Origin: Bacteroidales bacterium
GTDB taxonomy: Bacteria > Bacteroidota > Bacteroidia > Bacteroidales > VadinHA17
Assembly (NCBI GenBank): GCA_003141895.1
Contig: PLNT01000018.1
Coordinates: 1-64,000 of the forward strand
Length of the DNA: 64,000 nt
Reading direction: 5' to 3'
The notes under the pieces were generated by a model. The model had not been told where the DNA came from and did not search any database. It saw only the letters and a program-made list of their open reading frames with translations. How positions within the stretch are numbered: the first letter of the stretch is position 1; each line of letters opens with the position of its first letter. Shown here piece after piece: positions 1-64,000 of the stretch. A program made the translations under genes and the position numbers.

Positions 1-84
1 GGAAAAAATCCTTGTTTTCGGTAGGAATCCGATAGAAATCTCCCCCAAAAACATACAGTATTAAAAATCATAATAAAACTTAAA

Positions 85-124
85 TAAAAAAACCGCCTCA
101 TTTATGTTATGAGACGGCCTCTTT
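85..124 (-). terminator. Rho-independent terminator of the LolA-like gene
   Basis: Positions 93-100 and 110-117 form an 8-bp stem with one mismatch, around a 9-nt loop. On the minus strand the stem is followed by a run of T residues (A-run 85-92 on the plus strand). It lies about 50 bp past the stop codon of the minus-strand gene that ends at 167, so it fits termination of that transcript. The plus-strand side also has a short T-rich tail, so it may work both ways. Confidence 0.75.
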
Positions 125-166
125 TTATTGGTACCCAATTCCCGATTACAGGAGAAGGGGGCAGAA

Positions 167-853
167 TTATTTTACAGTAAAGATGCTGTCTTCTATGGGT
201 GTATCGATCTCAACCTTGGTAAAAGTCATAACCATATCCATACCCTGAGCCGATGTAGAAGTTTTCATCGGAATAACTACTCCATTGGTTTCAGTATAGT
301 CAGTTGGATATGAATCAATAGCTACACCGGCATTTGTCGTGGAAGTTTTGACAACGTAATATGAACTCTTGTCAATATCAATATAGTTTACAATCCCATC
401 AGCGTCATATTTAAGCTTAAAAGCCGGTTTATCATTAACATTTTCTTCTCCTTCCAGAGATAGCTGGCCTTTTTTCAGAGCCTCAGCCAGATAATTCTGG
501 AACATGTTTGTCCTTAATGTTTGTTTTACCTGATCAGGTGTCATTTCCACTGGGTCAGTAGACCCTGTCATTGGATTGACACTATATCCTTTTGTGCCGT
601 CAAATACCTGGATCATATCCTGTCCATTGACTGAGGTTACTGACTTCATTTTGTTAGGATTTTTCATCCATAATGTCATCGGCAAATCCATGCCCATTAC
701 CGACATGGTTGCAGTAATTTTAATTGTTTTAACATTGGCAACATTATCAAGTTTGGACGCTGCAGTGTACTTTTTTACGATTTCATCAAGTGATTGAGCA
801 CTTATGCAAGACATTATTATAAGTCCTGCCATAATAAAAATGAGTTTCTTCAT
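167..853 (-). CDS. LolA-like outer-membrane lipoprotein-sorting protein
   Basis: A 228-residue exported protein. It begins with a typical signal peptide (MKK, hydrophobic core, cleavage likely near residue 19 after ISA). The mature part is a run of short beta strands with the pattern of the LolA/LolB-like lipoprotein carrier fold: an early NVKTIKI strand, a basic LWMKNPNKMK strand, then an FDGTKGYSVNP strand. Proteins of this group in Bacteroidota are usually annotated as outer-membrane lipoprotein-sorting proteins and act in the periplasm, but the lipoprotein-carrier function is inferred from the fold pattern only. It is preceded 24 bp upstream by kdsA on the same strand, and a terminator follows it, so the two may share a transcript. 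Confidence 0.7.
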   Translation of the reverse strand: MKKLIFIMAGLIIMSCISAQSLDEIVKKYTAASKLDNVANVKTIKITATMSVMGMDLPMTLWMKNPNKMKSVTSVNGQDMIQVFDGTKGYSVNPMTGSTDPVEMTPDQVKQTLRTNMFQNYLAEALKKGQLSLEGEENVNDKPAFKLKYDADGIVNYIDIDKSSYYVVKTSTTNAGVAIDSYPTDYTETNGVVIPMKTSTSAQGMDMVMTFTKVEIDTPIEDSIFTVK

Positions 854-877
854 ACAACTGGTATTAAAAATTAATAA

Positions 878-1705
878 TTAAAATGAATTTATTGTTTTTC
901 TTAATGCTGTGAGTTTAAAAAGAAGGTCGTCCATCCCTGAAAGTTTAAGCATGTTAGCTCCATCAGACTTTGCAACGGAAGGATCAGGATGGGTTTCTAT
1001 AAATATTCCGTCAGCTCCCACGCTTATTGCTGCTTTTCCTAAAGTCTCTATCATCTCAGGCCGGCCTCCTGATACTCCCTGTTCCTGGTTTGGTTGTTGC
1101 AGAGAATGAGTGATATCCATAATTACAGGAACACCGATCTGTTTCATAACAGGGATATTTCTGAAATCAACAACAATATCCTGGTAACCATACATGTTAC
1201 CACGGTCAGTAAGCAAAATATTACTATTACCTGATTCTCTCACTTTCTCAACAGCAAATTTCATCGATGCTCCTGACAGGAACTGCCCCTTTTTTATATT
1301 AATCCATTTACCGGTAAGAGCAGCAGCAGTAAGAAGATCTGTTTGTCTGCACAAAAAAGCAGGTATCTGCAGGATATCTACATATTCAGCAGCTATTTCA
1401 GCTTCGTTTGGATTGTGAATATCGGTTATTACAGGGACAGAATATTTTTTTCGAACTTCTGCCAGAATTTTAAGTGCTTTTTCATCCCCGATCCCTGAAA
1501 AGGAATCACCCCTTGACCTGTTTGCTTTACGGTATGATGATTTAAATACAAATGGGATATGATATTTTTCAGATAGTACTTTCAGATGACTGGCAGTTTC
1601 AAATACTATCTTCTCATTTTCAACAACACACGGTCCCGCAATTAATAGAAAATTGCCTGATTCACTAAATTTTATACCGGGTATATTTATTGCAGCCTGT
1701 GACAT
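878..1705 (-). CDS. kdsA: 3-deoxy-8-phosphooctulonate synthase
   Basis: KdsA condenses phosphoenolpyruvate with D-arabinose 5-phosphate to make Kdo-8-phosphate, the committed step to the lipid A-Kdo core of Gram-negative lipopolysaccharide. The 275 residues show the expected blocks: IAGPCVVE at 22-29, FKSSYRKANRSRG at 54-66, TDIHNP, the GQFLSG and DRG segments, and a GGRPEM-type phosphate loop. The Cys in the GPC motif (residue 26) is the metal ligand of the metal-dependent subclass, where the E. coli enzyme has Asn, so a metal-dependent enzyme is expected. Length is normal for the family. It lies directly upstream of the LolA-like gene on the same strand. Confidence 0.96.
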   Translation of the reverse strand: MSQAAINIPGIKFSESGNFLLIAGPCVVENEKIVFETASHLKVLSEKYHIPFVFKSSYRKANRSRGDSFSGIGDEKALKILAEVRKKYSVPVITDIHNPNEAEIAAEYVDILQIPAFLCRQTDLLTAAALTGKWINIKKGQFLSGASMKFAVEKVRESGNSNILLTDRGNMYGYQDIVVDFRNIPVMKQIGVPVIMDITHSLQQPNQEQGVSGGRPEMIETLGKAAISVGADGIFIETHPDPSVAKSDGANMLKLSGMDDLLFKLTALRKTINSF

Positions 1706-1788
1706 ATAATAACAAAGTTAAAAAAAATTATTATAATTAGTAAAGTGTTTCTGGTTTCTTGTTTGATTACTAGTTGCTAATGGCTAGT

Positions 1789-1828
1789 CCAGTACCCAGC
1801 ATCCAATACCTGGTACCCAGTACCCAGC
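1789..1828. repeat. Short direct repeat in the kdsA-rarA gap
   Basis: The 12-mer CCAGTACCCAGC occurs at 1789-1800 and again at 1817-1828, with further TACC/CAGC-like variants between them. The 127-bp gap between rarA and kdsA holds nothing else that I can identify. The pattern is a degenerate short tandem array similar in style to the 9-bp array near 44331, though with a different unit. Confidence 0.6.
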
Positions 1829-1832
1829 TCAC

Positions 1833-3140
1833 TCATTTTTTATCGTAATCGTAAAAATCTTTCCACATGGCAGCGAGTCTCTTCCGTACCTCTTCTTCCT
1901 TCGGATTTATGCCAGGTTCATAGAAGACCGTTCCCTTGATTTCTTCAGGAAGAAAATTATCCCTGATGAAATTTCCCTCAAAGTTATGTGCATATTTGTA
2001 GTCCTTTCCATATCCCAGATTCTTCATCAGACTGGTGGGAGCATTCCTTATATGTAATGGGACAGGCAGATCGCCACCAGATTTAACCAGGCCTATAGCA
2101 TTGTCAATTGCCATAATGGATGAATTGCTTTTCGGAGAAGTTGCGAGGTATATGGCTGCTTCAGATAAAATAATACGCGATTCAGGCCATCCGATGACAT
2201 TTATTGCTTCAAAACAAGCCTGAGCAAGAAGCAAGGCGTTAGGATTGGCGATTCCAATATCCTCAGCAGCGAGAATCAACATCCTTCTCGCAATGAACTT
2301 CGGATCTTCACCTCCTTCAACCATTCGTGCAAGCCAGTAAACTGCGGCATTCGGATCGCTTCCTCTCAGCGATTTGATGAAAGCAGAAATTATATCGTAA
2401 TGCTGTTCCCCATTTTTATCGTACAATGCAAGATTTTTCTGGACATGTTTCAGAACCATTTCGTTAGTGATGACAATCTTTTTATCAGATGATTCATCTG
2501 CTTCGGAACTTACAACAAGCTCAAGTGCATTGTAAAGTTTTCGTGCATCTCCTCCTGAAATCCGGATAAGTGCCTCATGTTCTGTAATGTCTATATCATA
2601 AGCCGCCAGGTAAGTATCTTTTTTCAGGGCTTTGTTCATCAACTGCAGAAGTTCATCTTCGGTCAATGGTTTCATTACGTAAACCTGGCAACGTGAAAGG
2701 AGGGGAGATATAACTTCGAAAGAAGGATTTTCTGTGGTTGCTCCGATAAGAGTTATAGTTCCCTGTTCGACGGCGCTGAGAAGTGAATCCTGTTGTGATT
2801 TATTAAACCTGTGAATTTCATCTATAAACAGAATAGGATTGGGCTGATTAAAAAACTGCTGGCTTTTGGCCTTTTCAATGGTTTCTCTGACATCCTTCAC
2901 TCCGGAATGAACTGCACTGAGATGGAAAAAAGGTCTCTTCAGTGTGTTGGCGATAATTCCTGCCAGGGTTGTTTTTCCTACACCGGGAGGACCCCATAAA
3001 ATAAATGAAGGGATATTTCCCGATTCAATTACTTTTCTCAGAACTGCATTTTTGCCAACCAGGTGTTCCTGACCTGAGAATTCACTGAGTTCCTTTGGTC
3101 TTAACCTTTCGGCAAGCGGTTGATTTGCCAGCATCATCAA
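1833..3140 (-). CDS. rarA: Replication-associated recombination AAA+ ATPase RarA
   Basis: RarA (MgsA/Mgs1/WRNIP1 family) is a clamp-loader-like AAA+ ATPase that acts at stalled replication forks. The 435-residue protein has LAERLRP near the N terminus, Walker A GPPGVGKTT at residues 50-58, Walker B ILFIDEIHRFNKSQQD, sensor 1 GATTENPSFE and arginine-finger region LLSRCQVY. It then has the MgsA C-terminal tetramerisation domain (DPNAAVYWLARM, EGGEDPKFIARR, GNPLPVPLHIRNAPT-like segments). Length is normal. Three Met codons in a row open the frame, so the exact start may be any of them. It is divergent from the gamma-glutamyltransferase gene. Confidence 0.95.
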   Translation of the reverse strand: MMMLANQPLAERLRPKELSEFSGQEHLVGKNAVLRKVIESGNIPSFILWGPPGVGKTTLAGIIANTLKRPFFHLSAVHSGVKDVRETIEKAKSQQFFNQPNPILFIDEIHRFNKSQQDSLLSAVEQGTITLIGATTENPSFEVISPLLSRCQVYVMKPLTEDELLQLMNKALKKDTYLAAYDIDITEHEALIRISGGDARKLYNALELVVSSEADESSDKKIVITNEMVLKHVQKNLALYDKNGEQHYDIISAFIKSLRGSDPNAAVYWLARMVEGGEDPKFIARRMLILAAEDIGIANPNALLLAQACFEAINVIGWPESRIILSEAAIYLATSPKSNSSIMAIDNAIGLVKSGGDLPVPLHIRNAPTSLMKNLGYGKDYKYAHNFEGNFIRDNFLPEEIKGTVFYEPGINPKEEEVRKRLAAMWKDFYDYDKK

Positions 3141-3250
3141 AATATTTCTGCAAAAATACTAAAACAATTTTGTTCTCTTGGATTTTGTGACTGATACCTT
3201 ATTAATATTGACTTTATCGTTAATATTGTGACAACATTAAATGATTTGCA

Positions 3251-3272
3251 GGGACTGGTCGCGACCAGTCCC
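3251..3272. repeat. Perfect 22-bp palindrome upstream of ggt
   Basis: Positions 3251-3261 (GGGACTGGTCG) are perfectly complemented by 3262-3272, followed by CTACC. It sits in the 172-bp divergent gap between rarA and ggt, 40 bp before the ggt start codon, so it would be in the leader of that mRNA or overlap its promoter. Its GC content contrasts sharply with the AT-rich flanks, which suggests a dispersed repeat and not an operator built in place. Confidence 0.7.
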
Positions 3273-3312
3273 TACCATTCATTACAAAATTAATCTCTAA
3301 AGTAAGTTTATA

Positions 3313-5019
3313 ATGTACAAGATTATTAACAGTCTGCTGGTTTTTTTTATTCTTACTGCTTGTTCCCCAAAATCCGAAAAAAAATATGTGGGTTTTATTG
3401 AAGATCAGGATATTGTTGTCGATAGCGGAGCAGTTGTGTCTGCGCATCCTCAGAGCTCACGAATAGGAGTAAGCATATTGAAGAAAGGCGGAAATGCTAT
3501 CGATGCCGCCATCGCAACCGAATTTGCTCTGGCAGTTTGTTACCCGGAAGCTGGCAACATTGGAGGGGGCGGTTTTATGCTGATCAGGACAAGTGATGGT
3601 AAAACAGATGTGATTGATTACCGCGAAAAGGCTCCTTCGGGCTCCTCCCGCGACATGTATCTTGACAAATCAGGGAACGTTATACCTGGATTCAGTACAG
3701 ATACACATTTGTCCAGTGGTGTTCCCGGTACCGTAGATGGTATGATTAAAGCGCATTCAAAATATGGAAAGCTGCCGTTTAAAGAGCTGATTCAACCTGC
3801 CATCGATCTTGCTGAACATGGATTTCCGGTTACATTACGGCAGGCTCAAGACTTGAATTCGAACAGAAAAACATTTGTTGAAAGAAATTCATTTAAGACG
3901 GCTTTCGTGAAGGATTCATTATGGAGAGAGGGAGACACCCTTATTCAACCCGCTTTGGCTGAAACTCTTAAGAGAATAAGGGATTATGGACGCGATGGAT
4001 TTTATGCAGGTAAGACTGCACGTTACCTTATAAAGGAAATGAAAAGAGGTAATGGTATAATATCAGAACAGGACCTGATGGATTACAAATCGGTTTCACG
4101 ACAGTCTATTTCCACTTTATATAAAGGTTTTAAAATTATTACAGTCCCTCCGCCATCAGGCGGGGGCATTATCCTGATCCAGCTTTTAAAGATGACTGAA
4201 CCATATCCATTGAAGGAATGGAGATTTCATTCCGCACGCTCCATCCACCTTATAACTGAAGCTGAACGGCGGGCATTCGCTGACCGATCTGAATATGCGG
4301 GTGATCCGGATTTTGTTGAAGTACCTGAAAAACAGCTGGTGAGTCAGAAATATCTCAATGAAAGAATGAAATCCTTTAATGAAAATCATGCCACATCTTC
4401 ATTAGATCTTGGGCCGGGCTCGCCTGAAAAGTATATTAGTGAAGAAACAACTCATTATTCTGTTGTTGATGCAATGGGAAATGCTGTTGCGGCAACAACG
4501 ACTTTAAATAACGGATTCGGAAACAGCATTGTTGCAGATAGTGCAGGATTTTTGCTGAATAACGAGATGGATGATTTCTCAGTAAAACCAGGTTTTCCGA
4601 ATATGTACGGTCTTGTTGGTGGTGAAGCTAACTCGATAAAACCGGGAAAAAGAATGCTGAGTTCAATGACGCCCACAATTGTTGAAAAAAATGGAAAACT
4701 TCTTCTCGTTCTCGGTTCACCTGGTGGCTCAACAATCCCCACAACAGTCTTTCAGGTTGTAATTAATGTACTGGATTATGGCTTGAGTATAGGAAAGGCT
4801 GTCGATGCAGGACGTTTCCATCATCAGTGGTATCCCGATTGGATCAGCTTTGAGAAAAATGCAATTGACAGCCTTGCTTCTGATAAGCTACAGAAAATGG
4901 GACATTCCTTAAAGGAACGTGCAGCCCTGGGCAGCGTCAATGCAATAATGATTTTTCCCGACGGAAAAAAAGCCGCGGCTGCTGATAAAAGAGGTAATAA
5001 TTCATCCTATGGGTATTAA
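3313..5019 (+). CDS. ggt: Gamma-glutamyltransferase lipoprotein
   Basis: Gamma-glutamyltransferase removes the gamma-glutamyl group from glutathione and related peptides by hydrolysis or transfer. The 568-residue precursor starts with a lipoprotein signal (hydrophobic core ending LTAC, lipid-modified Cys at residue 17). The proenzyme self-cleaves before the catalytic Thr: residues 379-387 read TTHYSVVDA, the classical start of the small subunit. Other family blocks are visible: GGNAIDAAIA, EAGNIGGGGFM, DYREKAP, PPPSGGG, LSSMTPTIV and GSPGGS. The size is normal. It would act at the cell envelope on extracellular or periplasmic peptides. No partner gene is adjacent; the downstream gene is of unknown function. 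Confidence 0.95.
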   Translation: MYKIINSLLVFFILTACSPKSEKKYVGFIEDQDIVVDSGAVVSAHPQSSRIGVSILKKGGNAIDAAIATEFALAVCYPEAGNIGGGGFMLIRTSDGKTDVIDYREKAPSGSSRDMYLDKSGNVIPGFSTDTHLSSGVPGTVDGMIKAHSKYGKLPFKELIQPAIDLAEHGFPVTLRQAQDLNSNRKTFVERNSFKTAFVKDSLWREGDTLIQPALAETLKRIRDYGRDGFYAGKTARYLIKEMKRGNGIISEQDLMDYKSVSRQSISTLYKGFKIITVPPPSGGGIILIQLLKMTEPYPLKEWRFHSARSIHLITEAERRAFADRSEYAGDPDFVEVPEKQLVSQKYLNERMKSFNENHATSSLDLGPGSPEKYISEETTHYSVVDAMGNAVAATTTLNNGFGNSIVADSAGFLLNNEMDDFSVKPGFPNMYGLVGGEANSIKPGKRMLSSMTPTIVEKNGKLLLVLGSPGGSTIPTTVFQVVINVLDYGLSIGKAVDAGRFHHQWYPDWISFEKNAIDSLASDKLQKMGHSLKERAALGSVNAIMIFPDGKKAAAADKRGNNSSYGY

Positions 5020-5169
5020 CTGTTTTGCGGTTCAATAATTTTTACTAAATTGCCTCAGATTTATTTTCATTAAAAAAAATAAATTAATACTTTTAACAAT
5101 TGAAATTGTCTTTTTAGAGTAAATCGGGTTGTAGTTATTGTATTTGAATACATTCAGATATATTCAGTT

Positions 5170-6324
5170 ATGAAAAAAACTCTGCTTATTGTAGTTATCA
5201 TCCTGGCAGTAATTATTGCTCTGCCTGTAATTAATCTGATCCGATGGAGCGTTCAGTCTAAAAAACCGCTTGATATTATTATAGTCGATAAAACAGTTCC
5301 AACTCTGGAACGTGAACATCACAAGTCATTTAGCTGGATACTGACGAATGAGAGATTTGTTAAAAAAGAAACCAACCACAGTTACTCTTACACAAAAGAT
5401 TACTACGGTTTCTATCCCCAGCGTCCCCTGAGAGAAAAAAAATGGGACAGGAATGATTACCGGCTAACTGATGTTATTAACCTCGCTAATAAAAATGATG
5501 CGATCTATTTCACTGATACTTACGGTGTGTTTTTTAATGACTGGTTCAGAGGTATAAACAAGAGCCGTAAATCACGAAAAATTTATGGTGGACTTAATAA
5601 TAATGACTTTCTGCTCATTAAAGAGATGAAAGACAGGAATAAGCTCATTATTATGGAGTATAATTCCTTTGATTACCCGACAGCTCAATTTGAATCCGTC
5701 AGAACTCAGGAAAAACTCGGAATCAACTTCTCAGGTTGGACCGGTAAATATTTCAGCTCTCTGGATACAACATCGAAAGATTTTCCGATCTGGATGACCG
5801 CTATGTACCGCAAAGAATACAGAAAGCCCTGGAAATTCACAAAAGCCGGAGTTGTTATTTTGAAAGAAAAGGATATTGTGATTCTGGAAGCCGGACAGCA
5901 GCTTAAAAATGCAATGCCGCAAATAATCACTGAAGATGCTTCAGTCAGGAAGTATGGTGTTGTACCAACTGTTGCATTTGATCAGTGGTTTGACATTATT
6001 GATCCGCTTCAGAATAAGGTTCTTTCAAAATTCAAACTCGATACTACTCCTGACGGCGATTCCCTGCTTACAAACAATTCATTATTAAACGAGTTCCCTG
6101 CTGTGGTTCAGGAGCCTGTCGCCCAGAGAATTTATTATTTTTCCGGTGATTTCGCAACCTATGATGTTCCGTTCTGGACTGCCAGGTTCAAAGGAGTCGA
6201 TAAACTTAAAGGAATTTTCTTTTCCGATAAGCCCGATGATACAAGAAGATTCTTCTGGCTCTATTACAAACCTCTCATAAATGGAATCTTCAGTGATTAC
6301 TATGCTTCGGTGAATAAAAAATAA
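5170..6324 (+). CDS. Membrane-anchored protein of unknown function
   Basis: I do not recognise this 384-residue protein. Residues about 4-25 form one strongly hydrophobic helix with a short positive N terminus, so it is either a signal anchor or an uncleaved signal; the remainder is hydrophilic and probably outside the cytoplasm. Regions rich in Trp, Tyr and Asp (KYFSSLDTTSKDFPIW, FDQWFDIIDP, FFWLYYKPL) suggest a compact extracytoplasmic domain. There are no cysteines in obvious pairs and no catalytic motif that I can name. It stands alone, 150 bp after ggt, with a start codon supported by the hydrophobic N terminus. Confidence 0.75.
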   Translation: MKKTLLIVVIILAVIIALPVINLIRWSVQSKKPLDIIIVDKTVPTLEREHHKSFSWILTNERFVKKETNHSYSYTKDYYGFYPQRPLREKKWDRNDYRLTDVINLANKNDAIYFTDTYGVFFNDWFRGINKSRKSRKIYGGLNNNDFLLIKEMKDRNKLIIMEYNSFDYPTAQFESVRTQEKLGINFSGWTGKYFSSLDTTSKDFPIWMTAMYRKEYRKPWKFTKAGVVILKEKDIVILEAGQQLKNAMPQIITEDASVRKYGVVPTVAFDQWFDIIDPLQNKVLSKFKLDTTPDGDSLLTNNSLLNEFPAVVQEPVAQRIYYFSGDFATYDVPFWTARFKGVDKLKGIFFSDKPDDTRRFFWLYYKPLINGIFSDYYASVNKK

Positions 6325-6460
6325 GATACTTCAAACGTATATTGAAAAGTACAGGCTGTAATGGTCTGTACTTTTTTTTGCAATCCAAACTTATTTGGAA
6401 TGGCCCTAATCCGTGAGATTCGAAGCATTTGTTTAACTTTGATTCATGAATGGATCTTAG

Positions 6461-6578
6461 GATTGCCACGCTTCGCTCGCAATGACCGCTATTTTACTTA
6501 CTTCGGTTCTGCTTCCAACATGAGGTTATATAAGTCGCACTGTCATTGCGAGCCCGACGAAGAAGGGCGTGGCAATCT
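6461..6578. repeat. Dispersed inverted-repeat element, copy 1
   Basis: The arms 6461-6488 (GATTGCCACGCTTCGCTCGC and onward) and 6542-6578 are imperfect reverse complements and could fold into a long hairpin. The loop carries the block ACTTCGGTTCTGCTTCCAAC. The same architecture, including a related loop block (GCTTCGGTTCAGCTCCCAAC), appears at 46109-46242. It is a non-coding, probably non-autonomous repeat lying just upstream of the nitrilase gene. A short open frame can be read through it but is not supported as a gene. Confidence 0.75.
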
Positions 6579-6609
6579 TATGGATAACCGGAACATAATA
6601 TAAATCACA

Positions 6610-6617
6610 TACCTTTG
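6610..6617 (+). promoter_or_regulatory. Bacteroidota -7 box of the nitrilase gene
   Basis: TACCTTTG matches the TAnnTTTG consensus of the Bacteroidota primary sigma factor exactly and lies 4 bp before the ATG at 6622. A start site this close would give a nearly leaderless mRNA. No convincing -33 TTTG is visible in front of it. Confidence 0.45.
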
Positions 6618-6621
6618 TTCC

Positions 6622-7392
6622 ATGATAATATCAGTAATTCAACCGGTTATTTATTGGGAAGACAAGTCCCGTAATTTTCAGAATCTTTCTGAACTTTTAA
6701 AGCCTTTGTATAATAAAACCGACATTGTCATACTTCCTGAAATGTTTAATACGGGCTTTTCAATGAATCCTGCCAGGCTTAGTGAACCTATGTACGGAGA
6801 AACCTGCAGTTGGATGAAAAGCATGTCTGAAAAGGGAAGTTTCGGGATTTGCGGGAGCTATATGGTTAAGGAAAGTGGTAATTTCTATAACAGGTGGGTG
6901 TTTGTTTCAAATGAGAAAGAGATTATGTACTACGATAAACGGCACCTGTTTAGTATGGGAGGGGAGAAGGAACATTTTACTCCAGGAAAATCGAGATTAA
7001 TTTTCAGTTTCCGTGGAACGAAAATCAGTCCTTATATATGTTACGATCTGCGTTTCCCGGTATGGAGCAGGAACACTGAAAAATCCGATCTGATCATTTA
7101 TGCGTCAAACTGGCCCGATGCACGGCAGAATGTCTGGAATACTCTTCTGAAGGCAAGAGCTATTGAAAATCAATGCTATGTGGCAGGATCAAATCCAACA
7201 GGAACAGACGGTATGGGAATCAGTTACAGCGGTGAATCAATTATCATAAATCCCCGCGGAGAAATCCTTGCTTCAGCCGGAAATAATCATAACACTTCTG
7301 TTACCTCTGAAATATCTCTGAAAGAATTAAATGATTTCAGAAAGAAATTTTCTGTTCTTGACGATGCTGACGACTTCACAATAAACCTTTAA
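6622..7392 (+). CDS. Omega-amidase-type nitrilase family hydrolase
   Basis: A 256-residue carbon-nitrogen hydrolase. The catalytic triad of the family is visible: Glu40 in LPEMF, Lys106 in YDKRHLF and Cys140 in YICYDLRFP. The motifs around these residues, especially LFSMGGE after the Lys and CYDLRFPVWSRN after the Cys, match the omega-amidase (YafV/NIT2) branch, which hydrolyses alpha-ketoglutaramate and similar keto-acid amides to the acid plus ammonia in the methionine salvage and transamination repair route. Length is normal, and the enzyme should be cytoplasmic. It follows a dispersed repeat and stands alone. The stop codon overlaps a short 7-bp tandem repeat. Confidence 0.88.
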   Translation: MIISVIQPVIYWEDKSRNFQNLSELLKPLYNKTDIVILPEMFNTGFSMNPARLSEPMYGETCSWMKSMSEKGSFGICGSYMVKESGNFYNRWVFVSNEKEIMYYDKRHLFSMGGEKEHFTPGKSRLIFSFRGTKISPYICYDLRFPVWSRNTEKSDLIIYASNWPDARQNVWNTLLKARAIENQCYVAGSNPTGTDGMGISYSGESIIINPRGEILASAGNNHNTSVTSEISLKELNDFRKKFSVLDDADDFTINL

Positions 7393-7411
7393 GTCGAAAG
7401 TCGAAAGTCGA
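7391..7411. repeat. Three copies of a 7-bp unit
   Basis: AAGTCGA is repeated three times in tandem and overlaps the nitrilase stop codon. It is a small microsatellite with no visible function. Confidence 0.7.
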
Positions 7412-7453
7412 AATAATATCACTGACAGAATAGACTTTACAGACTTTATGGAC

Positions 7454-7762
7454 TTAATTCACACAGCAAATCATACTCTGATAATGAGATAGTTCCTCAG
7501 TCTCCTGATAATGCAGAATACTGTACAATACTTTTTCCGGTGCCAGAGCCTGTATCATTGTTTCTTTCTTCTCTGAGCAGTAAGGACAGCTTTTCGATTT
7601 TGCGAAATGTTTTTTCCCCTCTTCTTCGGCATCACAATCTGAATTGAATGATCCCAGGAAATTATTTTTATCACCTTCTGTTAAAAAAGGACAACCTTCT
7701 TTATGAACGGAGTGGAAATCGTTTGTGCGTGGGCGAACAGCGACAAAATATTTTGAATCCAT
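7454..7762 (-). CDS. Small Cys/His-rich protein, probable metal binder
   Basis: A 102-residue protein with no signal peptide. The Cys and His residues fall in a pattern: H20 and C24 (HKEGCPF), C42 in FNSDCDAEEEGKKHF, then CPYCSEK at about 59-65, and a final CC pair near the end. This resembles a compact zinc-binding or Ada-type treble-clef arrangement, but I cannot assign a named family with confidence. Its upstream region carries, in the correct orientation and 71 bp before the ATG, one of the three GGTAAC-N14-CCCGATAAAA motifs also found before the neighbouring GG-peptide gene, so the two divergent genes may be co-regulated. Function unknown. Confidence 0.7.
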   Translation of the reverse strand: MDSKYFVAVRPRTNDFHSVHKEGCPFLTEGDKNNFLGSFNSDCDAEEEGKKHFAKSKSCPYCSEKKETMIQALAPEKVLYSILHYQETEELSHYQSMICCVN

Positions 7763-7832
7763 AAGGTTTAGAATTTTAAATTATTTAAACTAGTACAAAG
7801 AAAACGCTCTATCCTTTTGTCAAATTTTGGAG

Positions 7833-7862
7833 TTTTATCGGGATTCTTCGTAAATTGTTACC
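7833..7862 (-). promoter_or_regulatory. Two-box promoter-like motif A (ECF type)
   Basis: Read on the minus strand this is GGTAAC, 14 bases, CCCGATAAAA. It lies 71 bp before the ATG of the 102-residue Cys-rich protein. The two boxes and their exact spacing recur in motifs B and C, while the spacer varies in the middle; this is what a -35/-10 pair recognised by an alternative sigma factor looks like (many ECF promoters have an AAC core at -35). The assignment to the sigma factor encoded at 12296-12913 is inferred from proximity. Confidence 0.6.
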
Positions 7863-8095
7863 TGAAACATTGAATTTTTAAAGGATTAAGTTGTAAAAAA
7901 AAACAGGATCGAAGGCTACAAACATATTATCAAATAATGTTAAACGAAATTGTCATTAATCCAGGATATTATTCTAATTCATGCGGGGTATATCATAAAA
8001 AAAACTCAAAAAAAATATTATTTCATAAGTGTTTATGGTATAGTAATTTATGAAGTTTAAGAAATAAAGTTTTGAGTAATATTTCGAAATATTCA

Positions 8096-8125
8096 GGTAA
8101 CATTTTGATGCATATTCCGATAAAA
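8096..8125 (+). promoter_or_regulatory. Two-box promoter-like motif B (ECF type)
   Basis: GGTAAC at 8096-8101, 14 bases, TCCGATAAAA at 8116-8125. The ATG of the GG peptide is 35 bp further on, giving a short leader of usual length if transcription starts about 6 bp after the second box. It is the best placed of the three copies. Confidence 0.65.
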
Positions 8126-8160
8126 CCCCGGAATTTAACTTAAAACTAAATCATAAAATC

Positions 8161-8322
8161 ATGAAAAAGGAAGACAAATCAGCCGTAACAAACAAAACAT
8201 TTGATCAGTTAATTTCGAAATTATCAGAAAACGAAATTTTAAATATTCAGGCAATGAGCTATGTAAGAGGTGGAAATGTAGACGAAGGAGGAGGTTCCCC
8301 AGTAATTATTTACCCAAAATAG
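8161..8322 (+). CDS. Double-glycine leader peptide precursor (53 aa)
   Basis: A 53-codon gene starting MKKEDKSAVTNK. Residues 17-38 look like the leader of Bacteroidota GG-type natural-product or secreted-peptide precursors: an amphipathic helix with the LSENE element (residues 21-25), Met32 and a Gly37-Gly38 pair followed by Asn39. After the GG the putative 15-residue core is acidic and Gly-rich, then hydrophobic, ending VIIYPK; it contains no Cys and one Ser, so lanthionine chemistry is unlikely. The gene has a dedicated promoter-like motif 35 bp upstream and a strong terminator 34 bp downstream, so it should be a discrete, possibly abundant mRNA. The next gene is the secreted TPR-CHAT protease. 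Substrate, signal or effector roles are all inference. No peptidase-ABC exporter or modification enzyme is nearby. Confidence 0.72.
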   Translation: MKKEDKSAVTNKTFDQLISKLSENEILNIQAMSYVRGGNVDEGGGSPVIIYPK

Positions 8323-8355
8323 TAAGTCAGGCCAGATAACTTTATAATTTGAATG

Positions 8356-8398
8356 AAGAGCATTACTGTAAATTGTAATGCTCTTTTATTTTTTTTGT
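8356..8398 (+). terminator. Strong intrinsic terminator after the GG peptide
   Basis: A perfect 11-bp stem pairs 8356-8366 with 8375-8385 around an 8-nt loop, followed by a T-rich tract to 8396. It isolates the peptide transcript from the CHAT gene, which starts 67 bp further on. Confidence 0.88.
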
Positions 8399-8417
8399 AT
8401 AATTTAAATTTTATTAA

Positions 8418-8445
8418 TTTGCTGACAATACATTTTTTTACTTTG
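8418..8445 (+). promoter_or_regulatory. Possible primary-sigma promoter of the CHAT gene
   Basis: TTTG at 8418-8421 and TTACTTTG at 8438-8445 resemble the Bacteroidota -33 and -7 boxes, although the second differs from TAnnTTTG at one position and the spacing is short. It lies after the terminator and 20 bp before the start codon, so the protease gene probably has its own promoter. Confidence 0.35.
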
Positions 8446-8464
8446 AGGTATATATTCCTGGATC

Positions 8465-11233
8465 TTGAAAAAGCTTTTTCTACTTGTATTGTTTTCATTT
8501 TTGCTGACATTTTTGAATCATTCAAATGCCCAAAAAGAAAATTTTAGTACAGGCTTTCAAAAGTTTCTGAAGTATTATAATGGTGGAGATTTTTTAAAGG
8601 CTGAAAAATCCCTTGTTTACACTCTGGAATCTAGTGATTCTTTAACGGCAAATCACCTAATTGTATTATATAATAATCTGGGAGTGGTTTGTATAGCTTT
8701 GGGCAAGTTTGACAAAGCCCTTGAATATAATTATAAAGCAGAATCTTTCACCAGGAAGGAAGATCAGAATGGTCAGAATATAGCTGATATTTTTAATAAC
8801 CGGGGATATATTTTTTATAATAAAAAATCATTTGATGTAGCCATTGATTATCTTGAAAAAAGTATAAGGATATATCAGAATCTTGATAACCAGAATCAAA
8901 ATGTATTAGGTAATTTATCATCAGCTTATATCAATATAAGTATTGCTTATATAGAAACAAAAAAATATTTATTAGCACTTCATTACCTCAAAAAAAATGT
9001 TGATCTCAATGTTAAAAACAGTCTTACCGGGTTGCCGTTAACTTATCTTAATCTTGCAAAAACGTATACGAAAATTGGAAATTCCATTAAAACTGAGGAA
9101 TATTATCTGAAATGTACTGCAAGTTTTAAAAAAAAATATGGTGATGGGTATTACAGAATGGCTGAAGTGTATTTTGGCTATGGACTTTTCCTCAGATCAG
9201 AAAATAAAATCGATGAAGCTCTAAATGCTCATAAAATAGCCCTGACTATTTGTCTAAAAAACTATGGAGAAAAACACACCCTTGTTTCTTTATCTTATAA
9301 ACATATTGGTGATGACTATTTCATTCAGAAAAAATACGATTCTTCTTTGTACTATTATCAGAAATCGCTCATTGCTGTTGTGAGGGACTTTAATAATCCT
9401 GATATTTATTCCAACCCTTCAGTTGACTCCTCATTATTTGATATCCGTCTGCTCGATAATTTAAAAAGCAAATCCCAGGCTCTTGAACTCTTTGGAGGTG
9501 AACAAAAAGATCCGGCTGTAAAACTCAAATGCCTGAACAGCAGTCTTGCCACAATTGACCTTGTCCTTCAGCTTATTGACAGGATAAGAAATAATTATAT
9601 GTCGGAGGAAAGCCGTATTTACCTGGCTGAGAATGAAAAGGAAACTTATCTCTTTGCAACCCATATTGCTTATAGTCTGTATTTGCTGACACATGATCCA
9701 GGGATGGGAGAAAAAATGTATTCAATAGCCCAGAAGGCAAAAGCAGCAATTCTCCGAAATGAGATAACCGGGAATGAATTGCTTTATTCATCAGGTGTTC
9801 CTGATTCTCTTCGAGAGAAGCAGAATACTCTTTCTTCGGAAATTGCAGCCTACAACAATCTTATTCTTGAAGAAAGCCTTAAAATCCTTCCCGACAGTAA
9901 TAAAATCACCCTCTGGAAAGATGCTCTTTTTGACATGAACCGTGAAAAAGAGAAAGTTACTGCGAAAATTGAAACTGTATTTCCAAAGTTCCACGATCTG
10001 ATCAGGAAAACAGAACCTGATTCGTTGAAAGAAATTCAGGATCAGCTGAAAAAGGATGAAACAATAGTGGATTATCTCCTCTCGAATCAATATACTGAAG
10101 GCAAAAGAAAACTATATGTGTTTTTAATCTCAGACAAAAGCCTTAAATTCAATGAATTATGGCTTGATTCTCTTTTTGTCAAAAATGCCGATATTCTCAG
10201 GAAAACTTCCAACCCGACTCTCGGTGGATCAAAAGCAAGTTACATTGCTTATACTGACGCACTTCACTACATGTATCTGAATCTGATAAAACCAGTTGAT
10301 GAACAATTTACAGGGAAAAGGCTTATTATTATACCTGATGAAGAGATTGGCTGGCTTCCTTTTGATGCATTTATAAAAAACAAACCTTCCGGGGAACAAA
10401 CAGATTATGAAGGACTTCAATATCTGATTAATGATTACACATTTTCATATGGCTATTCTTCCTCTCTGATATTTAATAAAAGCCGGAACTTAACTGCAGG
10501 AGCAAAAGTTTTTGCATTCTCTCCCGATTACGATAATTCAAAGGCGGGTGGTGGTGCTTCTCTTCACGGGACGGGTGTTGAGATAGGATCTATTTATAAT
10601 GGATTCAGCGGTGAAAAATTCACCGGGAAGGATGCCACAAAAGCAAATTTTATGACCTCATTAAAGAAACCGGTAATCCTTCATCTGGCTATGCATTCAA
10701 TGTCCGACAGCATTAATTCAAAGTATTCTTATCTTCTGTTCGACACTCATAATAATCCTGAGAAGGAAGGAAAGTTATATAATTATGAGATCAGCCTTAC
10801 AAGGATTATATCACCGATGGTTGTATTGAGTGCATGTAATTCAGGGACAGGCACCTTATATTTCGGTGAGGGATTAATGAGCCTGGCCAGGAGCTTTACG
10901 CTTGCAGGTGCATCATCTGTGATCAAAACAGCCTGGGACATTAATGATGAAGCAAGTGCGTCTGTGATGACAAATTATTATCATTATTTGTCGAAAGGGA
11001 AGGAAAAAAATGAAGCAATGAGGCTGGCAAAACTTGAGTATCTCAAAAACGCTGCTCCCGAATTTACTCATCCATATTTCTGGGCGGCATACGAAGTCCT
11101 GGGTGACAATTCACCGGTTGTGTACGATTCACGCAAACATGTTATTGTGATAAGTCTGGCGGTGTTCTTTACAGCCTTGATTTTGTTTTTCTACTTTAAA
11201 CGCCGTAAAATCTTTTCTGAACGTTCGCGGTAA
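8465..11233 (+). CDS. Secreted, membrane-anchored TPR-CHAT caspase-like protease
   Basis: A 922-residue protein with TTG start, supported because the frame then opens with a good signal peptide (residues 1-22, cleavage after SNA). Residues about 30-310 are tetratricopeptide repeats (NNLGVVCIALGKFDKALEYN, YINISIAYIETKKYLLALHYL). A coiled or helical linker follows. Residues about 600-885 form a CHAT domain, a clan CD cysteine-protease fold: His744 in HLAMHSM and Cys791 in LSACNSGTG make the expected dyad, and GEGLMSLARSFTLAGASSVI after the Cys is characteristic. A transmembrane helix near residues 892-911 followed by KRRK anchors the C terminus. The catalytic part should therefore be in the periplasm. 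It overlaps the end of the opposing TPR gene by 43 bp. The GG peptide upstream is a candidate substrate, and the anti-sigma-like TPR protein is another; both are inference. Confidence 0.92.
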   Translation: MKKLFLLVLFSFLLTFLNHSNAQKENFSTGFQKFLKYYNGGDFLKAEKSLVYTLESSDSLTANHLIVLYNNLGVVCIALGKFDKALEYNYKAESFTRKEDQNGQNIADIFNNRGYIFYNKKSFDVAIDYLEKSIRIYQNLDNQNQNVLGNLSSAYINISIAYIETKKYLLALHYLKKNVDLNVKNSLTGLPLTYLNLAKTYTKIGNSIKTEEYYLKCTASFKKKYGDGYYRMAEVYFGYGLFLRSENKIDEALNAHKIALTICLKNYGEKHTLVSLSYKHIGDDYFIQKKYDSSLYYYQKSLIAVVRDFNNPDIYSNPSVDSSLFDIRLLDNLKSKSQALELFGGEQKDPAVKLKCLNSSLATIDLVLQLIDRIRNNYMSEESRIYLAENEKETYLFATHIAYSLYLLTHDPGMGEKMYSIAQKAKAAILRNEITGNELLYSSGVPDSLREKQNTLSSEIAAYNNLILEESLKILPDSNKITLWKDALFDMNREKEKVTAKIETVFPKFHDLIRKTEPDSLKEIQDQLKKDETIVDYLLSNQYTEGKRKLYVFLISDKSLKFNELWLDSLFVKNADILRKTSNPTLGGSKASYIAYTDALHYMYLNLIKPVDEQFTGKRLIIIPDEEIGWLPFDAFIKNKPSGEQTDYEGLQYLINDYTFSYGYSSSLIFNKSRNLTAGAKVFAFSPDYDNSKAGGGASLHGTGVEIGSIYNGFSGEKFTGKDATKANFMTSLKKPVILHLAMHSMSDSINSKYSYLLFDTHNNPEKEGKLYNYEISLTRIISPMVVLSACNSGTGTLYFGEGLMSLARSFTLAGASSVIKTAWDINDEASASVMTNYYHYLSKGKEKNEAMRLAKLEYLKNAAPEFTHPYFWAAYEVLGDNSPVVYDSRKHVIVISLAVFFTALILFFYFKRRKIFSERSR

Positions 11234-12186
11234 TATCCATCAGACCTTGCAAGAATTCCGAAACATTCTTCAGCTTTTTGTTTATTGTTTGTTTTAAGGT
11301 ATGTGAGTCCTAAATACCACCTGGCTTCTTTTGCGTATTCGCCCTGTTCATTTAACACTCCGGAAAAGATATTTTCGGCCTGGCCGTAATTCTCAAGCGA
11401 TAGCTGTGATAGACCCAGAAAGAAACGGGCAGAGACAGATGATGGATATTTCTCCAGAATACCTGCAAATTCCGCTGCTGATTTCTGGTAATCACCCGAT
11501 TTATAACTTTCTTCTGCTGCAGAATACTTATCAGTTTCAGTATTATTTATGGTTCTGGTTACAGATGATAACGCCTCAAATGGTTTATAATAAGTACTAA
11601 AAAGTTTATCCGGATTTGAAGAGGGCAGTAGCGTCCTTAGAAGAATAAACGCACCAAGCATTGCTGCAGCTGTGAGGGAAGCATAGCGTATGAAAAGATT
11701 CCTGGTTTTCACAGGTTCCTTCCTGGGCGAGCTGATGGCGTCAGTAATAAAATTTCTGATCTCTTCAGATTTCGGATCAGAAATTCCGCTCTTCTGTTTT
11801 TTCTCATGCCATTCACTTACCCAGTCTGCGGTTATTTCATTCAGTTTATTGTTATTAATCTCCTGTTTTATAGATTCTATTTCATCTGACAGCATATCTT
11901 CCGAAAATCTGTCTGAGAAAATTTCCCTGATGAATTTTTCGTTTTCCCTGTTTCCCGATTTGTTCTTATTATAGTCAGAAATCATCACCTTAACAGTTTC
12001 CCGGGTGCTTTGAAATGCCGTGTCGTTATGAACATCCTCAAGGTCGGATTGTCCTTTCATATAATCACCAATTGTTTCACAAAGAGCACTGTCTTCTTTA
12101 TCAGATATCAGTTCATCCTCAAAACCATCTCTGGTACTGAAAACTTCCTCTGGTATGTTATTGATATATCTGATTCTCTTATCCAC
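11191..12186 (-). CDS. Single-pass membrane TPR protein, candidate anti-sigma partner
   Basis: A 331-residue protein with a bipartite layout. Residues 1-166 are charged, rich in Asp, Glu and Lys, and have no signal peptide, so they should be cytoplasmic. One transmembrane helix spans about 167-187 (YASLTAAAMLGAFILLRTLL). Residues 220-330 are TPR repeats (YKSGDYQKSAAEFAGIL, FFLGLSQLSLENYGQAENIF, WYLGLTYLKTNNKQKAEECF) that would be periplasmic. This is the topology of a Bacteroidota anti-sigma factor, and the gene lies 109 bp downstream of the ECF-like sigma gene on the same strand, but no classical zinc-binding anti-sigma motif is present. Its last 43 bp overlap the tail of the CHAT gene on the other strand. 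Confidence 0.8.
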   Translation of the reverse strand: MDKRIRYINNIPEEVFSTRDGFEDELISDKEDSALCETIGDYMKGQSDLEDVHNDTAFQSTRETVKVMISDYNKNKSGNRENEKFIREIFSDRFSEDMLSDEIESIKQEINNNKLNEITADWVSEWHEKKQKSGISDPKSEEIRNFITDAISSPRKEPVKTRNLFIRYASLTAAAMLGAFILLRTLLPSSNPDKLFSTYYKPFEALSSVTRTINNTETDKYSAAEESYKSGDYQKSAAEFAGILEKYPSSVSARFFLGLSQLSLENYGQAENIFSGVLNEQGEYAKEARWYLGLTYLKTNNKQKAEECFGILARSDGYYRERSEKILRRLK

Positions 12187-12221
12187 TTTATCGTTTCTCG
12201 TTTATTGTTCCTTTAAGTTTT

Positions 12222-12294
12222 TCTTTTATCTTTTTCCTTTTGTCTTTTATCTTTTATCTTTTTCCTCACGCCTCAACCTCAGCCTTAGCCTTAG
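12222..12294. repeat. Pyrimidine-rich low-complexity tract
   Basis: The gap between the sigma gene and the TPR gene consists largely of repeated CTTTTATCTTT-like units, then CCTCAACCTCAGCCTTAGCC. On the coding strand it is purine-rich and would form an unstructured leader for the downstream TPR gene. It may be prone to slippage. Confidence 0.6.
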
Positions 12295-12295
12295 C

Positions 12296-12913
12296 TTATT
12301 GCACAACTTCCCTTGAAGCAATCTCACTATTTTTTATCCGCATGTAAGCAGGATGTGTTTTAACTTTTTCAATAAGTTCGCTTTGTGCCTCAGATTTTTT
12401 CTTTCTTACGTAACCATATGTATAGCCGAGCTTATCTGCAATTTCCTGAGGCGACTTCTCCTGCCAGTATAGTTTAAGTATCTTTTTACTGACAGGATCA
12501 AGAGTATTAAAAACCTTCTGGAAAATTTCTTCATACATCTGGTGATCCATAAACTCTGTAAAATCTTTTTCCGACTCGGGTTCCGGTCTTCGTGTAAAAT
12601 ATTTATTTGCGGCATATCTTTTTTCAAGAAGGGTTTTCCACAGGTGCTCGCATACGCAATACAAAAATGTTTTGAACTTACAGGTCATGACAAATTTTTT
12701 ATCATCAAGTTTTTCAAGCATTATTATCAGACCATCCTGAAAAATATCGCTTGCATCCTCAGATGTTCCCCCTTTCTGATAAACCATCATCCTGATCATT
12801 GGCATATACCTGTCGGAGAGATAATGAACAACATAACTCTGACGGTTTCTCAGACATTCGATGATTTCATTATCACTATATTCTTTCACAGCAAATGAAA
12901 AATTTTCTAGCAA
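12296..12913 (-). CDS. ECF-type RNA polymerase sigma factor
   Basis: A 205-residue sigma-70 family protein of ECF size. Region 2 is residues about 12-90: YVVHYLSDRYMPMIRMMVY, then EDASDIFQDGLIIMLEKL (region 2.1-2.2 with the usual D-F-Q-(D/E) core) and CKFKTFLYCVCEHLWKTLLEK (2.3-2.4). Region 4 is residues about 130-190: LDPVSKKILKLYWQEKSPQEIADKLGYTYGYVRKKKSEAQSEL, a helix-turn-helix. The start is TTG; an alternative GTG lies 8 codons in. The gene is followed by the membrane TPR protein that may hold it at the membrane. It is the most likely reader of the GGTAAC-N14-YCCGATWAAA motifs in this island. Confidence 0.88.
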   Translation of the reverse strand: MLENFSFAVKEYSDNEIIECLRNRQSYVVHYLSDRYMPMIRMMVYQKGGTSEDASDIFQDGLIIMLEKLDDKKFVMTCKFKTFLYCVCEHLWKTLLEKRYAANKYFTRRPEPESEKDFTEFMDHQMYEEIFQKVFNTLDPVSKKILKLYWQEKSPQEIADKLGYTYGYVRKKKSEAQSELIEKVKTHPAYMRIKNSEIASREVVQ

Positions 12914-12977
12914 TTTATTAATAATTCAAATATACTACTTTTTTCGATTAAAAACTAATTATTAAACGCCTCACGTA

Positions 12978-13007
12978 GGTAACAATTTCATACCTATTCC
13001 GATTAAA
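12978..13007 (+). promoter_or_regulatory. Two-box promoter-like motif C (ECF type)
   Basis: GGTAAC at 12978-12983, 14 bases, TCCGATTAAA at 12998-13007. It points at the split PAS-histidine kinase starting at 13112 and lies 65 bp from the start of the divergent sigma gene. A partial second copy of the -10-like box (TCCGAGTAAA) follows at 13020 without a partner box. Spacing is identical to motifs A and B. Confidence 0.6.
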
Positions 13008-13111
13008 CCAATGATTTAATCCGAGTAAAACAGATTTATTTCTGTAAAGGATTGAAAATGTATGCTTTGCTGATTTCATAAAAATGGGATTGACAGAGTT
13101 GTAATTTATTT

Positions 13112-13615
13112 ATGGGCACAGTGAAAATTAGAAAGTCAATTAAAAATAAAATAATTATGGGAACTGAGACTTCTCCCGGTTTATTGCATTACCAATTTGG
13201 TAAGGAAGTGGAAGAACAATGCATTACTCCTGAACAAATTTATTGTCAGACTATTGAAAATGCAGGTGGCGTACCTTATCAGCTCATTTTTGGCCCTGAA
13301 CTTGGTGAAGGATGGTACCGGAATATAGGCTACGGGATAAAAAACCTTTTTGATGTCAATCCTTTTGAATTTACAGAGACGCTTTATCAGCGAATGATTG
13401 AAAAGATAATTCCTCTCAATGAGGACATCCCGCCAGATCCATCGGAAACACGCAGACGAATTATAAACAGGCAGATTCAAAATTACAATGCAGAAATCTT
13501 GTTGCAATTCTCAAATGGCGAGAAGAAATGGATTAAAGATACATCAGTGAACAGAAGCAAATGTATCTCGACCTTGAAAAGGCCATGGACAAGGCGACGG
13601 AAAGCGACCGTTTAA
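13112..13615 (+). CDS. PAS-like sensor fragment, 5' part of a disrupted histidine kinase
   Basis: The first 149 residues read as a PAS-type sensor (GEGWYRNIGYGIKNLFDVNP, then SNGEKKWIKDTSV), with PPDPSETRRRIINRQ between. After TSV the reading frame changes: the last 18 residues are basic and nonsense-like, while the neighbouring frame continues with EQKQMYLDLEKA, the usual link between a PAS domain and a histidine-kinase dimerisation helix. The expected final PAS strands are missing, so the simplest reading is an internal out-of-frame deletion near 13550. A second Met at 13157 is an alternative start. No membrane segment is present, so the original kinase would be cytoplasmic. Confidence 0.6.
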   Translation: MGTVKIRKSIKNKIIMGTETSPGLLHYQFGKEVEEQCITPEQIYCQTIENAGGVPYQLIFGPELGEGWYRNIGYGIKNLFDVNPFEFTETLYQRMIEKIIPLNEDIPPDPSETRRRIINRQIQNYNAEILLQFSNGEKKWIKDTSVNRSKCISTLKRPWTRRRKATV

Positions 13616-14292
13616 AAACTGCATTTCTGAATAATTTATCTCATGAGATAAGAACACCTCTGAATGCTATTGTCGGATTTACTACTCTTCTGGGAGAAAC
13701 CGGGAATCTCAACGAGGACCGGATGGAATTTATGGAAATTATTACCCACAGCTCCGACCATTTACTTGAAATAGTTGATGATATAGTAGAGATTTCAAAG
13801 ATAGAAGCTAAACTCGTAAAGCTGACATATAAAGAAATAAATATAAACGAAATGCTTCAGCGTTTGTATGTCAGATTCAAACCTTCAGCTGATGAAAAAA
13901 ATATTATTCTGAATTACAACAAAAAAATATATGACAAAGAGACCATAATTTTTACTGATGGATATAAGCTTTTCCAGTCGTTGAAAAATCTGATAAGTAA
14001 TGCGATTAAGTTCACACAGGAAGGTCAGGTTGAATTCGGTTTTAGCGTACTCGATAAAATCCAGTTTTATGTTTCTGATACAGGGATAGGCATAGAGAAA
14101 GAACATCATCAGAATATCTTTAGTTCCTTTTATCAGGCTGAAAGCAGCTGCACGCAGCGTTATGATGGTACCGGTCTGGGTCTTACAATTGCCAGGGCTT
14201 ATGTGGAATTACTCGGTGGTAAAATTTGGTTTTCTTCAGAACCAGGCAAGGGATCATTATTCTGTTTTAATATTCCTGATACGAGACACTAA
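13561..14292 (+). CDS. Histidine kinase core, 3' part of the disrupted kinase
   Basis: A 243-residue kinase core. HisKA: NNLSHEIRTPLNAIVGF with phosphoacceptor His28. HATPase: SLKNLISNAIKFT (N box), SDTGIGIEKEHHQNIFSSFYQAE (G1 and F boxes), GTGLGLTIARAYVELLGG (G2). It lacks a receiver domain. It overlaps the PAS fragment by 55 bp in another frame, and the frame is open back to about 13537. If translated it would be a soluble, sensor-less kinase; more probably the pair is a pseudogene or a recently frameshifted kinase. No response regulator follows within the window. Confidence 0.7.
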   Translation: MYLDLEKAMDKATESDRLKTAFLNNLSHEIRTPLNAIVGFTTLLGETGNLNEDRMEFMEIITHSSDHLLEIVDDIVEISKIEAKLVKLTYKEININEMLQRLYVRFKPSADEKNIILNYNKKIYDKETIIFTDGYKLFQSLKNLISNAIKFTQEGQVEFGFSVLDKIQFYVSDTGIGIEKEHHQNIFSSFYQAESSCTQRYDGTGLGLTIARAYVELLGGKIWFSSEPGKGSLFCFNIPDTRH

Positions 14293-14447
14293 TCAAAGTC
14301 CTTAAAATTGGAATTATCTGACCTGGAATTGACCAGATCCCTGACATCATGAAACATGCAGCCTGAAGATGTGGGAATCAGAAAGACTAAAGCATTACTT
14401 GAAAAATATCTGTAAGAGTAAGGGACTAAGGGAATCGATAAACGGAT

Positions 14448-17375
14448 TTACTTCCTGAGTGCCCTATACATAACCACAGCCGGATGTAATGCAATTCTCC
14501 CTGTACCGTCCTTAATATGATGCCGGCAGCTCGTTCCCGGGGCAGAGATAATTGTTGCAGTATCAGATTTCCTCACCTCGGGAAACAGTACCAGTTCACC
14601 TACCTGGTTGGATAATTCAAAATGCTCTTTCTCGTAACCGAATGATCCGGCCATTCCACAACAACCCGATGGGATTTCCTTAACGGAATAATTTTCAGGA
14701 ATAGAAAGCATTTCAAGCGTGCTCGCAGAAGAAGCAACAGCCTTCTGCTGACAATGCCCGTGCAAAAGGATATTGATTTTATCATCAACAAATGAACTAC
14801 TGCTAATTCTTCCGGCCCTGAACTCTCTTACTATGAATTCATCTATCATAAAGCTATTAGCTGCTATCTTATTCGCAGCTTCCCTAAGATCATCACCTGC
14901 TAACTCTGGATATTCATCTCTGAACCCAAGAATTGCAGATGGTTCAATTCCGAGCAGGGGGAGGTCGGCGCTTATGATTCCTGATAAGAGTTCAACGTTT
15001 CTTCTGATAATTTTCTGCGCTGTCCTGATAAGGCCCTTTGAAAGAAACGTCCTGGCGCTTACTTTGTGCCTTTTTGTGACCACTTTGTAATTTAGCGATG
15101 TAAGTAGTCTTATGGTATCAATACCTGTCTCAGTGTCGTTAAAATCGCTGAATTCGTCTATGAAAAGACATATCGATGAAATTGGATCAGGCGGATTGAG
15201 TTTTTCCAGGTTTTTCTTTGTCCATTTCCTGAGAGTCATTTTGTAAAGTGAAGGGATGGAACGTTCTGAAGCAAAGCCAGTTATCCTTTTTACAACTCCG
15301 GAAGAAAATTTATTTTTAACAAAAAAGTTAAAAACGGCAGGAGCGAAGGAGCCTATTTTATTGATAACTGAGATATACGCGATCAGCCTTGTTCTTAATG
15401 GAATCCCGTGCTTGTCATACCAGTGTTGCAGATATTCCGATTTAATCTTGGCTATATCAACACTTGACGGGCATTCCGCCTTGCAGCCTTTGCAGCCAAG
15501 ACACAGGTCAAGTATGTCGTAAATCTCTTTATGATTCCATGGATCATCCTTATTGAGGTATTCACGGATAACGTTGGCTCTTGCACGGGTGTTCTTATAT
15601 TCATCCATTGTAACCATAAAACTGGGACACATGGTTCCACCAATAATTGCTGATTTACGACAATCTGCTGTACCATTGCATCTTTCGGCAGCCCTTACTA
15701 TACCATCGCTTGATGAAAAATCATAGATAGTCTTTATTTCACGTGTAGGGGCTCCGGGTATATATCTCAGACTGGTATCCATTGGCGGAGTGTCTGTAAT
15801 TTTACCCGGATTTAAAATACCATCAGGATCCCAGCATGCCTTTACCTGTTTGAGAAGGTTATAATTGTGTTCCCCGATGATCAGAGGGATAAATTCGCCT
15901 CTTAGTCTACCGTCACCATGTTCACCGCTAAGTGAGCCTCTGAATTTCTTGACCAGATTCGCTATGTCTAAACCAATTGATCTGAAAAGCTTTACATCTC
16001 CAGTATCTTTAAGATTAAGAATTGGTCTGATATGAAGTTCCCCTGATCCTATATGAGCGTGATATACAGAGCTTTTACCGTATTTTGCCAGGATTAATTC
16101 TATTTCATCCATGTATTCGGGCAAACGATCAACGCTTATTGCTGTGTCCTCGATCAGTGTCACTGGTTTAGGGTCACCTTTCATGTTTGCAAGTACTCCC
16201 AGACCGGCCTTTCTTAGCTCCCAGACCTTCGAAATATCTTTTCCTTTGATGATGGGATAGGAATAACCATACCCGGCCGTCTTTAATGCCTCTATCATAC
16301 TTGACGCAGCCGAATCGATTTCTTCCGGCTTTTCCCGAACAAATTCTACAATCAGAATAGCCCCGGGTTTTCCTTCAAGAAAAAACCTGTTGTTCCTCTG
16401 GCTGGCATTATCTTCTGTGAGTTCGAGAATACGGTAATCCATCATTTCAACAGCTGATGGCCTGAATTTTAGTGCAATAAGGTTAGCTTTGTAGGCATCA
16501 TTCCTTTTGTTCAGGTGAACGCATACAAGAGCCTTATTTGCAGGAGGTAATAGAACAAGATTTAATTTGATTTCAGTAGTAACAGCCAGAGTACCTTCCG
16601 ATCCCGTCAGTAATTTACAAAAGTTAAATTTCCTGTCGGATTTTTCATCAAATATCTCAGAATCGAGTAGAAGATCTATAGCATACCCTGTATTTCTTCT
16701 GTGAACATTCGGATCGGGAAATCCTTCCCTGATTTTCTCCCGATTATTCTTATCATCAAGGATGTTTTTAACATTGCGGTATATAGCTCCTTCAAGATTA
16801 TCCAATTTGCATTTCGCGAGGAACCCATCCTTACTGATTGCTCCAAAAATCGCTTCGCTACCATCACTAAGAAGTGCCCTGATCTCTATTGTGTGATCTC
16901 GGGTTGATCCATAAACAATAGAATGTGAACCACAAGCATTGTTTCCAACCATACCGCCAATATTACAGCGATTTGATGTAGAGGTTTCAGGACCGAAAAA
17001 CAGACCGGATTTCCTGAGCTCAATGTTGAGTTCATCGAGGACGACTCCGGGTTCTACCCTTACCCACATCTCTTCTTTATTAATCTCAAGAATTTTGTTC
17101 ATGTACTTTGAGATATCCACAATAATTCCTGAACTGACTACTTGTCCTGCCAGTGATGTGCCTCCTGCTCTGAGGGTTACATGTGATTTCTCTTGAGATG
17201 CAAAATGCAGAATTTTTTTGATATCAGATGACGTTTTCGGCCAGGCAACAGCAGAAGGTTCCTCTTTGTACACTGAAGCATCGGTTGAATAAATAGTGTT
17301 AGTGACTTTGTCGTATCTGAGATCACCTTCCAGATCGCGACTAAGCTCATCAAGTTTAGAATAAAATGTACTCAT
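14448..17375 (-). CDS. FAD-linked oxidase/Fe-S dehydrogenase (D-2-hydroxyacid type)
   Basis: A 975-residue fusion. Residues about 20-200 are an FAD-binding PCMH-type domain (VTLRAGGTSLAGQ, GPETSTSNRCNIGGMVGNNACGS). About 260-520 is the FAD-linked oxidase C-terminal domain ending HGDGRLRGEFIP and DPDGILNPGK. About 560-640 holds two cysteine clusters, the second being Cys625-Cys628-Cys631-Cys635-Pro. The C terminus has a CCG-type cofactor domain (GHCQQKA, GCCGMAGSFGYE with Cys905-Cys906). This is the layout of D-lactate and D-2-hydroxyglutarate dehydrogenases of the YdiJ/GlpC type, which oxidise a D-2-hydroxyacid and pass electrons to the quinone pool. No membrane segment is visible. It is divergent from the fermentation operon, which suggests a link to lactate or hydroxyacid metabolism. 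Confidence 0.88.
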   Translation of the reverse strand: MSTFYSKLDELSRDLEGDLRYDKVTNTIYSTDASVYKEEPSAVAWPKTSSDIKKILHFASQEKSHVTLRAGGTSLAGQVVSSGIIVDISKYMNKILEINKEEMWVRVEPGVVLDELNIELRKSGLFFGPETSTSNRCNIGGMVGNNACGSHSIVYGSTRDHTIEIRALLSDGSEAIFGAISKDGFLAKCKLDNLEGAIYRNVKNILDDKNNREKIREGFPDPNVHRRNTGYAIDLLLDSEIFDEKSDRKFNFCKLLTGSEGTLAVTTEIKLNLVLLPPANKALVCVHLNKRNDAYKANLIALKFRPSAVEMMDYRILELTEDNASQRNNRFFLEGKPGAILIVEFVREKPEEIDSAASSMIEALKTAGYGYSYPIIKGKDISKVWELRKAGLGVLANMKGDPKPVTLIEDTAISVDRLPEYMDEIELILAKYGKSSVYHAHIGSGELHIRPILNLKDTGDVKLFRSIGLDIANLVKKFRGSLSGEHGDGRLRGEFIPLIIGEHNYNLLKQVKACWDPDGILNPGKITDTPPMDTSLRYIPGAPTREIKTIYDFSSSDGIVRAAERCNGTADCRKSAIIGGTMCPSFMVTMDEYKNTRARANVIREYLNKDDPWNHKEIYDILDLCLGCKGCKAECPSSVDIAKIKSEYLQHWYDKHGIPLRTRLIAYISVINKIGSFAPAVFNFFVKNKFSSGVVKRITGFASERSIPSLYKMTLRKWTKKNLEKLNPPDPISSICLFIDEFSDFNDTETGIDTIRLLTSLNYKVVTKRHKVSARTFLSKGLIRTAQKIIRRNVELLSGIISADLPLLGIEPSAILGFRDEYPELAGDDLREAANKIAANSFMIDEFIVREFRAGRISSSSFVDDKINILLHGHCQQKAVASSASTLEMLSIPENYSVKEIPSGCCGMAGSFGYEKEHFELSNQVGELVLFPEVRKSDTATIISAPGTSCRHHIKDGTGRIALHPAVVMYRALRK

Positions 17376-17472
17376 CCGGATTAGTCTGTTATTAACCTGC
17401 TAAATTAGGAAAATGATTGAATCATAATTTCCATCACAACATTTTCTCATTTTTTTTAGATAGACTATTTTA

Positions 17473-17529
17473 ATGATTTTAATCATGCAAATCAAAATTG
17501 GTTAATAGAACTTTTTTTTCGTACATTTA
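17473..17529 (+). promoter_or_regulatory. Probable promoter and palindrome of the pta-buk operon
   Basis: TTG at 17498-17500 and TACATTTA at 17522-17529 (21 bp apart) approximate the Bacteroidota -33 and -7 boxes; the last base of the -7 box is A in place of G. The 14-bp inverted repeat ATGATTTTAATCAT at 17473-17486 immediately upstream is a possible operator. Confidence 0.4.
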
Positions 17530-17566
17530 TAAAAAAATTTCGAACTTTTTAATATACTGATACACA

Positions 17567-18574
17567 ATGGAATTATTAGATCGCATCAAGCAAAATGCCA
17601 GGAAATACAATATGCGGATTGTGCTTCCTGAAGGGTATGAAGAACGAACAATTAAAGCAGCTGATATTGCTATTCAGGAAGAATTGGCACGGATAATACT
17701 AATAGGGGATCCGTCTGAAATAAACTCACATGCTGCAAAACTTGGATTAAAGAACATTTCCAAAGCAACAATAATCAATCCGAAATCGCATGAAAAGAAG
17801 GACCATTATATAGATATGATGGTTGAGATCAGAAAAAGCAAAGGAATGACAAGGGACGAAGCTTCTAAACTTATCGAAGATCCTCTTTATCTGGGTGTGC
17901 TGATGATTAAGAACGGAGATGCAGATGGCGAAGTTTCAGGAGCAGATCACGCAACAGGTGACGTGCTGCGTCCTGCTTTTCACTATGTTAAAACGGCTCC
18001 GGGTATTTCAGTAGTTTCCGGAGCGTTTATTATGATACTTCCCGAAAAGAACTTTGGTGAAAATGGTGTAATAATATTTGCTGATGGCGCTGTTCATCCA
18101 AATCCAAATGAAAAGGAGCTTGCTGAAATTGCAGTTGCATCTGCACACACAGCAAGAGCTATAGCAGGATTTGAACCAAGAATTGCAATGCTTAGCTTCT
18201 CCACTAAAGGAAGTGCAAAAAATGAAATGGTTGATAAGGTAGTTAATGCTACAAGGATAGCAAAAGAGATGGCCCCCGATCTTAAGATTGACGGAGAATT
18301 ACAGGCAGATGCTGCTCTTATAGAGGCAATTGGCAGGAGTAAGGCTCCTGGCAGTCAGATTGCCGGCAAAGCAAATGTTCTGATATTTCCTGATCTTAAC
18401 TCCGGGAATATTGCGTACAAACTTGTTCAAAGACTCGCACATGCTGAGGCTATAGGACCGATCCTTCAGGGTATGGCCGCACCAATAAATGATTTGTCTC
18501 GCGGTTGTTCTGTCAGCGATATCGTTAGTATGATTGCAATTGCATCAAATCAGGCTGCAGGCTTAAAAAAATAA
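17567..18574 (+). CDS. pta: Phosphate acetyltransferase
   Basis: Pta transfers the acetyl group of acetyl-CoA to phosphate, giving acetyl phosphate for AckA. The 335-residue protein is the short, single-domain type: RIVLPEGYEERTIKAA at 17-32, YLGVLMIKNGDADGEVSGADHATGDVLRPAF, MLSFSTKGSAKNEMVDKV, KIDGELQADAAL and NVLIFPDLNSGNIAYKLVQRLAHAEAIGPILQG are all family signatures. It is the first gene of a six-gene operon with short gaps (23, 43, 21, 7 and 32 bp) that also holds ackA and the butyrate genes. Confidence 0.95.
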   Translation: MELLDRIKQNARKYNMRIVLPEGYEERTIKAADIAIQEELARIILIGDPSEINSHAAKLGLKNISKATIINPKSHEKKDHYIDMMVEIRKSKGMTRDEASKLIEDPLYLGVLMIKNGDADGEVSGADHATGDVLRPAFHYVKTAPGISVVSGAFIMILPEKNFGENGVIIFADGAVHPNPNEKELAEIAVASAHTARAIAGFEPRIAMLSFSTKGSAKNEMVDKVVNATRIAKEMAPDLKIDGELQADAALIEAIGRSKAPGSQIAGKANVLIFPDLNSGNIAYKLVQRLAHAEAIGPILQGMAAPINDLSRGCSVSDIVSMIAIASNQAAGLKK

Positions 18575-18597
18575 GATATTAAATTCACCTAATATAA

Positions 18598-19578
18598 ATG
18601 GGCAAAATGGCAGAAAATATTGAACGGTTGGAGGATTATGGATTATCAAAAGATAATAAACCAAAAACCTTGTTCTCGAGGGTTGGGATCATCGGTGCAG
18701 GTTCTGTTGGACAGAACATTGCCAGGATGGTAAGTTCCAAAGGTCTGGATGTGGTACTGCTTGATCTGACTCAGGAAAAGATAGATCAGGCATTTACTGA
18801 TATGGCTAAAGACCTTGATCGTATGATCGAAAGATGGGGTATGACAAATTCTGAAAAACTCGGAATCTTATCTCACATAAAAGGCACTGTAGATTATTCA
18901 AGTTTTAAAGGATGCGATATAGTAATTGAAGCTATAAAATCATCAAGCAGGGACAGAACTCATGATGAACGGTCTGAAATTCTGAAAAAAATTGAATTGA
19001 ATGTTGACAGAAACACGATCATAGCCACAAATTCATCTACCCATGTAATCACTGAACTTACTACTGATCTGACATATAAAGACCGGTGTCTGAGTTTTCA
19101 TTTTCTTACGCCAGAGGCAGATGCCAGGGTTGTGGAGATTGTAAAAGGTTTATATACTTCACAGGAAGCATATGTGAACTCGATGAAGTTTGCCAATTTA
19201 ATCGGGAAAAAGGTGGTTCCTGCTAAAGAATCGCCTGGTATTATCAGTACAAGACTGATAGTCCCATTTATAAATGAAGCCTGTGAAATCCTTATGGAAG
19301 GAGTCGGATCGATGGAGGATATAGATCTTACAATGAAAGCAGGTTTCGGACTTCCTCTTGGCCCTTTTGAAATGGCAGATAAGATTGGTCTCGACAAAAT
19401 ACTCAGATGGTGTGAAAATCTTTATGATGAATTCGGTGATCTGAAATATAAATCTTCGCCACTGCTGAAGAAGCTCGTCAGAGCTAACCAATGGGGAAGA
19501 CGCACAGGCAGGGGCTTTTACGAATATAATAAGGATGGAATGAAAATTGATAAAAACATATCTGTTGAAGAGTACTAG
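18598..19578 (+). CDS. 3-hydroxyacyl-CoA dehydrogenase
   Basis: A 326-residue NAD-dependent dehydrogenase of the 3-hydroxybutyryl-CoA dehydrogenase group. The Rossmann fold starts at VGIIGAGSVGQNIARM, ending with acidic DL at the second strand (NAD preference). The C-terminal all-helical domain has GFGLPLGPFEMADKIGLD and NQWGRRTGRGFYEY. The catalytic His is kept (His168), but the canonical HFFNP motif reads HFLTP, so substrate choice may differ from the classical enzyme. Alternative start at the second Met (18607). It sits between pta and ackA, a place where a reductive or beta-oxidative step to or from butyryl-CoA would fit. Confidence 0.88.
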   Translation: MGKMAENIERLEDYGLSKDNKPKTLFSRVGIIGAGSVGQNIARMVSSKGLDVVLLDLTQEKIDQAFTDMAKDLDRMIERWGMTNSEKLGILSHIKGTVDYSSFKGCDIVIEAIKSSSRDRTHDERSEILKKIELNVDRNTIIATNSSTHVITELTTDLTYKDRCLSFHFLTPEADARVVEIVKGLYTSQEAYVNSMKFANLIGKKVVPAKESPGIISTRLIVPFINEACEILMEGVGSMEDIDLTMKAGFGLPLGPFEMADKIGLDKILRWCENLYDEFGDLKYKSSPLLKKLVRANQWGRRTGRGFYEYNKDGMKIDKNISVEEY

Positions 19579-19621
19579 ACCATTTTTTTATGATTACTTT
19601 AAAAAATAAACTTTTTCTATA

Positions 19622-20830
19622 ATGAAAATATTAGTTCTTAATTGCGGTAGTTCATCTATTAAATATCAACTTTTCGATATGGTTTCGGGTGCTGTTATGG
19701 CAAAAGGGATTGTTGAAAAAATTGGTTTGAAAGGTTCATTTTTAAAAAATGAGAGATTTGATGGTGATAAGGTTAAACTTGAGGGAGAGATTCTTGATCA
19801 TCAGACAGGTATTGAGTATCTTCTTGGTTTAATGGTTAGCAAAAAAAGAGGTGTCATTAAAAACCTGAATGAAATCGATGCCGTCGGTCATCGTCTTGTT
19901 CATGGAGGTGAAAGATTTCAGGGAAGTTGTTTTCTTGATGATGAAACAATAAAGGGTGTCGAAGATTGCTCCGATCTTGCTCCTCTCCATAATCCCGCTA
20001 ATTTAAAAGGAATTTATGCAATGCAAACTGTGCTGCCGAATGTCCCGCAGGTTGGGGTATTTGACACGTCATTTCATCAGACAATGCCTGATTATTCATT
20101 TATGTATGCTCTTCCATATTCGCTTTATAAAAAATATGGTATAAGACGTTATGGATTCCATGGTACAAGTCACAGCTATGTTTCCAAAAGAGCATGCGAA
20201 ATACTTAAAAAAGATTATAGCTCCCTGAAGATCATAACATGTCATCTGGGGAACGGTGCTTCAATAACTGCTATTAAAGATGGCAAGTCACTTGACACGT
20301 CAATGGGATTAACTCCCGTGGAGGGGCTTATAATGGGAACCAGGTCGGGTGATGTAGATGCAGGAGCCCTAACACTTATTATGGAAAAGGAAGAGATTGA
20401 TTATGCTTCTCTGAATACCCTTCTTAATAAACATAGCGGTGTGTTAGGCATTTCAGGTATATCGTCGGACATGAGAGAAGTGGAATCAGCAGCTGAAGAG
20501 GGAGATGAAAGAGCGGTTCTGGCGCTCAAAATGTATGAATATCGTGTAAAAAAATACATAGGTGCGTATGCTGCAGCGATGGGCGGTGTGGATCTGCTGG
20601 TTTTTACCGGTGGAATAGGAGAGAATGCGTCAGAAACAAGGGAAAACATCTGCTGTGATCTCGAATTTATAGGTCTTGAATTTGATAAGAATATTAACAG
20701 CGGTGTTCATAGTAAAGAATTGGTAATAAGCAAGAAAGAGTCGAAGGTGATAGTAATGGTCATTCCTACAAATGAGGAATTTGTTATTGCCTCCGAGACA
20801 CAGGAAATTGTAGATCATCGCATTGTCTAA
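19622..20830 (+). CDS. ackA: Acetate kinase
   Basis: AckA converts acetyl phosphate and ADP to acetate and ATP. The 402-residue protein shows the full ASKHA pattern: NCGSSSIKYQLFD at residues 6-18, VGHRLVHGG, PLHNPAN, FDTSFHQTMP, RRYGFHGTSHSYV, HLGNGASITAI, DTSMGLTPVEGLIMGTRSGDVD, FTGGIGENASETR and PTNEEFVIA near the end. Length is normal. With Pta it completes the acetate branch of the operon. Confidence 0.96.
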   Translation: MKILVLNCGSSSIKYQLFDMVSGAVMAKGIVEKIGLKGSFLKNERFDGDKVKLEGEILDHQTGIEYLLGLMVSKKRGVIKNLNEIDAVGHRLVHGGERFQGSCFLDDETIKGVEDCSDLAPLHNPANLKGIYAMQTVLPNVPQVGVFDTSFHQTMPDYSFMYALPYSLYKKYGIRRYGFHGTSHSYVSKRACEILKKDYSSLKIITCHLGNGASITAIKDGKSLDTSMGLTPVEGLIMGTRSGDVDAGALTLIMEKEEIDYASLNTLLNKHSGVLGISGISSDMREVESAAEEGDERAVLALKMYEYRVKKYIGAYAAAMGGVDLLVFTGGIGENASETRENICCDLEFIGLEFDKNINSGVHSKELVISKKESKVIVMVIPTNEEFVIASETQEIVDHRIV

Positions 20831-20851
20831 ATATTGTTAAACCCTGAAGCA

Positions 20852-21754
20852 ATGGTGCTAAAAAACATGAATGACCTTAGGCGGCTCCTTGAAGGAGTTG
20901 CTACGAAGAAGCTTATCCTTGCTGCTGCTGACGATCATCATTCTCTGGGTGCGGTAATCAGAGCCTGGAAAGAAAATATTATTGATCCGGTACTTGTAGG
21001 GGATGAAGCCGGAATAAAGAACATTTGCGCATCCAATAATTATGATATTACCGGGATCAAAATAATAAATGAACCCGACATCCAAAAGTCAGTTGAAACT
21101 GCGGTAAAGATGGTTCATAACAAGGAAGCGAATGTGCTCATGAAAGGAAAGATAGGATCGGCCACCCTGCTCAGATGTGTTCTTAATAAAGAATGGGGTT
21201 TGAGAACCGGAAACCTTTTGTCGCATTTTGCACTTTTTGAAGTAGATACTTATCCGAAAGTTATAGCAGTTACTGATGTGGCAATGAACATTGCACCGAC
21301 ACTTCAGGATAAGATAGCAATTGTTAATAATTCAGTTGCCTGTCTTAACAAACTTGGATATAAAATGCCAAAGGTTGCAGTTCTGGGAGCCGTTGAGATG
21401 GTAAATGAGAATATGCAGGCTACACTCGATGCAGCACTCCTGTCAAAAATGAATCAGCGCGACCAGATTAAGAATTGTGTAATAGACGGACCGCTGGCAT
21501 TTGATAATGCTGTCAGTCTTGAAAGTGCCCAGCTTAAAGGAATTAAAAGCGAAGTGGCCGGTGATACCGACCTTTTGCTTATGCCTGATATTGAGGTAGG
21601 TAACGTTCTGTATAAGTCTCTGGTCTTCTTTGCTAAAGCAAAAGTTGCTTCTATAATTCTTGGCGCAATGGTTCCTATTGTTCTAACTTCAAGATCAGAT
21701 AGTGAACAGGCAAAATTCGATAGTATTCTTTTAGCTGCAGCAGCAAGCCGATAG
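20852..21754 (+). CDS. ptb: Phosphate butyryltransferase, paralogue 1
   Basis: Ptb converts butyryl-CoA (or branched-chain acyl-CoA) and phosphate to the acyl phosphate. The protein of about 300 residues belongs to the PTA/PTB superfamily: VLVGDEAGIKNI, NVLMKGKIGSATLLRCVLN, AVTDVAMNIAPTLQDK, LDAALLSKMNQR, CVIDGPLAFDNAVS and LLMPDIEVGNVLYKSLVFFAKA. The frame could also start with TTG at 20834, only 3 bp after the ackA stop, but the ATG at 20852 is the better start. It has a diverged second copy immediately downstream. Confidence 0.9.
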   Translation: MVLKNMNDLRRLLEGVATKKLILAAADDHHSLGAVIRAWKENIIDPVLVGDEAGIKNICASNNYDITGIKIINEPDIQKSVETAVKMVHNKEANVLMKGKIGSATLLRCVLNKEWGLRTGNLLSHFALFEVDTYPKVIAVTDVAMNIAPTLQDKIAIVNNSVACLNKLGYKMPKVAVLGAVEMVNENMQATLDAALLSKMNQRDQIKNCVIDGPLAFDNAVSLESAQLKGIKSEVAGDTDLLLMPDIEVGNVLYKSLVFFAKAKVASIILGAMVPIVLTSRSDSEQAKFDSILLAAAASR

Positions 21755-21761
21755 TTTAGTT

Positions 21762-22667
21762 ATGATCCGGACTCTGGAACAGATGGAGGGAATGGTGCTT
21801 GCACTAAGAAAGAAGTATCGTGTAGCTGTAGCCTGGGCTCAGGATACAAATAGTATAGGAGCCCTCGATAAAGCTGTTAAAAAAGGTGTTATTAACGCAG
21901 TTTTAATAGGAAACACATCAGAAATAAGAAGAACCTGCAAGATTCTTTCAGTAGATGAAAACAATTTCACCCTGGTTGAATCGAAAAATGAGATACTTGC
22001 GTCTTCAGAAGCCATAAGGCTGGTAAAATACGGAGAAGCAGATATAGTCATGAAAGGTCTCGTCGGAACCGATAAATTTCTGAAAGCTGTAATGGATAAA
22101 GAGAATGGTCTGATGATACCTGGTGCAGTTTTGAGTTATGTTTGTGCTATGGAATTGCCTGAATATGACAAGCTTTTATTTATCACGGATCCTGCTGTAA
22201 TCCCTTTCCCTGATCTTGGTCAGAAGGTAGCAATGGCGCGTTATGCTATTGAGATTGCGCGTAAATTTGGCATTGAAAAGCCAAAAATTGGTTTGATTGG
22301 TGCCTCTGAAAAGCCAAGCCACCATTTTCGGTATTCTGCTGACTATACGGAAATGTGTAAAATGGCTGAACGCGGCGAAATAGAAAATTGTATCATGGAT
22401 GGGCCGCTTGACATATTTCTTGCCTGTGATAAAAAAAGTGTAGCAATCAAGGGGATCAATACTCCGGTAAATGGGGAAGCAGATATTTTGCTCTTTCCAT
22501 CTCTTGAGTCGAGTAATCCATTTTATAAAGGGCTGATGCTATTCGCAAAAGGAGAAATTGCCGGATTGATCATGGGAACAGAGAAACCTGTAGTTGTGAT
22601 GTCAAGAAGTGAGAGTGAGATATCAAAATATTTCTGTATCGTGTTGTCATGTCTAATGGTAAACTGA
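21762..22667 (+). CDS. Phosphate butyryltransferase, paralogue 2
   Basis: A 301-residue PTA/PTB family protein in tandem with the preceding one, 7 bp apart. Same order of blocks: AVLIGNTSEIRRTCK, DIVMKGLVGTDKFLKAVMDK, FITDPAVIPFPDLGQK, GASEKPSHHFRYSADY, CIMDGPLDIFLACD and LLFPSLESSNPFYKGLMLFAKG. It differs where paralogue 1 has AMNIAPTL (here AVIPFPDL), in the acyl-binding part of the fold. Tandem Ptb copies could form a hetero-oligomer or split acyl-chain preference between straight and branched acids; neither can be decided from sequence. Confidence 0.85.
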   Translation: MIRTLEQMEGMVLALRKKYRVAVAWAQDTNSIGALDKAVKKGVINAVLIGNTSEIRRTCKILSVDENNFTLVESKNEILASSEAIRLVKYGEADIVMKGLVGTDKFLKAVMDKENGLMIPGAVLSYVCAMELPEYDKLLFITDPAVIPFPDLGQKVAMARYAIEIARKFGIEKPKIGLIGASEKPSHHFRYSADYTEMCKMAERGEIENCIMDGPLDIFLACDKKSVAIKGINTPVNGEADILLFPSLESSNPFYKGLMLFAKGEIAGLIMGTEKPVVVMSRSESEISKYFCIVLSCLMVN

Positions 22668-22699
22668 AATAATTGAGCAGAAAGAAAACAATCTGAGTT

Positions 22700-23776
22700 A
22701 TGATAAAACGATTAATCCTGGCAATAAACCCCGGATCAACTTCAACAAAATTTTCCCTTTTTGAAGAAGATAAATTAGTTTTTGAAAAAACTCTCAGGCA
22801 TTCTTCTGAAGAATTAAAGAGATTTGAAAGGATTGCTGATCAGTTTCATTTCAGAAAAGATCTGATAATGAATGAACTATCAGAAAGGAAGATAGATCTG
22901 GAAAAAATTGCTGCAGTTGTTGGTCGTGGTGGCCTTGTAAAACCAATTGTATCAGGTATATACAGAGTCAACAATAAGATGAAGGTAGATCTGACAGCCG
23001 GTTTTTCTGGTCAGCATGCAAGCAATTTAGGTGGTCTGATAGCAGCTGATATTGCCTCTTCACTGTGCTACGCAACAGCATTTATTGTTGATCCTGTGGT
23101 AGTGGATGAACTTCAGCCAATTGCCAGGATATCGGGAAATCCTGAAATTGAAAGGAAATCGATATTTCATGCTTTGAACCAGAAAGCTGTCTCACGTCTT
23201 TATGCAGCCTCCATAAACAGGAAATATGAAGATTTGAATCTTATCGTAGCTCATATGGGTGGTGGAATAAGCGTTGGAGCACATTTGAAGGGGAAAGTTA
23301 TAGATGTTAATAATGCACTGAATGGAGATGGCCCTTTTTCTCCTGAACGATCGGGGGGATTACCTTCGGGACAATTAGCAGATCTTTGCTTCAGTGGAAG
23401 GTTTACTCACGATCAGCTTAAATTGATGATTACAGGTAAAGGAGGCATGGTGGCTTATCTTGGTACCAATAGCTTTATTGATGTTTGCCGACTTGCTGAA
23501 AATGCAGATGAGAAAGCACTTCTTATCAGAGAAGCAGCCTCATACCAGATAGGAAAAGAAATAGGGGCAATGGCGGCTGTTTTAAACGGAGAAGTTGATG
23601 CAATAATCCTTACGGGCGGAATGGCTTTTGAGGATGCGAATATCGAAAGTATCAAATCAATGGTCAGTTTCATTGCTGATGTTATTGTTTATCCCGGGGA
23701 GGATGAACTGAAGGCACTGGCTTATAATGGCTTGCTGGCATTAGATGGGAAGATTGAGATAAAAACGTACGAATAA
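22700..23776 (+). CDS. buk: Butyrate kinase
   Basis: Buk makes butyrate (or isobutyrate, isovalerate) and ATP from the acyl phosphate produced by Ptb. The 358-residue ASKHA kinase has AINPGSTSTKFSLFE at the phosphate-1 loop, GRGGLVKPI, HASNLGGLIAADIA, DPVVVDELQPIARISG, HMGGGISVGAH, NGDGPFSPERSGGLP and ILTGGMAF. Length is normal. It is the last gene of the operon; the stop codon is 11 bp from the end of the convergent SDR gene and no hairpin terminator is visible between them. Confidence 0.94.
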   Translation: MIKRLILAINPGSTSTKFSLFEEDKLVFEKTLRHSSEELKRFERIADQFHFRKDLIMNELSERKIDLEKIAAVVGRGGLVKPIVSGIYRVNNKMKVDLTAGFSGQHASNLGGLIAADIASSLCYATAFIVDPVVVDELQPIARISGNPEIERKSIFHALNQKAVSRLYAASINRKYEDLNLIVAHMGGGISVGAHLKGKVIDVNNALNGDGPFSPERSGGLPSGQLADLCFSGRFTHDQLKLMITGKGGMVAYLGTNSFIDVCRLAENADEKALLIREAASYQIGKEIGAMAAVLNGEVDAIILTGGMAFEDANIESIKSMVSFIADVIVYPGEDELKALAYNGLLALDGKIEIKTYE

Positions 23777-23787
23777 ATTCCCCAACT

Positions 23788-24477
23788 CTACGGATTCCCC
23801 ATCGCTACCGGCAAAATCTTACCATTAAAAAACTTATGACCTTTTAGTGCGAATCCTGATATAAATTCAGCCATATCTTTTGCGTCTACTGGAGCTTTAT
23901 AACCTGGAAATGCCTCGTTTAGCATTTCAGTCTGAACAGCTCCTAAAGCCAGACAATTCACACTGATCCTATGCTCTGAGAACTCATTAGCAAGGCATTC
24001 AGTCAGACAAGCCAGTGCGGCTTTGGATGCACTATAATAGGATAATCCCCTGTACTTTACACTGCCCTGGACACCCCCCATGCTTGATACATTTAAAATG
24101 TGAGAATTAACTGCCATAAGAGGTTTCAATGCTTTGATTAATGCCGCAGGCCCAAAAAAATTTGTCTCCATCATAAGTTTCCCCTCAGCAAGAGAAGTCT
24201 CAAGAAAATCTTTGTTAATCAGAGCCCCGGCAATATTTATCAGTATATCAATTTTAATAAAACCAGAGGAAACAAAATCAATGAACTTTTTGCTCTGACT
24301 TTCAACCGCTGCCATATCAAGTGTATATGTTCTGACATTTTTAAAACTTTCAGAAAGACCAGTCAGTGATTTTTCACTCCTTCCGGTTACAAGAATTTGA
24401 TTATGAATATCCTTGGCAAGAAAAATTACAACCTCTTTTCCAATACCCCTGGTACCGCCATTTACAATTATGTTCAT
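23788..24477 (-). CDS. Short-chain dehydrogenase/reductase (SDR)
   Basis: A 229-residue classical SDR. NAD(P)-binding motif NGGTRGIGKEV at residues 6-16, NIAGALINKD (NAG motif variant NIAG), NVSSMGGVQG with the active-site Ser, and YYSASKAAL with the Tyr-xxx-Lys pair. TGRS at the end of the second strand suggests NADP. Substrate unknown; the family includes acetoacetyl-CoA and other keto-acyl reductases, but the convergent position next to buk is weak evidence for a role there. Confidence 0.85.
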   Translation of the reverse strand: MNIIVNGGTRGIGKEVVIFLAKDIHNQILVTGRSEKSLTGLSESFKNVRTYTLDMAAVESQSKKFIDFVSSGFIKIDILINIAGALINKDFLETSLAEGKLMMETNFFGPAALIKALKPLMAVNSHILNVSSMGGVQGSVKYRGLSYYSASKAALACLTECLANEFSEHRISVNCLALGAVQTEMLNEAFPGYKAPVDAKDMAEFISGFALKGHKFFNGKILPVAMGNP

Positions 24478-24602
24478 GATGATATAGTTATTTTTTTTAC
24501 CCTGCCTACACGGCAGTCAGGCACAAAGGTACACAAAGTCCCGATAGCTATATAACACTTCAGAATTACGGTAACACAAAACATGTTTTTCTACTTAATA
24601 AA

Positions 24603-24692
24603 CCCCCTTTCTTATTTCCCCCACGGGGGAAAGGATGATTTTGCTCCTTCCCCCGTGGGGGAAGTCCCGATAGCTATCGGGAGGGAAGGGGG
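24603..24692. repeat. GC-rich compound inverted-repeat element
   Basis: Three nested palindromes in 90 bp: 24615-24632 (TTTCCCCC/GGGGGAAA), 24647-24664 (CTTCCCCC/GGGGGAAG) and 24666-24681 (CCCGATAGCTATCGGG, perfect). The outer ends CCCCCTTTC and AAGGGGG also pair. It is a dispersed Bacteroidota-type intergenic repeat in very AT-rich surroundings. A partial CCCGATAGCTAT lies at 24540. Confidence 0.75.
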
Positions 24693-24889
24693 TAGAACAG
24701 ATAAAACACATATGCAAATTAAAGGTTAACTAGACTATTATTAATTTGTTACACTAATTGTGAAGAAATACATAGCTATCGTGAAGCCACAGGACACACA
24801 TAGAATTGTTGATTTAGTTGAAGGTGATTATAAAATACGAAATATCAATTGAACAAGAGGTTTTGTGTCGTGTTAATAACTAATAATCT

Positions 24890-24897
24890 TATATTTG
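24890..24897 (+). promoter_or_regulatory. -7 box of proC
   Basis: TATATTTG matches the TAnnTTTG consensus exactly, 79 bp before the proC ATG. A TTTG at 24862 is somewhat far for the -33 box. Confidence 0.45.
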
Positions 24898-24976
24898 CGA
24901 TAATTCAGATTTAAATCAGTGTATTTAGTGTCGATCTGAAAGCGTTTCTTCCTCCAAACAGATTAAAAAAATTAAG

Positions 24977-25774
24977 ATGATAAATAAAAAAATAGCAATT
25001 CTCGGCTGTGGAAATATCGGGGTTTCCATGCTACAGGGATTATTGAAGCAGGAATCAGTTTGTGCAAAGAACATTGTCGCCACGCGTAGAAATATTGTGG
25101 AACTGGAATATCTCAGGGAAGAAGGAGTAATACTGACTTCAGATAACGTTGAAGCTATCAGTAAGTCCGAAATCATAATAATTGCAGTGAAACCTTATAA
25201 CCTTGTTAATGTACTTGAAGAATTGAAAGATCATCTCAAACCTGATCGTCATTTGCTTGTATCGGTAACTACCGGGATAACAATCAGTAAAATACAGGAG
25301 GTCATAGGAACGAAAATTCCTGTTTTCAGAGCGATGCCAAATATCTCCGCAAAAGTTGGCAAATCAGTTACATGCATATGTGATAGCGGAGCGACAAACG
25401 AACATCTGAAATCGGTAAAATATCTTTTTGATCTGATGGGAACAACAATGGTAATTGATGAGGATCTGATGGAATCTGCAACAATATTAGGTGCCTGTGG
25501 AATTGCTTATGTTCTCAGGTTTATCAGGGCAATGATACAGGGAGGTATCCAGATCGGATTCGACGCCTCCACTGCGAGCGCAATTGTAAATCAAACAGTA
25601 AAAGGTGCAGCCGAGCTTTTGATTGAAGGTCATCAGCATCCTGAGTTCGAAATAGATAAAGTAACAACACCTAAAGGATGTACTATTGTCGGGTTGAATG
25701 AAATGGAGCATAATGGCTTCAGCTCATCATTAATAAAAGGATTGGTAGCTTCATATGACAAGATTGGCAAATAA
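24977..25774 (+). CDS. proC: Pyrroline-5-carboxylate reductase
   Basis: ProC reduces 1-pyrroline-5-carboxylate to proline with NAD(P)H, the last step of proline synthesis. The 265-residue protein has the Rossmann motif IAILGCGNIGVSM at residues 5-17, IIAVKPYNL, LVSVTTGITISKIQ, RAMPNISAKVGKS and the C-terminal dimerisation helices with GCTIVGLNEMEHNGF, where the family has the TPGGxTIxGL segment (here TPKGCTIVGL). Length normal. Single gene. Confidence 0.93.
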   Translation: MINKKIAILGCGNIGVSMLQGLLKQESVCAKNIVATRRNIVELEYLREEGVILTSDNVEAISKSEIIIIAVKPYNLVNVLEELKDHLKPDRHLLVSVTTGITISKIQEVIGTKIPVFRAMPNISAKVGKSVTCICDSGATNEHLKSVKYLFDLMGTTMVIDEDLMESATILGACGIAYVLRFIRAMIQGGIQIGFDASTASAIVNQTVKGAAELLIEGHQHPEFEIDKVTTPKGCTIVGLNEMEHNGFSSSLIKGLVASYDKIGK

Positions 25775-25921
25775 TATTATCAGCTTTTTGTTGACTTCTT
25801 TGTTTTTTTTGATTTTCTGCATTCCTTGTTTTTTTTCCTGAAAAAGATTGAATGCAAAATATATTATAGATACAATTTTTACGTTTATTTGTATCCTTCA
25901 TAATTAATATTATAATCAAAA

Positions 25922-26563
25922 ATGGCTCTGAAAAATAAAATTCCCATAAACGTATATTCACGGATTACTATTCTGACAATACTATTTTTATCCATTTCAT
26001 ATCACTCATTGAAGGCGCAAAGTAATAAAGAGGACCAGTTTCCTTATGATCAGAAAACCGAAGAAGGAACTCCGGCTTTTAAAGAAAGATTATTTTTTGG
26101 CGGAAATCTGGGGCTTATGTTAGGAACAATAACTGATATTCAGATTTCACCGGTTGTCGGATATTGGCTTTTGCCTCGTCTTGCAATTGCCGCCGGACCA
26201 ACATACAGATACTATAAATCAACAGACTATTATAACCAGGTTGATAAAACCTCAATATATGGAGCCAAAGCTTATGCTCAGTTAGTTGTTGTTCATGATA
26301 TAAGTTCATTTATACCTATGGGGTCCCATACTGGTATCTTTCTGCATATTGAGGATGAATTGCTCAGCCTCAAGGCAAATTTCTGGAAAGCCCCATTAAA
26401 TCCTCGGGGGCGGTTTTATGTAAATACAGTGCTTTTCGGTGGTGGCATCAGTCAGCAAATAGGGAGGAGATCTTCAATGGATTTTATGGTTCTATGGCCC
26501 TTAAATGAATCAGATTATAATATTTACAGTAAACCGGAAATAAGGGTAAGTTTTATCTTCTAA
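25922..26563 (+). CDS. Small outer-membrane beta-barrel-like protein
   Basis: A 213-residue exported protein of unknown function. Signal peptide to about residue 32 (ILFLSISYHSLKAQ). The rest shows alternating strands ending in aromatic residues (RLFFGGNLGLML, SPVVGYWLLPRLAIAAGPTYRYY, RFYVNTVLFGGGISQQ) and ends with a terminal phenylalanine strand (EIRVSFIF), a hallmark of outer-membrane barrels inserted by BamA. Eight to ten strands seem likely. No partner is adjacent. Confidence 0.7.
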   Translation: MALKNKIPINVYSRITILTILFLSISYHSLKAQSNKEDQFPYDQKTEEGTPAFKERLFFGGNLGLMLGTITDIQISPVVGYWLLPRLAIAAGPTYRYYKSTDYYNQVDKTSIYGAKAYAQLVVVHDISSFIPMGSHTGIFLHIEDELLSLKANFWKAPLNPRGRFYVNTVLFGGGISQQIGRRSSMDFMVLWPLNESDYNIYSKPEIRVSFIF

Positions 26564-26627
26564 CTATTCCGGCAAGCCTACCTGATCTGATGATTCTTAA
26601 ATCGTTCGTAAAAATTTTGCCCAGTGA

Positions 26628-26657
26628 TTTGAGGAGTGGCAAAATAAGCTATCTTTG
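26628..26657 (+). promoter_or_regulatory. Promoter of the SlyD-like gene
   Basis: TTTG at 26628-26631, 18 bp, TATCTTTG at 26650-26657, a near-ideal Bacteroidota primary promoter. The ATG follows 22 bp later. Confidence 0.65.
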
Positions 26658-26679
26658 AACCCTTAAAATTGAATCATTT

Positions 26680-27249
26680 ATGAAAATCGAAAATAATAAA
26701 TTGGTCTCTTTAATTTATGAATTGAGGGAAGACAACCGGGAAGGACGAGTTATAGAAAAGCTGGATGTCACCCGGCCATTAAAATTTATTTATGGAAAAG
26801 GTATGTTACTTCCTGTGTTTGAAACGAATATTAACCTGTTGAAAGCAGGAGATCCATTCAGTTTCAAACTCGCTTCTGATGTAGCCTATGGCGATAGAAG
26901 GGAAGATATGATTATAAATGTCCCTGTTGAAGTATTTAAGACTGACGGAAAAATAAATGAAGATATCTGCAAAGTAGGAAATGAGGTACCAATGTCCGAT
27001 TCAGAGGGCAATCCATTGACAGGAATAATAAATGAAATTACAGATACGTACGTAAGAATGGATTTCAATCACCCTATGGCCGGCTTCGATCTGTTTTTTT
27101 CAGGTAAAATAATTGAGGTACGTGAACCTACAGGACAGGAGCTTACAGGAACAACACACTCCTGTTCAGGATGCGGCGATAATGCACAGTCAGATTGTTC
27201 AGGTTGCGGTACTGATGCGCATTCTGATTGTTCCGGCAGTTGCTGTTGA
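26680..27249 (+). CDS. SlyD-like FKBP peptidyl-prolyl isomerase with Cys-rich tail
   Basis: A 189-residue FKBP-type isomerase of the SlyD group, cytoplasmic, expected to catalyse prolyl cis-trans isomerisation and act as a chaperone. Signatures: LVSLIYELRED, PLKFIYGKGMLLPVFETNI (the FKBP G-x-G-x-x-x-P-x-F/L core), FKLASDVAYGDR, an insert-in-flap domain about residues 75-130 and MDFNHPMAGFDLFFSGKIIEV. Residues 158-189 form a Cys/His-rich tail with two copies of a CSGCG element and a final CC, ten Cys in 32 residues, comparable with the metal-binding tail of SlyD (nickel in enterobacteria). Metal identity here is unknown. Confidence 0.9.
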   Translation: MKIENNKLVSLIYELREDNREGRVIEKLDVTRPLKFIYGKGMLLPVFETNINLLKAGDPFSFKLASDVAYGDRREDMIINVPVEVFKTDGKINEDICKVGNEVPMSDSEGNPLTGIINEITDTYVRMDFNHPMAGFDLFFSGKIIEVREPTGQELTGTTHSCSGCGDNAQSDCSGCGTDAHSDCSGSCC

Positions 27250-27292
27250 CCAGGTTTTAAATACTCTGCATAATTTATAACTGATTCCCGTA

Positions 27293-28678
27293 ATGCAAAA
27301 AGTATGGAAATTTTTCCCTTATCTGCTATTTGGTGTCATAAGCATTACACTTTTTCTGTTAGTTGTAAAAGCCAATAATATATTTGAGATTCCTTCAGCT
27401 ATTTTACTAATCTTCAGAATAATAACTGTAGTACTTCTATTTGTCTATGCTTTTCAGAAGAGATCTCTGACAACATGGATTCTGGTCTCTATGGTTGCAG
27501 GTGCTGAATTTGGTTATGATCTTCCCGGGTTGGCAAAAAAACTACAGGTGTTCAGCGATATTTTCCTCAGGATGATCAAAACAATCATTGCACCGTTACT
27601 TTTTTCTACACTGGTAGTTGGTATTGCCGGACATGCAAATATAAAGCAGGTAGGAAGGATGGGATGGAAATCGCTTCTTTATTTTGAGATAGTTTCTACT
27701 CTCGCCTTGTTTATCGGATTACTTGCAATAAACATTGGTAAAGCTGGTGTGGGTGTTGTATTACCACCTAATCCGGAAGTACCTCCAATATCAGCAATAA
27801 AAGCACAATCTTTCAGTGACTTTATGCTCCATATCTTTCCGGAGAATATAGCAAAAGCAATATTTGAGGGTCAAATCCTTCAAATTGTCATCTTCAGCAT
27901 TATTTTTGGAATTGCCGTGGCATTGGTGAAAGAAAAGTATCGGATACCTATGATCAGGTTTAGTGAAAGTCTTTCTGAAGTAATGTTTAAATTCACAAAT
28001 ATTGTAATGTATTATGCTCCTGTTGCTGTATTTGCTGCTATTGCTTACACAGTAGGACATATGGGACTTGATATCCTATATAATCTTTTTAAGTTACTGG
28101 CAACACTCTATGTGGCTTTGTTCGCATTTTTGACTTTTGTTCTTCTTCCTGTGGCACTGATTTTCAAAATACCCATCAGGCCATTTATTAAAGCTGTCTC
28201 CGAACCTGCCACAATTGCTTTTGCAACTTCAAACTCAGAATCTGCATTACCATCTGCCATGGAATCAATGGAGAAATTTGGTATCCCAAGGAAAATCGTT
28301 GCATTTGTTATTCCAACAGGCTATAGTTTTAATCTCGATGGCACTACATTATACCTGTCGCTGGCATCTGTTTTTGTTGCACAGGCTGCTGGTATCGACC
28401 TTCCAATCGGAAAACAATTTGTAATCTGCTTCACACTGATGCTTACCAGTAAAGGGGTTGCAGGTGTCTCCAGAGCAGCACTGGTGATTTTGCTGGGTAC
28501 AGTTGTTAGTTTCGGTCTGCCTGTTGAACCGGTATTCATAATTCTTGGCATTGATGTACTGATGGATATGGCACGTACCAGTGTGAATGTCATTGGTAAT
28601 TGCCTGGCCACGGCAGTAATTGCCCGCTCTGAGAATGAATTTGATGAGATAGCGGCAAGGAATTTTAAGCCTGAATAG
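27293..28678 (+). CDS. Dicarboxylate/amino acid:cation symporter (DAACS)
   Basis: A 461-residue polytopic transporter of the GltP/DctA/GLT-1 family, moving C4-dicarboxylates or acidic amino acids with H+ or Na+. It has an additional pair of N-terminal helices, then MIKTIIAPLLFSTLVVGIAG (helix 2-3), the first re-entrant hairpin with ATSNSESALPSAMESMEKFG (the serine-rich motif, slightly altered), helix 7 with SFNLDGTTLYLSLASVFVAQAAG, and the second hairpin and helix 8 with ILGIDVLMDMARTSVNVIGNCLATAVIAR. The Asp and Asn residues of helix 8 that bind amino and carboxylate groups (MARTSVNVIGN) are present. A 43-bp gap separates it from the SlyD-like gene. Confidence 0.92.
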   Translation: MQKVWKFFPYLLFGVISITLFLLVVKANNIFEIPSAILLIFRIITVVLLFVYAFQKRSLTTWILVSMVAGAEFGYDLPGLAKKLQVFSDIFLRMIKTIIAPLLFSTLVVGIAGHANIKQVGRMGWKSLLYFEIVSTLALFIGLLAINIGKAGVGVVLPPNPEVPPISAIKAQSFSDFMLHIFPENIAKAIFEGQILQIVIFSIIFGIAVALVKEKYRIPMIRFSESLSEVMFKFTNIVMYYAPVAVFAAIAYTVGHMGLDILYNLFKLLATLYVALFAFLTFVLLPVALIFKIPIRPFIKAVSEPATIAFATSNSESALPSAMESMEKFGIPRKIVAFVIPTGYSFNLDGTTLYLSLASVFVAQAAGIDLPIGKQFVICFTLMLTSKGVAGVSRAALVILLGTVVSFGLPVEPVFIILGIDVLMDMARTSVNVIGNCLATAVIARSENEFDEIAARNFKPE

Positions 28679-28697
28679 ATAATTAATTGTTTAACAT

Positions 28698-28880
28698 CTC
28701 TACAATTGAATATTTGACCTCAACCAGCAGGGTAGGCTAAAATATTCGCTTTTCAAAATTGTATAAATCCAAAAGGTTACGTTTGATTAATTAAAGCACC
28801 GCTTACGTTAGTTCAAAAATTAACCTCTCTACAATTGAATATTTGTTTTGAAGTAATAGAGTAGACTTAAATATTCAATT
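28698..28880. repeat. Pair of related hairpin elements
   Basis: The 18-mer CTCTACAATTGAATATTT occurs at 28698-28715 and 28827-28844. Each copy is followed by its reverse complement: element 1 pairs 28701-28715 with 28740-28763 (9-nt bulge), element 2 pairs 28833-28844 with 28869-28880 perfectly over 12 bp and ends in a T-run. Both loops contain a GTAGRCT-like block. The second could terminate the symporter transcript; the duplication suggests a small mobile repeat. Confidence 0.7.
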
Positions 28881-28922
28881 TTTTCATCATTCCCGTTAAA
28901 ACCGAATCAGACAATATTGACA

Positions 28923-29331
28923 TTACAAATGTAAAGGTGCTAACATGTATCATATATTCACAAATGTAATTATATTTTGACTTGCTTGAGATTACAATCC
29001 TAATTAATTCAAATACATTTCTTGTTTGAATTATATAATACTATAAATCAGCTTATTAATATCTATTATATAGAGTAAATATTAGTCATTTACATACTTT
29101 TATATGAAATAGAACCTTAAAATGTTTAAAAATATCATATAAATAACTGTATACCATAACATTGTATATCTAAACTTAAGTATATCTTCAAATAAGATAC
29201 ATATTTAACCAATTGTATTACAATGAGATATAATTATATCAAACAATATGATAATTGATCTGCTTCTTCTGCATTACAATTGTAATCAAATTAAGTTACA
29301 ATTGACAATTAATTTATATTTACATTTGTAA
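28923..29331. promoter_or_regulatory. Repeated TTACAAWTGTAA palindromes, candidate operators
   Basis: Palindromes of one family recur ahead of the XRE gene: TTACAAATGTAA at 28923-28934, TCACAAATGTAA at 28958-28969, ATTGTATTACAAT at 29212-29224, ATTACAATTGTAAT at 29273-29286 and TTACATTTGTAA at 29320-29331, with a half-site near 29296. The last lies 17 bp before the ATG. They could be binding sites for the regulator encoded next (autoregulation), although low-complexity AT sequence raises the chance of coincidental matches. Confidence 0.45.
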
Positions 29332-29348
29332 TATGTAATATTTCTATT

Positions 29349-29789
29349 ATGAAAGAGCGTTTACTTGAATTCCTTAAACAAGAGAATAAATCCTCAGCTC
29401 AATTTGCTGAGGAAATTGGCGTTCAGGCTTCGGGTATCTCCCATATATTATCAGGAAGAAACAATCCAAGTCTTGATTTTGTATTGAAAATGCTGGAGAA
29501 GTATAAGTTTCTTTCCACAGATTGGCTTCTGTTTGGAAAAGGATCTATGTATAAAGAGCCAAGAATGCAAAGTTTGTTTGATGATATTCCTGAAACTAAT
29601 AATGATCAGGGTGAAAGAGGTCATGTTAAAGATGAACCTGTTCGAAATGAAATTGAATTCCAGGATGTTATGCGAAAAAGCGTAACTAATGATACCCAGA
29701 CTTCCTCAAAAAAGCAAAATGAACAGGTTGTAAAAATTGTCTGGTTTTTCGATGATAATTCCTTTGATGAGTATTATCCGCGACGATAG
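29349..29789 (+). CDS. XRE-family DNA-binding regulator
   Basis: A 146-residue protein. Residues 1-65 form a Cro/C1 helix-turn-helix: FLKQENKSSAQFAEEIGVQASGISHILSGRNNPSLDFVLKMLEKY, then the WLLFGKGSMY segment common in Bacteroidota XRE proteins that follows the HTH. Residues 70-120 are hydrophilic and probably disordered. The C-terminal 25 residues (VVKIVWFFDDNSFDEYYPR) are aromatic and acidic, a likely interaction tail. No protease domain. It precedes pyrK by 88 bp. Role unknown; repeated palindromes in front of it suggest autoregulation. Confidence 0.85.
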   Translation: MKERLLEFLKQENKSSAQFAEEIGVQASGISHILSGRNNPSLDFVLKMLEKYKFLSTDWLLFGKGSMYKEPRMQSLFDDIPETNNDQGERGHVKDEPVRNEIEFQDVMRKSVTNDTQTSSKKQNEQVVKIVWFFDDNSFDEYYPRR

Positions 29790-29852
29790 TGCGTATCTTT
29801 AAGTATTATTAAATATCCTCAATTTAAATTTTCTGAACTCAGTCATTAAAAT

Positions 29853-29860
29853 TATCTTTG
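29853..29860 (+). promoter_or_regulatory. -7 box of pyrK-pyrD
   Basis: TATCTTTG matches the TAnnTTTG consensus, 17 bp before the pyrK ATG. No clear -33 TTTG. Confidence 0.5.
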
Positions 29861-29877
29861 TCATAAACGCATATTAG

Positions 29878-30645
29878 ATGACAAAGCGTATTGAAGATCT
29901 GAAAGTAATTGAAAATAAGCGTCTTAAGAATGATTTTTTTGTTCTCAGATTGTCAGGGGATAATAAAATTCCGGATTTCAAACCCGGTCAGTTCGTTCAG
30001 GTAAGGGTTGATGATAGTCGTGAAACCTTTCTACGGAGACCTATTTCAATTCATGATGTTGATTATGGGACGAATACTTTTAAGCTTCTGATACAGATTG
30101 CCGGAAAAGGCACTGAAAAGCTTTCAAAACTTGATAAGGGAGATACCTTAAATCTTATTTATCCGCTTGGCAACTCTTTTTCAATGCCTGAAACAAATGA
30201 AAAGGTTCTTCTGGTGGGTGGTGGTTGTGGTATAGCCCCATTATTATTCCTAGGTAAATATTTAGTAGCCAATGGATGTACACCTGATGTACTGCTGGGA
30301 TTCAGAAACAGTGCCAGGATCATTGAATTCGAAGAATATTTAAAAATCGGAAAGGTATTCGTTACAACAGAAGACGGATCAATGGGAGAAACGGGTTACA
30401 TAAGCACACATTCAATCTTTTCGACGCAAACTTATAACAGGATCTACTGCTGCGGTCCCGACAGGATGATGAAAGCAATGGCCGGTTACTGCAAGAGCAG
30501 GAACATCTTATGTGAAGTATCACTCGAAAACCTTATGGCGTGCGGCATAGGGGTTTGTCTATGCTGTATTGTAGATACTGTTAAAGGCAATCTTTGTACA
30601 TGCACGGAAGGACCCGTTTTCAATGTAAATGATTTAAAATGGTGA
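29878..30645 (+). CDS. pyrK: Dihydroorotate dehydrogenase electron-transfer subunit
   Basis: PyrK is the FAD and [2Fe-2S] subunit of class IB dihydroorotate dehydrogenase and passes electrons from dihydroorotate to NAD+. The 255-residue protein has the ferredoxin-reductase FAD motif FLRRPISI at about 52-59, [10 protein letters not shown], an NAD-binding [16 protein letters not shown], and the C-terminal iron-sulfur cysteines CGIGVCLCC plus a final CTC. Its end overlaps pyrD by 7 bp, so translation is coupled. Confidence 0.95.
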
Positions 30646-31562
30646 ATCTTGGCTTCAATATTGGTGATTTGCATTTCAAAAATCCTGTGCTGACAGCGTC
30701 AGGCACATTCGGAAATGGATCAGAGCTTGATGACTTTCTCGATGTATCAAGGCTGGGAGGGATTGTGCTTAAAGGAACAACACTTGAACCAAGGGAAGGT
30801 AATTTATATCCGAGGATGGCTGAAACCCCTTCCGGAATGCTGAATACAGTTGGTTTGCAGAATAAAGGAATCGATTATTTTGAAGAATTCATCTATCCGC
30901 GTATCCTGAACTATAACACAAATGTAATTGTCAATGTTAACGGTAGTTATATTGAAGATTATATAGCTCTTGCTGAGAGAGTTAATAAGCTGAAGAAGAT
31001 AAAGGCTATCGAGTTGAACATTTCATGTCCGAATGTAAAGAGGGGAGGAATGGCTTTTGGAACCAATCTGAATTCAGCGCGCGAAGTAACGAGAGAGGTA
31101 AGGTCGGTTTATTCAAAAAAGCTAATCGTAAAGTTATCTCCGAATGTCACAAACATTTGCGATTTCGCCAGGGCTGTTGAAAAAGAAGGAGCTGACGCTG
31201 TTTCATTAATTAATACTCTCCTCGGAATGGCTGTTGACGTTGAAAAAATGAGCCCGTCTTTATCCACAATAACAGGCGGCCTGTCAGGACCTGCGATTAA
31301 GCCTATAGCCTTAAGGATGGTTTGGCAGGTCGCTAATGCGGTGAAAATACCGGTTATTGGTATAGGTGGAATAATGTCTTCCTCAGATGCGGTAGAATTT
31401 ATTCTTGCAGGAGCTTCGGCAATCCAGGTCGGAACTGCTTCATTTATAGATCCGCAGGCTTCAATAAAAATACTCGAGGGGATCGAAAAATATCTCATTA
31501 ATAAGGGATTTTCGGATATTAAAGAAATTGTCGGCTATTTAAATAAATCAAAAAATTTCTGA
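30639..31562 (+). CDS. pyrD: Dihydroorotate dehydrogenase, class IB catalytic subunit
   Basis: PyrD oxidises dihydroorotate to orotate with FMN, the fourth step of pyrimidine synthesis. The 307-residue TIM barrel shows [56 protein letters not shown] with the catalytic Cys of the IB class, [37 protein letters not shown] and [28 protein letters not shown]. It is paired with PyrK as expected for an NAD-dependent enzyme. Confidence 0.96.
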
Positions 31563-31649
31563 GGACGTTCCAAATCTATCACCGAAATAGGTCAAGTCGC
31601 TTGCTGTAACGTATATACAAAACAAATTTTTTCGATCCGAGCCATAAAA

Positions 31650-31675
31650 AAAAGGAATTAGAAATAATTCCTTTT
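31650..31675. terminator. Bidirectional terminator between pyrD and tRNA-Lys
   Basis: Perfect 11-bp stem 31650-31660 with 31665-31675 around a GAAA tetraloop. It has an A-run on the left (T-run for the minus strand) and TTTT on the right, so it can end the tRNA transcript on the minus strand and possibly the pyrD mRNA. Confidence 0.8.
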
Positions 31676-31688
31676 GGTTAGTTTTTTG

Positions 31689-31761
31689 TGATCCAGCTGG
31701 GGCTCGAACCCAGGACCCCATCCTTAAAAGGGATGTGCTCTACCAGCTGAGCTACTGAATC
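31689..31761 (-). tRNA. tRNA-Lys (anticodon UUU)
   Basis: On the minus strand a full cloverleaf can be folded: acceptor stem GATTCAG with CTGGATC (one G-T pair), D arm GCTC-AGCTGGTA-GAGC, anticodon arm CATCC-CTTTTAA-GGATG with anticodon TTT, variable loop GGGTC, T arm CTGGG-TTCGAGC-CCCAG, discriminator A. CCA is not encoded. A terminator follows on the same strand. Confidence 0.96.
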
Positions 31762-31895
31762 CACTTTTTTGCGAGTGCAAATGTATGATAAAATTAATTT
31801 AAACCAAAAGAATATAACAATTTTTCCAAGTTATTGTCCTATTTTTTCAGAACAATTTTTTGTTAACCAAACTATCAGATAAAATTTAACAAAAT

Positions 31896-32366
31896 TTATC
31901 GCGACAGAACCGGAATCTGCCTGTTAATTGATTCCTCAAGCGATATTAATGTTTCTGTCCTGACAATGCCTTCGATGTTTTGAATTGTATCAGTAAGAAT
32001 CATCCTCAGGTGTTCATTATCACGTGTATATACTTTTATGAACAACGAATAGTTTCCGGTTGTATAATGGCATTCTATAATTTCAGGAATGTCTCTGAAT
32101 TTTTCAATCACTTCCCTGAAATGACCCGGATGATCAAGAAATATCCCAATGTAAGCACAGGTTTTGAACCCAACCATAACCGGATCAACCTTGAATTCCG
32201 ACCCTCTTATTACTCCGATGCGTATCAGACGCTGTACACGCTGGTGTATTGCAGCACCAGAGACACCGCATTCCCTGGCTACTTCAAGGTAAGGAATCCT
32301 GGCATTCTTTGTGATAATATCGAGGATTTTCTTATCAAGATTATCAATTTGTAAGTTTTCTGACAT
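31896..32366 (-). CDS. Lrp/AsnC-family transcriptional regulator
   Basis: A 156-residue regulator. The N-terminal helix-turn-helix is LDKKILDIITKNARIPYLEVARECGVSGAAIHQRVQRLIRIGVIRG (residues 9-54), followed by a RAM/Lrp effector domain (VGFKTCAYIGIFLD, IPEIIECHYTTGNYSLFIKVYTRDNEHLRMIL, IEGIVRTETLISL). Such proteins form octamers that bind amino acids or related ligands. The gene stands alone; the 251-bp gap towards the divergent surface-protein gene may hold its operator. Confidence 0.92.
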   Translation of the reverse strand: MSENLQIDNLDKKILDIITKNARIPYLEVARECGVSGAAIHQRVQRLIRIGVIRGSEFKVDPVMVGFKTCAYIGIFLDHPGHFREVIEKFRDIPEIIECHYTTGNYSLFIKVYTRDNEHLRMILTDTIQNIEGIVRTETLISLEESINRQIPVLSR

Positions 32367-32470
32367 TTTTAAGTGTAATTAATTAATGGAATGAAACAAT
32401 ATGTATTTATTGGTTACAAATTTAAAGGAAATATGAATGGATATGGTAAAAATCGATAAAATGTTTGAAA

Positions 32471-32503
32471 TTTGATTTACATTACTGCAATTTCGTAACT
32501 TTG
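32471..32503 (+). promoter_or_regulatory. Promoter of the TonB-plug protein gene
   Basis: TTTG at 32471-32474 and TAACTTTG at 32496-32503 fit the Bacteroidota -33/-7 pattern (21 bp apart). The coding start is 115 bp further on, leaving a fairly long leader. Confidence 0.55.
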
Positions 32504-32617
32504 ATATAGGTACTGCAAACCCGTATTTTCGTCTCTATAAACTATGAAAATACATTTGATTCTGGCACAGAAATTGTTTATTGAAAGATTAACACGAACT
32601 ATCAACCTACTCCTGAC

Positions 32618-35059
32618 ATGAATAAAATCAAACTCTTTGTTGTAATGTTGAGTTTATTGCTCACTCAGTTTTCGCTCGTTAGTAGAGTACAGTCTCAAAT
32701 TCCTTATGTCAATGACTCTCTTAAGGTCATGGAGAAGGTTTATCTTCATGTGGATCGTGACAGTTACTTTGCAGGTGAGGATATATGGTTCAAAGCGTAC
32801 CTGATTGATGCCCTTGATCGCTTACTTACAGATCATAGTAACAGCCTGCATGTCGAATTGATTTCTCCTTCTTTAAAAATCATCTCCAATAGAATAATTC
32901 GTCTTGATGGTGGCTTAGGTAATGGTGATTTCAAGCTGTCCGGGGATATAAAGTCTGGGAGATATACAATACGGGCATATACAAACTATATGAGGAATTA
33001 CGGCGATCAGTTATTTTTCAATAAAGAAATTGCTGTTATTAATTCCGCTGATTCGAGCAAAATCTCAGAAAGAGTTAAATATGTTGAAAATAGAATTCAG
33101 GTGAGCTTCTTTCCGGAAGGTGGTTCTCTGATTGATAACGTCTCTTCAATTGTTGCATTTAAGGCTGTAAATTATCTCGAAAAAGGTTGTGATGTATCCG
33201 GAAAGATCTTTTCGTCAGGCGGTGAGTTGATTACTACATTCAAATCCACGCATCTCGGGATGGGCACGTTCTTCCTGCGACCATTACCTGGTTTAAGTTA
33301 CTATTCTATTGTAAGAGGGGCTGATAGTATTGATATCAGGACTGAATTACCAAAGAGTTTTTCAACGGGCGTGATCTTCAGCGCTTCAATAAATCAGGAT
33401 AATGAGTTATTAATTATCACAAAGACAAATCCTGAAACACTGGCACTCCTTTCGGACCGGGACTTATTACTTAATTTCTCAGTACGAAAGGAAGGTATTA
33501 AGACAATACCCTTAAAGATTAAATCTCCGGTTACCAGTTTTGTCATTCCTACGGATGATCTTCCGGATGGTATTATAATGTTGACACTATCTACCGTGAA
33601 AGATATTCCTCTTTCTGAAAGACTTATTTATATTGAACGAGAAGCTCCATTAAACATTCAAATTGGAACTGATAAACGTTTATACAATAAGAGAGAACCT
33701 GTAACGCTTAAAATATCATTGGCAGAAGATTCAATTATTGAAAGAACGAGCAATGTATCTTTGTCTGTTGTTAATGAAACCTTCACTAATAATCCATCTA
33801 AATTCTCCAGGACTATTTCCTCCTGGTTTCTTCTCGAATCGGATGTTCGGGGATTTGTTGAAGATCCATCATATTATTTTGATCCATCAAATCCTGACAG
33901 ATTAAGAGATCTGGATCTTCTGTTACGGACACAAGGGTGGCGAGACTTCACATGGAAATACGATACGACTTACTTCCCCCCTGAGAATGGATTTACCATA
34001 TCAGGGAGATTGACAAACTTGTATAAAAACAAACCGATCGATGGTTCAAGGGTCAGTATTGGAATATTCGGAACAAACAAAAATATTTTGACAACAATAC
34101 CCGTAGACTCAATTGGGAGATTTAAGTTAACTGGCGTTGACCTGATTGGAGAGGCTAGAATAATTGCAAGCGGAATTGATCAAAAAGATCGCATGAAGGG
34201 CACTCTGTTTATAGATTCTGTAGCTTACAATCCGGCAAAAGTACGTGATAGTCTATCAGTGGTCTCAACTTTGGTTAATTTCAATCAGAGTAAGCTAAGA
34301 TCCTATTATATAATTAATGAGGCGATAAGAAAAAAATACAAACTCTCTGATACCATCAGTATTGGAGAGGTACATATAGTATCTGAAAGGCATAAAGATC
34401 CTCAAACGATTAAAATTGAGAGTAGCAGATTAAAATACGGTACGCCTGACGCTGAACTGATAGTTACAGAGCCAATGGAAGGCTATACAAATCTGCCTGA
34501 GCTCATGAAAGGTAAATTTGCGGGAGTCGAGGTAGTTGGACCTAGGAAAGGGAATTATTATATAGCTTTTCGCGGATTAACAACCATAAACGGCGATCCG
34601 AATCCTCTTCTACTGATTGATGGCAATCCAGCCTCCTTTGATGAATTGCCATCGATACCAATATCACTAATCGAAAGAATAGATATACTGAAACTTGTTG
34701 CTTCGACAACTATTTATGGGCTTCGAGGTGGTTGTGGAGTTATCAACCTGATTACAAAAGCCGGAGGTGAAACAGGCAAATATAGACTGCCGGATTATTC
34801 AGCCAAACTAAAGATTTCTGGTTATAATGCTGCACGGATTTTCTATTCACCTACACATTTAAAAGATTCAAATTCAGACTATAATCCTGACCTGAGGTCA
34901 ACACTTTACTGGAACCCTGATATAAATCTGGAAAGTTATAAAGAAGTAACTCTGAATTACTATAATGGGGATAATGCATCAATAATAAGGATTATTGCAG
35001 AAGGCATTACAAAAGACGGAATTCCGATCACCGGAACTACAAAATATGAAATAAGATAA
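32618..35059 (+). CDS. MG2-like/TonB-plug surface protein
   Basis: An 813-residue exported protein (signal peptide to about residue 27). The N-terminal half has macroglobulin-like MG2 features, EKVYLHVDRDSYFAGEDIWFKAYLID at about 39-64 and SGRYTIRAYTNYMRN, followed by further beta-sandwich domains. Around residues 470-530 is a carboxypeptidase-regulatory-like fold (GFTISGRLTNLYKNKPIDGSRVSI). Residues about 620-720 are a TonB-receptor plug (LPELMKGKFAGVEVV, AFRGLTTINGDPNPLLLIDGNP, IERIDILKLVASTTIYGLRGGCGVINLITK). There is no 22-strand barrel after the plug. Bacteroidota have many of these barrel-less plug proteins; their role in polymer handling or adhesion is not settled. Confidence 0.85.
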   Translation: MNKIKLFVVMLSLLLTQFSLVSRVQSQIPYVNDSLKVMEKVYLHVDRDSYFAGEDIWFKAYLIDALDRLLTDHSNSLHVELISPSLKIISNRIIRLDGGLGNGDFKLSGDIKSGRYTIRAYTNYMRNYGDQLFFNKEIAVINSADSSKISERVKYVENRIQVSFFPEGGSLIDNVSSIVAFKAVNYLEKGCDVSGKIFSSGGELITTFKSTHLGMGTFFLRPLPGLSYYSIVRGADSIDIRTELPKSFSTGVIFSASINQDNELLIITKTNPETLALLSDRDLLLNFSVRKEGIKTIPLKIKSPVTSFVIPTDDLPDGIIMLTLSTVKDIPLSERLIYIEREAPLNIQIGTDKRLYNKREPVTLKISLAEDSIIERTSNVSLSVVNETFTNNPSKFSRTISSWFLLESDVRGFVEDPSYYFDPSNPDRLRDLDLLLRTQGWRDFTWKYDTTYFPPENGFTISGRLTNLYKNKPIDGSRVSIGIFGTNKNILTTIPVDSIGRFKLTGVDLIGEARIIASGIDQKDRMKGTLFIDSVAYNPAKVRDSLSVVSTLVNFNQSKLRSYYIINEAIRKKYKLSDTISIGEVHIVSERHKDPQTIKIESSRLKYGTPDAELIVTEPMEGYTNLPELMKGKFAGVEVVGPRKGNYYIAFRGLTTINGDPNPLLLIDGNPASFDELPSIPISLIERIDILKLVASTTIYGLRGGCGVINLITKAGGETGKYRLPDYSAKLKISGYNAARIFYSPTHLKDSNSDYNPDLRSTLYWNPDINLESYKEVTLNYYNGDNASIIRIIAEGITKDGIPITGTTKYEIR

Positions 35060-35083
35060 ATTGGGAAACGCTAATTTGATACC

Positions 35084-35275
35084 ATGAAAAGAATAATTCT
35101 GCTGCTTCTTTTAATCTATCTTTTTCAGGGAGGGCATGCCCAGTTGGTTCACGGAACCGTTCACGTCAAGTCTGACAGTTCTGGTTATTTCGATGGATCA
35201 AATGTAAGAGTGATAGGTCAGATGGCAAAACAACGAATTGGCGATTTGCTTCCGTACGACTATAAGCTAAAATAA
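35084..35275 (+). CDS. Short secreted peptide or gene remnant
   Basis: 63 codons, 24 bp after the TonB-plug gene. It opens with a clear signal peptide (MKRIILLLLLIYLFQGGHAQ), followed by about 43 residues with no recognised motif (GTVHVKSDSSGYFDG, VIGQMAKQRIGDLLPYDYKLK). It could be the truncated start of a longer surface protein or a small secreted protein of its own. No frame continues past the stop. Confidence 0.45.
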   Translation: MKRIILLLLLIYLFQGGHAQLVHGTVHVKSDSSGYFDGSNVRVIGQMAKQRIGDLLPYDYKLK

Positions 35276-35444
35276 ATAAAAAATCCCACAGGTGCCTGAT
35301 ATTATTATAAAAATACTTCTATAGCTACCTCAACCTTCCCTTGGAAACTGAACAGTCCAATAATTTTTTGCAGGTTCTTTTGTAATGAATCTCTTCCTTC
35401 AGCGTCGTGTATTTAAAAGCATTAACAATTTAAATATTCACGCT

Positions 35445-35945
35445 ATGAAAAAACTATTTGTAATTTTCGCTTTAACCATCACAGGAACATTTATTTACGG
35501 ACAGAAATCTATCGATGATTTGTTTGACAAATATGCCGGGAAAGATGGTTTTACCACAGTAACATTCAATGGAGGTCTTCTTAAACTGGCACATATCTTC
35601 GGTGACAATGATGACGAGGCCTCAATACCTGCACATGTAACAGAAATCCGTATTCTCGCCCAGGAGGATAAAGGAATGAAAGTAGATAACTTCTATAATC
35701 TGGTAATTAATGATCTTGATCTGAAAAAGTATGATGAGTTTATGAGAATAAAGAAATCTGATCAGGATCTCAGGATGCTTGTCCGTGCAGAAGGTGATAA
35801 ATTCAAAGAATTTCTTCTTATTGCCGGTGGTGAGGACAATGCACTTATTCAGATAAAAGGAAATATGACTTTTGAAGAGGCAAAAAAGTTTTCTGATGAT
35901 GCAAAAAAAGACCATGGAACGAAAGGGGTTGAAATATATAAGTAA
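35445..35945 (+). CDS. DUF4252 family exported protein, copy 1
   Basis: 166 residues from the ATG at 35445; a longer frame from 35385 exists, but the signal peptide (KKLFVIFALTITGTFIYG) starts here. The mature part has the DUF4252 pattern: DDLFDKYAGKDGFTTVTFNGGLLKLA, a central acidic region and a C-terminal EFLLIAGGEDNALIQIKGNMTFEEAKK. DUF4252 has no established biochemical role; in Bacteroidota these proteins often sit with ECF sigma/anti-sigma pairs, as here. A paralogue lies at 37078-37605. Confidence 0.82.
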   Translation: MKKLFVIFALTITGTFIYGQKSIDDLFDKYAGKDGFTTVTFNGGLLKLAHIFGDNDDEASIPAHVTEIRILAQEDKGMKVDNFYNLVINDLDLKKYDEFMRIKKSDQDLRMLVRAEGDKFKEFLLIAGGEDNALIQIKGNMTFEEAKKFSDDAKKDHGTKGVEIYK

Positions 35946-35991
35946 TTGATATTGTCTCTATCTTTATAAGCTTCATCTACCTGAAACTGGA

Positions 35992-36534
35992 ATGATAAGG
36001 ACGGATTTTGATGATCTTATCCGGCAACAGAGCCGTAACCTTTATGGAATTGCCTTCCGCATCCTCCGGAATCAGGAGGAGGCGGAAGATGCCGTTCAGG
36101 AGGTGTTCATCAAACTCTGGAAACAGGGAAGTAAAATTGATGAATATAATAACATCGACGCCGTGGCAGTTACAATGCTTAAAAATTTCTGTATTGACCA
36201 GATCCGGAAGAAAAAGCATTTCATCAGGGAGGATCAGGAGAAACAGTATCTTCAGAACATAGACAATTCATCGCCATACGAACTCATGGAAAAAAGGGAA
36301 TCTGAAAACATATTATATCACATTATTAATCAGTTACCCGATTTATATAAAGACGCAATAAGACTAAGAGAACTGGATGGTTTGTCATATGAAGAGATTG
36401 CTGAAAAAACCAAACAGAATATCAATACATTGCGTGTAATTATCTCAAGGGCCCGAAAGTTAATAAGAGATGAATTTAATAAATACCAGTATGAACGAAG
36501 AGGAATTAAACAGACTGATAGAAAAGTACTATAA
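35992..36534 (+). CDS. ECF RNA polymerase sigma factor
   Basis: A 180-residue ECF sigma factor. Region 2: DLIRQQSRNLYGIAFRILRNQEEAEDAVQEVFIKLWKQ and AVTMLKNFCIDQIRKKK. Region 4: INQLPDLYKDAIRLRELDGLSYEEIAEKTKQNINTLRVIISRARKLIRDEF. The 3' end overlaps the anti-sigma gene by 44 bp, which couples their translation. It resembles the FecI-like sigma factors of Bacteroidota only in size; the adjacent genes are DUF4252 proteins and not TonB receptors. Confidence 0.93.
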   Translation: MIRTDFDDLIRQQSRNLYGIAFRILRNQEEAEDAVQEVFIKLWKQGSKIDEYNNIDAVAVTMLKNFCIDQIRKKKHFIREDQEKQYLQNIDNSSPYELMEKRESENILYHIINQLPDLYKDAIRLRELDGLSYEEIAEKTKQNINTLRVIISRARKLIRDEFNKYQYERRGIKQTDRKVL

Positions 36535-37063
36535 AGGAGGAAGTACTGTAGAAGAGGAGGATGCGCTGAGAGATTATTTCATGCGATCTGATATTCCTGA
36601 AGGCTATGAGGCTGAAAAAGCCATTTTCAGTTTCTATACCGAATCAGCTGATTTTATTGAACCATCTGTTAATTTTGAAGCAAGGATTTTAGCCGGAATT
36701 GATGCTTCGGAAAGACAAAACGGATTGCAGAGCATTACGAGGCATCTTCCTTTGATAAGTGCTGCCGCCGGAATACTTATACTTGTCGGATCTTATTTTT
36801 TCTTTGTGAGTAAGACCGAATCACATGATACCTTTAAGGACCCCAAAATTGCTTATGCTGAGACAATAAAAATCCTCCGGGATGTCTCTGTAAAGTTGAA
36901 TCGTGGAAGTCAGGCACTGGAGCCTGTGGGTAAGATAAACGAAATGACAAAAAAAAGCTTCGAAACGATTAATAAATCCACAAAATATGTTGAGAAAAAC
37001 CTGAAGAATCTGGATTTAATTCAAAAAGCAATAGAAAAAAACAAGAGTTCCGAAAATAATTAA
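36491..37063 (+). CDS. Anti-sigma factor, single-pass membrane protein
   Basis: About 190 residues from the ATG at 36491 (MNEEELNRLIEKYYKGG). The cytoplasmic N terminus has the short helical LIEKYYKGGSTVEEEDALRDYF segment typical of Bacteroidota anti-sigma proteins. One transmembrane helix follows near residues 90-110 (HLPLISAAAGILILVGSYFFF), then a helical periplasmic tail rich in Lys and Asn. The upstream sigma gene overlaps it. An earlier in-frame Met at 36470 is less likely. Confidence 0.85.
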   Translation: MNEEELNRLIEKYYKGGSTVEEEDALRDYFMRSDIPEGYEAEKAIFSFYTESADFIEPSVNFEARILAGIDASERQNGLQSITRHLPLISAAAGILILVGSYFFFVSKTESHDTFKDPKIAYAETIKILRDVSVKLNRGSQALEPVGKINEMTKKSFETINKSTKYVEKNLKNLDLIQKAIEKNKSSENN

Positions 37064-37077
37064 ATAAAACAGACGAT

Positions 37078-37605
37078 ATGAAAAAGATCATTCTTTCCAT
37101 AACATTAATCTGCCTGACCGTATTTCTGAAAGCACAGAGTAATGCGGTGGATGATATGTTTAATAAATATGCCGAAAAGCCTGGTTTCACGGTTGTATCC
37201 ATCTCCAGTAAAATGCTGGGTTTGTTTGCTAATAATGAAGCAGATAAGAAAGATGCTGATGATATTATCAGTAAGCTGAAATCAATAAAGATACTTTCTG
37301 TTGAAGATTCTCTCCTGAATAAGGATCTGAATTTCTATACTGAACTAAGTAAAAAAATAGACTTATCAGTTTATGAAGAGCTTATGGTGGTCAGAGCAGG
37401 TCCTGATGTTACAAAATTTTTGATAAAACAATCTGGAAATACAATCTCGGAATTACTTGTAATAACGGGTGGTCCCGGGGGAAATTCATTGATTTCAATA
37501 AAGGGGAATCTCAATCTTAAAAACATTAATGATTTATCAAAAAGTCTTGATATGCAGGAACTTAAAAGTCTCGATAAGATAGAAAAGAAAAATCATGAGG
37601 AATAA
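37078..37605 (+). CDS. DUF4252 family exported protein, copy 2
   Basis: 175 residues with a signal peptide (KKIILSITLICLTVFLKAQ). Same pattern as copy 1: AVDDMFNKYAEKPGFTVVSISSKMLGL, then SELLVITGGPGGNSLISIKGNLNLKNINDLSKSL. It follows the anti-sigma gene by 14 bp and completes a DUF4252-sigma-anti-sigma-DUF4252 operon. The paralogues differ in the middle, where this one is longer. Confidence 0.82.
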   Translation: MKKIILSITLICLTVFLKAQSNAVDDMFNKYAEKPGFTVVSISSKMLGLFANNEADKKDADDIISKLKSIKILSVEDSLLNKDLNFYTELSKKIDLSVYEELMVVRAGPDVTKFLIKQSGNTISELLVITGGPGGNSLISIKGNLNLKNINDLSKSLDMQELKSLDKIEKKNHEE

Positions 37606-37746
37606 ATTGGGAATAATTTGAGTATCAGAAGCAACCTTGCATCATTTTTTATGGTCATTTCAGGAGTTGAAGATAATAATCCAGTTTTTATTTTGCATTT
37701 TTTTTTATATTTGCATAAATTCGAATCATGAATTAATCTAAATCCT

Positions 37747-38817
37747 ATGAGCAATAAATCTATGAAACGGTCAGGACTACTGATGATCAGTTTATTTTGC
37801 ATTTCACTGGTATCCTTTTCTCAATTTAAGGATGTCGATTTCCTGAGAAGTACACCAACTGACGGTGCAAAATACCTTCAGGCGTATTTTTCTCCATGGG
37901 CAAATTCCGTTGGATCAGGTCTTAACGGAGGTTGGTATAATACTGCAAAACCTCATAAATTTGGAGGATTTGACATTACAACCAACTTCAGTGTAGCTAT
38001 GGTTCCTACATCGGATCAAACTTTCGATGTATCAAAGATCGGCCTTTCCTCTTCGTTGACCGGAACAGGCATTGCTTCAACTATAGCAGGACCAAAAACC
38101 ACTGGTCCTCTTATGACTTTCAATCACGCCGGAACCCCAATCGCATCATTCAATTCTCCTAAAGGAACTGGTCTTAATTTTATTCCGGTACCAATGGCTC
38201 AAGTCGGTTTAGGGTTGCCCCTGGGTACTGAAGTGAAGTTGAGATTCATTCCTAAAGTTTCTGTTGGAGATGGCAATGTCTCTTTGTTGGGTTTTGGTCT
38301 TGTTCATAGTCTTGTTCAATATCTCCCCGGAAGTAAATTACTTCCGTTTGATGTTTCCCTTTTTGGAGGGTATACAAAACTTCAGGGAAATATACCATTG
38401 AGTTTACAACCAGATCCAGCAGTAGCTCAAAATTATTCAACTTATAGTTCTGTATTTCCGAAACAGAATCTAAGTTTTAATGTGTCAGCTTTTAATGTAA
38501 GTCTTATAGCTTCTCTTAATCTGCCCGTCGTAACCCTATATGGTGGAATTGGATACTGCAAAACTCAGGCTGAAATCAAAGTCCAGGGAAATTTCCCAAC
38601 ACCAGTATTGGCGACATCGCCTACAGTGCATGTAGAATATAATGATAGCGGTGTAGTATCTGGTACAAAATTCGGAACCCTGGATATGAAAGATTACTCT
38701 GGATTGAGAGCAAATATCGGCCTCAGGATAAAACTTGCTGTGATTACGATTCATGCCGATTATACAAAAGCACTATATGACGTCTATTCGGCTGGTTTAG
38801 GAATTTCATTCAGATAA
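37747..38817 (+). CDS. DUF6588-like outer-membrane protein
   Basis: A 356-residue exported protein (signal peptide about 7-27, cleavage after SFS). Features of Bacteroidota outer-membrane barrels: alternating strands (GGWYNTAKPHKFGGFDITTNFSVAMVP, LNFIPVPMAQVGLGLPLGTEVKLRFIP, LLPFDVSLFGGYTKLQGNIPL, VVTLYGGIGYCKTQAEIKVQG) and a C-terminal strand ending YSAGLGISFR. It resembles the DUF6588 family. Function unknown. A strong terminator follows. Confidence 0.7.
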   Translation: MSNKSMKRSGLLMISLFCISLVSFSQFKDVDFLRSTPTDGAKYLQAYFSPWANSVGSGLNGGWYNTAKPHKFGGFDITTNFSVAMVPTSDQTFDVSKIGLSSSLTGTGIASTIAGPKTTGPLMTFNHAGTPIASFNSPKGTGLNFIPVPMAQVGLGLPLGTEVKLRFIPKVSVGDGNVSLLGFGLVHSLVQYLPGSKLLPFDVSLFGGYTKLQGNIPLSLQPDPAVAQNYSTYSSVFPKQNLSFNVSAFNVSLIASLNLPVVTLYGGIGYCKTQAEIKVQGNFPTPVLATSPTVHVEYNDSGVVSGTKFGTLDMKDYSGLRANIGLRIKLAVITIHADYTKALYDVYSAGLGISFR

Positions 38818-38833
38818 AGATTTTTTTATAATG

Positions 38834-38873
38834 AAATCCCCGGACCACCAGAAAGTTCCGGGGATTTTTTTTT
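38834..38873 (+). terminator. Intrinsic terminator after the DUF6588-like gene
   Basis: Perfect 11-bp stem 38834-38844 with 38857-38867, GC-rich, 12-nt loop, followed by a long T-run. Confidence 0.92.
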
Positions 38874-38885
38874 AATATAAAGAAC

Positions 38886-38893
38886 TATTTTTG
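38886..38893 (+). promoter_or_regulatory. -7 box of the RSH gene
   Basis: TATTTTTG matches TAnnTTTG 42 bp before the ATG at 38935, directly after the preceding terminator. Confidence 0.45.
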
Positions 38894-38934
38894 CTTTTAG
38901 CAGTTATCATGGTTATTAATACAGGAAATATCTG

Positions 38935-41121
38935 ATGAATGTTGACACTCAAAAAATAAACAGTGGTTACAAGGCGTTGCTCCTTGCATCGAAAAACAAC
39001 GTGGCAAACGATGATTATCCTGTTATCAGGAGGGCTCTTGATATTGCCATAGAAGCTTGCGGAGATAAAATAATCCTGACAGGAGAGCCGGAGATATTGC
39101 ATGCCCTTTCAGTTGCACGAATCATCGCCGGAGAGATGGGACTTGGATTGACTTCAATAATTACTGCATTATTGCATGATTCCTTCAATAATCTCAATCT
39201 GACTCCGAAAGAACTGGAAAAAGAGTTTGGGAAAAAAGTTGTGGAGATTCTGAATGGTTTTTCGCGTATAACAAGTATTGATTCAATGCAGGCGTCTTAC
39301 CAGGCAGAGAATTTCCGTAAATTATTGTTAAGCCTGGCTGATGACGTGAGAGTTATTCTGATCAAGCTGATAGAACGGCTTGAATATATGCGAAACCTCG
39401 ATAACGCTCCGGAAAAAGACAGGATACCACTTGCTTCGGAAACATATTTTCTTTATGCACCTCTGGCTCACAGATTAGGATTCTATAATATCAAATCGGA
39501 ATTGGAGGATCTCTCGGTCAAATATCTTGATCCTGACCAATATATTTATGTCGACTGCCGCCTGAAACAGACAACAGCTTCCAGGAATAAGCTTATCCGT
39601 GACTTTTCAGGACCACTTAAGGAAAAACTTGAAAAGCAGGGATTTAAGTTCACGATAAAAAGCCGTACAAAATCAATTCATTCCATTATGCTGAAAATGA
39701 AAAAACAGGGAGTGGATTTTGACGAGGTTTATGATCTTTTTGCTGTCAGGATAATTATTGACAGTAAAGATGAGAATGAAAAATCAGATTGCTGGAGAGC
39801 TTACTCTGTTGTTACGGATTTATATCAGCCGAATCCAAGCAGATTGCGTGATTGGATCTCGGTGCCAAAATCAAACGGGTATGAATCGCTTCACACCACG
39901 GTAGTCGGACCAAGAGGGAAGTGGGTTGAAGTACAGATCCGCTCCAACAGGATGGATGAAATTGCTGAGAAAGGTCTGGCGGCTCACTTCAAATATAAAG
40001 GAATTAAAGGTGAAGGAGGACTTGACTCCTGGTTGTCGAAAATGCGCGAGATATTGGAATCATCTGAGAAAGAAGATAATGCATTTCTCGATCAGGTACG
40101 TTCAGGTCTGTATACTGATGAAGTATTTGTGTTTACCCCAAAAGGCGATTTGCGTCAATTGCCCGCAGGTGCCACAGTTCTCGATTTTGCTTTCGATATA
40201 CATACAGAAGTAGGATCTTCATGCGTCGGCGGAAAAGTGAATGGGAAAAATGTAACTATAAAATATGTCTTGCAAAATGGTGATCATGTTTCAATTTTAA
40301 GATCAAAAAATCAGAAACCAAAGCAGGATTGGCTATCATTTGTCGTAACAAATAAGGCAAAGACAAAGATCAAACTGGTGTTGAATGAAGAAAAGACCAA
40401 AGCTGCCGCAGAAGGAAAAGAAATCCTGATGAGACGTTTAAAGAACTGGAAGATGGTTTATGGAGATACTCTTATTCAAAAACTACTGACGAACTACAAT
40501 CTTAAAAGTGCACAGGATCTGTATTATCTTATTGCTATCGAGAAACTGGAGCTTCTTCAGATCAAGGAAGTTATATTGAAAGAAGTTACAACAGAAGAAA
40601 GCACTTCTGTACCTGTTCAGCCTGAGAAAGAGACAAGGGAACAGTTTGATTCGACGATATCTGACTACCTTATAATTGAAGACAGGGTGGAGGGGCTTGA
40701 CTACAAGCTCTCCAAATGCTGCAATCCGGTATTCGGCGATAGTGTCTTCGGGTTTGTTACTATTTTTGAAGGAATAAAAATTCACCGGACAAGTTGTCCC
40801 AATGCACATAATATGATGTCCAGGTATCCTTACAGGGTAATAGCTGCCCGTTGGTCAAAATCGCGGAATGTTCCTTCTTTTATCGCAGCAATAAAAATTA
40901 CAGGAATTGAAGACATTGGTATGGTAAATAAGATAGCTGATGTTATTGCTGGCAACAGTGCCGTTATCCGGAGTTTCAATTATAATATGACTGACGGAAT
41001 ATTTGAAGGAATACTTAATATAATGGTTCCTAATAGTGATATCCTTCATCAAATTATGAGAAAGATACAGGCAATCAAAGGTATATTGAAAGTATCGAGA
41101 TATGATAGTGTCGGTAACTAG
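38935..41121 (+). CDS. RelA/SpoT-family (p)ppGpp synthetase with degraded hydrolase site
   Basis: A 728-residue long RSH protein. Order: HD domain about 45-190, synthetase about 230-370 (SIHSIMLKMKKQG, EVYDLFAVRIII, KSNGYESLHTTVVGPRGKWVEVQIRS), TGS about 395-460 (FTPKGDLRQLPAGATVLDFAFDIH), a conserved-cysteine region (KCCNPVFGD, TSCPNAH) and a C-terminal ACT domain. In the HD domain His56, His81 and Asp82 are present, but the acidic pair of the HDxxED motif is replaced (HDSFNN, Asn85-Asn86). The synthetase motifs look intact. It therefore probably makes but cannot efficiently hydrolyse (p)ppGpp, like E. coli RelA. Activity is inferred. Confidence 0.9.
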   Translation: MNVDTQKINSGYKALLLASKNNVANDDYPVIRRALDIAIEACGDKIILTGEPEILHALSVARIIAGEMGLGLTSIITALLHDSFNNLNLTPKELEKEFGKKVVEILNGFSRITSIDSMQASYQAENFRKLLLSLADDVRVILIKLIERLEYMRNLDNAPEKDRIPLASETYFLYAPLAHRLGFYNIKSELEDLSVKYLDPDQYIYVDCRLKQTTASRNKLIRDFSGPLKEKLEKQGFKFTIKSRTKSIHSIMLKMKKQGVDFDEVYDLFAVRIIIDSKDENEKSDCWRAYSVVTDLYQPNPSRLRDWISVPKSNGYESLHTTVVGPRGKWVEVQIRSNRMDEIAEKGLAAHFKYKGIKGEGGLDSWLSKMREILESSEKEDNAFLDQVRSGLYTDEVFVFTPKGDLRQLPAGATVLDFAFDIHTEVGSSCVGGKVNGKNVTIKYVLQNGDHVSILRSKNQKPKQDWLSFVVTNKAKTKIKLVLNEEKTKAAAEGKEILMRRLKNWKMVYGDTLIQKLLTNYNLKSAQDLYYLIAIEKLELLQIKEVILKEVTTEESTSVPVQPEKETREQFDSTISDYLIIEDRVEGLDYKLSKCCNPVFGDSVFGFVTIFEGIKIHRTSCPNAHNMMSRYPYRVIAARWSKSRNVPSFIAAIKITGIEDIGMVNKIADVIAGNSAVIRSFNYNMTDGIFEGILNIMVPNSDILHQIMRKIQAIKGILKVSRYDSVGN

Positions 41122-41378
41122 CAAACCCCCCTGTCGCTGTGCGACATCTACGCCATAGGGGTCTGTTTAGGGATTGAAAACCCCTCTGTCGCTTCGCGAC
41201 ATCTCCCCTGAAGCCTGCCTGCCGGTAGGCAGGGGGCGAAAATACTCGTCTGTTTAGTAAGATTTCACTTACATGCAGAATTTTCTCCCCCTGCAAGGGA
41301 GAGTGCCCGAAGGGCAAGGGGGTTCTTTAAATTACAACCAATACCCTTCAGGGAGAGTGCCCGAAGGGCAAGGGGGTA
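41122..41378. repeat. Cluster of GC-rich dispersed repeats
   Basis: The 266-bp convergent gap between the RSH and polymerase genes is built of repeat fragments: two copies of a CCCCTCTGTCGCTTCGCGAC-type arm (41126-41165, 41178-41215), an inner palindrome GCCTGCCTGCCGGTAGGCAG, and two copies of GGGAGAGTGCCCGAAGGGCA (41298-41317 and 41351-41370). The same arms flank the gap at 47203-47329. The block would form large hairpins between converging transcripts. Confidence 0.8.
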
Positions 41379-41387
41379 TTTCGATTT

Positions 41388-44324
41388 TCAGTATCTCTGG
41401 TCAGGCTTTATTGGCAGTTTCGCCATTTTTTCCACCTCCAATGACGGAAATCCGAATTCCTCAACAACCTTTCCAAGGATCAGATATGTACCGCTACCTT
41501 TAAATGGCCATTTATTCAGCGACTGTGAAAAGTGAGTCGTATCAAAAAAATTACCTTCGGCATCAACAAAGCATCCGAAATTCATCCAGTCATTTTTTAT
41601 TGTTTTTATATATTTTATCGTTACAAGATGTCCGACCATCCTGATCTTTTTACCGGTGTACTCACCCATCTGACGGGCTGAGACTTCACCCCGGAAAGAA
41701 GTCTCAAGCATGTCGAACCAGCTCATCGTAACCGGAAAACCAAAGAGCTCGATTTCATCATATACATCTTCAATCTTTCCCTGGGCAAGATCGGGAAGCG
41801 TGAAATTTCTTACAGGAGGAGAGAAGAGCGGACGTATATTGTCCTGCTTAGTCTTATTTATCATCATATGAGCTTCCCACAAAAGTACAGCTTTGCTCTT
41901 TCCTGTAAATCTTAATGCACCCGCTTTAATAAGAAGAATTAACGATTCTAATCCCGGATTTACTCGTATAACAAAATCATTCAGGTCTGAGAACTGTCCT
42001 TCGGCATTTCGGATCTCTTCTATTGATTGGGCAAGTTTATATTCAAGACTCATAATATGAATAAAACCAATGTATATGTCAGTTCCGTAGATTGTGGTTT
42101 TATATGTGCTTTTATTCACACACGGCAGCTGGATCGTTGCTCCGCATCTTCGAGCTTCATGAACATATACCCATGTCCTGTAGAACCCTCCGAAATTATT
42201 AATTACAGCCACCATGAATTCAAGCGGATAATGCGCTTTAAGATAAAGGCTCTGAAAACTTTCGACAGCATACGACGCAGAATGGGCCTTTGAGAAGGAA
42301 TACCCTGCAAATGACTCAATCTGTCTCCATACTTCTTTAGTTACCTCATCGCTGTACCCTCTCTCGTGGCAGTTGGAGAAGAACCTTTCAATAATGCGCT
42401 GCATCTCCTGTTTAGATCTGTATTTGCCGCTCATGGCACGACGAAGTGTGTCAGCATCGGAAAGATCGAGTCCTGCAAAGTGATGACAGACTTTCAGGAC
42501 ATCTTCCTGGTAAACCATAACACCGAATGTCTCAGCAAGCTGTTCCTTCATTACTGGATGTATATATTCGAATTTATCGGGATTATGGAATCTGTAAATG
42601 TATTCTTTCATCATTCCTGATCGTGCAACTCCGGGTCGTATCACAGAACTGGCTGCCACAAGTGTAGTGTAGTTATCGCATTTCAGTTTTTTCAGAAGAC
42701 CTCTCATTGCCGGACTTTCAATATAGAAGCATCCCTTGGTTTCACCTATCCTCAGATACTCTTTTACTTTTTGATCGGTTTTAAATTTCTGTATTGTATG
42801 GATATCCACATCAATGTGTTGGTTCCGCAATACTATTTCAGCACTTTCTTTGATATGGCCTATCCCTCTCTGACTCAGAATGTCGAGTTTTTCAAAGCCA
42901 ATATCTTCAGCGGTATACATGTCCCACTGGGTGGTTGGAAAGCCTTTCGGTGGCATATCCAGCGCCGTATAACATGTGATAGGTTCTTCTGAAATAAGAA
43001 TCCCGCCGGCATGAATACTTCTCATATTGGGAAAGTCAGCGATTTTCAGCCCGGTAGAAAAAATAAGATTTGTTATTTCATTCCGGCTGGTTTCTGCAGA
43101 AGGGTTATCGATGAGCGAATCGATCTCTTCTTTGGGCAGGCCATGCACCTTTCCCAGTTCACGTACGATCGACTTGCCTCTGAACGTGCTCATAGTCCCA
43201 AGCAGGGCAGTATGCCCGTACCCATATCTCTTGAAAATATAATCAATGACTTCATCGCGCTCCTTCCATGAGTAATCAATATCGAAATCGGGCGGACTGC
43301 TCCGTTTTGGGTTTATGAACCTCTCGAAGTAAAGGTTTAGATCGATGGGGTCAACATTAGTGATTTTCAGGCAATAAGCAACTACCGAATTTGCGCCGCT
43401 TCCACGTCCGACATGATAAAACCCGCGTGCCATTGAATAGCTTACGATATCCCATGTTATAAGAAAATATGCTGAGAAACCAAGTTTGTCGATTATTTCA
43501 AGTTCATGCTTTACTCTTTTTTTTGCTTCGCTGTTCTTGTTGCCATACCTGTAAATCAGTCCATCCCAGGCCAGTTTTTCAAGAAGCAGCTTGTCATCAT
43601 ATCTGCTGGCTGAGTAGATCTTTTTATTTTTAAGATTATCACGGTCGAACTCCAGAGTACAGTAATCCAGGAGTTTTTTTGTATTGTTTATCAGCCATGG
43701 ATATTCTTTTAAGATACTTTCGGTTTCAGCAGAAGTTTTAAAGAATTCATCTTCTCTTGCACACTGCGCTTGCGTCAGGTGGCTAAGCAGGATATTATTA
43801 TCCACTGCCCTGAGACTCCTGTGAATGAAAATATCATCCCTCTCCGCAAAGGTAACCGGCTGAAGTAAAACCATTGAACCTCTGTTTACTGATGAAGACA
43901 TTGTCAGCAAGCTGTTCAGCTCGTGTGGTTTTATACCTATGCGTTCATTATCAAATAGTTTACGGGCAGGACTTTTTTTAAGTGAATATATTATGTACGA
44001 CTCGGAGAATTGAGGTGCAGGGAAGGGGAGTGATAACTTATTGAAATTCAGGTCAGAGAGAAATTGATTTAACTCCTGCAGCCCTTTGTTATTACGGGCA
44101 ATCCCGATATATTGAAAATCATTTCCATTCCAGAATTCGATACCGGCAACAGGCCTGACATTCTTTTTAATACATTCTCCTGCAAATTCCGGAATTCCCG
44201 TTGAGTTATTTATATCGGTAAGAACAATAGTATCCGCCCCTGCATCCAATGCTTTCTGCACAAGCAGTTCTACGGACATGATTCCGTAACGCAGACTGTA
44301 ATATGAGTGACAGTTTAAATACAA
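41388..44324 (-). CDS. DnaE-type DNA polymerase III alpha subunit (SOS cassette)
   Basis: A 978-residue C-family polymerase, shorter than the replicative DnaE. PHP domain at the N terminus (LNCHSYYSLRYGIMSVELLV, LTDINNSTGIPEF), palm with the catalytic aspartates in PDFDIDYSW (Asp348 and Asp350), GRGSGANSVVAYCLKITNVDPIDLNLYFERFINP, fingers and a beta-binding region, helix-hairpin-helix, and an OB fold near the end (GKKIRMVGHLVTIKYIKT). The tau-binding C-terminal domain is absent, as in error-prone DnaE2/ImuC enzymes. It is in one strand run with a DinB polymerase and faces a LexA-like regulator, so a role in damage-induced translesion synthesis is likely. Its 5' end overlaps the four-helix-bundle gene by 10 bp. 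Confidence 0.9.
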   Translation of the reverse strand: MYLNCHSYYSLRYGIMSVELLVQKALDAGADTIVLTDINNSTGIPEFAGECIKKNVRPVAGIEFWNGNDFQYIGIARNNKGLQELNQFLSDLNFNKLSLPFPAPQFSESYIIYSLKKSPARKLFDNERIGIKPHELNSLLTMSSSVNRGSMVLLQPVTFAERDDIFIHRSLRAVDNNILLSHLTQAQCAREDEFFKTSAETESILKEYPWLINNTKKLLDYCTLEFDRDNLKNKKIYSASRYDDKLLLEKLAWDGLIYRYGNKNSEAKKRVKHELEIIDKLGFSAYFLITWDIVSYSMARGFYHVGRGSGANSVVAYCLKITNVDPIDLNLYFERFINPKRSSPPDFDIDYSWKERDEVIDYIFKRYGYGHTALLGTMSTFRGKSIVRELGKVHGLPKEEIDSLIDNPSAETSRNEITNLIFSTGLKIADFPNMRSIHAGGILISEEPITCYTALDMPPKGFPTTQWDMYTAEDIGFEKLDILSQRGIGHIKESAEIVLRNQHIDVDIHTIQKFKTDQKVKEYLRIGETKGCFYIESPAMRGLLKKLKCDNYTTLVAASSVIRPGVARSGMMKEYIYRFHNPDKFEYIHPVMKEQLAETFGVMVYQEDVLKVCHHFAGLDLSDADTLRRAMSGKYRSKQEMQRIIERFFSNCHERGYSDEVTKEVWRQIESFAGYSFSKAHSASYAVESFQSLYLKAHYPLEFMVAVINNFGGFYRTWVYVHEARRCGATIQLPCVNKSTYKTTIYGTDIYIGFIHIMSLEYKLAQSIEEIRNAEGQFSDLNDFVIRVNPGLESLILLIKAGALRFTGKSKAVLLWEAHMMINKTKQDNIRPLFSPPVRNFTLPDLAQGKIEDVYDEIELFGFPVTMSWFDMLETSFRGEVSARQMGEYTGKKIRMVGHLVTIKYIKTIKNDWMNFGCFVDAEGNFFDTTHFSQSLNKWPFKGSGTYLILGKVVEEFGFPSLEVEKMAKLPIKPDQRY

Positions 44325-44764
44325 TTTAAAGTGACTAAAGTAACTAGAGTGACTAAAGTGACTAAAGTGACTAAAGTGACTAGAGTGACTAGAGTTATTG
44401 GGATTGCTAAGTTTAAAGTTTTACCGATTGAAGAAAAGATGGAAAGAAGTTCATTTGCCTCAATGATAATGGGTTCCAGTTCATTTGGTTCATTCCATTC
44501 CATTCCTGAGATTATTTCCAGCCAATAACTTGTTTCACTGGCTTCACTTTCACAGATCTTAATTCTACTCTTAAAATCTGCTCTGCTTCTTGCTCTGTTT
44601 GCCTCACGGTAATTTGCACCGATACTGGTTCCTGACTTAGTCAGTTGATTTCTAACTGTTTTGCCTTCAATAGTTTCAGGCAGACTAGCTGATAGTTTGA
44701 TGATCCTTATTGCAAATGCTTTAGTTCTTGCCTGAAGCTTTTTGCTGAATTCTTTATTTTCCAT
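44315..44764 (-). CDS. Four-helix-bundle (S23-like) protein with repeat-encoded tail
   Basis: A 149-residue protein. Residues 1-115 match the four-helix-bundle family first known from 23S rRNA intervening sequences: FSKKLQARTKAFAIRIIKLSASLP, RNQLTKSGTSIGANYREANRARSRADFKSRIKICESEASETSYWLEII and the final helix ELEPIIIEANELLSIFSSIGKTL. Its C terminus is then encoded by a 9-bp tandem repeat and reads TLV seven times. The function of free-standing copies is unknown, although related Avd proteins bind RNA in diversity-generating retroelements; no reverse transcriptase is present here. It separates dnaE from dinB and is flanked on both sides by inverted copies of the 9-mer, so it looks inserted. 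Confidence 0.82.
   Translation of the reverse strand: MENKEFSKKLQARTKAFAIRIIKLSASLPETIEGKTVRNQLTKSGTSIGANYREANRARSRADFKSRIKICESEASETSYWLEIISGMEWNEPNELEPIIIEANELLSIFSSIGKTLNLAIPITLVTLVTLVTLVTLVTLVTLVTLNCI
44331..44393. repeat. Seven tandem copies of a 9-bp unit
   Basis: GTGACTAAA/GTGACTAGA repeated seven times with few substitutions (one copy GTAACTAGA). It lies inside the 3' end of the four-helix-bundle gene and encodes its TLV repeats. Copy number is likely variable. Confidence 0.92.
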
Positions 44765-44782
44765 ATTTTTTAATTTAAAAAA

Positions 44783-44815
44783 ACTCTAGTCACTCTAGTT
44801 CACTCTAGCCACTCC
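44783..44815. repeat. Inverted degenerate array of the same 9-bp unit
   Basis: About three to four units read CTCTAGTCA/CTCTAGTTCA/CTCTAGCCA on the plus strand, which is the GTGACTAGAG unit in reverse orientation. Together with 44331-44393 it brackets the four-helix-bundle gene in inverted orientation, just upstream of its start codon. Confidence 0.8.
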
Positions 44816-44822
44816 AAACTTC

Positions 44823-46082
44823 CTAATGCCAATACCCTCCCCGGAGTCTCTCCTCCATCAAATTTTGCTCTTTAAGGGCGTTTTCGAGCTGTTTCAGGGC
44901 CTTTTCCTCTCTTTCGGTTACCGTCATCACTCCAGCGGCTCTCCTGACCGCATTTCGCCCGAAACGCTTTCTTATCTTGTCCATTGCCATATAGAGGCTG
45001 ACCTTTTCAGGAGTATCGTCAAACATGTCAAGCTGCTGAACTCCTCTTACCATGTGGCTGAACCTTACGCCGATGAGCCTGATAAGCATACGCCGCTGAT
45101 AGAGCCTTGCAAAGAGTTCTTTGGTGATATCGGCCAGAACATGGTCAAATGATGTATACGGTATCCGTTTCTGCAATGTGTGGGTATCGAAATTTGAATA
45201 CCTTATTTTAACAGTAACACACGAAGTGAGCTTTTCCTGCTTTCTAAGTTCAAATGCAATCTTCTCCACCATACTTACAAGCAGCTGATTCAGCCTGACA
45301 AGGTCCGTTGTGTCTTTTTCGAAAGTATGTTCAGTGCTTATCGATTTCTGTTCCGAATAGCTTATGACAGGAGCAGAGTCGATCCCATTAGCTTTTTTCC
45401 ACATTTCAATACCGCTTTTCCCCATCAGCTTTTCAAGCATTTCAATCGGGATATTCCGTAGGGTATAGATTGTAGCAATGCCCATTGAACGGAGCACCTG
45501 GTAAGTCTTCTGACCTATCATTGGTATTTTTCTTATCGAAAGCGGATCGAGGAATGGATGCACAATCTCTTTCTGTACCTCAATTTCCCCGTTCGGCTTT
45601 GCTTCTCCGGTTGCTATTTTTGATACTGTCTTGTTGATTGAAAGTCCTATTGATATTGGCAGCCCGGTCTCTTTCATTATGTACTGACGCAATTCATGGG
45701 ACCATTTATAGCATCCATAGAACCTGTCCATCCCTGTGAGATCGATATAGTGCTCATCCACCGATGATTTCTCATAAAGCGGTGCTCTTTCGGCAATTAT
45801 GCCTGTCACTATATTTGAATAGTTGCTGTAAAGCTCCATATCGCCTCTGATTACAATGGCATCGGGACACATATTCCTTGCCATCTTCATAGTCATGGCT
45901 GAACTCACACCATACTTACGTGCCTCGTAGCTGCAGCTCGATACAACTCCACGGTCCGACATACCGCCTATTATAACCGGCTTTCCGTTCAGGCGGCTGT
46001 TCTTAAGCCTCTCAACCGATACAAAAAATGTATCAAGGTCAAGATGCAGAACAGATCGGTCTATATTGCCGGTGAGGATCAT
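44823..46082 (-). CDS. dinB: DNA polymerase IV (Y family)
   Basis: A Y-family translesion polymerase of about 419 residues, taking the ATG at 46082 (MILTGNIDRSVLHLDLDTFF); an upstream in-frame ATG at 46106 would add eight residues. Catalytic acidic residues: the first Asp in HLDLDTFFVSVE and the pair in SSVDEHYIDLTG. GLSINKTVSKIATGEAKPNG, IPMIGQKTYQVLRSMGI (helix-hairpin-helix) and a little-finger domain follow. QQLDMF in the C-terminal part is a likely beta-clamp peptide. It is upstream of the four-helix-bundle and DnaE-like genes and divergent from the LexA-like regulator. Confidence 0.94.
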   Translation of the reverse strand: MILTGNIDRSVLHLDLDTFFVSVERLKNSRLNGKPVIIGGMSDRGVVSSCSYEARKYGVSSAMTMKMARNMCPDAIVIRGDMELYSNYSNIVTGIIAERAPLYEKSSVDEHYIDLTGMDRFYGCYKWSHELRQYIMKETGLPISIGLSINKTVSKIATGEAKPNGEIEVQKEIVHPFLDPLSIRKIPMIGQKTYQVLRSMGIATIYTLRNIPIEMLEKLMGKSGIEMWKKANGIDSAPVISYSEQKSISTEHTFEKDTTDLVRLNQLLVSMVEKIAFELRKQEKLTSCVTVKIRYSNFDTHTLQKRIPYTSFDHVLADITKELFARLYQRRMLIRLIGVRFSHMVRGVQQLDMFDDTPEKVSLYMAMDKIRKRFGRNAVRRAAGVMTVTEREEKALKQLENALKEQNLMEERLRGGYWH

Positions 46083-46108
46083 AGTTATAAATTTTAATAG
46101 TTGCAACT

Positions 46109-46242
46109 GGGAGTTTGAGATTGCTTCGTCGCTTCGCTTCTCGCAATGACCGTGACTTTTACTAGCTTCGGTTCAGCTCCCAACCTGAACTATCCTTAGC
46201 TGCACCGTCATTGCGAGCGAAGCGAAGCAATCTCCAACTCCC
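46109..46242. repeat. Dispersed inverted-repeat element, copy 2
   Basis: Terminal arms GGGAGTTTGAGATTGCTTCG (46109-46128, continuing to about 46153) and its counterpart ending 46242 form a long, near-perfect hairpin. The loop includes GCTTCGGTTCAGCTCCCAAC, closely related to the loop of the element at 6461-6578. It lies in the dinB/LexA-like divergent region, upstream of dinB. Confidence 0.85.
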
Positions 46243-46278
46243 AAGTCTTAATTTTTCTAAAAAAATATTTCACATTTC

Positions 46279-46324
46279 TTGCTTATATAACAAATTAGTT
46301 TTATTTTTGATTAGAAATTAATCA
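46279..46324 (+). promoter_or_regulatory. Promoter and candidate operator of the LexA-like gene
   Basis: TTG at 46279-46281, 20 bp, TATTTTTG at 46302-46309 fits the Bacteroidota promoter pattern. The inverted repeat TGATTA-GAAAT-TAATCA (46308-46324) begins within the -7 box and would block transcription if bound, consistent with autorepression by the encoded S24 protein. Confidence 0.5.
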
Positions 46325-46355
46325 ATTTAATGGTTACAATATAATCAATTTCATT

Positions 46356-47183
46356 ATGTATTTTGCATCGAACATAAAATTTTTAAGAAAAAGGAGAGGC
46401 AGGACACAGGGTGATGTCGCCTTCGCTCTTAACCTTAAACGTTCAACGCTGAGCGGTTATGAGAACGGTGTGGCCCAACCCGGAATAGAAATACTGATAT
46501 CATTTTCCGGCTATTTTAACATTGCTATTGATACAATCCTGAAGCTGGATATTTCAAAATTATCTGAAAGCCAGCTCGGTGAACTCGAGAGAGGATACGA
46601 TGCTTACATAAAAGGCAGCAATCTCCGGGTACTGACCACTACCGTCAATTCCGCCAACAGGGAAAACATCGAACTTGTCCATGAGAAAGCAAAAGCAGGT
46701 TATGCGACAGGCTACGCTGATCCGGAATATATCGGGGAACTGCCTGTATTCACCTTGCCGTTTCTTTCCGATAAAAAGAAATACAGAACTTTTCAGCTGA
46801 AAGGCGATTCGATGCTTCCCATACCTGATGGGTCATGGGTTACAGGGGAATATCTCCAGGACTGGATGCAGATCATAAGCGGGAAGGCTTATATTGTATT
46901 CACTCTTGACGAGGGGATAGTTTTTAAGGTAGTTGAAAACAATCTGACAAAAGATGGAAAACTTGTACTTTATTCACTTAATCCGGTTTACGAACCTTAT
47001 GAAGTGCACGTGAATGAGGTAAAAGAAATATGGAAGTTCGTTAATTATATCAGCAGCGAATTACCCGATCCGGTGCTCCCCGAAAAACAACTGATCCAGG
47101 CAGTTGCCGGCATGAAACACGATCTTGAAAGGATAAAAGCCAAATTAGGGAAAGATATTTCGGATATAGGTGAAGAAAAATAG
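46356..47183 (+). CDS. LexA-like XRE/S24 self-cleaving regulator
   Basis: A 275-residue regulator with an XRE helix-turn-helix at residues 1-65 (FLRKRRGRTQGDVAFALNLKRSTLSGYENGVAQPGIEIL) and a C-terminal S24 domain. The self-cleavage dyad is Ser152 (GDSMLPIPDG) and Lys191 (GIVFKVVEN), spaced as in LexA. An Ala114-Gly115 bond in KAKAGYATGY is the likely cleavage site, 38 residues before the Ser. Bacteroidota often use such XRE-S24 proteins where other bacteria have LexA. It faces dinB and the DnaE-like gene, so it probably controls this cassette. The last 30 residues form a charged helix. Confidence 0.9.
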   Translation: MYFASNIKFLRKRRGRTQGDVAFALNLKRSTLSGYENGVAQPGIEILISFSGYFNIAIDTILKLDISKLSESQLGELERGYDAYIKGSNLRVLTTTVNSANRENIELVHEKAKAGYATGYADPEYIGELPVFTLPFLSDKKKYRTFQLKGDSMLPIPDGSWVTGEYLQDWMQIISGKAYIVFTLDEGIVFKVVENNLTKDGKLVLYSLNPVYEPYEVHVNEVKEIWKFVNYISSELPDPVLPEKQLIQAVAGMKHDLERIKAKLGKDISDIGEEK

Positions 47184-47202
47184 GGATTTCAACAGACTTA
47201 AA

Positions 47203-47329
47203 GACCCCTCTGTCGCTTAGCGACATCTCCCCTGAAAGGGGCGAAAATTCTCACTCTTTTATGAGATTGTTATTAGATCCAGAATTTTCTCCCCCTGCAA
47301 GGGGGAGTGCCCGAAGGCCGAGGGGGTCA
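47203..47329. repeat. Two-arm GC-rich dispersed repeat
   Basis: Left arm CCCCTCTGTCGCTTAGCGAC and right arm GGGGGAGTGCCCGAAGGCCG enclose about 60 bp; inner sections AAAATTCT/AGAATTTT pair. The arms recur at 41122-41378. It fills the convergent gap between the LexA-like gene and the P-loop gene, where it could act as a bidirectional terminator. Confidence 0.8.
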
Positions 47330-47857
47330 TAATACCCTCCACTTCCCATCTTCAAACTCTATCGGAACAGAACTGATTCCTTCCATCTCCTCAATCTTAA
47401 ACTTTACATGAGGTAATTCTAGTAAGTGATTTATATTCTTGAGTTTATTTGAAGTTGCTGAACTCATTATTATAAACGCTCCCGGCTCCACAAAGTTCCT
47501 CAGTGCAGGTGACTCGCAGATTATTGGAGCTCCTTCAGGAATGAGATCCTTTATTTTATTAAAGACATACAAGAGACGGTCATCAAGAACTTTGGCAAAA
47601 TAAACATGTGCAGCACCAGCCCTCAGCATTCGGGAAGTATCTTTGGTTAAATCGCTGTTTGTTTCCTCATATATAGCATAGCTACCGGCTTCTTCCTCTA
47701 TACATTTCAATCCTTCTGTGGTCTCATGAAAATGGGGACTTATCTTGATTGTAGTGATGTTCAGGTGTTTATACTGTTCAATTATTCTGCAAGCCATCAT
47801 TGTTTTCCCTGACTTGCTACCAGTTCCTGCTATTAATAATAGATTTGGAATAAACAT
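47327..47857 (-). CDS. MobB-like P-loop NTP-binding protein
   Basis: About 176 residues from the ATG at 47857 (MFIPNLLLIAGTGSKSGKT); a longer start at 47881 would add eight hydrophobic residues. Walker A is GTGSKSGKT at about 11-19. The following ITTIKISPHFHE and the ACRIIEQYK helix resemble MobB, the GTP-binding accessory of molybdopterin-guanine dinucleotide synthesis, and related SIMIBI NTPases. ICESPALRNFVEPGAFIIM is a plausible Walker B/switch region. No molybdenum cofactor genes are nearby, so the substrate is uncertain. Confidence 0.6.
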   Translation of the reverse strand: MFIPNLLLIAGTGSKSGKTMMACRIIEQYKHLNITTIKISPHFHETTEGLKCIEEEAGSYAIYEETNSDLTKDTSRMLRAGAAHVYFAKVLDDRLLYVFNKIKDLIPEGAPIICESPALRNFVEPGAFIIMSSATSNKLKNINHLLELPHVKFKIEEMEGISSVPIEFEDGKWRVL

Positions 47858-47881
47858 AATTAAATAAAAAAATAAACACAC

Positions 47882-47922
47882 CCCATCACGCTTCGCGTGA
47901 GTCCCCTTTAGGGGGCAGGGGG
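47882..47922. repeat. Short GC-rich hairpin repeat
   Basis: CACGCTTCGCGTG is a stem-loop, followed by a pairing CCCCTTTAGGGGG block. It sits in the 42-bp gap (to the longer start) between two minus-strand genes and resembles fragments of the other GC-rich repeats. Confidence 0.6.
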
Positions 47923-47923
47923 G

Positions 47924-48463
47924 CTATTCTTTTGTAAGTCCAATTATCATATCAACGATCTTCTTGTTGTCTGTTTCAGGAATATGTCCTTCAAAGATTG
48001 CCCTGCATATTCTGTTTTTATCCAGAATCACAACTGTGTAATTATCTTTTGGCAAACCCCATGATTGCTGAAGGGTAGCCTTATAATCAAAAAGGATGGT
48101 AGTATCATATTTTTTAGCCTTGTTACCGGCAATCATTCTTATCAGACCATTTGGTTTCCATGTGGATTTGCAATCAACAATACCAAATCCCTTGAAAAGA
48201 TCTTTGCTGAGGGTCTTATCCACGTCAGTTGCTTTCTTTACAGCATCATTGAATGAGTCGTTAAGGTCCGATTCATCAGGATCGACATAGTTCAACTGGA
48301 GTACTTTTCCCGGCCATGAATTCATTGTAAATTCTTTTTTGTCAGCATCAGTAAACGTCCAGTCCGGTGCTTTCATTCCTACAGCCAGCTTTACATTCTG
48401 CTGTCCGAATATTCCTGTTAAAGCAAATAAACTTAGAACAAGGGTAATGATCGTCTTTTTCAT
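47924..48463 (-). CDS. Exported YtfJ-like thioredoxin-fold protein
   Basis: A 179-residue periplasmic protein (signal peptide about 1-20, TGIFG then QQN). The fold pattern is thioredoxin-like: VGMKAPDWTFTDADKKEFTMNSWPGKVLQLNYVDPDESDLND, a central helix region, and TVVILDKNRICRAIFEGHIPETDNKKIVDMI. Where redoxins have a CxxC, this protein has DESD, so it cannot act as a disulfide oxidoreductase by the usual mechanism. This matches the YtfJ family, of unknown role. It is next to the P-loop gene on the same strand. Confidence 0.72.
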   Translation of the reverse strand: MKKTIITLVLSLFALTGIFGQQNVKLAVGMKAPDWTFTDADKKEFTMNSWPGKVLQLNYVDPDESDLNDSFNDAVKKATDVDKTLSKDLFKGFGIVDCKSTWKPNGLIRMIAGNKAKKYDTTILFDYKATLQQSWGLPKDNYTVVILDKNRICRAIFEGHIPETDNKKIVDMIIGLTKE

Positions 48464-48553
48464 AAATTAACTTTTAAATTTAAAGCCCAATATATGAATT
48501 TTTTATCATTAATTAATTTCAGTAGTTTTTATCATTTATCCGCATAGTAATAT

Positions 48554-48561
48554 TACTTTTG
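48554..48561 (+). promoter_or_regulatory. -7 box of typA
   Basis: TACTTTTG fits TAnnTTTG exactly, 17 bp before the ATG. No -33 TTTG is evident. Confidence 0.5.
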
Positions 48562-48578
48562 CGGTCTAAATAATTTGT

Positions 48579-50360
48579 ATGCAATCTATAAGAAATATAG
48601 CGATCATTGCGCATGTGGATCATGGTAAAACGACTCTGGTTGACCGTATTATACAGGAATGCAAGGTGCTGGATGAAAGGAAGGTGGCTGGAGATCTTAT
48701 TCTTGACAGTAATGATCTTGAGCGGGAAAGAGGAATCACTATCCTCTCAAAAAACGTTTCTGCAAATTATAAAGGGGTTAAAATTAACATTATTGATACA
48801 CCCGGTCACGCTGATTTTGGTGGTGAAGTTGAAAGGGTCCTGAAAATGGCTGATGGAGTTTTGTTGCTTGTTGATGCTCTGGAAGGTCCTATGCCTCAGA
48901 CTAGATTTGTACTCGGAAAAGCAATAGCTCTCGGACTTAAGCCGATTGTGGTCGTTAACAAGGTTGATAAAGAAAACTGCAGACCAGATGAAGTTCAGCA
49001 GGATGTTTATGAGCTGATGTTTAACCTTGACGCTACTGATGATCAGCTTGAATTTGCTACAGTCTTTGGTTCGTCAAAGTACGGATGGATGAGCGGTGAC
49101 TGGAAAAAACCGACAAATGATATAAAATTCCTTCTTGACACTATACTTAAAGAGATTCCTGAGCCTCCTTATGTGGAAGGTACTGCTCAGATGCAGGTTG
49201 CTTCACTTGATTTTTCAAGCTATGTCGGCAGAATTGCCATTGGCCGTGTATTCAGGGGAGATATTACCACCGGATTAGATTACACTTTGTGCAAGAGGGA
49301 TGGTAAAGTGAAGAAAGTAAGAGTCAAGGAACTATACGTTTTCGAAGGTTTGGGAAGAATTAAAACCGACAGCGTAAGATGCGGCGATCTTTGTGCGGTT
49401 ATCGGACTTGAGGACTTTGAAATCGGTGATACTCTTGCCGATCTGCTTGCACCTGAAGCATTAAAAAGAATTGAAGTGGATGAGCCAACAATGAGCATGG
49501 TTTTTACAATAAATAATTCTCCTTTGTATGGAAAAGAAGGCAAGTTCGTTACTTCAAGGCATCTGAGGACAAGGCTAATGAGAGAGACGGAGAAAAATCT
49601 TGCTCTCAAGGTTGAAGACACTAAATCGGAAGATACTTTCAATGTCTTTGGCAGGGGAATACTTCATCTTTCAATATTGATCGAGACTATGCGTCGGGAA
49701 GGCTATGAATTCCAGGTTGGAAAGCCAAAGGTTATAATGAAAGATATAAATGGCATTAAATCAGAACCTTACGAAACTCTTACAATTGATGTTCCACCCG
49801 AATATTCAGGAAAAGCAATTGAACTAGTCACACAAAGAAAAGGTGAAATGATAATCATTGAACCTAAAGGCGACCTGACACACCTGGAATTTGACATACC
49901 TTCGAGAGGCCTTATAGGATTAAGAAACAATATGCTTACAGCCACAGCGGGTGAAGCCGTGATGCATCACCGTTTCAGGGCTTATGATAAATATAAAGGA
50001 GATGAGCTCATACCAAAACCAAACGGCTCACTGATTTCACTCGATATGGGAATGGCTACCGGTCATGCTATAGATCGTTTACAGGACAGGGGCAGATTCT
50101 ATATTGATCCTGGAGAACAGGTCTACAGGGGCCAGGTTATCGGGGAGAGCACCCGCCTTGGTGATATCGAAGTCAATATTGTCAAAGGAAAGAAACTTAC
50201 AAATATGCGCGCATCAGGGTCTGACGACAGCCTGAAGATAGCTCCGAAACTGAAGTTCTCTCTGGAGGAAGCGATGGAACAAATCAAAGATGATGAATAC
50301 CTCGAAGTTACTCCTTTAAATTTGAGAATGAGAAAGATACCCGGATATAAATTTGCCTGA
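48579..50360 (+). CDS. typA: Ribosome-associated GTPase BipA/TypA
   Basis: TypA/BipA is a translational GTPase that binds the 70S ribosome and assists ribosome assembly and stress adaptation. The 593-residue protein has G1 AHVDHGKTTL, G2 with ERGITIL, G3 DTPGHADFGGEV, G4 NKVDKE, then EF-G-like domains II, III and V and the BipA-specific C-terminal domain (SGKAIELVTQRKGEM, GLIGLRNNMLTATAGEAVMHHRF, KKLTNMRASGSDDSLKIAP). Length is typical. The next gene starts 3 bp after its stop. Confidence 0.97.
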   Translation: MQSIRNIAIIAHVDHGKTTLVDRIIQECKVLDERKVAGDLILDSNDLERERGITILSKNVSANYKGVKINIIDTPGHADFGGEVERVLKMADGVLLLVDALEGPMPQTRFVLGKAIALGLKPIVVVNKVDKENCRPDEVQQDVYELMFNLDATDDQLEFATVFGSSKYGWMSGDWKKPTNDIKFLLDTILKEIPEPPYVEGTAQMQVASLDFSSYVGRIAIGRVFRGDITTGLDYTLCKRDGKVKKVRVKELYVFEGLGRIKTDSVRCGDLCAVIGLEDFEIGDTLADLLAPEALKRIEVDEPTMSMVFTINNSPLYGKEGKFVTSRHLRTRLMRETEKNLALKVEDTKSEDTFNVFGRGILHLSILIETMRREGYEFQVGKPKVIMKDINGIKSEPYETLTIDVPPEYSGKAIELVTQRKGEMIIIEPKGDLTHLEFDIPSRGLIGLRNNMLTATAGEAVMHHRFRAYDKYKGDELIPKPNGSLISLDMGMATGHAIDRLQDRGRFYIDPGEQVYRGQVIGESTRLGDIEVNIVKGKKLTNMRASGSDDSLKIAPKLKFSLEEAMEQIKDDEYLEVTPLNLRMRKIPGYKFA

Positions 50361-50363
50361 GTT

Positions 50364-51035
50364 ATGTATAATTTGTTTAGAAAATTAAATAGTTATTTCT
50401 TAATTACACTAGTAATTGCTGTTTCTGCAAGAAACATTTCTTATGGTCAGGAGATTAACTATTCTGCTTTTGGAATTGAAACTAAAGACAGCCATATTCC
50501 CAGGGGATTACTAATTGGCGACAAGGCACCTGATTTTACAGGGTATGATCAAACAGGAAAACAGGTTGAATTGAAAAAGCTCCTTGAAAAGGGACCAATG
50601 ATCCTTTTCTTTTACAGAGGCAATTGGTGTCCTATATGTAACAGATATTTAAGTAATTATCAGGATTCACTTAAAGTTCTTACTGATCAGGGTTTTAACG
50701 TCGTGGCAATTACTCCGGAGTCAATCGAAAATGTTGAGAACACTGTTAAATTGCATAACCTGTCTTTTACGGTAATCTACGATTGTCAGGAAAAAATAAT
50801 GAAAGACTATGATCTCATGTTCAACGTGACTAAGACATATCAGGATAAAGTTCAGTCAGGTCATTCAGTAGATATCGCAAAATATAATGGGAGGGATGTT
50901 GCCCACCTTCCGGTTCCTGCAACTTATATAATTAATAAGGATGGGTTTATCGTTGCCGTTCAGTTTGATCCTGATTATAAGAACAGAGCATCAGTAAAAT
51001 GGATGCTGAAAAATCTTGGACTGGCACTTCAATAA
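50364..51035 (+). CDS. Exported peroxiredoxin-like protein
   Basis: A 223-residue AhpC/TSA-fold protein with a signal peptide (SYFLITLVIAVSARNISYG). The thioredoxin-type region LLIGDKAPDFTGYDQTGKQVELKKLLEKGPMILFFYRGNWCPICNRYL includes a CPIC motif, of which the first Cys would be peroxidatic. Later, LPVPATYIINKDGFIVAVQFDPDYKNRAS has the cis-Pro loop. It is probably a periplasmic thiol peroxidase or reductase, co-transcribed with typA (3-bp gap). Confidence 0.82.
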   Translation: MYNLFRKLNSYFLITLVIAVSARNISYGQEINYSAFGIETKDSHIPRGLLIGDKAPDFTGYDQTGKQVELKKLLEKGPMILFFYRGNWCPICNRYLSNYQDSLKVLTDQGFNVVAITPESIENVENTVKLHNLSFTVIYDCQEKIMKDYDLMFNVTKTYQDKVQSGHSVDIAKYNGRDVAHLPVPATYIINKDGFIVAVQFDPDYKNRASVKWMLKNLGLALQ

Positions 51036-51090
51036 GACTCTGTTATGATAATGTATTATATATTATAGGCGAGAGTTTTACAGATTTCTG

Positions 51091-51753
51091 TTAATATTCA
51101 TTCAGATAATCATTTAACGGTTTCATAGCGCGGAACACGTTTATCACATGATCAAAAAGGTCATTGCTGAGAACCATTTTGTCAGTCATTTCATTCACAA
51201 CCAGGTAGCTCTTAAGTTTGAGGAGTTCTATTTGTGGGTGGTCCTTCGGGTATCCTTTTGGCGCGGATTTTAGTTTTTCACCCGATAATTCACCAAAATA
51301 TTTAATGAAGTTCTTTGCTTTAATGATTTTAATAAGCTCATCAGGACTTTCGTCTATCTTTTCCCTGATTGCAGATAACCATGGGGCAGGAGGCATGTAT
51401 GCTCCACCTGCCATAATGCTTTTTCCGGGTTCAATGTGAAAATAATAACCGGCAAACTTATCTCCGTTCTTTTTTCCGCCGCGGACGATAAATGCTCCGA
51501 AATGTGATTTGTATGGAGATTTGTCACTCGAAAAACGGATATCCCGGTTAAATCTGTAAACGCAGCTTTTAACTTCCAGTCCTATCAGTATAGGATCAAA
51601 TTTTATTATTTCATTTATGACCTCCTGGACAAAAGAATCGAAGTTATCTTTGGCGCTCAGATAAAATGAACGGTTCCCGATATACCAATCCCGGTTATTA
51701 TTGCGTTTTATGGCAGTTAGAAAATCAAGTGTTGATTTTTTTATTGGTTCCAT
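51091..51753 (-). CDS. DUF2461 family protein
   Basis: A 220-residue cytoplasmic protein of the DUF2461 family: TLDFLTAIKRNNNRDWYIGNRSFYLSAKDNFDSFV at the N terminus, CVYRFNRDIRFSSDKSPYKSHFGAFI and YFHIEPGKSIMAGGAYMPPAPWLSAIREKID. The family is widespread and unstudied at the biochemical level. The conserved Arg, Asp and Lys residues (RDIRFSSDKSPYK) suggest a ligand or phosphate site, but nothing more can be said. Confidence 0.85.
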   Translation of the reverse strand: MEPIKKSTLDFLTAIKRNNNRDWYIGNRSFYLSAKDNFDSFVQEVINEIIKFDPILIGLEVKSCVYRFNRDIRFSSDKSPYKSHFGAFIVRGGKKNGDKFAGYYFHIEPGKSIMAGGAYMPPAPWLSAIREKIDESPDELIKIIKAKNFIKYFGELSGEKLKSAPKGYPKDHPQIELLKLKSYLVVNEMTDKMVLSNDLFDHVINVFRAMKPLNDYLNEY

Positions 51754-51881
51754 ATTCTGGTGTTTTATTTTACAGATGGATCGTATTTACAACAACTGGC
51801 TGGTATAGTTGTTTGTGTCATAATTATTCAAATATACTAAAGATAGTTTTATGGTTGGAGTGACTAAAAAGAAGATTACGC

Positions 51882-53123
51882 TTATTTCTTGTGAATATCA
51901 AAAGCTATCAGAGTGTTTCCGTGACGCTGATACAAAACTCCTTTATTGATTACAGGATGTGAAAAATGCTGTAGTGTGCCCTCTTTAATTCTGAAGGAAC
52001 TAACCTTCTGGATTTTACCCTGGTTAAAGCTTAATAGCATTATATCGCCTTTCTGTGTGTAGTAATATAGCATATTATCAGCGCTGATTATTGCACCGCT
52101 ACCTATTTTTAACGAATCAGTCAGAAGTCCTGACGTTGCGTTAATAGCTCGTAAATCAGGCTTGGCGGTTCCGCATCCATATATAAAATCGCCGATTTTT
52201 ACAACTCCACCCATAAAACTGTCAAAACCTTTGTTACGCCAGACCTGGGTAATCTTCGACCCATCATCAGAAAGTTTTAGTTTTACGCTGCAATTCCCGT
52301 CTCCGGCAGTATAATAAATTGAGCCTTTTTCGTATAATATTGTATTACTGTGAGTGTCCCCGTTTCCTGGTATTCTTTTATCAACAGGATAATTGTCCTG
52401 TTCATGTGACCACAATAAAACGCCTGTCTTAGTATCAAATCCCATTAAATGATATGCTGAAAAAGTAACAAGTATTTTTCTGGAAGGTAATTCAATCAAT
52501 TTGGGTGAGTTATATGCTGAGCGTTCACCAAATCCTTTATTTGACCATATCAATCTTCCGGTGAAGCGATTTAAGGCCACAACATTATAATCCTTACCTC
52601 CGGTTGTCCAGAATATCTTCTCGCCATCTACCACGGGAGACTCTGAATGCCCATGGAGTGGGAGAGCCCCGTTAAAATCAATTACCAGATCTTTTGACCA
52701 GATGATTTTTCCGTCTGCCCTGTTAACGCAAAATAGATTACCTAATCCGGTACCCACATAAATCAAATCGTCAACAACAGTAGGTGCCGACCTGGAACCC
52801 GGAAATGTTTTCATCCATTCTTTTCCTAAAGTTGTCTGCCATTGCTTCTCACCCTTCAGACTAAAGTTGAAAAGTATTTCCAGCGAATCAATTTCACCGG
52901 TTATGTAGAAATTTTCCTCAGCAAATACCGGAGAAACAAACCCATTACCGATGTTTCCTACAGACCAGAGTTCTTTTGGTCCTTCAGCAGGCCATGATTT
53001 AAGGAGATTAGATTCTTTGTAAATACCCGTACGGTCAACTCCACGCCATTCATAAATTCTTGTAGTTCCTGAAGAAGATGTCAATAAAATAATCAGTGCA
53101 GAAAGTATTAAAATATTTCTCAT
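51882..53123 (-). CDS. PQQ-type beta-propeller protein
   Basis: About 413 residues from the ATG at 53123, where a signal peptide begins (MRNILILSALIILLTSSSG). The frame is open further upstream to 53240, but that part has no signal and overlaps the GH2 gene. The mature protein is a series of WD/PQQ-like blades (GLGNLFCVNRADGKIIWSKDL, VVALNRFTGRLIWSNKG, LMGFDTKTGVLLWSHEQ), typical of the BamB/PQQ-like eight-bladed propeller. A dehydrogenase role is not implied; no PQQ-binding Cys pair is visible. It follows the GH2 gene by 58 bp. Confidence 0.82.
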   Translation of the reverse strand: MRNILILSALIILLTSSSGTTRIYEWRGVDRTGIYKESNLLKSWPAEGPKELWSVGNIGNGFVSPVFAEENFYITGEIDSLEILFNFSLKGEKQWQTTLGKEWMKTFPGSRSAPTVVDDLIYVGTGLGNLFCVNRADGKIIWSKDLVIDFNGALPLHGHSESPVVDGEKIFWTTGGKDYNVVALNRFTGRLIWSNKGFGERSAYNSPKLIELPSRKILVTFSAYHLMGFDTKTGVLLWSHEQDNYPVDKRIPGNGDTHSNTILYEKGSIYYTAGDGNCSVKLKLSDDGSKITQVWRNKGFDSFMGGVVKIGDFIYGCGTAKPDLRAINATSGLLTDSLKIGSGAIISADNMLYYYTQKGDIMLLSFNQGKIQKVSSFRIKEGTLQHFSHPVINKGVLYQRHGNTLIAFDIHKK

Positions 53124-53181
53124 AGACGTTTCATTAAGTTCAAAATCACAAGCTTGAAAGATGGAAAAGCTGACAGGCGGA

Positions 53182-56100
53182 TCAGTACAGGTTGAATCCT
53201 GAAATGTCTGCTTTTGGTTCTTCTCCTCCGGTATCTTCATCTTTTAATCGCATTGTTATAACTTTTACTTCTCCCGGCATCAGTGAAACATAATTGTCAC
53301 TGTAAAATACAGGGAGTATTCTCTGATTATTTTGTTTGCCGGCAACCATTAACCTGATCATTAATGCGGGTGTTTTTGTGTTATTGGTAATGGTCATTGT
53401 GAGTATCCACTCATCACCCGATTTTTCAACTTTTGTGCTATTCTGTAGTTTAATTACAGGTAAATCGCGAAGTGCCTGATAATTGCCATCAACAAGTCCC
53501 CGCCAGTAGAAGTTATCCGAAATTATTTTATCTCCTTCTTTTAGCGTAAGCTTAATGAAATGCACTGCTGATAAGTTCTTTGGAAATTCAAGCTTGAAAC
53601 AAATTGCTGTTGAATCCTCCTTGCAGCGGAGTTTCATCTCTTTTTCCCATTGCACTGAACCATCCATGTTTATTAATTGAGCTTTTGCCGTTAACCCGGT
53701 TCTGTTTCTCGCATTGTAATTGACAACTTCAATATTATCAAAAACAGGATTCCACTGGATATGAATAGGTTCTGATGCTTTTTTGCATCCGAAATAGGCC
53801 GCTGTTGGCTCGAGATAATAATCATATGTCTGCCATACCATCGACGGCCAGGCAGGATGACTCATCCAAAGAAGCAGACCCTGACGGTATAAACTTCTGC
53901 CTTCAAACATACCCCGGTAGCCATTATAATTTACCCATTGTGCAAATTCTGTAAATTGTTTGGCATTATCTGACTTGCCTAAACCTGTCTCAATCATCTG
54001 ATTAAAGGAAGCCGCTGCCTGAGCGCTTTCAAGACAATAATCATGCATTCCCCACTGACTGTTTTGAGGCCAGAGAGCATTTTCCGGTAAAGTTTGTTTA
54101 AGACTTTCATATGTCATAACATTCGGCATACCTCTTTCACTGTGCAACCTGTTATAGCCATATAAGAGGAAATAATCCCTGACAGGAAGTGCCCGGTACG
54201 GACCACCACCGCTTACAACTCCGAAAGCTGAATTTGATATATAATGAAGGTCCGGGTGCAATTGGTGTATCATTGAACGTAATGCAGTGTCGAGTACCGC
54301 AGGTGGATTGCCTTCATTCCTTCCAACATATAGAGCTATTGATGGATGATTCCTTATTCTTTTAATAAGATCTCTCGCATTATCAATGAACATTCTCGGG
54401 TCGGAAGGATCAGGACCATCAGCCGGATTTGCTAGCCAGAAATCCTGCCAGATCATTATTCCATGACGATCGCAGGCCTCGAAGAATTCATCATCACCTG
54501 TTTGTCCAACCCAGTTCCTTATCATTGTAAAATTCATATCGGCATGATACGCCACTGCAATATCATATTCACGTCCTCGATATTCAAGATTAGATTCTGG
54601 AAAGCCCCAGTTTCCGCCACGACCTATGAATCGTCTGCCATTGATATAAATATTAAGGATCTGATTCGTTTCGTTAAATGCCATTTCACGGATTCCAGAT
54701 TTGAATTCTTTTTTATCGGAAACTCCATCAGAAGTATTGAAAACAAGCTCAACGTCATAGAGGTAAGGCGATCCGTAACCTTTTGGCCACCAGAGCTTTG
54801 GATTCGTCAGATGTAAAGCAGGTGTGTTCGACGGATTCAGTTTCAGTGTTTTTGAGGATGACGGATCGAGAGAAACCTCCTGTTTAAATGATATGTCTCC
54901 GTATTTTCCGGTAAGCGTACCAGATATCTTTTCTGCCTTATGATTCTGAAGTGTTACCTCAAAATTGATATCTGCTGCAGTTGTATCAGGTAGCAGCAGG
55001 TCAGTTGTAATAAAGGGCTGTTCAATTGTCACAGGACCTGTAACATTTAAGAACACATCGTTCCATATCCCAATGTTCCTTCCTCTGATTGTTGGAATCC
55101 AGTCCCAACCAATTGAAGCATGGTAAGTAGGATTATCGGCGCCGAGAATTCCGCCGTTCTTATCATGATATGTAGCAGTTGCCTCTTTTATTACTCCGAT
55201 ATTATCATTCTTCTTTATGAGGACTGCTATAGCATTTTTCTGTCCTGGTTTAATTAGATCTGACACATCGAAAATCCCTCTAATAAATGCTCCGTTAATT
55301 CCTCCTGTTTTCTTTCCATTCACAAATACTTCAGCTTTCCAGTTGATTCCGTCGAAATTCAGAAACATCTTTTCACCCTTAAAATTTGACGGAACCTCAA
55401 ATTCATCACGATACCAGAAATCAGAATTAAAAAATGATTCTGAGATCATTAATTGGTTATCTCCAAAATTAGGATTTGGTAATGCACCAGCATTCCAATA
55501 ACTTACAAGCACTGTTCCCGGCACAGTTGCAGTGATCCAATTCCTGACTGCAAAATCTGTTTGAGATAGTTGTTCACCTGTACCATTAACTTCAGAGGCC
55601 CTCTGGATCATCCAGTTTCCACCGGCGAGATTCATCCGGTTACCTGTAACAGGAGGATTTTGTTTTGGCAGTGGGAGTAACCCTCCTTTTCCGTATATTT
55701 CAAGCTCGCTTAAAACATATTTTTCATTTTTTAATGGTTTGGTCATTAATATCCTTACAAAGCGACCTTCTGCGGCTTTCTGAAGCGAAATGGTATCAAC
55801 TAAACCCTCATTTCCTGGTAGAGAAGCAATATCTGACCATGTTTTAGCATCCGGAGAAACCTGAATTGATCCTTTTTCAGCTTTATTAATCCAGAATAAT
55901 TTAATTTTGTCGAAGGAACTTGATGCTCCGAGGTCGACATATATCCATTCTTCGCCAATACCGGCACTCATCCATGCGCTTTTAAAATTGCCAGACGGGG
56001 CCAGATTTAATTTTGTATCCTTATTATAAAAATCGAAGTCACCTAATCTCCAGTCCTCTGCACATTTTGCTGACATAGCGACACGATAAAAATGATAGGT

Positions 56101-56853
56101 TACAGGTTCCTTAAATTCAAATGATTGATTTATAAATCTTTGGGTTTTAGGTATTCCAAATCTAAAACTGAATGACGGTTTTGGAGCTGTTGAGTCAGAA
56201 CCATAAGGACCAGCAAAGAAATTGGCAAAAGGACTTGCAGGACGTTTGCCTTTGGATGATTTTGCTAACAAGGCTGCAAATGGATTAATCCGCTCTTCAC
56301 CAGGAAGACCGTTTCCTTTTACTTCTCCGAGTTTATTCCAGGTAATACCATCTTTGGAACCGGAGCAAACAAATGCCCATCCGCCCGTTGGCTTGCCAGA
56401 AAATTCAAGACTTCCGTTAATTATAATTTTTGAAATTTCAGGTACTTTACCAGAATTCAAATCCAGCTGAATCCATATGTCTTTTCCAGAAAGATTTACT
56501 TCAGTTACACTATTATGATCGAGTAGCCATTCCCGTTCATTTTTGGATATAACGCCCTTGTTCGTTGATACTGAAATATAGTCTGGCATTTCGTTAATTA
56601 TAATACCATCAGTAACAAGCTGCGCAGTCAGGTTATAATCATAACTTGATGAATGATAAGCAGGCCGGAGCCTGGCAATATTACGGTAATCCTTATTGTC
56701 AGTTACAAGACGCGGTGAATAATCTTCTTTTGGATTTCCGGGGTAAATTCCAACACCACGGGAATAGTAATCAGTTTTTTGTTTACAGCTGCTGAGCAAA
56801 ACTAAGAAACAAAATACTGCTGATAAGAATTGCACCGGTTTCCTGATCTTCAT
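53182..56853 (-). CDS. Glycoside hydrolase family 2 lipoprotein with discoidin-like domain
   Basis: A 1223-residue surface lipoprotein (lipobox LLSSC, Cys23). Residues about 50-200 and 280-390 look like discoidin-type carbohydrate-binding domains (DIWIQLDLNSGKVPEISKI, EEWIYVDLGASSSFDKIKLFW). A GH2 sugar-binding and immunoglobulin-like region follows (NFDGINWKAEVFVNGKKTGG), and a TIM barrel about 720-1040. Likely acid/base Glu847 (VGRNEGNPP) and nucleophile Glu906 (HSERGMPNV), in the arrangement seen in beta-mannosidase and exo-beta-glucosaminidase members. Exact substrate cannot be read. It is the first gene of a pair with the propeller protein. Confidence 0.88.
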   Translation of the reverse strand: MKIRKPVQFLSAVFCFLVLLSSCKQKTDYYSRGVGIYPGNPKEDYSPRLVTDNKDYRNIARLRPAYHSSSYDYNLTAQLVTDGIIINEMPDYISVSTNKGVISKNEREWLLDHNSVTEVNLSGKDIWIQLDLNSGKVPEISKIIINGSLEFSGKPTGGWAFVCSGSKDGITWNKLGEVKGNGLPGEERINPFAALLAKSSKGKRPASPFANFFAGPYGSDSTAPKPSFSFRFGIPKTQRFINQSFEFKEPVTYHFYRVAMSAKCAEDWRLGDFDFYNKDTKLNLAPSGNFKSAWMSAGIGEEWIYVDLGASSSFDKIKLFWINKAEKGSIQVSPDAKTWSDIASLPGNEGLVDTISLQKAAEGRFVRILMTKPLKNEKYVLSELEIYGKGGLLPLPKQNPPVTGNRMNLAGGNWMIQRASEVNGTGEQLSQTDFAVRNWITATVPGTVLVSYWNAGALPNPNFGDNQLMISESFFNSDFWYRDEFEVPSNFKGEKMFLNFDGINWKAEVFVNGKKTGGINGAFIRGIFDVSDLIKPGQKNAIAVLIKKNDNIGVIKEATATYHDKNGGILGADNPTYHASIGWDWIPTIRGRNIGIWNDVFLNVTGPVTIEQPFITTDLLLPDTTAADINFEVTLQNHKAEKISGTLTGKYGDISFKQEVSLDPSSSKTLKLNPSNTPALHLTNPKLWWPKGYGSPYLYDVELVFNTSDGVSDKKEFKSGIREMAFNETNQILNIYINGRRFIGRGGNWGFPESNLEYRGREYDIAVAYHADMNFTMIRNWVGQTGDDEFFEACDRHGIMIWQDFWLANPADGPDPSDPRMFIDNARDLIKRIRNHPSIALYVGRNEGNPPAVLDTALRSMIHQLHPDLHYISNSAFGVVSGGGPYRALPVRDYFLLYGYNRLHSERGMPNVMTYESLKQTLPENALWPQNSQWGMHDYCLESAQAAASFNQMIETGLGKSDNAKQFTEFAQWVNYNGYRGMFEGRSLYRQGLLLWMSHPAWPSMVWQTYDYYLEPTAAYFGCKKASEPIHIQWNPVFDNIEVVNYNARNRTGLTAKAQLINMDGSVQWEKEMKLRCKEDSTAICFKLEFPKNLSAVHFIKLTLKEGDKIISDNFYWRGLVDGNYQALRDLPVIKLQNSTKVEKSGDEWILTMTITNNTKTPALMIRLMVAGKQNNQRILPVFYSDNYVSLMPGEVKVITMRLKDEDTGGEEPKADISGFNLY

Positions 56854-56967
56854 ATTATTCTGGTTTTATTTATAGTTATGTATTCCGACCTTTTTTGGTT
56901 AAAAAAAACTTTATATTTATATGATAATTATGGCCTTCTTGTTGTTCTTATACAAGCTCTTGAAGTT

Positions 56968-58044
56968 ATGAAGAAATGTTTATTTGGATACTGCATAGTT
57001 TTTATCTTGTTAATAAGTTTATTTTCATGTATGAATCGAGTCATGTCAGACGATAAGGCAGAGCGGATAAGACCATTGAAAGACACAATTGGATTTGCCC
57101 GGTATTCATGGCAGATTGACAGTCTGATGGCACGCATGTACCCGGGTGGATGGAAGGAACATGCAGGCCAGCCATGGAAACTTGTTATTTGCCCTCATGA
57201 TGACTATACTTATGTCGGGACACTGTACCCTGAACTTCTTCAAAATGTTAAGGCACCAAATCTGTTTCTGATCGGTGTAGCACATAAAGCTGCAAAACTT
57301 CATATTGAGGATTCCCTGGTTTTTGATAGGTATACCTCATGGAAGGGTCCATGGAAGAAAGTTCAGGTTTCACCGGTCCGTGAGGAGCTCTTTAACTTAC
57401 TTGCAAAAAAATATGCAATAAAAAGCGATACGCTCCAAAGGGTTGAGCATTCTTTGGAAGCTATGATTCCATACCTGCAGTATTTTAACAGGAACATTAC
57501 AATTATCCCAATCCTTGTTCCATCAATGAGCCCCGACAGAATGCAGGAATGCGGCAAAGCTCTTGCTGATGCCATCAGAAAGGTTGCAAAGAATCACCAG
57601 TGGGAGTGGGGAATCGATTATGCAATTGTTTCCACAACGGATGCAGTGCATTATGGTACTGAAGATTGGGGTGGCGTCAACATGGCTTTTTTTGGATGTG
57701 ATGAAAAAGGAAATATAAAAGCGAGGGAACATGAAGCAGGAATAATTGATAGCTGCCTGAAAGACGAAATTAAACCGGAAAAGATAAGGCTCTTTAGCAA
57801 ATTCACCCTGAATTCTGATAATTTCAGGGAATACAAATGGACCTGGTGCGGAAGATATAGTGTTCCTGTTGCATTATATACTGCATACTATCTAAATAAT
57901 GACAAGCCATTGTCAGGTACGTTAGTCGGATATTCAACAAGTATTACTTCTGCACATATTCCAGTTGATGATATCGGAATGGGCAGGACCGCAATAGCAA
58001 CAGCGTGTCATTGGGTCGGATATGCAGCTTTAGGATATAAATAA
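56968..58044 (+). CDS. MEMO1/AmmeMemoRadiSam B-like lipoprotein
   Basis: 358 residues from the ATG at 56968, where a lipoprotein signal starts (KKCLFGYCIVFILLISLFSC). A longer frame from 56830 would overlap the divergent GH2 gene and lacks a signal at its start. The mature part has the MEMO/Extradiol-dioxygenase-like pattern: LVICPHDDYTYVG, LFLIGVAHKAA, VEHSLEAMIPYLQYFN, IIPILVPSM and AIVSTTDAVHYG. The His and Asp residues match the metal or substrate site of MEMO proteins, whose enzymatic role is unsettled. An exported member is unusual. It is followed 9 bp later by the NlpC/P60 gene. Confidence 0.78.
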   Translation: MKKCLFGYCIVFILLISLFSCMNRVMSDDKAERIRPLKDTIGFARYSWQIDSLMARMYPGGWKEHAGQPWKLVICPHDDYTYVGTLYPELLQNVKAPNLFLIGVAHKAAKLHIEDSLVFDRYTSWKGPWKKVQVSPVREELFNLLAKKYAIKSDTLQRVEHSLEAMIPYLQYFNRNITIIPILVPSMSPDRMQECGKALADAIRKVAKNHQWEWGIDYAIVSTTDAVHYGTEDWGGVNMAFFGCDEKGNIKAREHEAGIIDSCLKDEIKPEKIRLFSKFTLNSDNFREYKWTWCGRYSVPVALYTAYYLNNDKPLSGTLVGYSTSITSAHIPVDDIGMGRTAIATACHWVGYAALGYK

Positions 58045-58053
58045 ACCTGAAAT

Positions 58054-59247
58054 ATGGATAAATCGGAATACAAATGGTTTTTAAAAGGCTTGGGGTTCCT
58101 GTCCGGAATTCTTCTCGTATTGAGTTGTCAAAACTCAAATGAATCAAAACTGCAATCTGAAATTAATCTTATTGCATCAAAGTTCATCCCTGATCAGAGA
58201 ATTGGGATTTGTGACATCAGATTAAAATCATCAGGAAAAACAATAATTCTGAAAGGCGAAACGACTAATGATGCAGCAAAAAAATCGATATTAAAAGCTT
58301 TAGATAATCAAAGTAAAATATTAATTGACAGTATTATAGTACTTCCTGATACGACTATTAACAAAAGATATCTTGGTCTGGTTACTTTAAGTGTTATTAA
58401 CCTCAGAAAAGAGCCTGACCATGCGTCAGAATTGGTTTCCCAGTCACGGCTTGGGACACCAGTCATTATTTTAAAAGAGCATAATTCCTGGCTTCTAATA
58501 CAAACACCTGACAACTATATTTCGTGGACTGAGAAATCATCAATTGTATTAATGAACAGGCATGAAATGACTTTATGGAAAAATGCCCGGAAGGTAATTT
58601 ATCTTGAAAATACAGGTTGGTTATATGACACAACCAATGTAAGCTTAGGTGTCACAGGCGATCTCGTGGCAGGTAGCGTGATGGAAAAAACACGGGAGTC
58701 TGAGGGATATGTTAATGTAGCACTCCCTGACGGCCGTAAAGGATTTATCCTGAAACAGAAAGTAATGGATTTTAGTGAATGGAAGAATACCATACAATGT
58801 ACTGAAGAAAACGTTTGCAGTGTTGCAAGGTCATTCCTCGGTCTGCCATATTTATGGGGTGGTTCTTCAACAAAAGGTGTGGATTGCAGCGGTTTTGTTC
58901 AGTCTGTCTATTTTATGAACGGACTTATTTTGCAAAGGGATGCTTCGTTACAGGCTCTTCATGGTTCTGTGGTCGATATTTCTGCGGGATACAGTAATTT
59001 AAAAAGTGGCGATTTGCTTTTCTTCGGTTCTAAAGAGAACGGGAAAAATCATGTGACGCATGTTGCTATATATCTGGGCAATAATGATTACATTAACTCA
59101 TCAGGAAGAGTAATGATAAACAGTCTCGATTCGACAAAAGAGAATTATGTCAGTTACAGGATGAGCTCTTTTTTGTCAGCAAAACGAATAATTGGAACAG
59201 AAGGTGATCCGGGAATTGTGAAGGTCAGTAAACATCCATGGTATTGA
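58054..59247 (+). CDS. NlpC/P60 murein-peptide endopeptidase with SH3 domains
   Basis: A 397-residue lipoprotein (SGILLVLSC, Cys25). Two bacterial SH3-like domains about 110-180 (SVINLRKEPDHASELVSQSRLGTPV) and 195-255, then an NlpC/P60 papain-like domain: catalytic Cys278 in DCSGFVQ and His336 in HVAIYL, with YLWGG before the Cys. The domain layout resembles gamma-D-glutamyl-L-diamino acid endopeptidases such as YkfC, which cut L-Ala-D-Glu from murein peptides. The neighbouring epimerase supports that reading. It should act outside the cytoplasm. Confidence 0.88.
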   Translation: MDKSEYKWFLKGLGFLSGILLVLSCQNSNESKLQSEINLIASKFIPDQRIGICDIRLKSSGKTIILKGETTNDAAKKSILKALDNQSKILIDSIIVLPDTTINKRYLGLVTLSVINLRKEPDHASELVSQSRLGTPVIILKEHNSWLLIQTPDNYISWTEKSSIVLMNRHEMTLWKNARKVIYLENTGWLYDTTNVSLGVTGDLVAGSVMEKTRESEGYVNVALPDGRKGFILKQKVMDFSEWKNTIQCTEENVCSVARSFLGLPYLWGGSSTKGVDCSGFVQSVYFMNGLILQRDASLQALHGSVVDISAGYSNLKSGDLLFFGSKENGKNHVTHVAIYLGNNDYINSSGRVMINSLDSTKENYVSYRMSSFLSAKRIIGTEGDPGIVKVSKHPWY

Positions 59248-59265
59248 AATAACAACTTTTGAATT

Positions 59266-60411
59266 ATGAGTTCACGAAGAAAATTTTTGTCAGATTGCGG
59301 AATAATTGCCGGAGGTGCAGGATTTTCATACTTTGGATTGAGTCATTACTCACTGGCAGACAAAAACAAAAAATCAGGTAAGAGTTCGGGGTTAACATTA
59401 CGGTATAAACCATACGAACTTCATATGAAGCATGTCTTTACGGTGGCAGAAGGATCCAGAAGCGCAACCCCTGTAATGCTTACAGAGATTGAATACGACA
59501 ATATCATTGGTTATGGTGAGGCATCCATGCCCCCATATCTGGGAGAGAATTATGAAACTGCAACGGCCTTTTTGAGTAAGGTTGATCTGACAAGGTTTGA
59601 AAGTCCTTTTCTCATGGAGGATATACTAATTTACATTGACAGTATAGCTCCGGGAAACTTTGCAGCAAAAGCTTCAATTGACATCGCTCTGCATGACCTG
59701 ACGGGAAAGATAATGAAACAACCATGGTACAGAATATGGGGTCTCGATCCTTCAAAAACACCAAATACATCCTTTACTATTGGTATAGATAAACCTGATG
59801 TTGTAAGGGTAAAAGTCAGAGAAGCAATGCCTTACAAAATACTAAAGGTAAAGCTTGGTAAAGGAAATGATAAAGAGACGATTGAAACTGTAAGGAGCGA
59901 AACTGATAAACCGCTTTGTGTTGACGTAAACCAGGGCTGGACGGATAAGGCGATGGCGCTTGACATGGTGCATTGGCTAAAAGAAAAAGGCGTTGTATTT
60001 GTTGAACAGCCTATGTCCAAAACTTCTTTTGATGACACTGCATGGCTTACTCAAAATAGTCCTTTGCCAATTATGGCCGATGAAGCTTTTCAGACAATCA
60101 AGGATTTCACAAAAGTTCATGGCGCATACAGCGGAGTAAACATCAAACTAATGAAGTGCGGGGGATTACATGCCGCTTATGCAATGATAAAAATGGCCAG
60201 GGCGCTCGATATGAAAGTGATGATAGGATGTATGACTGAAACCTCTTGTGCAGTTACTGCGGCTGCTCAGTTATCACCTCTGGTAGATTGGGCTGATCTG
60301 GATGGTAATCTCCTTATTGATAATGATGTATATGAAGGATTGACGATTATTGACGGGAAAATTACCTTGCCAGATAGTCCGGGAATAGGAATAAGACTAA
60401 GGGATAAATAA
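59266..60411 (+). CDS. Dipeptide epimerase (L-Ala-D/L-Glu type) with Tat-like signal
   Basis: A 381-residue enolase-superfamily protein. The first residues SSRRKFLSDCGIIAGGAGFSYFG form a Tat-like or lipobox-type signal, so it may be exported; most dipeptide epimerases are cytoplasmic. The barrel shows KVKLGKG (first Lys pair), CVDVNQGW, VFVEQPMSK, IMADEAFQ and VNIKLMKCGGL, matching the L-Ala-D/L-Glu epimerase group; GCMTETSCAV follows. It converts the D-Glu of a murein dipeptide to L-Glu. It is preceded by the NlpC endopeptidase (18-bp gap), which would supply the substrate. Confidence 0.87.
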   Translation: MSSRRKFLSDCGIIAGGAGFSYFGLSHYSLADKNKKSGKSSGLTLRYKPYELHMKHVFTVAEGSRSATPVMLTEIEYDNIIGYGEASMPPYLGENYETATAFLSKVDLTRFESPFLMEDILIYIDSIAPGNFAAKASIDIALHDLTGKIMKQPWYRIWGLDPSKTPNTSFTIGIDKPDVVRVKVREAMPYKILKVKLGKGNDKETIETVRSETDKPLCVDVNQGWTDKAMALDMVHWLKEKGVVFVEQPMSKTSFDDTAWLTQNSPLPIMADEAFQTIKDFTKVHGAYSGVNIKLMKCGGLHAAYAMIKMARALDMKVMIGCMTETSCAVTAAAQLSPLVDWADLDGNLLIDNDVYEGLTIIDGKITLPDSPGIGIRLRDK

Positions 60412-60420
60412 ATACCTATT

Positions 60421-60453
60421 CCCCTCCTCGGAGGGGTTAGGGGTGGGTTTTTT
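60421..60453 (+). terminator. Hairpin repeat, probable terminator after the epimerase
   Basis: CCCCTCC-TC-GGAGGGG (60421-60436) is a perfect 7-bp stem; after GTTAGGGGTGGG there is a T-run at 60448-60453. The arrangement recalls a dispersed Bacteroidota repeat used as a terminator. Confidence 0.6.
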
Positions 60454-60529
60454 GAGGAAATTAGACACAAGAAAAGGGAGAATGGGAGATTGAAATAACG
60501 CTTCTTAATTATTTGTAATATAATATTAT

Positions 60530-61894
60530 ATGAATAGGTCAACCATTGGAAAAAGAATATTCAAAGGAGTTTTGATATTCATTGGAATAATAATTATCGG
60601 TTTTGCTATTTATTTAAACAGCTTGTTGCCGATAATAACTGGATATGCTGCGAAAAATCTTTGTTCGGCCGTTTTTGTTGCTTACAGGGATCCGAAGGAT
60701 GTGGAAGCTGTTGATCTGAATTTTTCATTTATAAAGTTTACTAAAAATAGTGTGAACTATGATGAGAAGAGTGTAACCAGTCATTTTCTGTGGGGCAAAT
60801 CAAAGGCAATTTACAGAACAGGATTTGGAGTAACATTACTCAGAGATGTTTCAGAAGACAAACTCCGGAAAATCAAATATCCTTCGGGTGGAGATCCTGG
60901 ATATTCTCAAGATACCATAAAATGGCCGCTTGGAGATATATTGCCTGTCAAAAACACTGGTATTGATACTATTAAACTCAATGAAATTTCAAAAAAGCTG
61001 ATTTTGGACAACGCATATAATGGAGATGCTTTTGCATTTATGGTACTTCATAAAGGTGTTCCTGTTTCGGAAGCATATAAACCTCAATTTAACAGGAAAA
61101 CCAGGTTTCTGAGCTGGTCGATGGCCAAGAGTTTCATAAATGCAATGGTCGGAATTTTGGTAAAGCAGGGGAAGATGGACATTCAAAAACCTGCAGCTGT
61201 TGATGAATGGAATAAGGATGAAAGAAGTAAGATCACTCTGAATAACCTGATGCAGATGCAAAGCGGGCTGAAATGGAATGAAGACTATGGCAACAGGTCA
61301 GATGTTACTCTTATGCTTCATTTTGAAAGCGATATGGGCCATTTTGCTTATGAGAAACCAAAAGCTGTTCCTCCGGGGACTAAATGGTATTATTCGTCGG
61401 GAACTACAAATATAGTTAGCTATCTGATCCGCAAACAGTTCAATAGCGATTCAGCTTATTATGTTTTTGCCAGTGATCAGCTTTTTAACAAGATTGGTAG
61501 TCCGGATGCGGTGTTTGAGGTTGATCCTTCGGGTACCAGGGTTGGTTCTTCATATTTATATGCCACAGCCCGCGATTATGCACGATTCGGTTTACTATTC
61601 GAAAATGATGGAGTTTTTAATGGAGAACGCATTTTACCTGAAGGCTGGGTGAAATACAGTACTTCTGAAGCATCTGCAAGTAAAGGACTGTACGGAGCGT
61701 TTTTCTGGCTTAACCGTAGCAAGGCGCTGCCATCAGCACCTCAGGATATGTTTGCGTGCGACGGTCATGATGGTCAGCATATTTATATTCTGCCGAGCCA
61801 GGAACTGGTTGTAGTTGTTCTTGGATTCTCACCAAGGTCAAAAGGAGGAATGGATACTGACAGGTTGTTGAAAGATATTTTGGGAACACTGTAG
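60530..61894 (+). CDS. Serine beta-lactamase-like hydrolase (class C family)
   Basis: A 454-residue protein with one N-terminal hydrophobic helix (about residues 14-32, signal anchor). The beta-lactamase-related fold has SMAK (Ser197-Lys200), a YSSGTTN motif near the middle, and later GHDGQHIYI, the third element. The family includes esterases, peptidases and D-aminopeptidases besides lactamases. Its place after the murein-peptide genes (118-bp gap) suggests a D-amino-peptide substrate, but no direct evidence supports that. Confidence 0.85.
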   Translation: MNRSTIGKRIFKGVLIFIGIIIIGFAIYLNSLLPIITGYAAKNLCSAVFVAYRDPKDVEAVDLNFSFIKFTKNSVNYDEKSVTSHFLWGKSKAIYRTGFGVTLLRDVSEDKLRKIKYPSGGDPGYSQDTIKWPLGDILPVKNTGIDTIKLNEISKKLILDNAYNGDAFAFMVLHKGVPVSEAYKPQFNRKTRFLSWSMAKSFINAMVGILVKQGKMDIQKPAAVDEWNKDERSKITLNNLMQMQSGLKWNEDYGNRSDVTLMLHFESDMGHFAYEKPKAVPPGTKWYYSSGTTNIVSYLIRKQFNSDSAYYVFASDQLFNKIGSPDAVFEVDPSGTRVGSSYLYATARDYARFGLLFENDGVFNGERILPEGWVKYSTSEASASKGLYGAFFWLNRSKALPSAPQDMFACDGHDGQHIYILPSQELVVVVLGFSPRSKGGMDTDRLLKDILGTL

Positions 61895-62141
61895 AAAGTA
61901 GAACGTAGAAATTTGATTTTACTTCGTCTGGTTTAGAGAACAGCGAAGGCAGATGTCATTTAGTATCTGATTTTAAGTCAATAAGCAAAGCTGATCGGAA
62001 AAACTCTTAAAAGCCTATAATTAATATTATGTAAAATAGAGTATTTTAGTATTAAAGTATTGATATTGATTTGTCTGGCTTTAATATTTGAGTCAAAAAA
62101 AAGGGATGCGAATTGCAGAGGGCACTGAATCGGAACCCATT

Positions 62142-63593
62142 TTAGTTCAATAATTTGAAGATTCTTTTCAGGTTTACAGTAAAAATAGCCATTGCACCCT
62201 GCATTTGCATGCTGTCAATTCCATACGACCTGGCCCTTCCGTATCCATGTATATTTTTTAATTCACTATTTTTTGCTTCAATCTTATACCTGTGTTTTGC
62301 TTTTTCTTTGAAGTAATCAGTCTGTTGAAACTTCATTTGTTCCTGGTGTTCATTAGATTTAAGAGAAACAGAATAGCTTTTGGTTTTTGAGGCAGGTTTA
62401 TAACATCCGTTTTTTAATGCACATGTTTTACATTTTTCGACATCGAAGTAATAGGTATCTGTTTGGTTGGTGCCTTCATCTTTCTTTCCCTGACGGGCTT
62501 TTCTGATAGCCATGTGTCCGCCCGGGCAGACAAACATTCCTGCATCTTTGTTGTAATCAAAGGTATTTTCTTGTTTCCGGAAGCCTTGCGTAATCGAGGG
62601 GTTCAACTTTGCAACGATTTTTATATCCTGCCCACTGGCCAACTCAAGGTTTTCCTTTCCCGAGTAGGCTGCGTCGCCAATGATTGTATTTACTTCAATC
62701 CCATTCTCTTGACTGGCTTCAAGCAATGCAGGCAGCTCAGAACCGTCACCCTTTTCTCCGGATGTCACTACAGCAGCCGTAATAATACGCTCCTCTGTCA
62801 TGGCGATATGGGTTTTGAACCCAAAGAATGAGGTATCCGCTGTTTTATGGCCTGTCCTGGCATCAGGATCCTTTGAGAGTGTATAATGATCCCGGGTATC
62901 TTCAATGGTTTCCTTCAACATGTTTAGCTTTTCTTTTACCTTGGGCATTGACCGCAGAACTTCATCCGATTCTATCTCCTTTTCAAGTTTGCCACAATAT
63001 GATAACTCATGTTCCAGATCATTATCTTCGTTCTTTTGGGGCATTCGCTCTTTCCAGTTCTCGTCTGTGGAATAAACCACCTTGCGAAGTTGCCGGGCTC
63101 GTTCCTTCAACACTTCGATGGGTGACAATGGATTCGACCTGGATAATGAATGTGTGGCGTCAACAATAATGGACTTCGATCTGATGATGCCCTTTTCTAT
63201 GGCAATGGCAACGGTCTTGCCTATCAGAAGGTTCAACAAATCTGTATCCTTCAATCGCAGTTTTCTGAATTTGGTAAGCGAACTAGGATTTATCACACCT
63301 TCTTCAGGTGTCATTTCCAAAAAGTACTTGAAAGACATGTCACAAAGGGAACGCTCTACTATATCCACATCTGAAACATCATATATCGTTTTGAGTAACA
63401 GGTATTTGAACATGCGGATGGGGCTTTCAGCGTTGCGCCCATTGTTTAAGCAGTATTTATTTACCAACTCATCATGTATGAACGAAAAATCGATTAGCTC
63501 GTTAATTTTTCGAAGAAGATTATCCTTGGGTACGATCAGATCATATAAATCGGAGTAGGTACTCAGTTGAATCTTTTGTTGTTGTACTAACAT
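62142..63593 (-). CDS. IS1182-family DDE transposase
   Basis: A 483-residue DDE transposase. The N-terminal half has LVQQQKIQLSTYSDLYDLIVPKDNLLRKINELIDFSFIHDELV and a helical DNA-binding region. The catalytic core: first Asp in IIVDATHSLS, second Asp in IIGDAAYSGK, and Glu in YKIEAKNSELKNIHGY near the end. A zinc-like CxxC..C group (CKTCALKNGC) is inserted before the Glu, as in IS1182/IS5-type enzymes. Length is normal and the frame is intact, so it may be active. Confidence 0.92.
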   Translation of the reverse strand: MLVQQQKIQLSTYSDLYDLIVPKDNLLRKINELIDFSFIHDELVNKYCLNNGRNAESPIRMFKYLLLKTIYDVSDVDIVERSLCDMSFKYFLEMTPEEGVINPSSLTKFRKLRLKDTDLLNLLIGKTVAIAIEKGIIRSKSIIVDATHSLSRSNPLSPIEVLKERARQLRKVVYSTDENWKERMPQKNEDNDLEHELSYCGKLEKEIESDEVLRSMPKVKEKLNMLKETIEDTRDHYTLSKDPDARTGHKTADTSFFGFKTHIAMTEERIITAAVVTSGEKGDGSELPALLEASQENGIEVNTIIGDAAYSGKENLELASGQDIKIVAKLNPSITQGFRKQENTFDYNKDAGMFVCPGGHMAIRKARQGKKDEGTNQTDTYYFDVEKCKTCALKNGCYKPASKTKSYSVSLKSNEHQEQMKFQQTDYFKEKAKHRYKIEAKNSELKNIHGYGRARSYGIDSMQMQGAMAIFTVNLKRIFKLLN

Positions 63594-63628
63594 TTAAGTG
63601 CCTTTAATTCAGGCTTTAAGATACGAAA

Positions 63629-63672
63629 AAAGCAGTAAAATACAAAGTTTTTTAACTGTATTTTACTGCTTT
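63629..63672. other. Long hairpin inside the IS upstream of the transposase
   Basis: A perfect 15-bp stem pairs 63629-63643 with 63658-63672 around a 14-nt loop with a T-run. It lies between the right inverted repeat and the transposase start, where many insertion sequences keep a hairpin that limits translation from outside transcripts. Confidence 0.75.
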
Positions 63673-63753
63673 ATGTTTAAGAATCTTGTCCGAGGGACTT
63701 TTTCAGTGCCCTCGAATTGCATCCCCCTATTTTATTGCATTATCAGCTTCTTG

Positions 63754-64000
63754 TTATTTATTCTTAACAGCGTCAAGTTTTGCTTTGATATCGTCATATT
63801 TCGGTCCGTATGAAGGATCTTTTGCTTTCAATCTGTAGTACAACTCCATCAGGTTTTGCAAAGCATATTGATCGTCAGGTTTGAGTTCATGTGCTTTTTC
63901 CATATATGGAACTGCTTTTGCAAAAACAGCATTTGCTTCATCAATAGCATCACCATATTTCTTCACATCCATTATCTCATTAGCCTTCTTGAACATGTCA
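63754..64000 (-). CDS. TPR-containing protein, 3' end only
   Basis: The last 80 or so residues of a gene that continues past the right edge of the window (the codon before the first in-window Met, GAC, is coding). It carries one TPR-like repeat (AVPYMEKAHELKPDDQYALQNLMELYYRL) and ends with LDAVKNK. The full protein and its start are not visible. The insertion sequence sits just downstream of the stop and does not interrupt it. Confidence 0.6.
   Translation of the reverse strand, partial: DMFKKANEIMDVKKYGDAIDEANAVFAKAVPYMEKAHELKPDDQYALQNLMELYYRLKAKDPSYGPKYDDIKAKLDAVKNK

What the first reader, a model, noticed from the sequence alone, without database searches (positions are those of the whole stretch)
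7833..14292. Candidate undescribed system: GG-leader peptide, secreted TPR-CHAT protease, anti-sigma-like TPR protein and ECF sigma factor
Seen: a 53-residue double-glycine peptide gene, a periplasm-facing CHAT protease with an intact His744-Cys791 dyad, a convergent operon of an ECF-type sigma factor and a membrane protein with anti-sigma topology, and a shared promoter-like motif. Known: CHAT proteases are caspase relatives; in type III-E CRISPR systems a TPR-CHAT protease cleaves Csx30, which in turn controls a sigma factor. Inference: here a CHAT protease may cut the peptide at or near its GG site, or cut the periplasmic TPR part of the anti-sigma-like protein and release the sigma factor, forming a feedback loop that makes more peptide. 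No CRISPR genes are present.
Basis: partly seen in the sequence, partly recalled or inferred. Interest (0 to 1): 0.88.

Follow-up and report, generated by a model that had tools for sequence, protein, structure and literature searches.

The report
Exported-peptide, caspase-like protease, sigma-factor circuit
A Bacteroidales genome carries a conserved gene circuit in which a small exported peptide, a caspase-like protease and a gene-switching sigma factor appear to be wired into a self-reinforcing signal loop, a combination we did not find described in the papers we could search.

Summary
The 53-residue double-glycine (GG) peptide, the TPR-CHAT protease (His744/Cys791), the TPR membrane protein and the ECF sigma factor form a module that recurs in many Bacteroidales families. 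(1) The promoter element GGTAAC-N16-CGATWAA occurs exactly three times in the 4.0-Mb genome, all in this locus: before the peptide-CHAT pair, a small Cys/His protein and a PAS histidine kinase. It recurs there in relatives and not before the sigma gene, so a local, positively fed-back regulon is very likely. (2) The genome's only recognised C39 peptidase (the enzyme type that cuts GG leaders) is a peptide-exporting ABC transporter beside a second CHAT-sigma-TPR locus; 50 of 62 genomes of the genus have this linkage. GG processing is best assigned to C39, not CHAT. (3) The CHAT domain's best solved match by sequence is DdvA, deposited as a transmembrane anti-sigma factor. Best model: the exported acidic peptide gates the periplasmic TPR-CHAT protease, which cuts the TPR anti-sigma protein and frees the sigma factor. 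Architecture and regulon are strongly supported; sigma binding, ligand binding and cleavage are inferred.

The parts
7454..7762 (-). 102-aa small Cys/His protein (called 'up102' here), promoter target of the circuit
   Evidence: ORF; homologue in 16 of the 40 CHAT loci L035-L074, all 16 of them type A; two-box promoter upstream in 16 of 17 loci, GTAAC in 17 of 17
7834..7862 (-). promoter element GGTAAC-N16-CGATWAA reading toward up102
8096..8124 (+). promoter element reading toward the peptide-CHAT pair
8161..8322 (+). 53-aa GG-leader peptide precursor; leader 8161-8274 (ends RGG), predicted mature part NVDEGGGSPVIIYPK 8275-8319
   Evidence: profile search without position information
8355..8396 (+). 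terminator-like hairpin plus T run between peptide and CHAT genes (likely partial terminator)
   Evidence: such a hairpin in 17 of 19 loci against 7 of 950 shuffles
8465..11233 (+). TPR-CHAT protease, 922 aa; N-terminal hydrophobic (signal-like) segment, TPR about residues 24-310, CHAT 603-881, C-terminal membrane anchor 893-911
10694..10696 (+). catalytic His744 codon
   Evidence: 41 of 41 conserved
10835..10837 (+). catalytic Cys791 codon
   Evidence: 41 of 41 conserved
11191..12186 (-). 331-aa membrane TPR protein, probable anti-sigma factor (helical N-terminal part, one TM 164-182, C-terminal TPR)
12296..12913 (-). ECF-type sigma factor, 205 aa
12978..13006 (+). promoter element reading toward the PAS-histidine kinase gene
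13112..13615 (+). PAS part of the histidine kinase gene (gene split in this genome)
   Evidence: PAS seen weakly in the relative L035
13561..14292 (+). HisKA/HATPase part of the same gene in another frame

Best explanation
A sigma-factor signalling circuit gated by an exported peptide. Steps. (a) The sigma factor and its membrane TPR partner are made from their own operon, outside the circuit's control [shown: no circuit promoter upstream]. (b) The TPR partner holds the sigma factor at the membrane through its cytoplasmic N-terminal part [inferred from topology, operon and weak anti-sigma profile hits]. (c) The GG-leader peptide is cut after GG and exported by a C39 peptidase-ABC transporter, probably the one encoded 200 kb away on the same contig beside the sister CHAT locus [inferred; the transporter and its linkage are shown]. 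(d) The mature acidic peptide of about 15 residues binds the kinesin-light-chain-like TPR domain of the periplasmic, membrane-anchored TPR-CHAT protease and switches it on [inferred]. (e) CHAT cuts the periplasmic TPR part of the anti-sigma protein, which leads to release of the sigma factor [inferred]. (f) The sigma factor transcribes peptide-CHAT, the small Cys/His protein and the PAS histidine kinase from GTAAC-N15/19-ATwnA type promoters, with a hairpin after the peptide gene that keeps peptide in excess of protease [promoter pattern and hairpin shown by sequence; that this sigma reads it is inferred]. The result is positive feedback: a self-amplifying, possibly density- or neighbour-sensing switch.
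For: Conservation: of 37 named loci with a full CHAT gene and more than 3 kb on both sides, 33 have the sigma gene, 33 the TPR protein, 25 a GG peptide within 1.5 kb upstream of CHAT and 18 a histidine kinase; GG-peptide hits are 0.47 per kb in that zone against 0.0055 per kb elsewhere in the same loci (the profile included peptides from some of the same genomes). Search without position information: the peptide profile, run over 393 genomes of the order, led to CHAT, sigma or TPR genes of the module in 14 of the 18 hit stretches that I fetched (13 genomes; the 14 come from 10). Regulon: the two-box element lies upstream of the peptide in 17 of 19 loci, of up102 in 16 of 17, of the kinase in 15 of 15, of sigma in 0 of 17, and in 117 of 4000 random 260-nt stretches of the same loci; exact own-genome element 3 times, all here. 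Exporter. Anti-sigma: NCBIfam anti-sigma models hit by 7 of 23 short relatives. Precedent: DdvA is the best PDB sequence match of the CHAT-domain profile, E=2.3e-05, and a Foldseek hit, E=4.9e-13. Ligand idea: 52 of 54 distinct peptides are net negative after GG; the TPR profile matches kinesin light chain (3.3e-30) and NprR (1.1e-22).
Against: No anti-sigma profile hit for the window's own TPR protein; Pfam hits of the short relatives are at noise level (zf-HC2 2 of 23, best 0.0015, beside unrelated LEF-8 2 of 23, best 0.0036); the N-terminal model is only moderately confident (blocks mostly 41-77). The exporter is not in this locus and the sister locus lacks a recognised peptide, so peptide-exporter pairing here is by inference. 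With an HlyD-type partner the exporter may send the peptide out of the cell, and how it would then reach the periplasmic protease is unexplained. An N-terminal hydrophobic segment passes the threshold in only 27 of 41 CHAT proteins (C-terminal one in 41 of 41). The charge of the CHAT TPR region is not consistently basic (median +1, range -20 to +26). DdvA superposes poorly as a whole (TM 0.24-0.25). 12 of 37 CHAT loci have no recognised peptide and 4 no sigma. The kinase is split in this genome.
Confidence: 0.5

Rival explanations
1. The peptide is the substrate or product, not the trigger: CHAT trims or destroys the peptide in the periplasm (or cuts its leader), and the sigma/TPR pair responds to something else such as envelope stress; CHAT and peptide are simply two regulon members.
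For: Peptide and CHAT are neighbours on one strand in type A loci and co-occur. Arg before GG is nearly invariant in the 20-row alignment, which an Arg-directed clan CD protease could use (recalled preference).
Against: GG cutting is already explained by C39 exporters linked to sister loci. The part after GG is itself conserved in type A (pN/pS 0.47). The CHAT relative DdvA is an anti-sigma factor.
Confidence: 0.2
2. CHAT is a sensor/scaffold rather than a protease: as perhaps in DdvA, TPR-CHAT is a ligand-binding periplasmic module that controls the sigma factor by interaction without cleavage.
For: DdvA is deposited as a transmembrane anti-sigma factor and its molecule name is CHAT domain-containing protein.
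Against: The His/Cys dyad is kept in 41 of 41 proteins and is invariant in the 45-row alignment, which a mere scaffold would not need.
Confidence: 0.15
3. The peptide is a bacteriocin-like effector: the circuit is a regulated weapon, with CHAT/TPR giving regulation or immunity.
For: GG leader; C39 exporter with HlyD-type neighbour; Pfam Bacteriocin_IIc match of the Ancylomarina peptide (E=5.5e-4, 20.3 bits, under the 27.1 cut-off); one relative locus (L054) has a Cys-rich GG peptide.
Against: Parts after GG are short (median 18), net negative in 52 of 54 and never positive, with Cys in 4 of 54. Immunity and modification genes were not searched for.
Confidence: 0.12

Closest known systems
DdvA, transmembrane anti-sigma factor (PDB 8rot/8rw5)
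   Same: CHAT domain tied to control of a sigma factor across the membrane; best PDB sequence match of this CHAT-domain profile (E=2.3e-05) and a Foldseek hit (E=4.9e-13).
   Different: In DdvA the anti-sigma function and the CHAT domain are in one chain (from the PDB titles and molecule name; its host Myxococcus and its ECF partner DdvS are recalled, no paper read). Here they are two genes, with an added GG peptide, C39 exporter link, kinase and locus-wide promoters.
Type III-E CRISPR CASP/Craspase (Csx29, Csx30, CASP-sigma), PMC10028731 (passages seen)
   Same: TPR-CHAT protease relieves inhibition of an ECF sigma factor by cutting its inhibitor; best Foldseek hits of the CHAT model.
   Different: Craspase is RNA-guided through Cas7-11; here CHAT carries a signal-like segment and a C-terminal anchor and sits beside a GG peptide; sequence match to Craspase CHAT chains is weak (E 0.098-0.19).
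ECF54 sigma factors with CHAT genes in their context, PMC8999054 (passage seen)
   Same: ECF sigma genes with neighbouring CHAT-domain proteins and proposed control by proteolysis.
   Different: [quoted passage not shown] no peptide or exporter is mentioned there. Kinship with ECF54 could not be tested.
GG-leader peptides with PCAT exporters of Bacteroidales RiPP clusters, PMC10352776 (passages seen)
   Same: GG leaders and C39 exporters in the same order of bacteria.
   Different: Those clusters are built on modification enzymes; in that paper's main text 'sigma' does not occur, and in the passages shown 'chat' matched only author names.
HetF (CHAT, one TM; PMC8406250, passages) and HetC (C39 exporter; PMC10986499, start of abstract in a listing) of heterocyst-forming cyanobacteria
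   Same: A membrane CHAT protein and a C39 peptide exporter are both tied to one cell-differentiation programme.
   Different: No ECF sigma/anti-sigma pair in what I saw; analogy only.

Membership tests
CHAT clan CD proteases (PF12770) | CHAT domain over the curated cut-off | tested here: met
   151.6 bits against cut-off 24
CHAT clan CD proteases (PF12770) | His-Cys dyad | tested here: met
   His744/Cys791, 41 of 41; invariant in 45 rows
CHAT clan CD proteases (PF12770) | proteolytic activity | not testable with these tools
   needs purified protein
ECF sigma factors | sigma regions 2 and 4 only | tested here: met
   TIGR02937 59.3 bits, cut-off 42.9; Sigma70_r2 26.9 bits over its cut-off 24, Sigma70_r4_2 20.6 under its 25.7
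ECF sigma factors | distinct promoter beside the sigma gene | tested here: met
   recognition by this sigma not tested
Transmembrane anti-sigma factors | beside the sigma gene on one strand, N-terminal part before one TM | tested here: met
   (one central segment in 34 of 34 listed proteins)
Transmembrane anti-sigma factors | recognisable anti-sigma domain | tested here: inconclusive
   7 of 23 short relatives hit NCBIfam anti-sigma models, best 2.7e-4; none for the window protein; PDB search of the N-terminal profile gave no anti-sigma, best hit a Nif11 protein at 3.4e-4
C39 (GG-leader) exported peptides | GG leader with hydrophobic -4, -7, -12 | tested here: met
   V35, M32, L27 before G37-G38; GG invariant in 20 of 20; the position rule is recalled
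C39 (GG-leader) exported peptides | C39 exporter in the genome | tested here: met
   one, PF03412 E=3.1e-37, with ABC domains
C39 (GG-leader) exported peptides | exporter in the same gene cluster | tested here: not met
   no homologue of the exporter in the 20 type A stretches L035-L054; present in 21 of 140 stretches, type B and other
DdvA | anti-sigma function and CHAT in one chain | tested here: not met
   separate genes here
Type III-E CRISPR CASP | Cas7-11 and other Cas genes in the locus | tested here: inconclusive
   12 window proteins between 3313 and 18574 scanned against PADLOC-DB, no Cas hit; I did not check which Cas models that library holds, and the rest of the window was not scanned
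ECF54 | sequence membership of the group | not testable with these tools
   no ECF-group models on hand; the classification paper was not held

The most novel reading that the evidence does not exclude
This is a previously unrecognised cell-cell signalling system of Bacteroidota: an exported acidic GG peptide is sensed in the periplasm by the TPR domain of a caspase-like CHAT protease, whose cut of a TPR anti-sigma factor turns on an ECF sigma factor that makes more peptide and protease. It would be a Gram-negative peptide pheromone circuit with a caspase relative as its receptor-protease.
Probability: 0.4. Interest if true: 0.92.

Novelty: new variant of a known kind. Interest (0 to 1): 0.78.

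Why it matters
If right, it gives a non-CRISPR, widespread setting in which a caspase-like CHAT protease controls transcription, and shows a common logic (CHAT acting on sigma inhibition) in three forms: in the anti-sigma chain itself (DdvA), RNA-gated (Craspase) and peptide-gated (here). It would also give Bacteroidales a candidate peptide signalling circuit with predicted signal, exporter, receptor-protease, target and promoters, all directly testable.

Tried and rejected
Two one-mismatch promoter sites on contig 1 (C1:52738, C1:56907): no homologue of the circuit's proteins in that 17-kb stretch; left unexplained. The pairwise promoter-word search between upstream regions had too little contrast to its shuffles (best matches of 11-13 against shuffle maxima of 11-13), so I used the direct listing with the controls. 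The same word search on five type B loci gave no convincing word shared by peptide, CHAT and exporter upstreams; by eye there is one conserved stretch GTGTCACA...ACATGTA between peptide (or TPR) and CHAT, not tested further. The general terminator scan of the locus found 2 sites where shuffles give 4.5 on average, so the window's hairpin alone proves nothing; its recurrence at one place in relatives is the evidence. The N-terminal part of the TPR protein gave no anti-sigma structure in PDB by sequence, and the 50 fold-search rows shown for the whole protein are TPR-type matches. Charge of the CHAT TPR region does not by itself support binding of an acidic peptide. The phylum-wide peptide search (11 of 296 genomes, own included) finds weak hits; neither of the two stretches fetched (four of the 12 places outside the own genome) had the module. 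Defence: the core proteins had one PADLOC hit, a weak TPR match; the kinase part had one hit (PDC-M43B, 8.4e-06) and those of the exporter are to ATPase-type models. Literature: ten searches and passages of five papers showed no description of a GG peptide with CHAT and sigma; most subscription papers are not held, so this is absence in this library only.
Full report
What is there. The window is the start of contig 23 of a 4.0-Mb genome; its own name is not given, and the named records nearest to it are 'Bacteroidales bacterium' MAGs such as fen_983. Left to right lie a 102-aa Cys/His protein on the minus strand (7454-7762), a 53-aa GG-leader peptide (8161-8322), a 922-aa TPR-CHAT protein (8465-11233), then on the minus strand a 331-aa TPR membrane protein (11191-12186) and an ECF sigma factor (12296-12913), and on the plus strand a PAS-histidine kinase split into two frames (13112-13615, 13561-14292). 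The window's CHAT protein has hydrophobic segments at both ends; over 41 CHAT proteins the C-terminal one is seen in 41 and the N-terminal one in 27 at the threshold used. The TPR protein has one central segment, as in 34 of 34 listed. So CHAT and the TPR part of the partner are predicted to face the same side, the periplasm (topology by hydropathy only).

Conservation in the genus. A CHAT search of 146 relatives found matches at E<=1e-20 in 100; these include paralogues. I fetched 20 orthologous loci (at least 42% identity) and 20 others, among them the own genome's second locus. The orthologues keep the order small protein / peptide / CHAT / TPR / sigma / kinase as far as the stretches reach, with exceptions: no kinase hit beside L044, L048, L049 and L054, and in L054 also no small protein and a wide gap before the TPR gene. 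The peptide is found directly upstream of CHAT in 18 of the 20; L044 is cut by the contig end and L054 has none there. Its leader ends mostly in (V/I)RGG and the part after it reads acidic glycines followed by PIIIIP or alike. The substitution pattern is that of a protein under purifying selection: pN/pS 0.30 leader, 0.47 after GG. I call this arrangement type A.

Conservation beyond the genus, tested without position information. A profile of the peptide alone was run over 393 genomes of the order: 44 had a match at E<=0.1. I fetched 18 stretches (13 genomes) for 18 of the 53 places listed, from the better-scoring ones, and two stretches covering four of the 12 foreign places of a phylum-wide sample (11 of 296 genomes with a match, own included). 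Of the 18, 14 (10 genomes) carry CHAT, sigma or TPR-protein genes of the module (12 of them CHAT itself; in L147 only CHAT and a kinase); two of the other four (L139, L155) lie on contigs of 4.5 and 7.6 kb. Neither of the two from the phylum sample has the module; one (L153) is a set of Cys-rich GG peptides. Many distant loci have a second arrangement, type B: the peptide is divergent from CHAT and heads a run peptide-TPR-kinase, with sigma convergent to CHAT. A scan of named genomes returned the best 80 of 289 relatives, several being the same genomes as before. Of the 37 with a full CHAT gene and more than 3 kb on both sides, 33 have sigma, 33 the TPR protein, 25 a GG peptide within 1.5 kb upstream of CHAT, 18 a kinase; 24 have sigma, TPR and peptide together; 12 have no recognised peptide and 4 no sigma. 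GG-peptide hits are about 85 times denser in the 1.5-kb zone than elsewhere in those loci (0.47 against 0.0055 per kb); the profile used there had been enlarged with CHAT-linked peptides, so the search is the cleaner test.

The regulon. The element GGTAAC-N16-CGATWAA occurs exactly three times in the genome: before the small protein, before the peptide and before the kinase; another 15 places have one mismatch, and the pattern read backwards gives 6 places at up to one mismatch. In the window and its orthologous loci a GTAAC lies within 260 nt upstream of the peptide in 18 of 19 (the 19th, L051, has 43 nt of upstream sequence), of the small protein in 17 of 17, of the kinase in 15 of 15, and of sigma in 0 of 17. 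A bare GTAAC is found in 609 of 4000 random 260-nt stretches of these loci, so the two-box form is the fairer measure: GTAAC-N15/19-ATwnA is upstream of the peptide in 17 of 19, of the small protein in 16 of 17, of the kinase in 15 of 15, of sigma in 0 of 17, and in 117 of 4000 random stretches; GGTAACA alone in 13 of 19, 14 of 17, 15 of 15, 0 of 17 and 134 of 4000. The -10 side drifts between loci. These loci share ancestry, so the counts are not independent. I conclude that one sigma factor, by its position this one, drives three units around it and not its own operon. The pattern is shown; that this sigma factor reads it is inferred.

A hairpin after the peptide gene. Between peptide and CHAT genes the window has a stem of 12 pairs followed by TATTTTTTTT (8355-8396); the general scan of the locus found 2 such sites where shuffles give 4.5, so one site means little. 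But a stem of at least 9 pairs with a T run is found in this gap in 17 of 19 type A loci, with different stem sequences, and in 7 of 950 dinucleotide shuffles of the same gaps. The likely meaning is a partial terminator that keeps peptide in excess of protease.

The exporter. C39 peptidases cut GG leaders (general knowledge). The genome has one recognised, at the N-terminus of a 728-aa ABC exporter with an HlyD-type neighbour. It lies 200 kb away on the same contig, beside a second CHAT-sigma-TPR locus in which I could not find a peptide. Homologues of this exporter lie in 21 of the 140 CHAT and peptide stretches that I scanned, none of them type A; some are the same genome from two collections. 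In the genus, 58 of 62 genomes have a C39 match and 50 have one within 4 kb of a type B CHAT gene, median gap 710 nt; all 29 genomes with a type A CHAT gene or fragment have a C39, 27 of them CHAT-linked.

The anti-sigma partner. The TPR protein sits beside sigma on one strand in type A and many other loci. The short relatives have an N-terminal part of about 80 residues with the pattern IExYLxGExxxxExxxFExELxxxPxLxxE; 7 of 23 of them hit an NCBIfam anti-sigma model (best 2.7e-4) and 7 of 23 a putative anti-sigmaE model, while every other NCBIfam family is hit by one member; Pfam gives zf-HC2 and RskA_N for 2 of 23 each, which is no better than unrelated families there. The window protein itself has no such hit, and a PDB search with the N-terminal profile found none. 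Its model is confident in the TPR part and only fair before the membrane segment. The identification as anti-sigma is therefore probable, not proven.

CHAT and its kin. The model of the CHAT protein (mean pLDDT 83.1) matches Craspase TPR-CHAT chains best by Foldseek, with DdvA chains at ranks 7 and 11 (E=4.9e-13 and 3.9e-12, but TM only 0.24-0.25 and rmsd 29) and separases from rank 12 on. By sequence, the best PDB match of the CHAT-domain profile is DdvA, E=2.3e-05, ahead of Craspase chains at 0.098-0.19. DdvA is titled a transmembrane anti-sigma factor and its molecule name is CHAT domain-containing protein; two functions that are separate genes here share one chain there, which argues that CHAT acts on the sigma/anti-sigma pathway. 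The TPR part matches kinesin light chain best among natural proteins (3.3e-30), and also NprR (1.1e-22); kinesin light chains bind short acidic peptides with a hydrophobic residue, and NprR binds a peptide pheromone (both recalled). The peptides after GG are net negative in 52 of 54 distinct sequences and neutral in 2, with proline in 49 and Cys in 4, and several end in motifs such as DPWD, DDEAWL or EEDILFD. Two of the 54 were parsed at a GG that is not the leader's own (L143, L045).

How it most likely works. The exported peptide switches on the periplasmic TPR-CHAT protease; the protease cuts the TPR anti-sigma protein; the sigma factor is freed and makes more peptide and protease, plus a small Cys/His protein and a kinase without a predicted membrane segment. 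Shown by sequence: gene set, order, dyad, predicted topology, promoter pattern, hairpin, exporter linkage. Inferred: sigma recognition, binding, cleavage, release, direction of the signal. Precedents for single steps exist: Csx29 cutting Csx30 to relieve CASP-sigma, and DegS/RseA as cited there (PMC10028731, passages), CHAT genes beside ECF54 sigma factors (PMC8999054, passage), GG peptides with C39 exporters in Bacteroidales (PMC10352776, passages). I did not find the combination described in the searches listed in Tried and rejected; the library lacks most subscription papers.

Open points. How an exported peptide gets back to the periplasm; what starts the loop; what the small protein and the kinase do; whether the split kinase here is a true loss or an assembly error; and why the window genome's second locus has exporter but no recognised peptide while this locus has peptide but no exporter.

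Noticed in passing
window 13112-14292: The PAS-histidine kinase gene is split into two frames; relatives L035, L037, L038 and L040 have 78-81 nt between the two matching stretches where the window has 17 nt, so about 64 nt appear to be missing here. Real loss or assembly error not decided.
   Followed up: partly
own genome C23:204000-218000 (L072): Second CHAT-sigma-TPR locus with C39 exporter and HlyD-type partner but no recognised GG peptide or kinase; in four same-genus loci of this type (L070, L071, L073, L074) a peptide is present at that place.
   Followed up: partly
own genome C1:52738-52766 and C1:56907-56935: Two one-mismatch copies of the promoter element, reading CTATTAA like several kinase promoters of relatives, about 4 kb apart, without homologues of the circuit nearby.
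   Followed up: partly
L070, L071, L072, L073, L074 between peptide (or TPR) and CHAT genes: A conserved stretch GTGTCACA...ACATGTA seen by eye, perhaps the promoter of the type B sigma factor.
   Followed up: no
L153 (6450-17265) and L150: Cys-rich peptides with alike GG leaders (five in L153), bacteriocin-like, without a CHAT hit in the stretch.
   Followed up: no
L216 4345-5281: Two GG peptides of a Marinifilaceae genome with identical tails YSDDPIEEDILFD but different middles.
   Followed up: no
L169: A record titled Peptococcaceae UBA2264 carries a 58% identical locus; the record is probably mislabelled or contaminated with Bacteroidales DNA.
   Followed up: no
L204 and L235: Two TPR-CHAT genes in tandem in one locus.
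   Followed up: no
L054: A type A orthologue without the usual peptide has a Cys-rich GG peptide beyond the sigma gene (13517-13708, E=0.0076).
   Followed up: no
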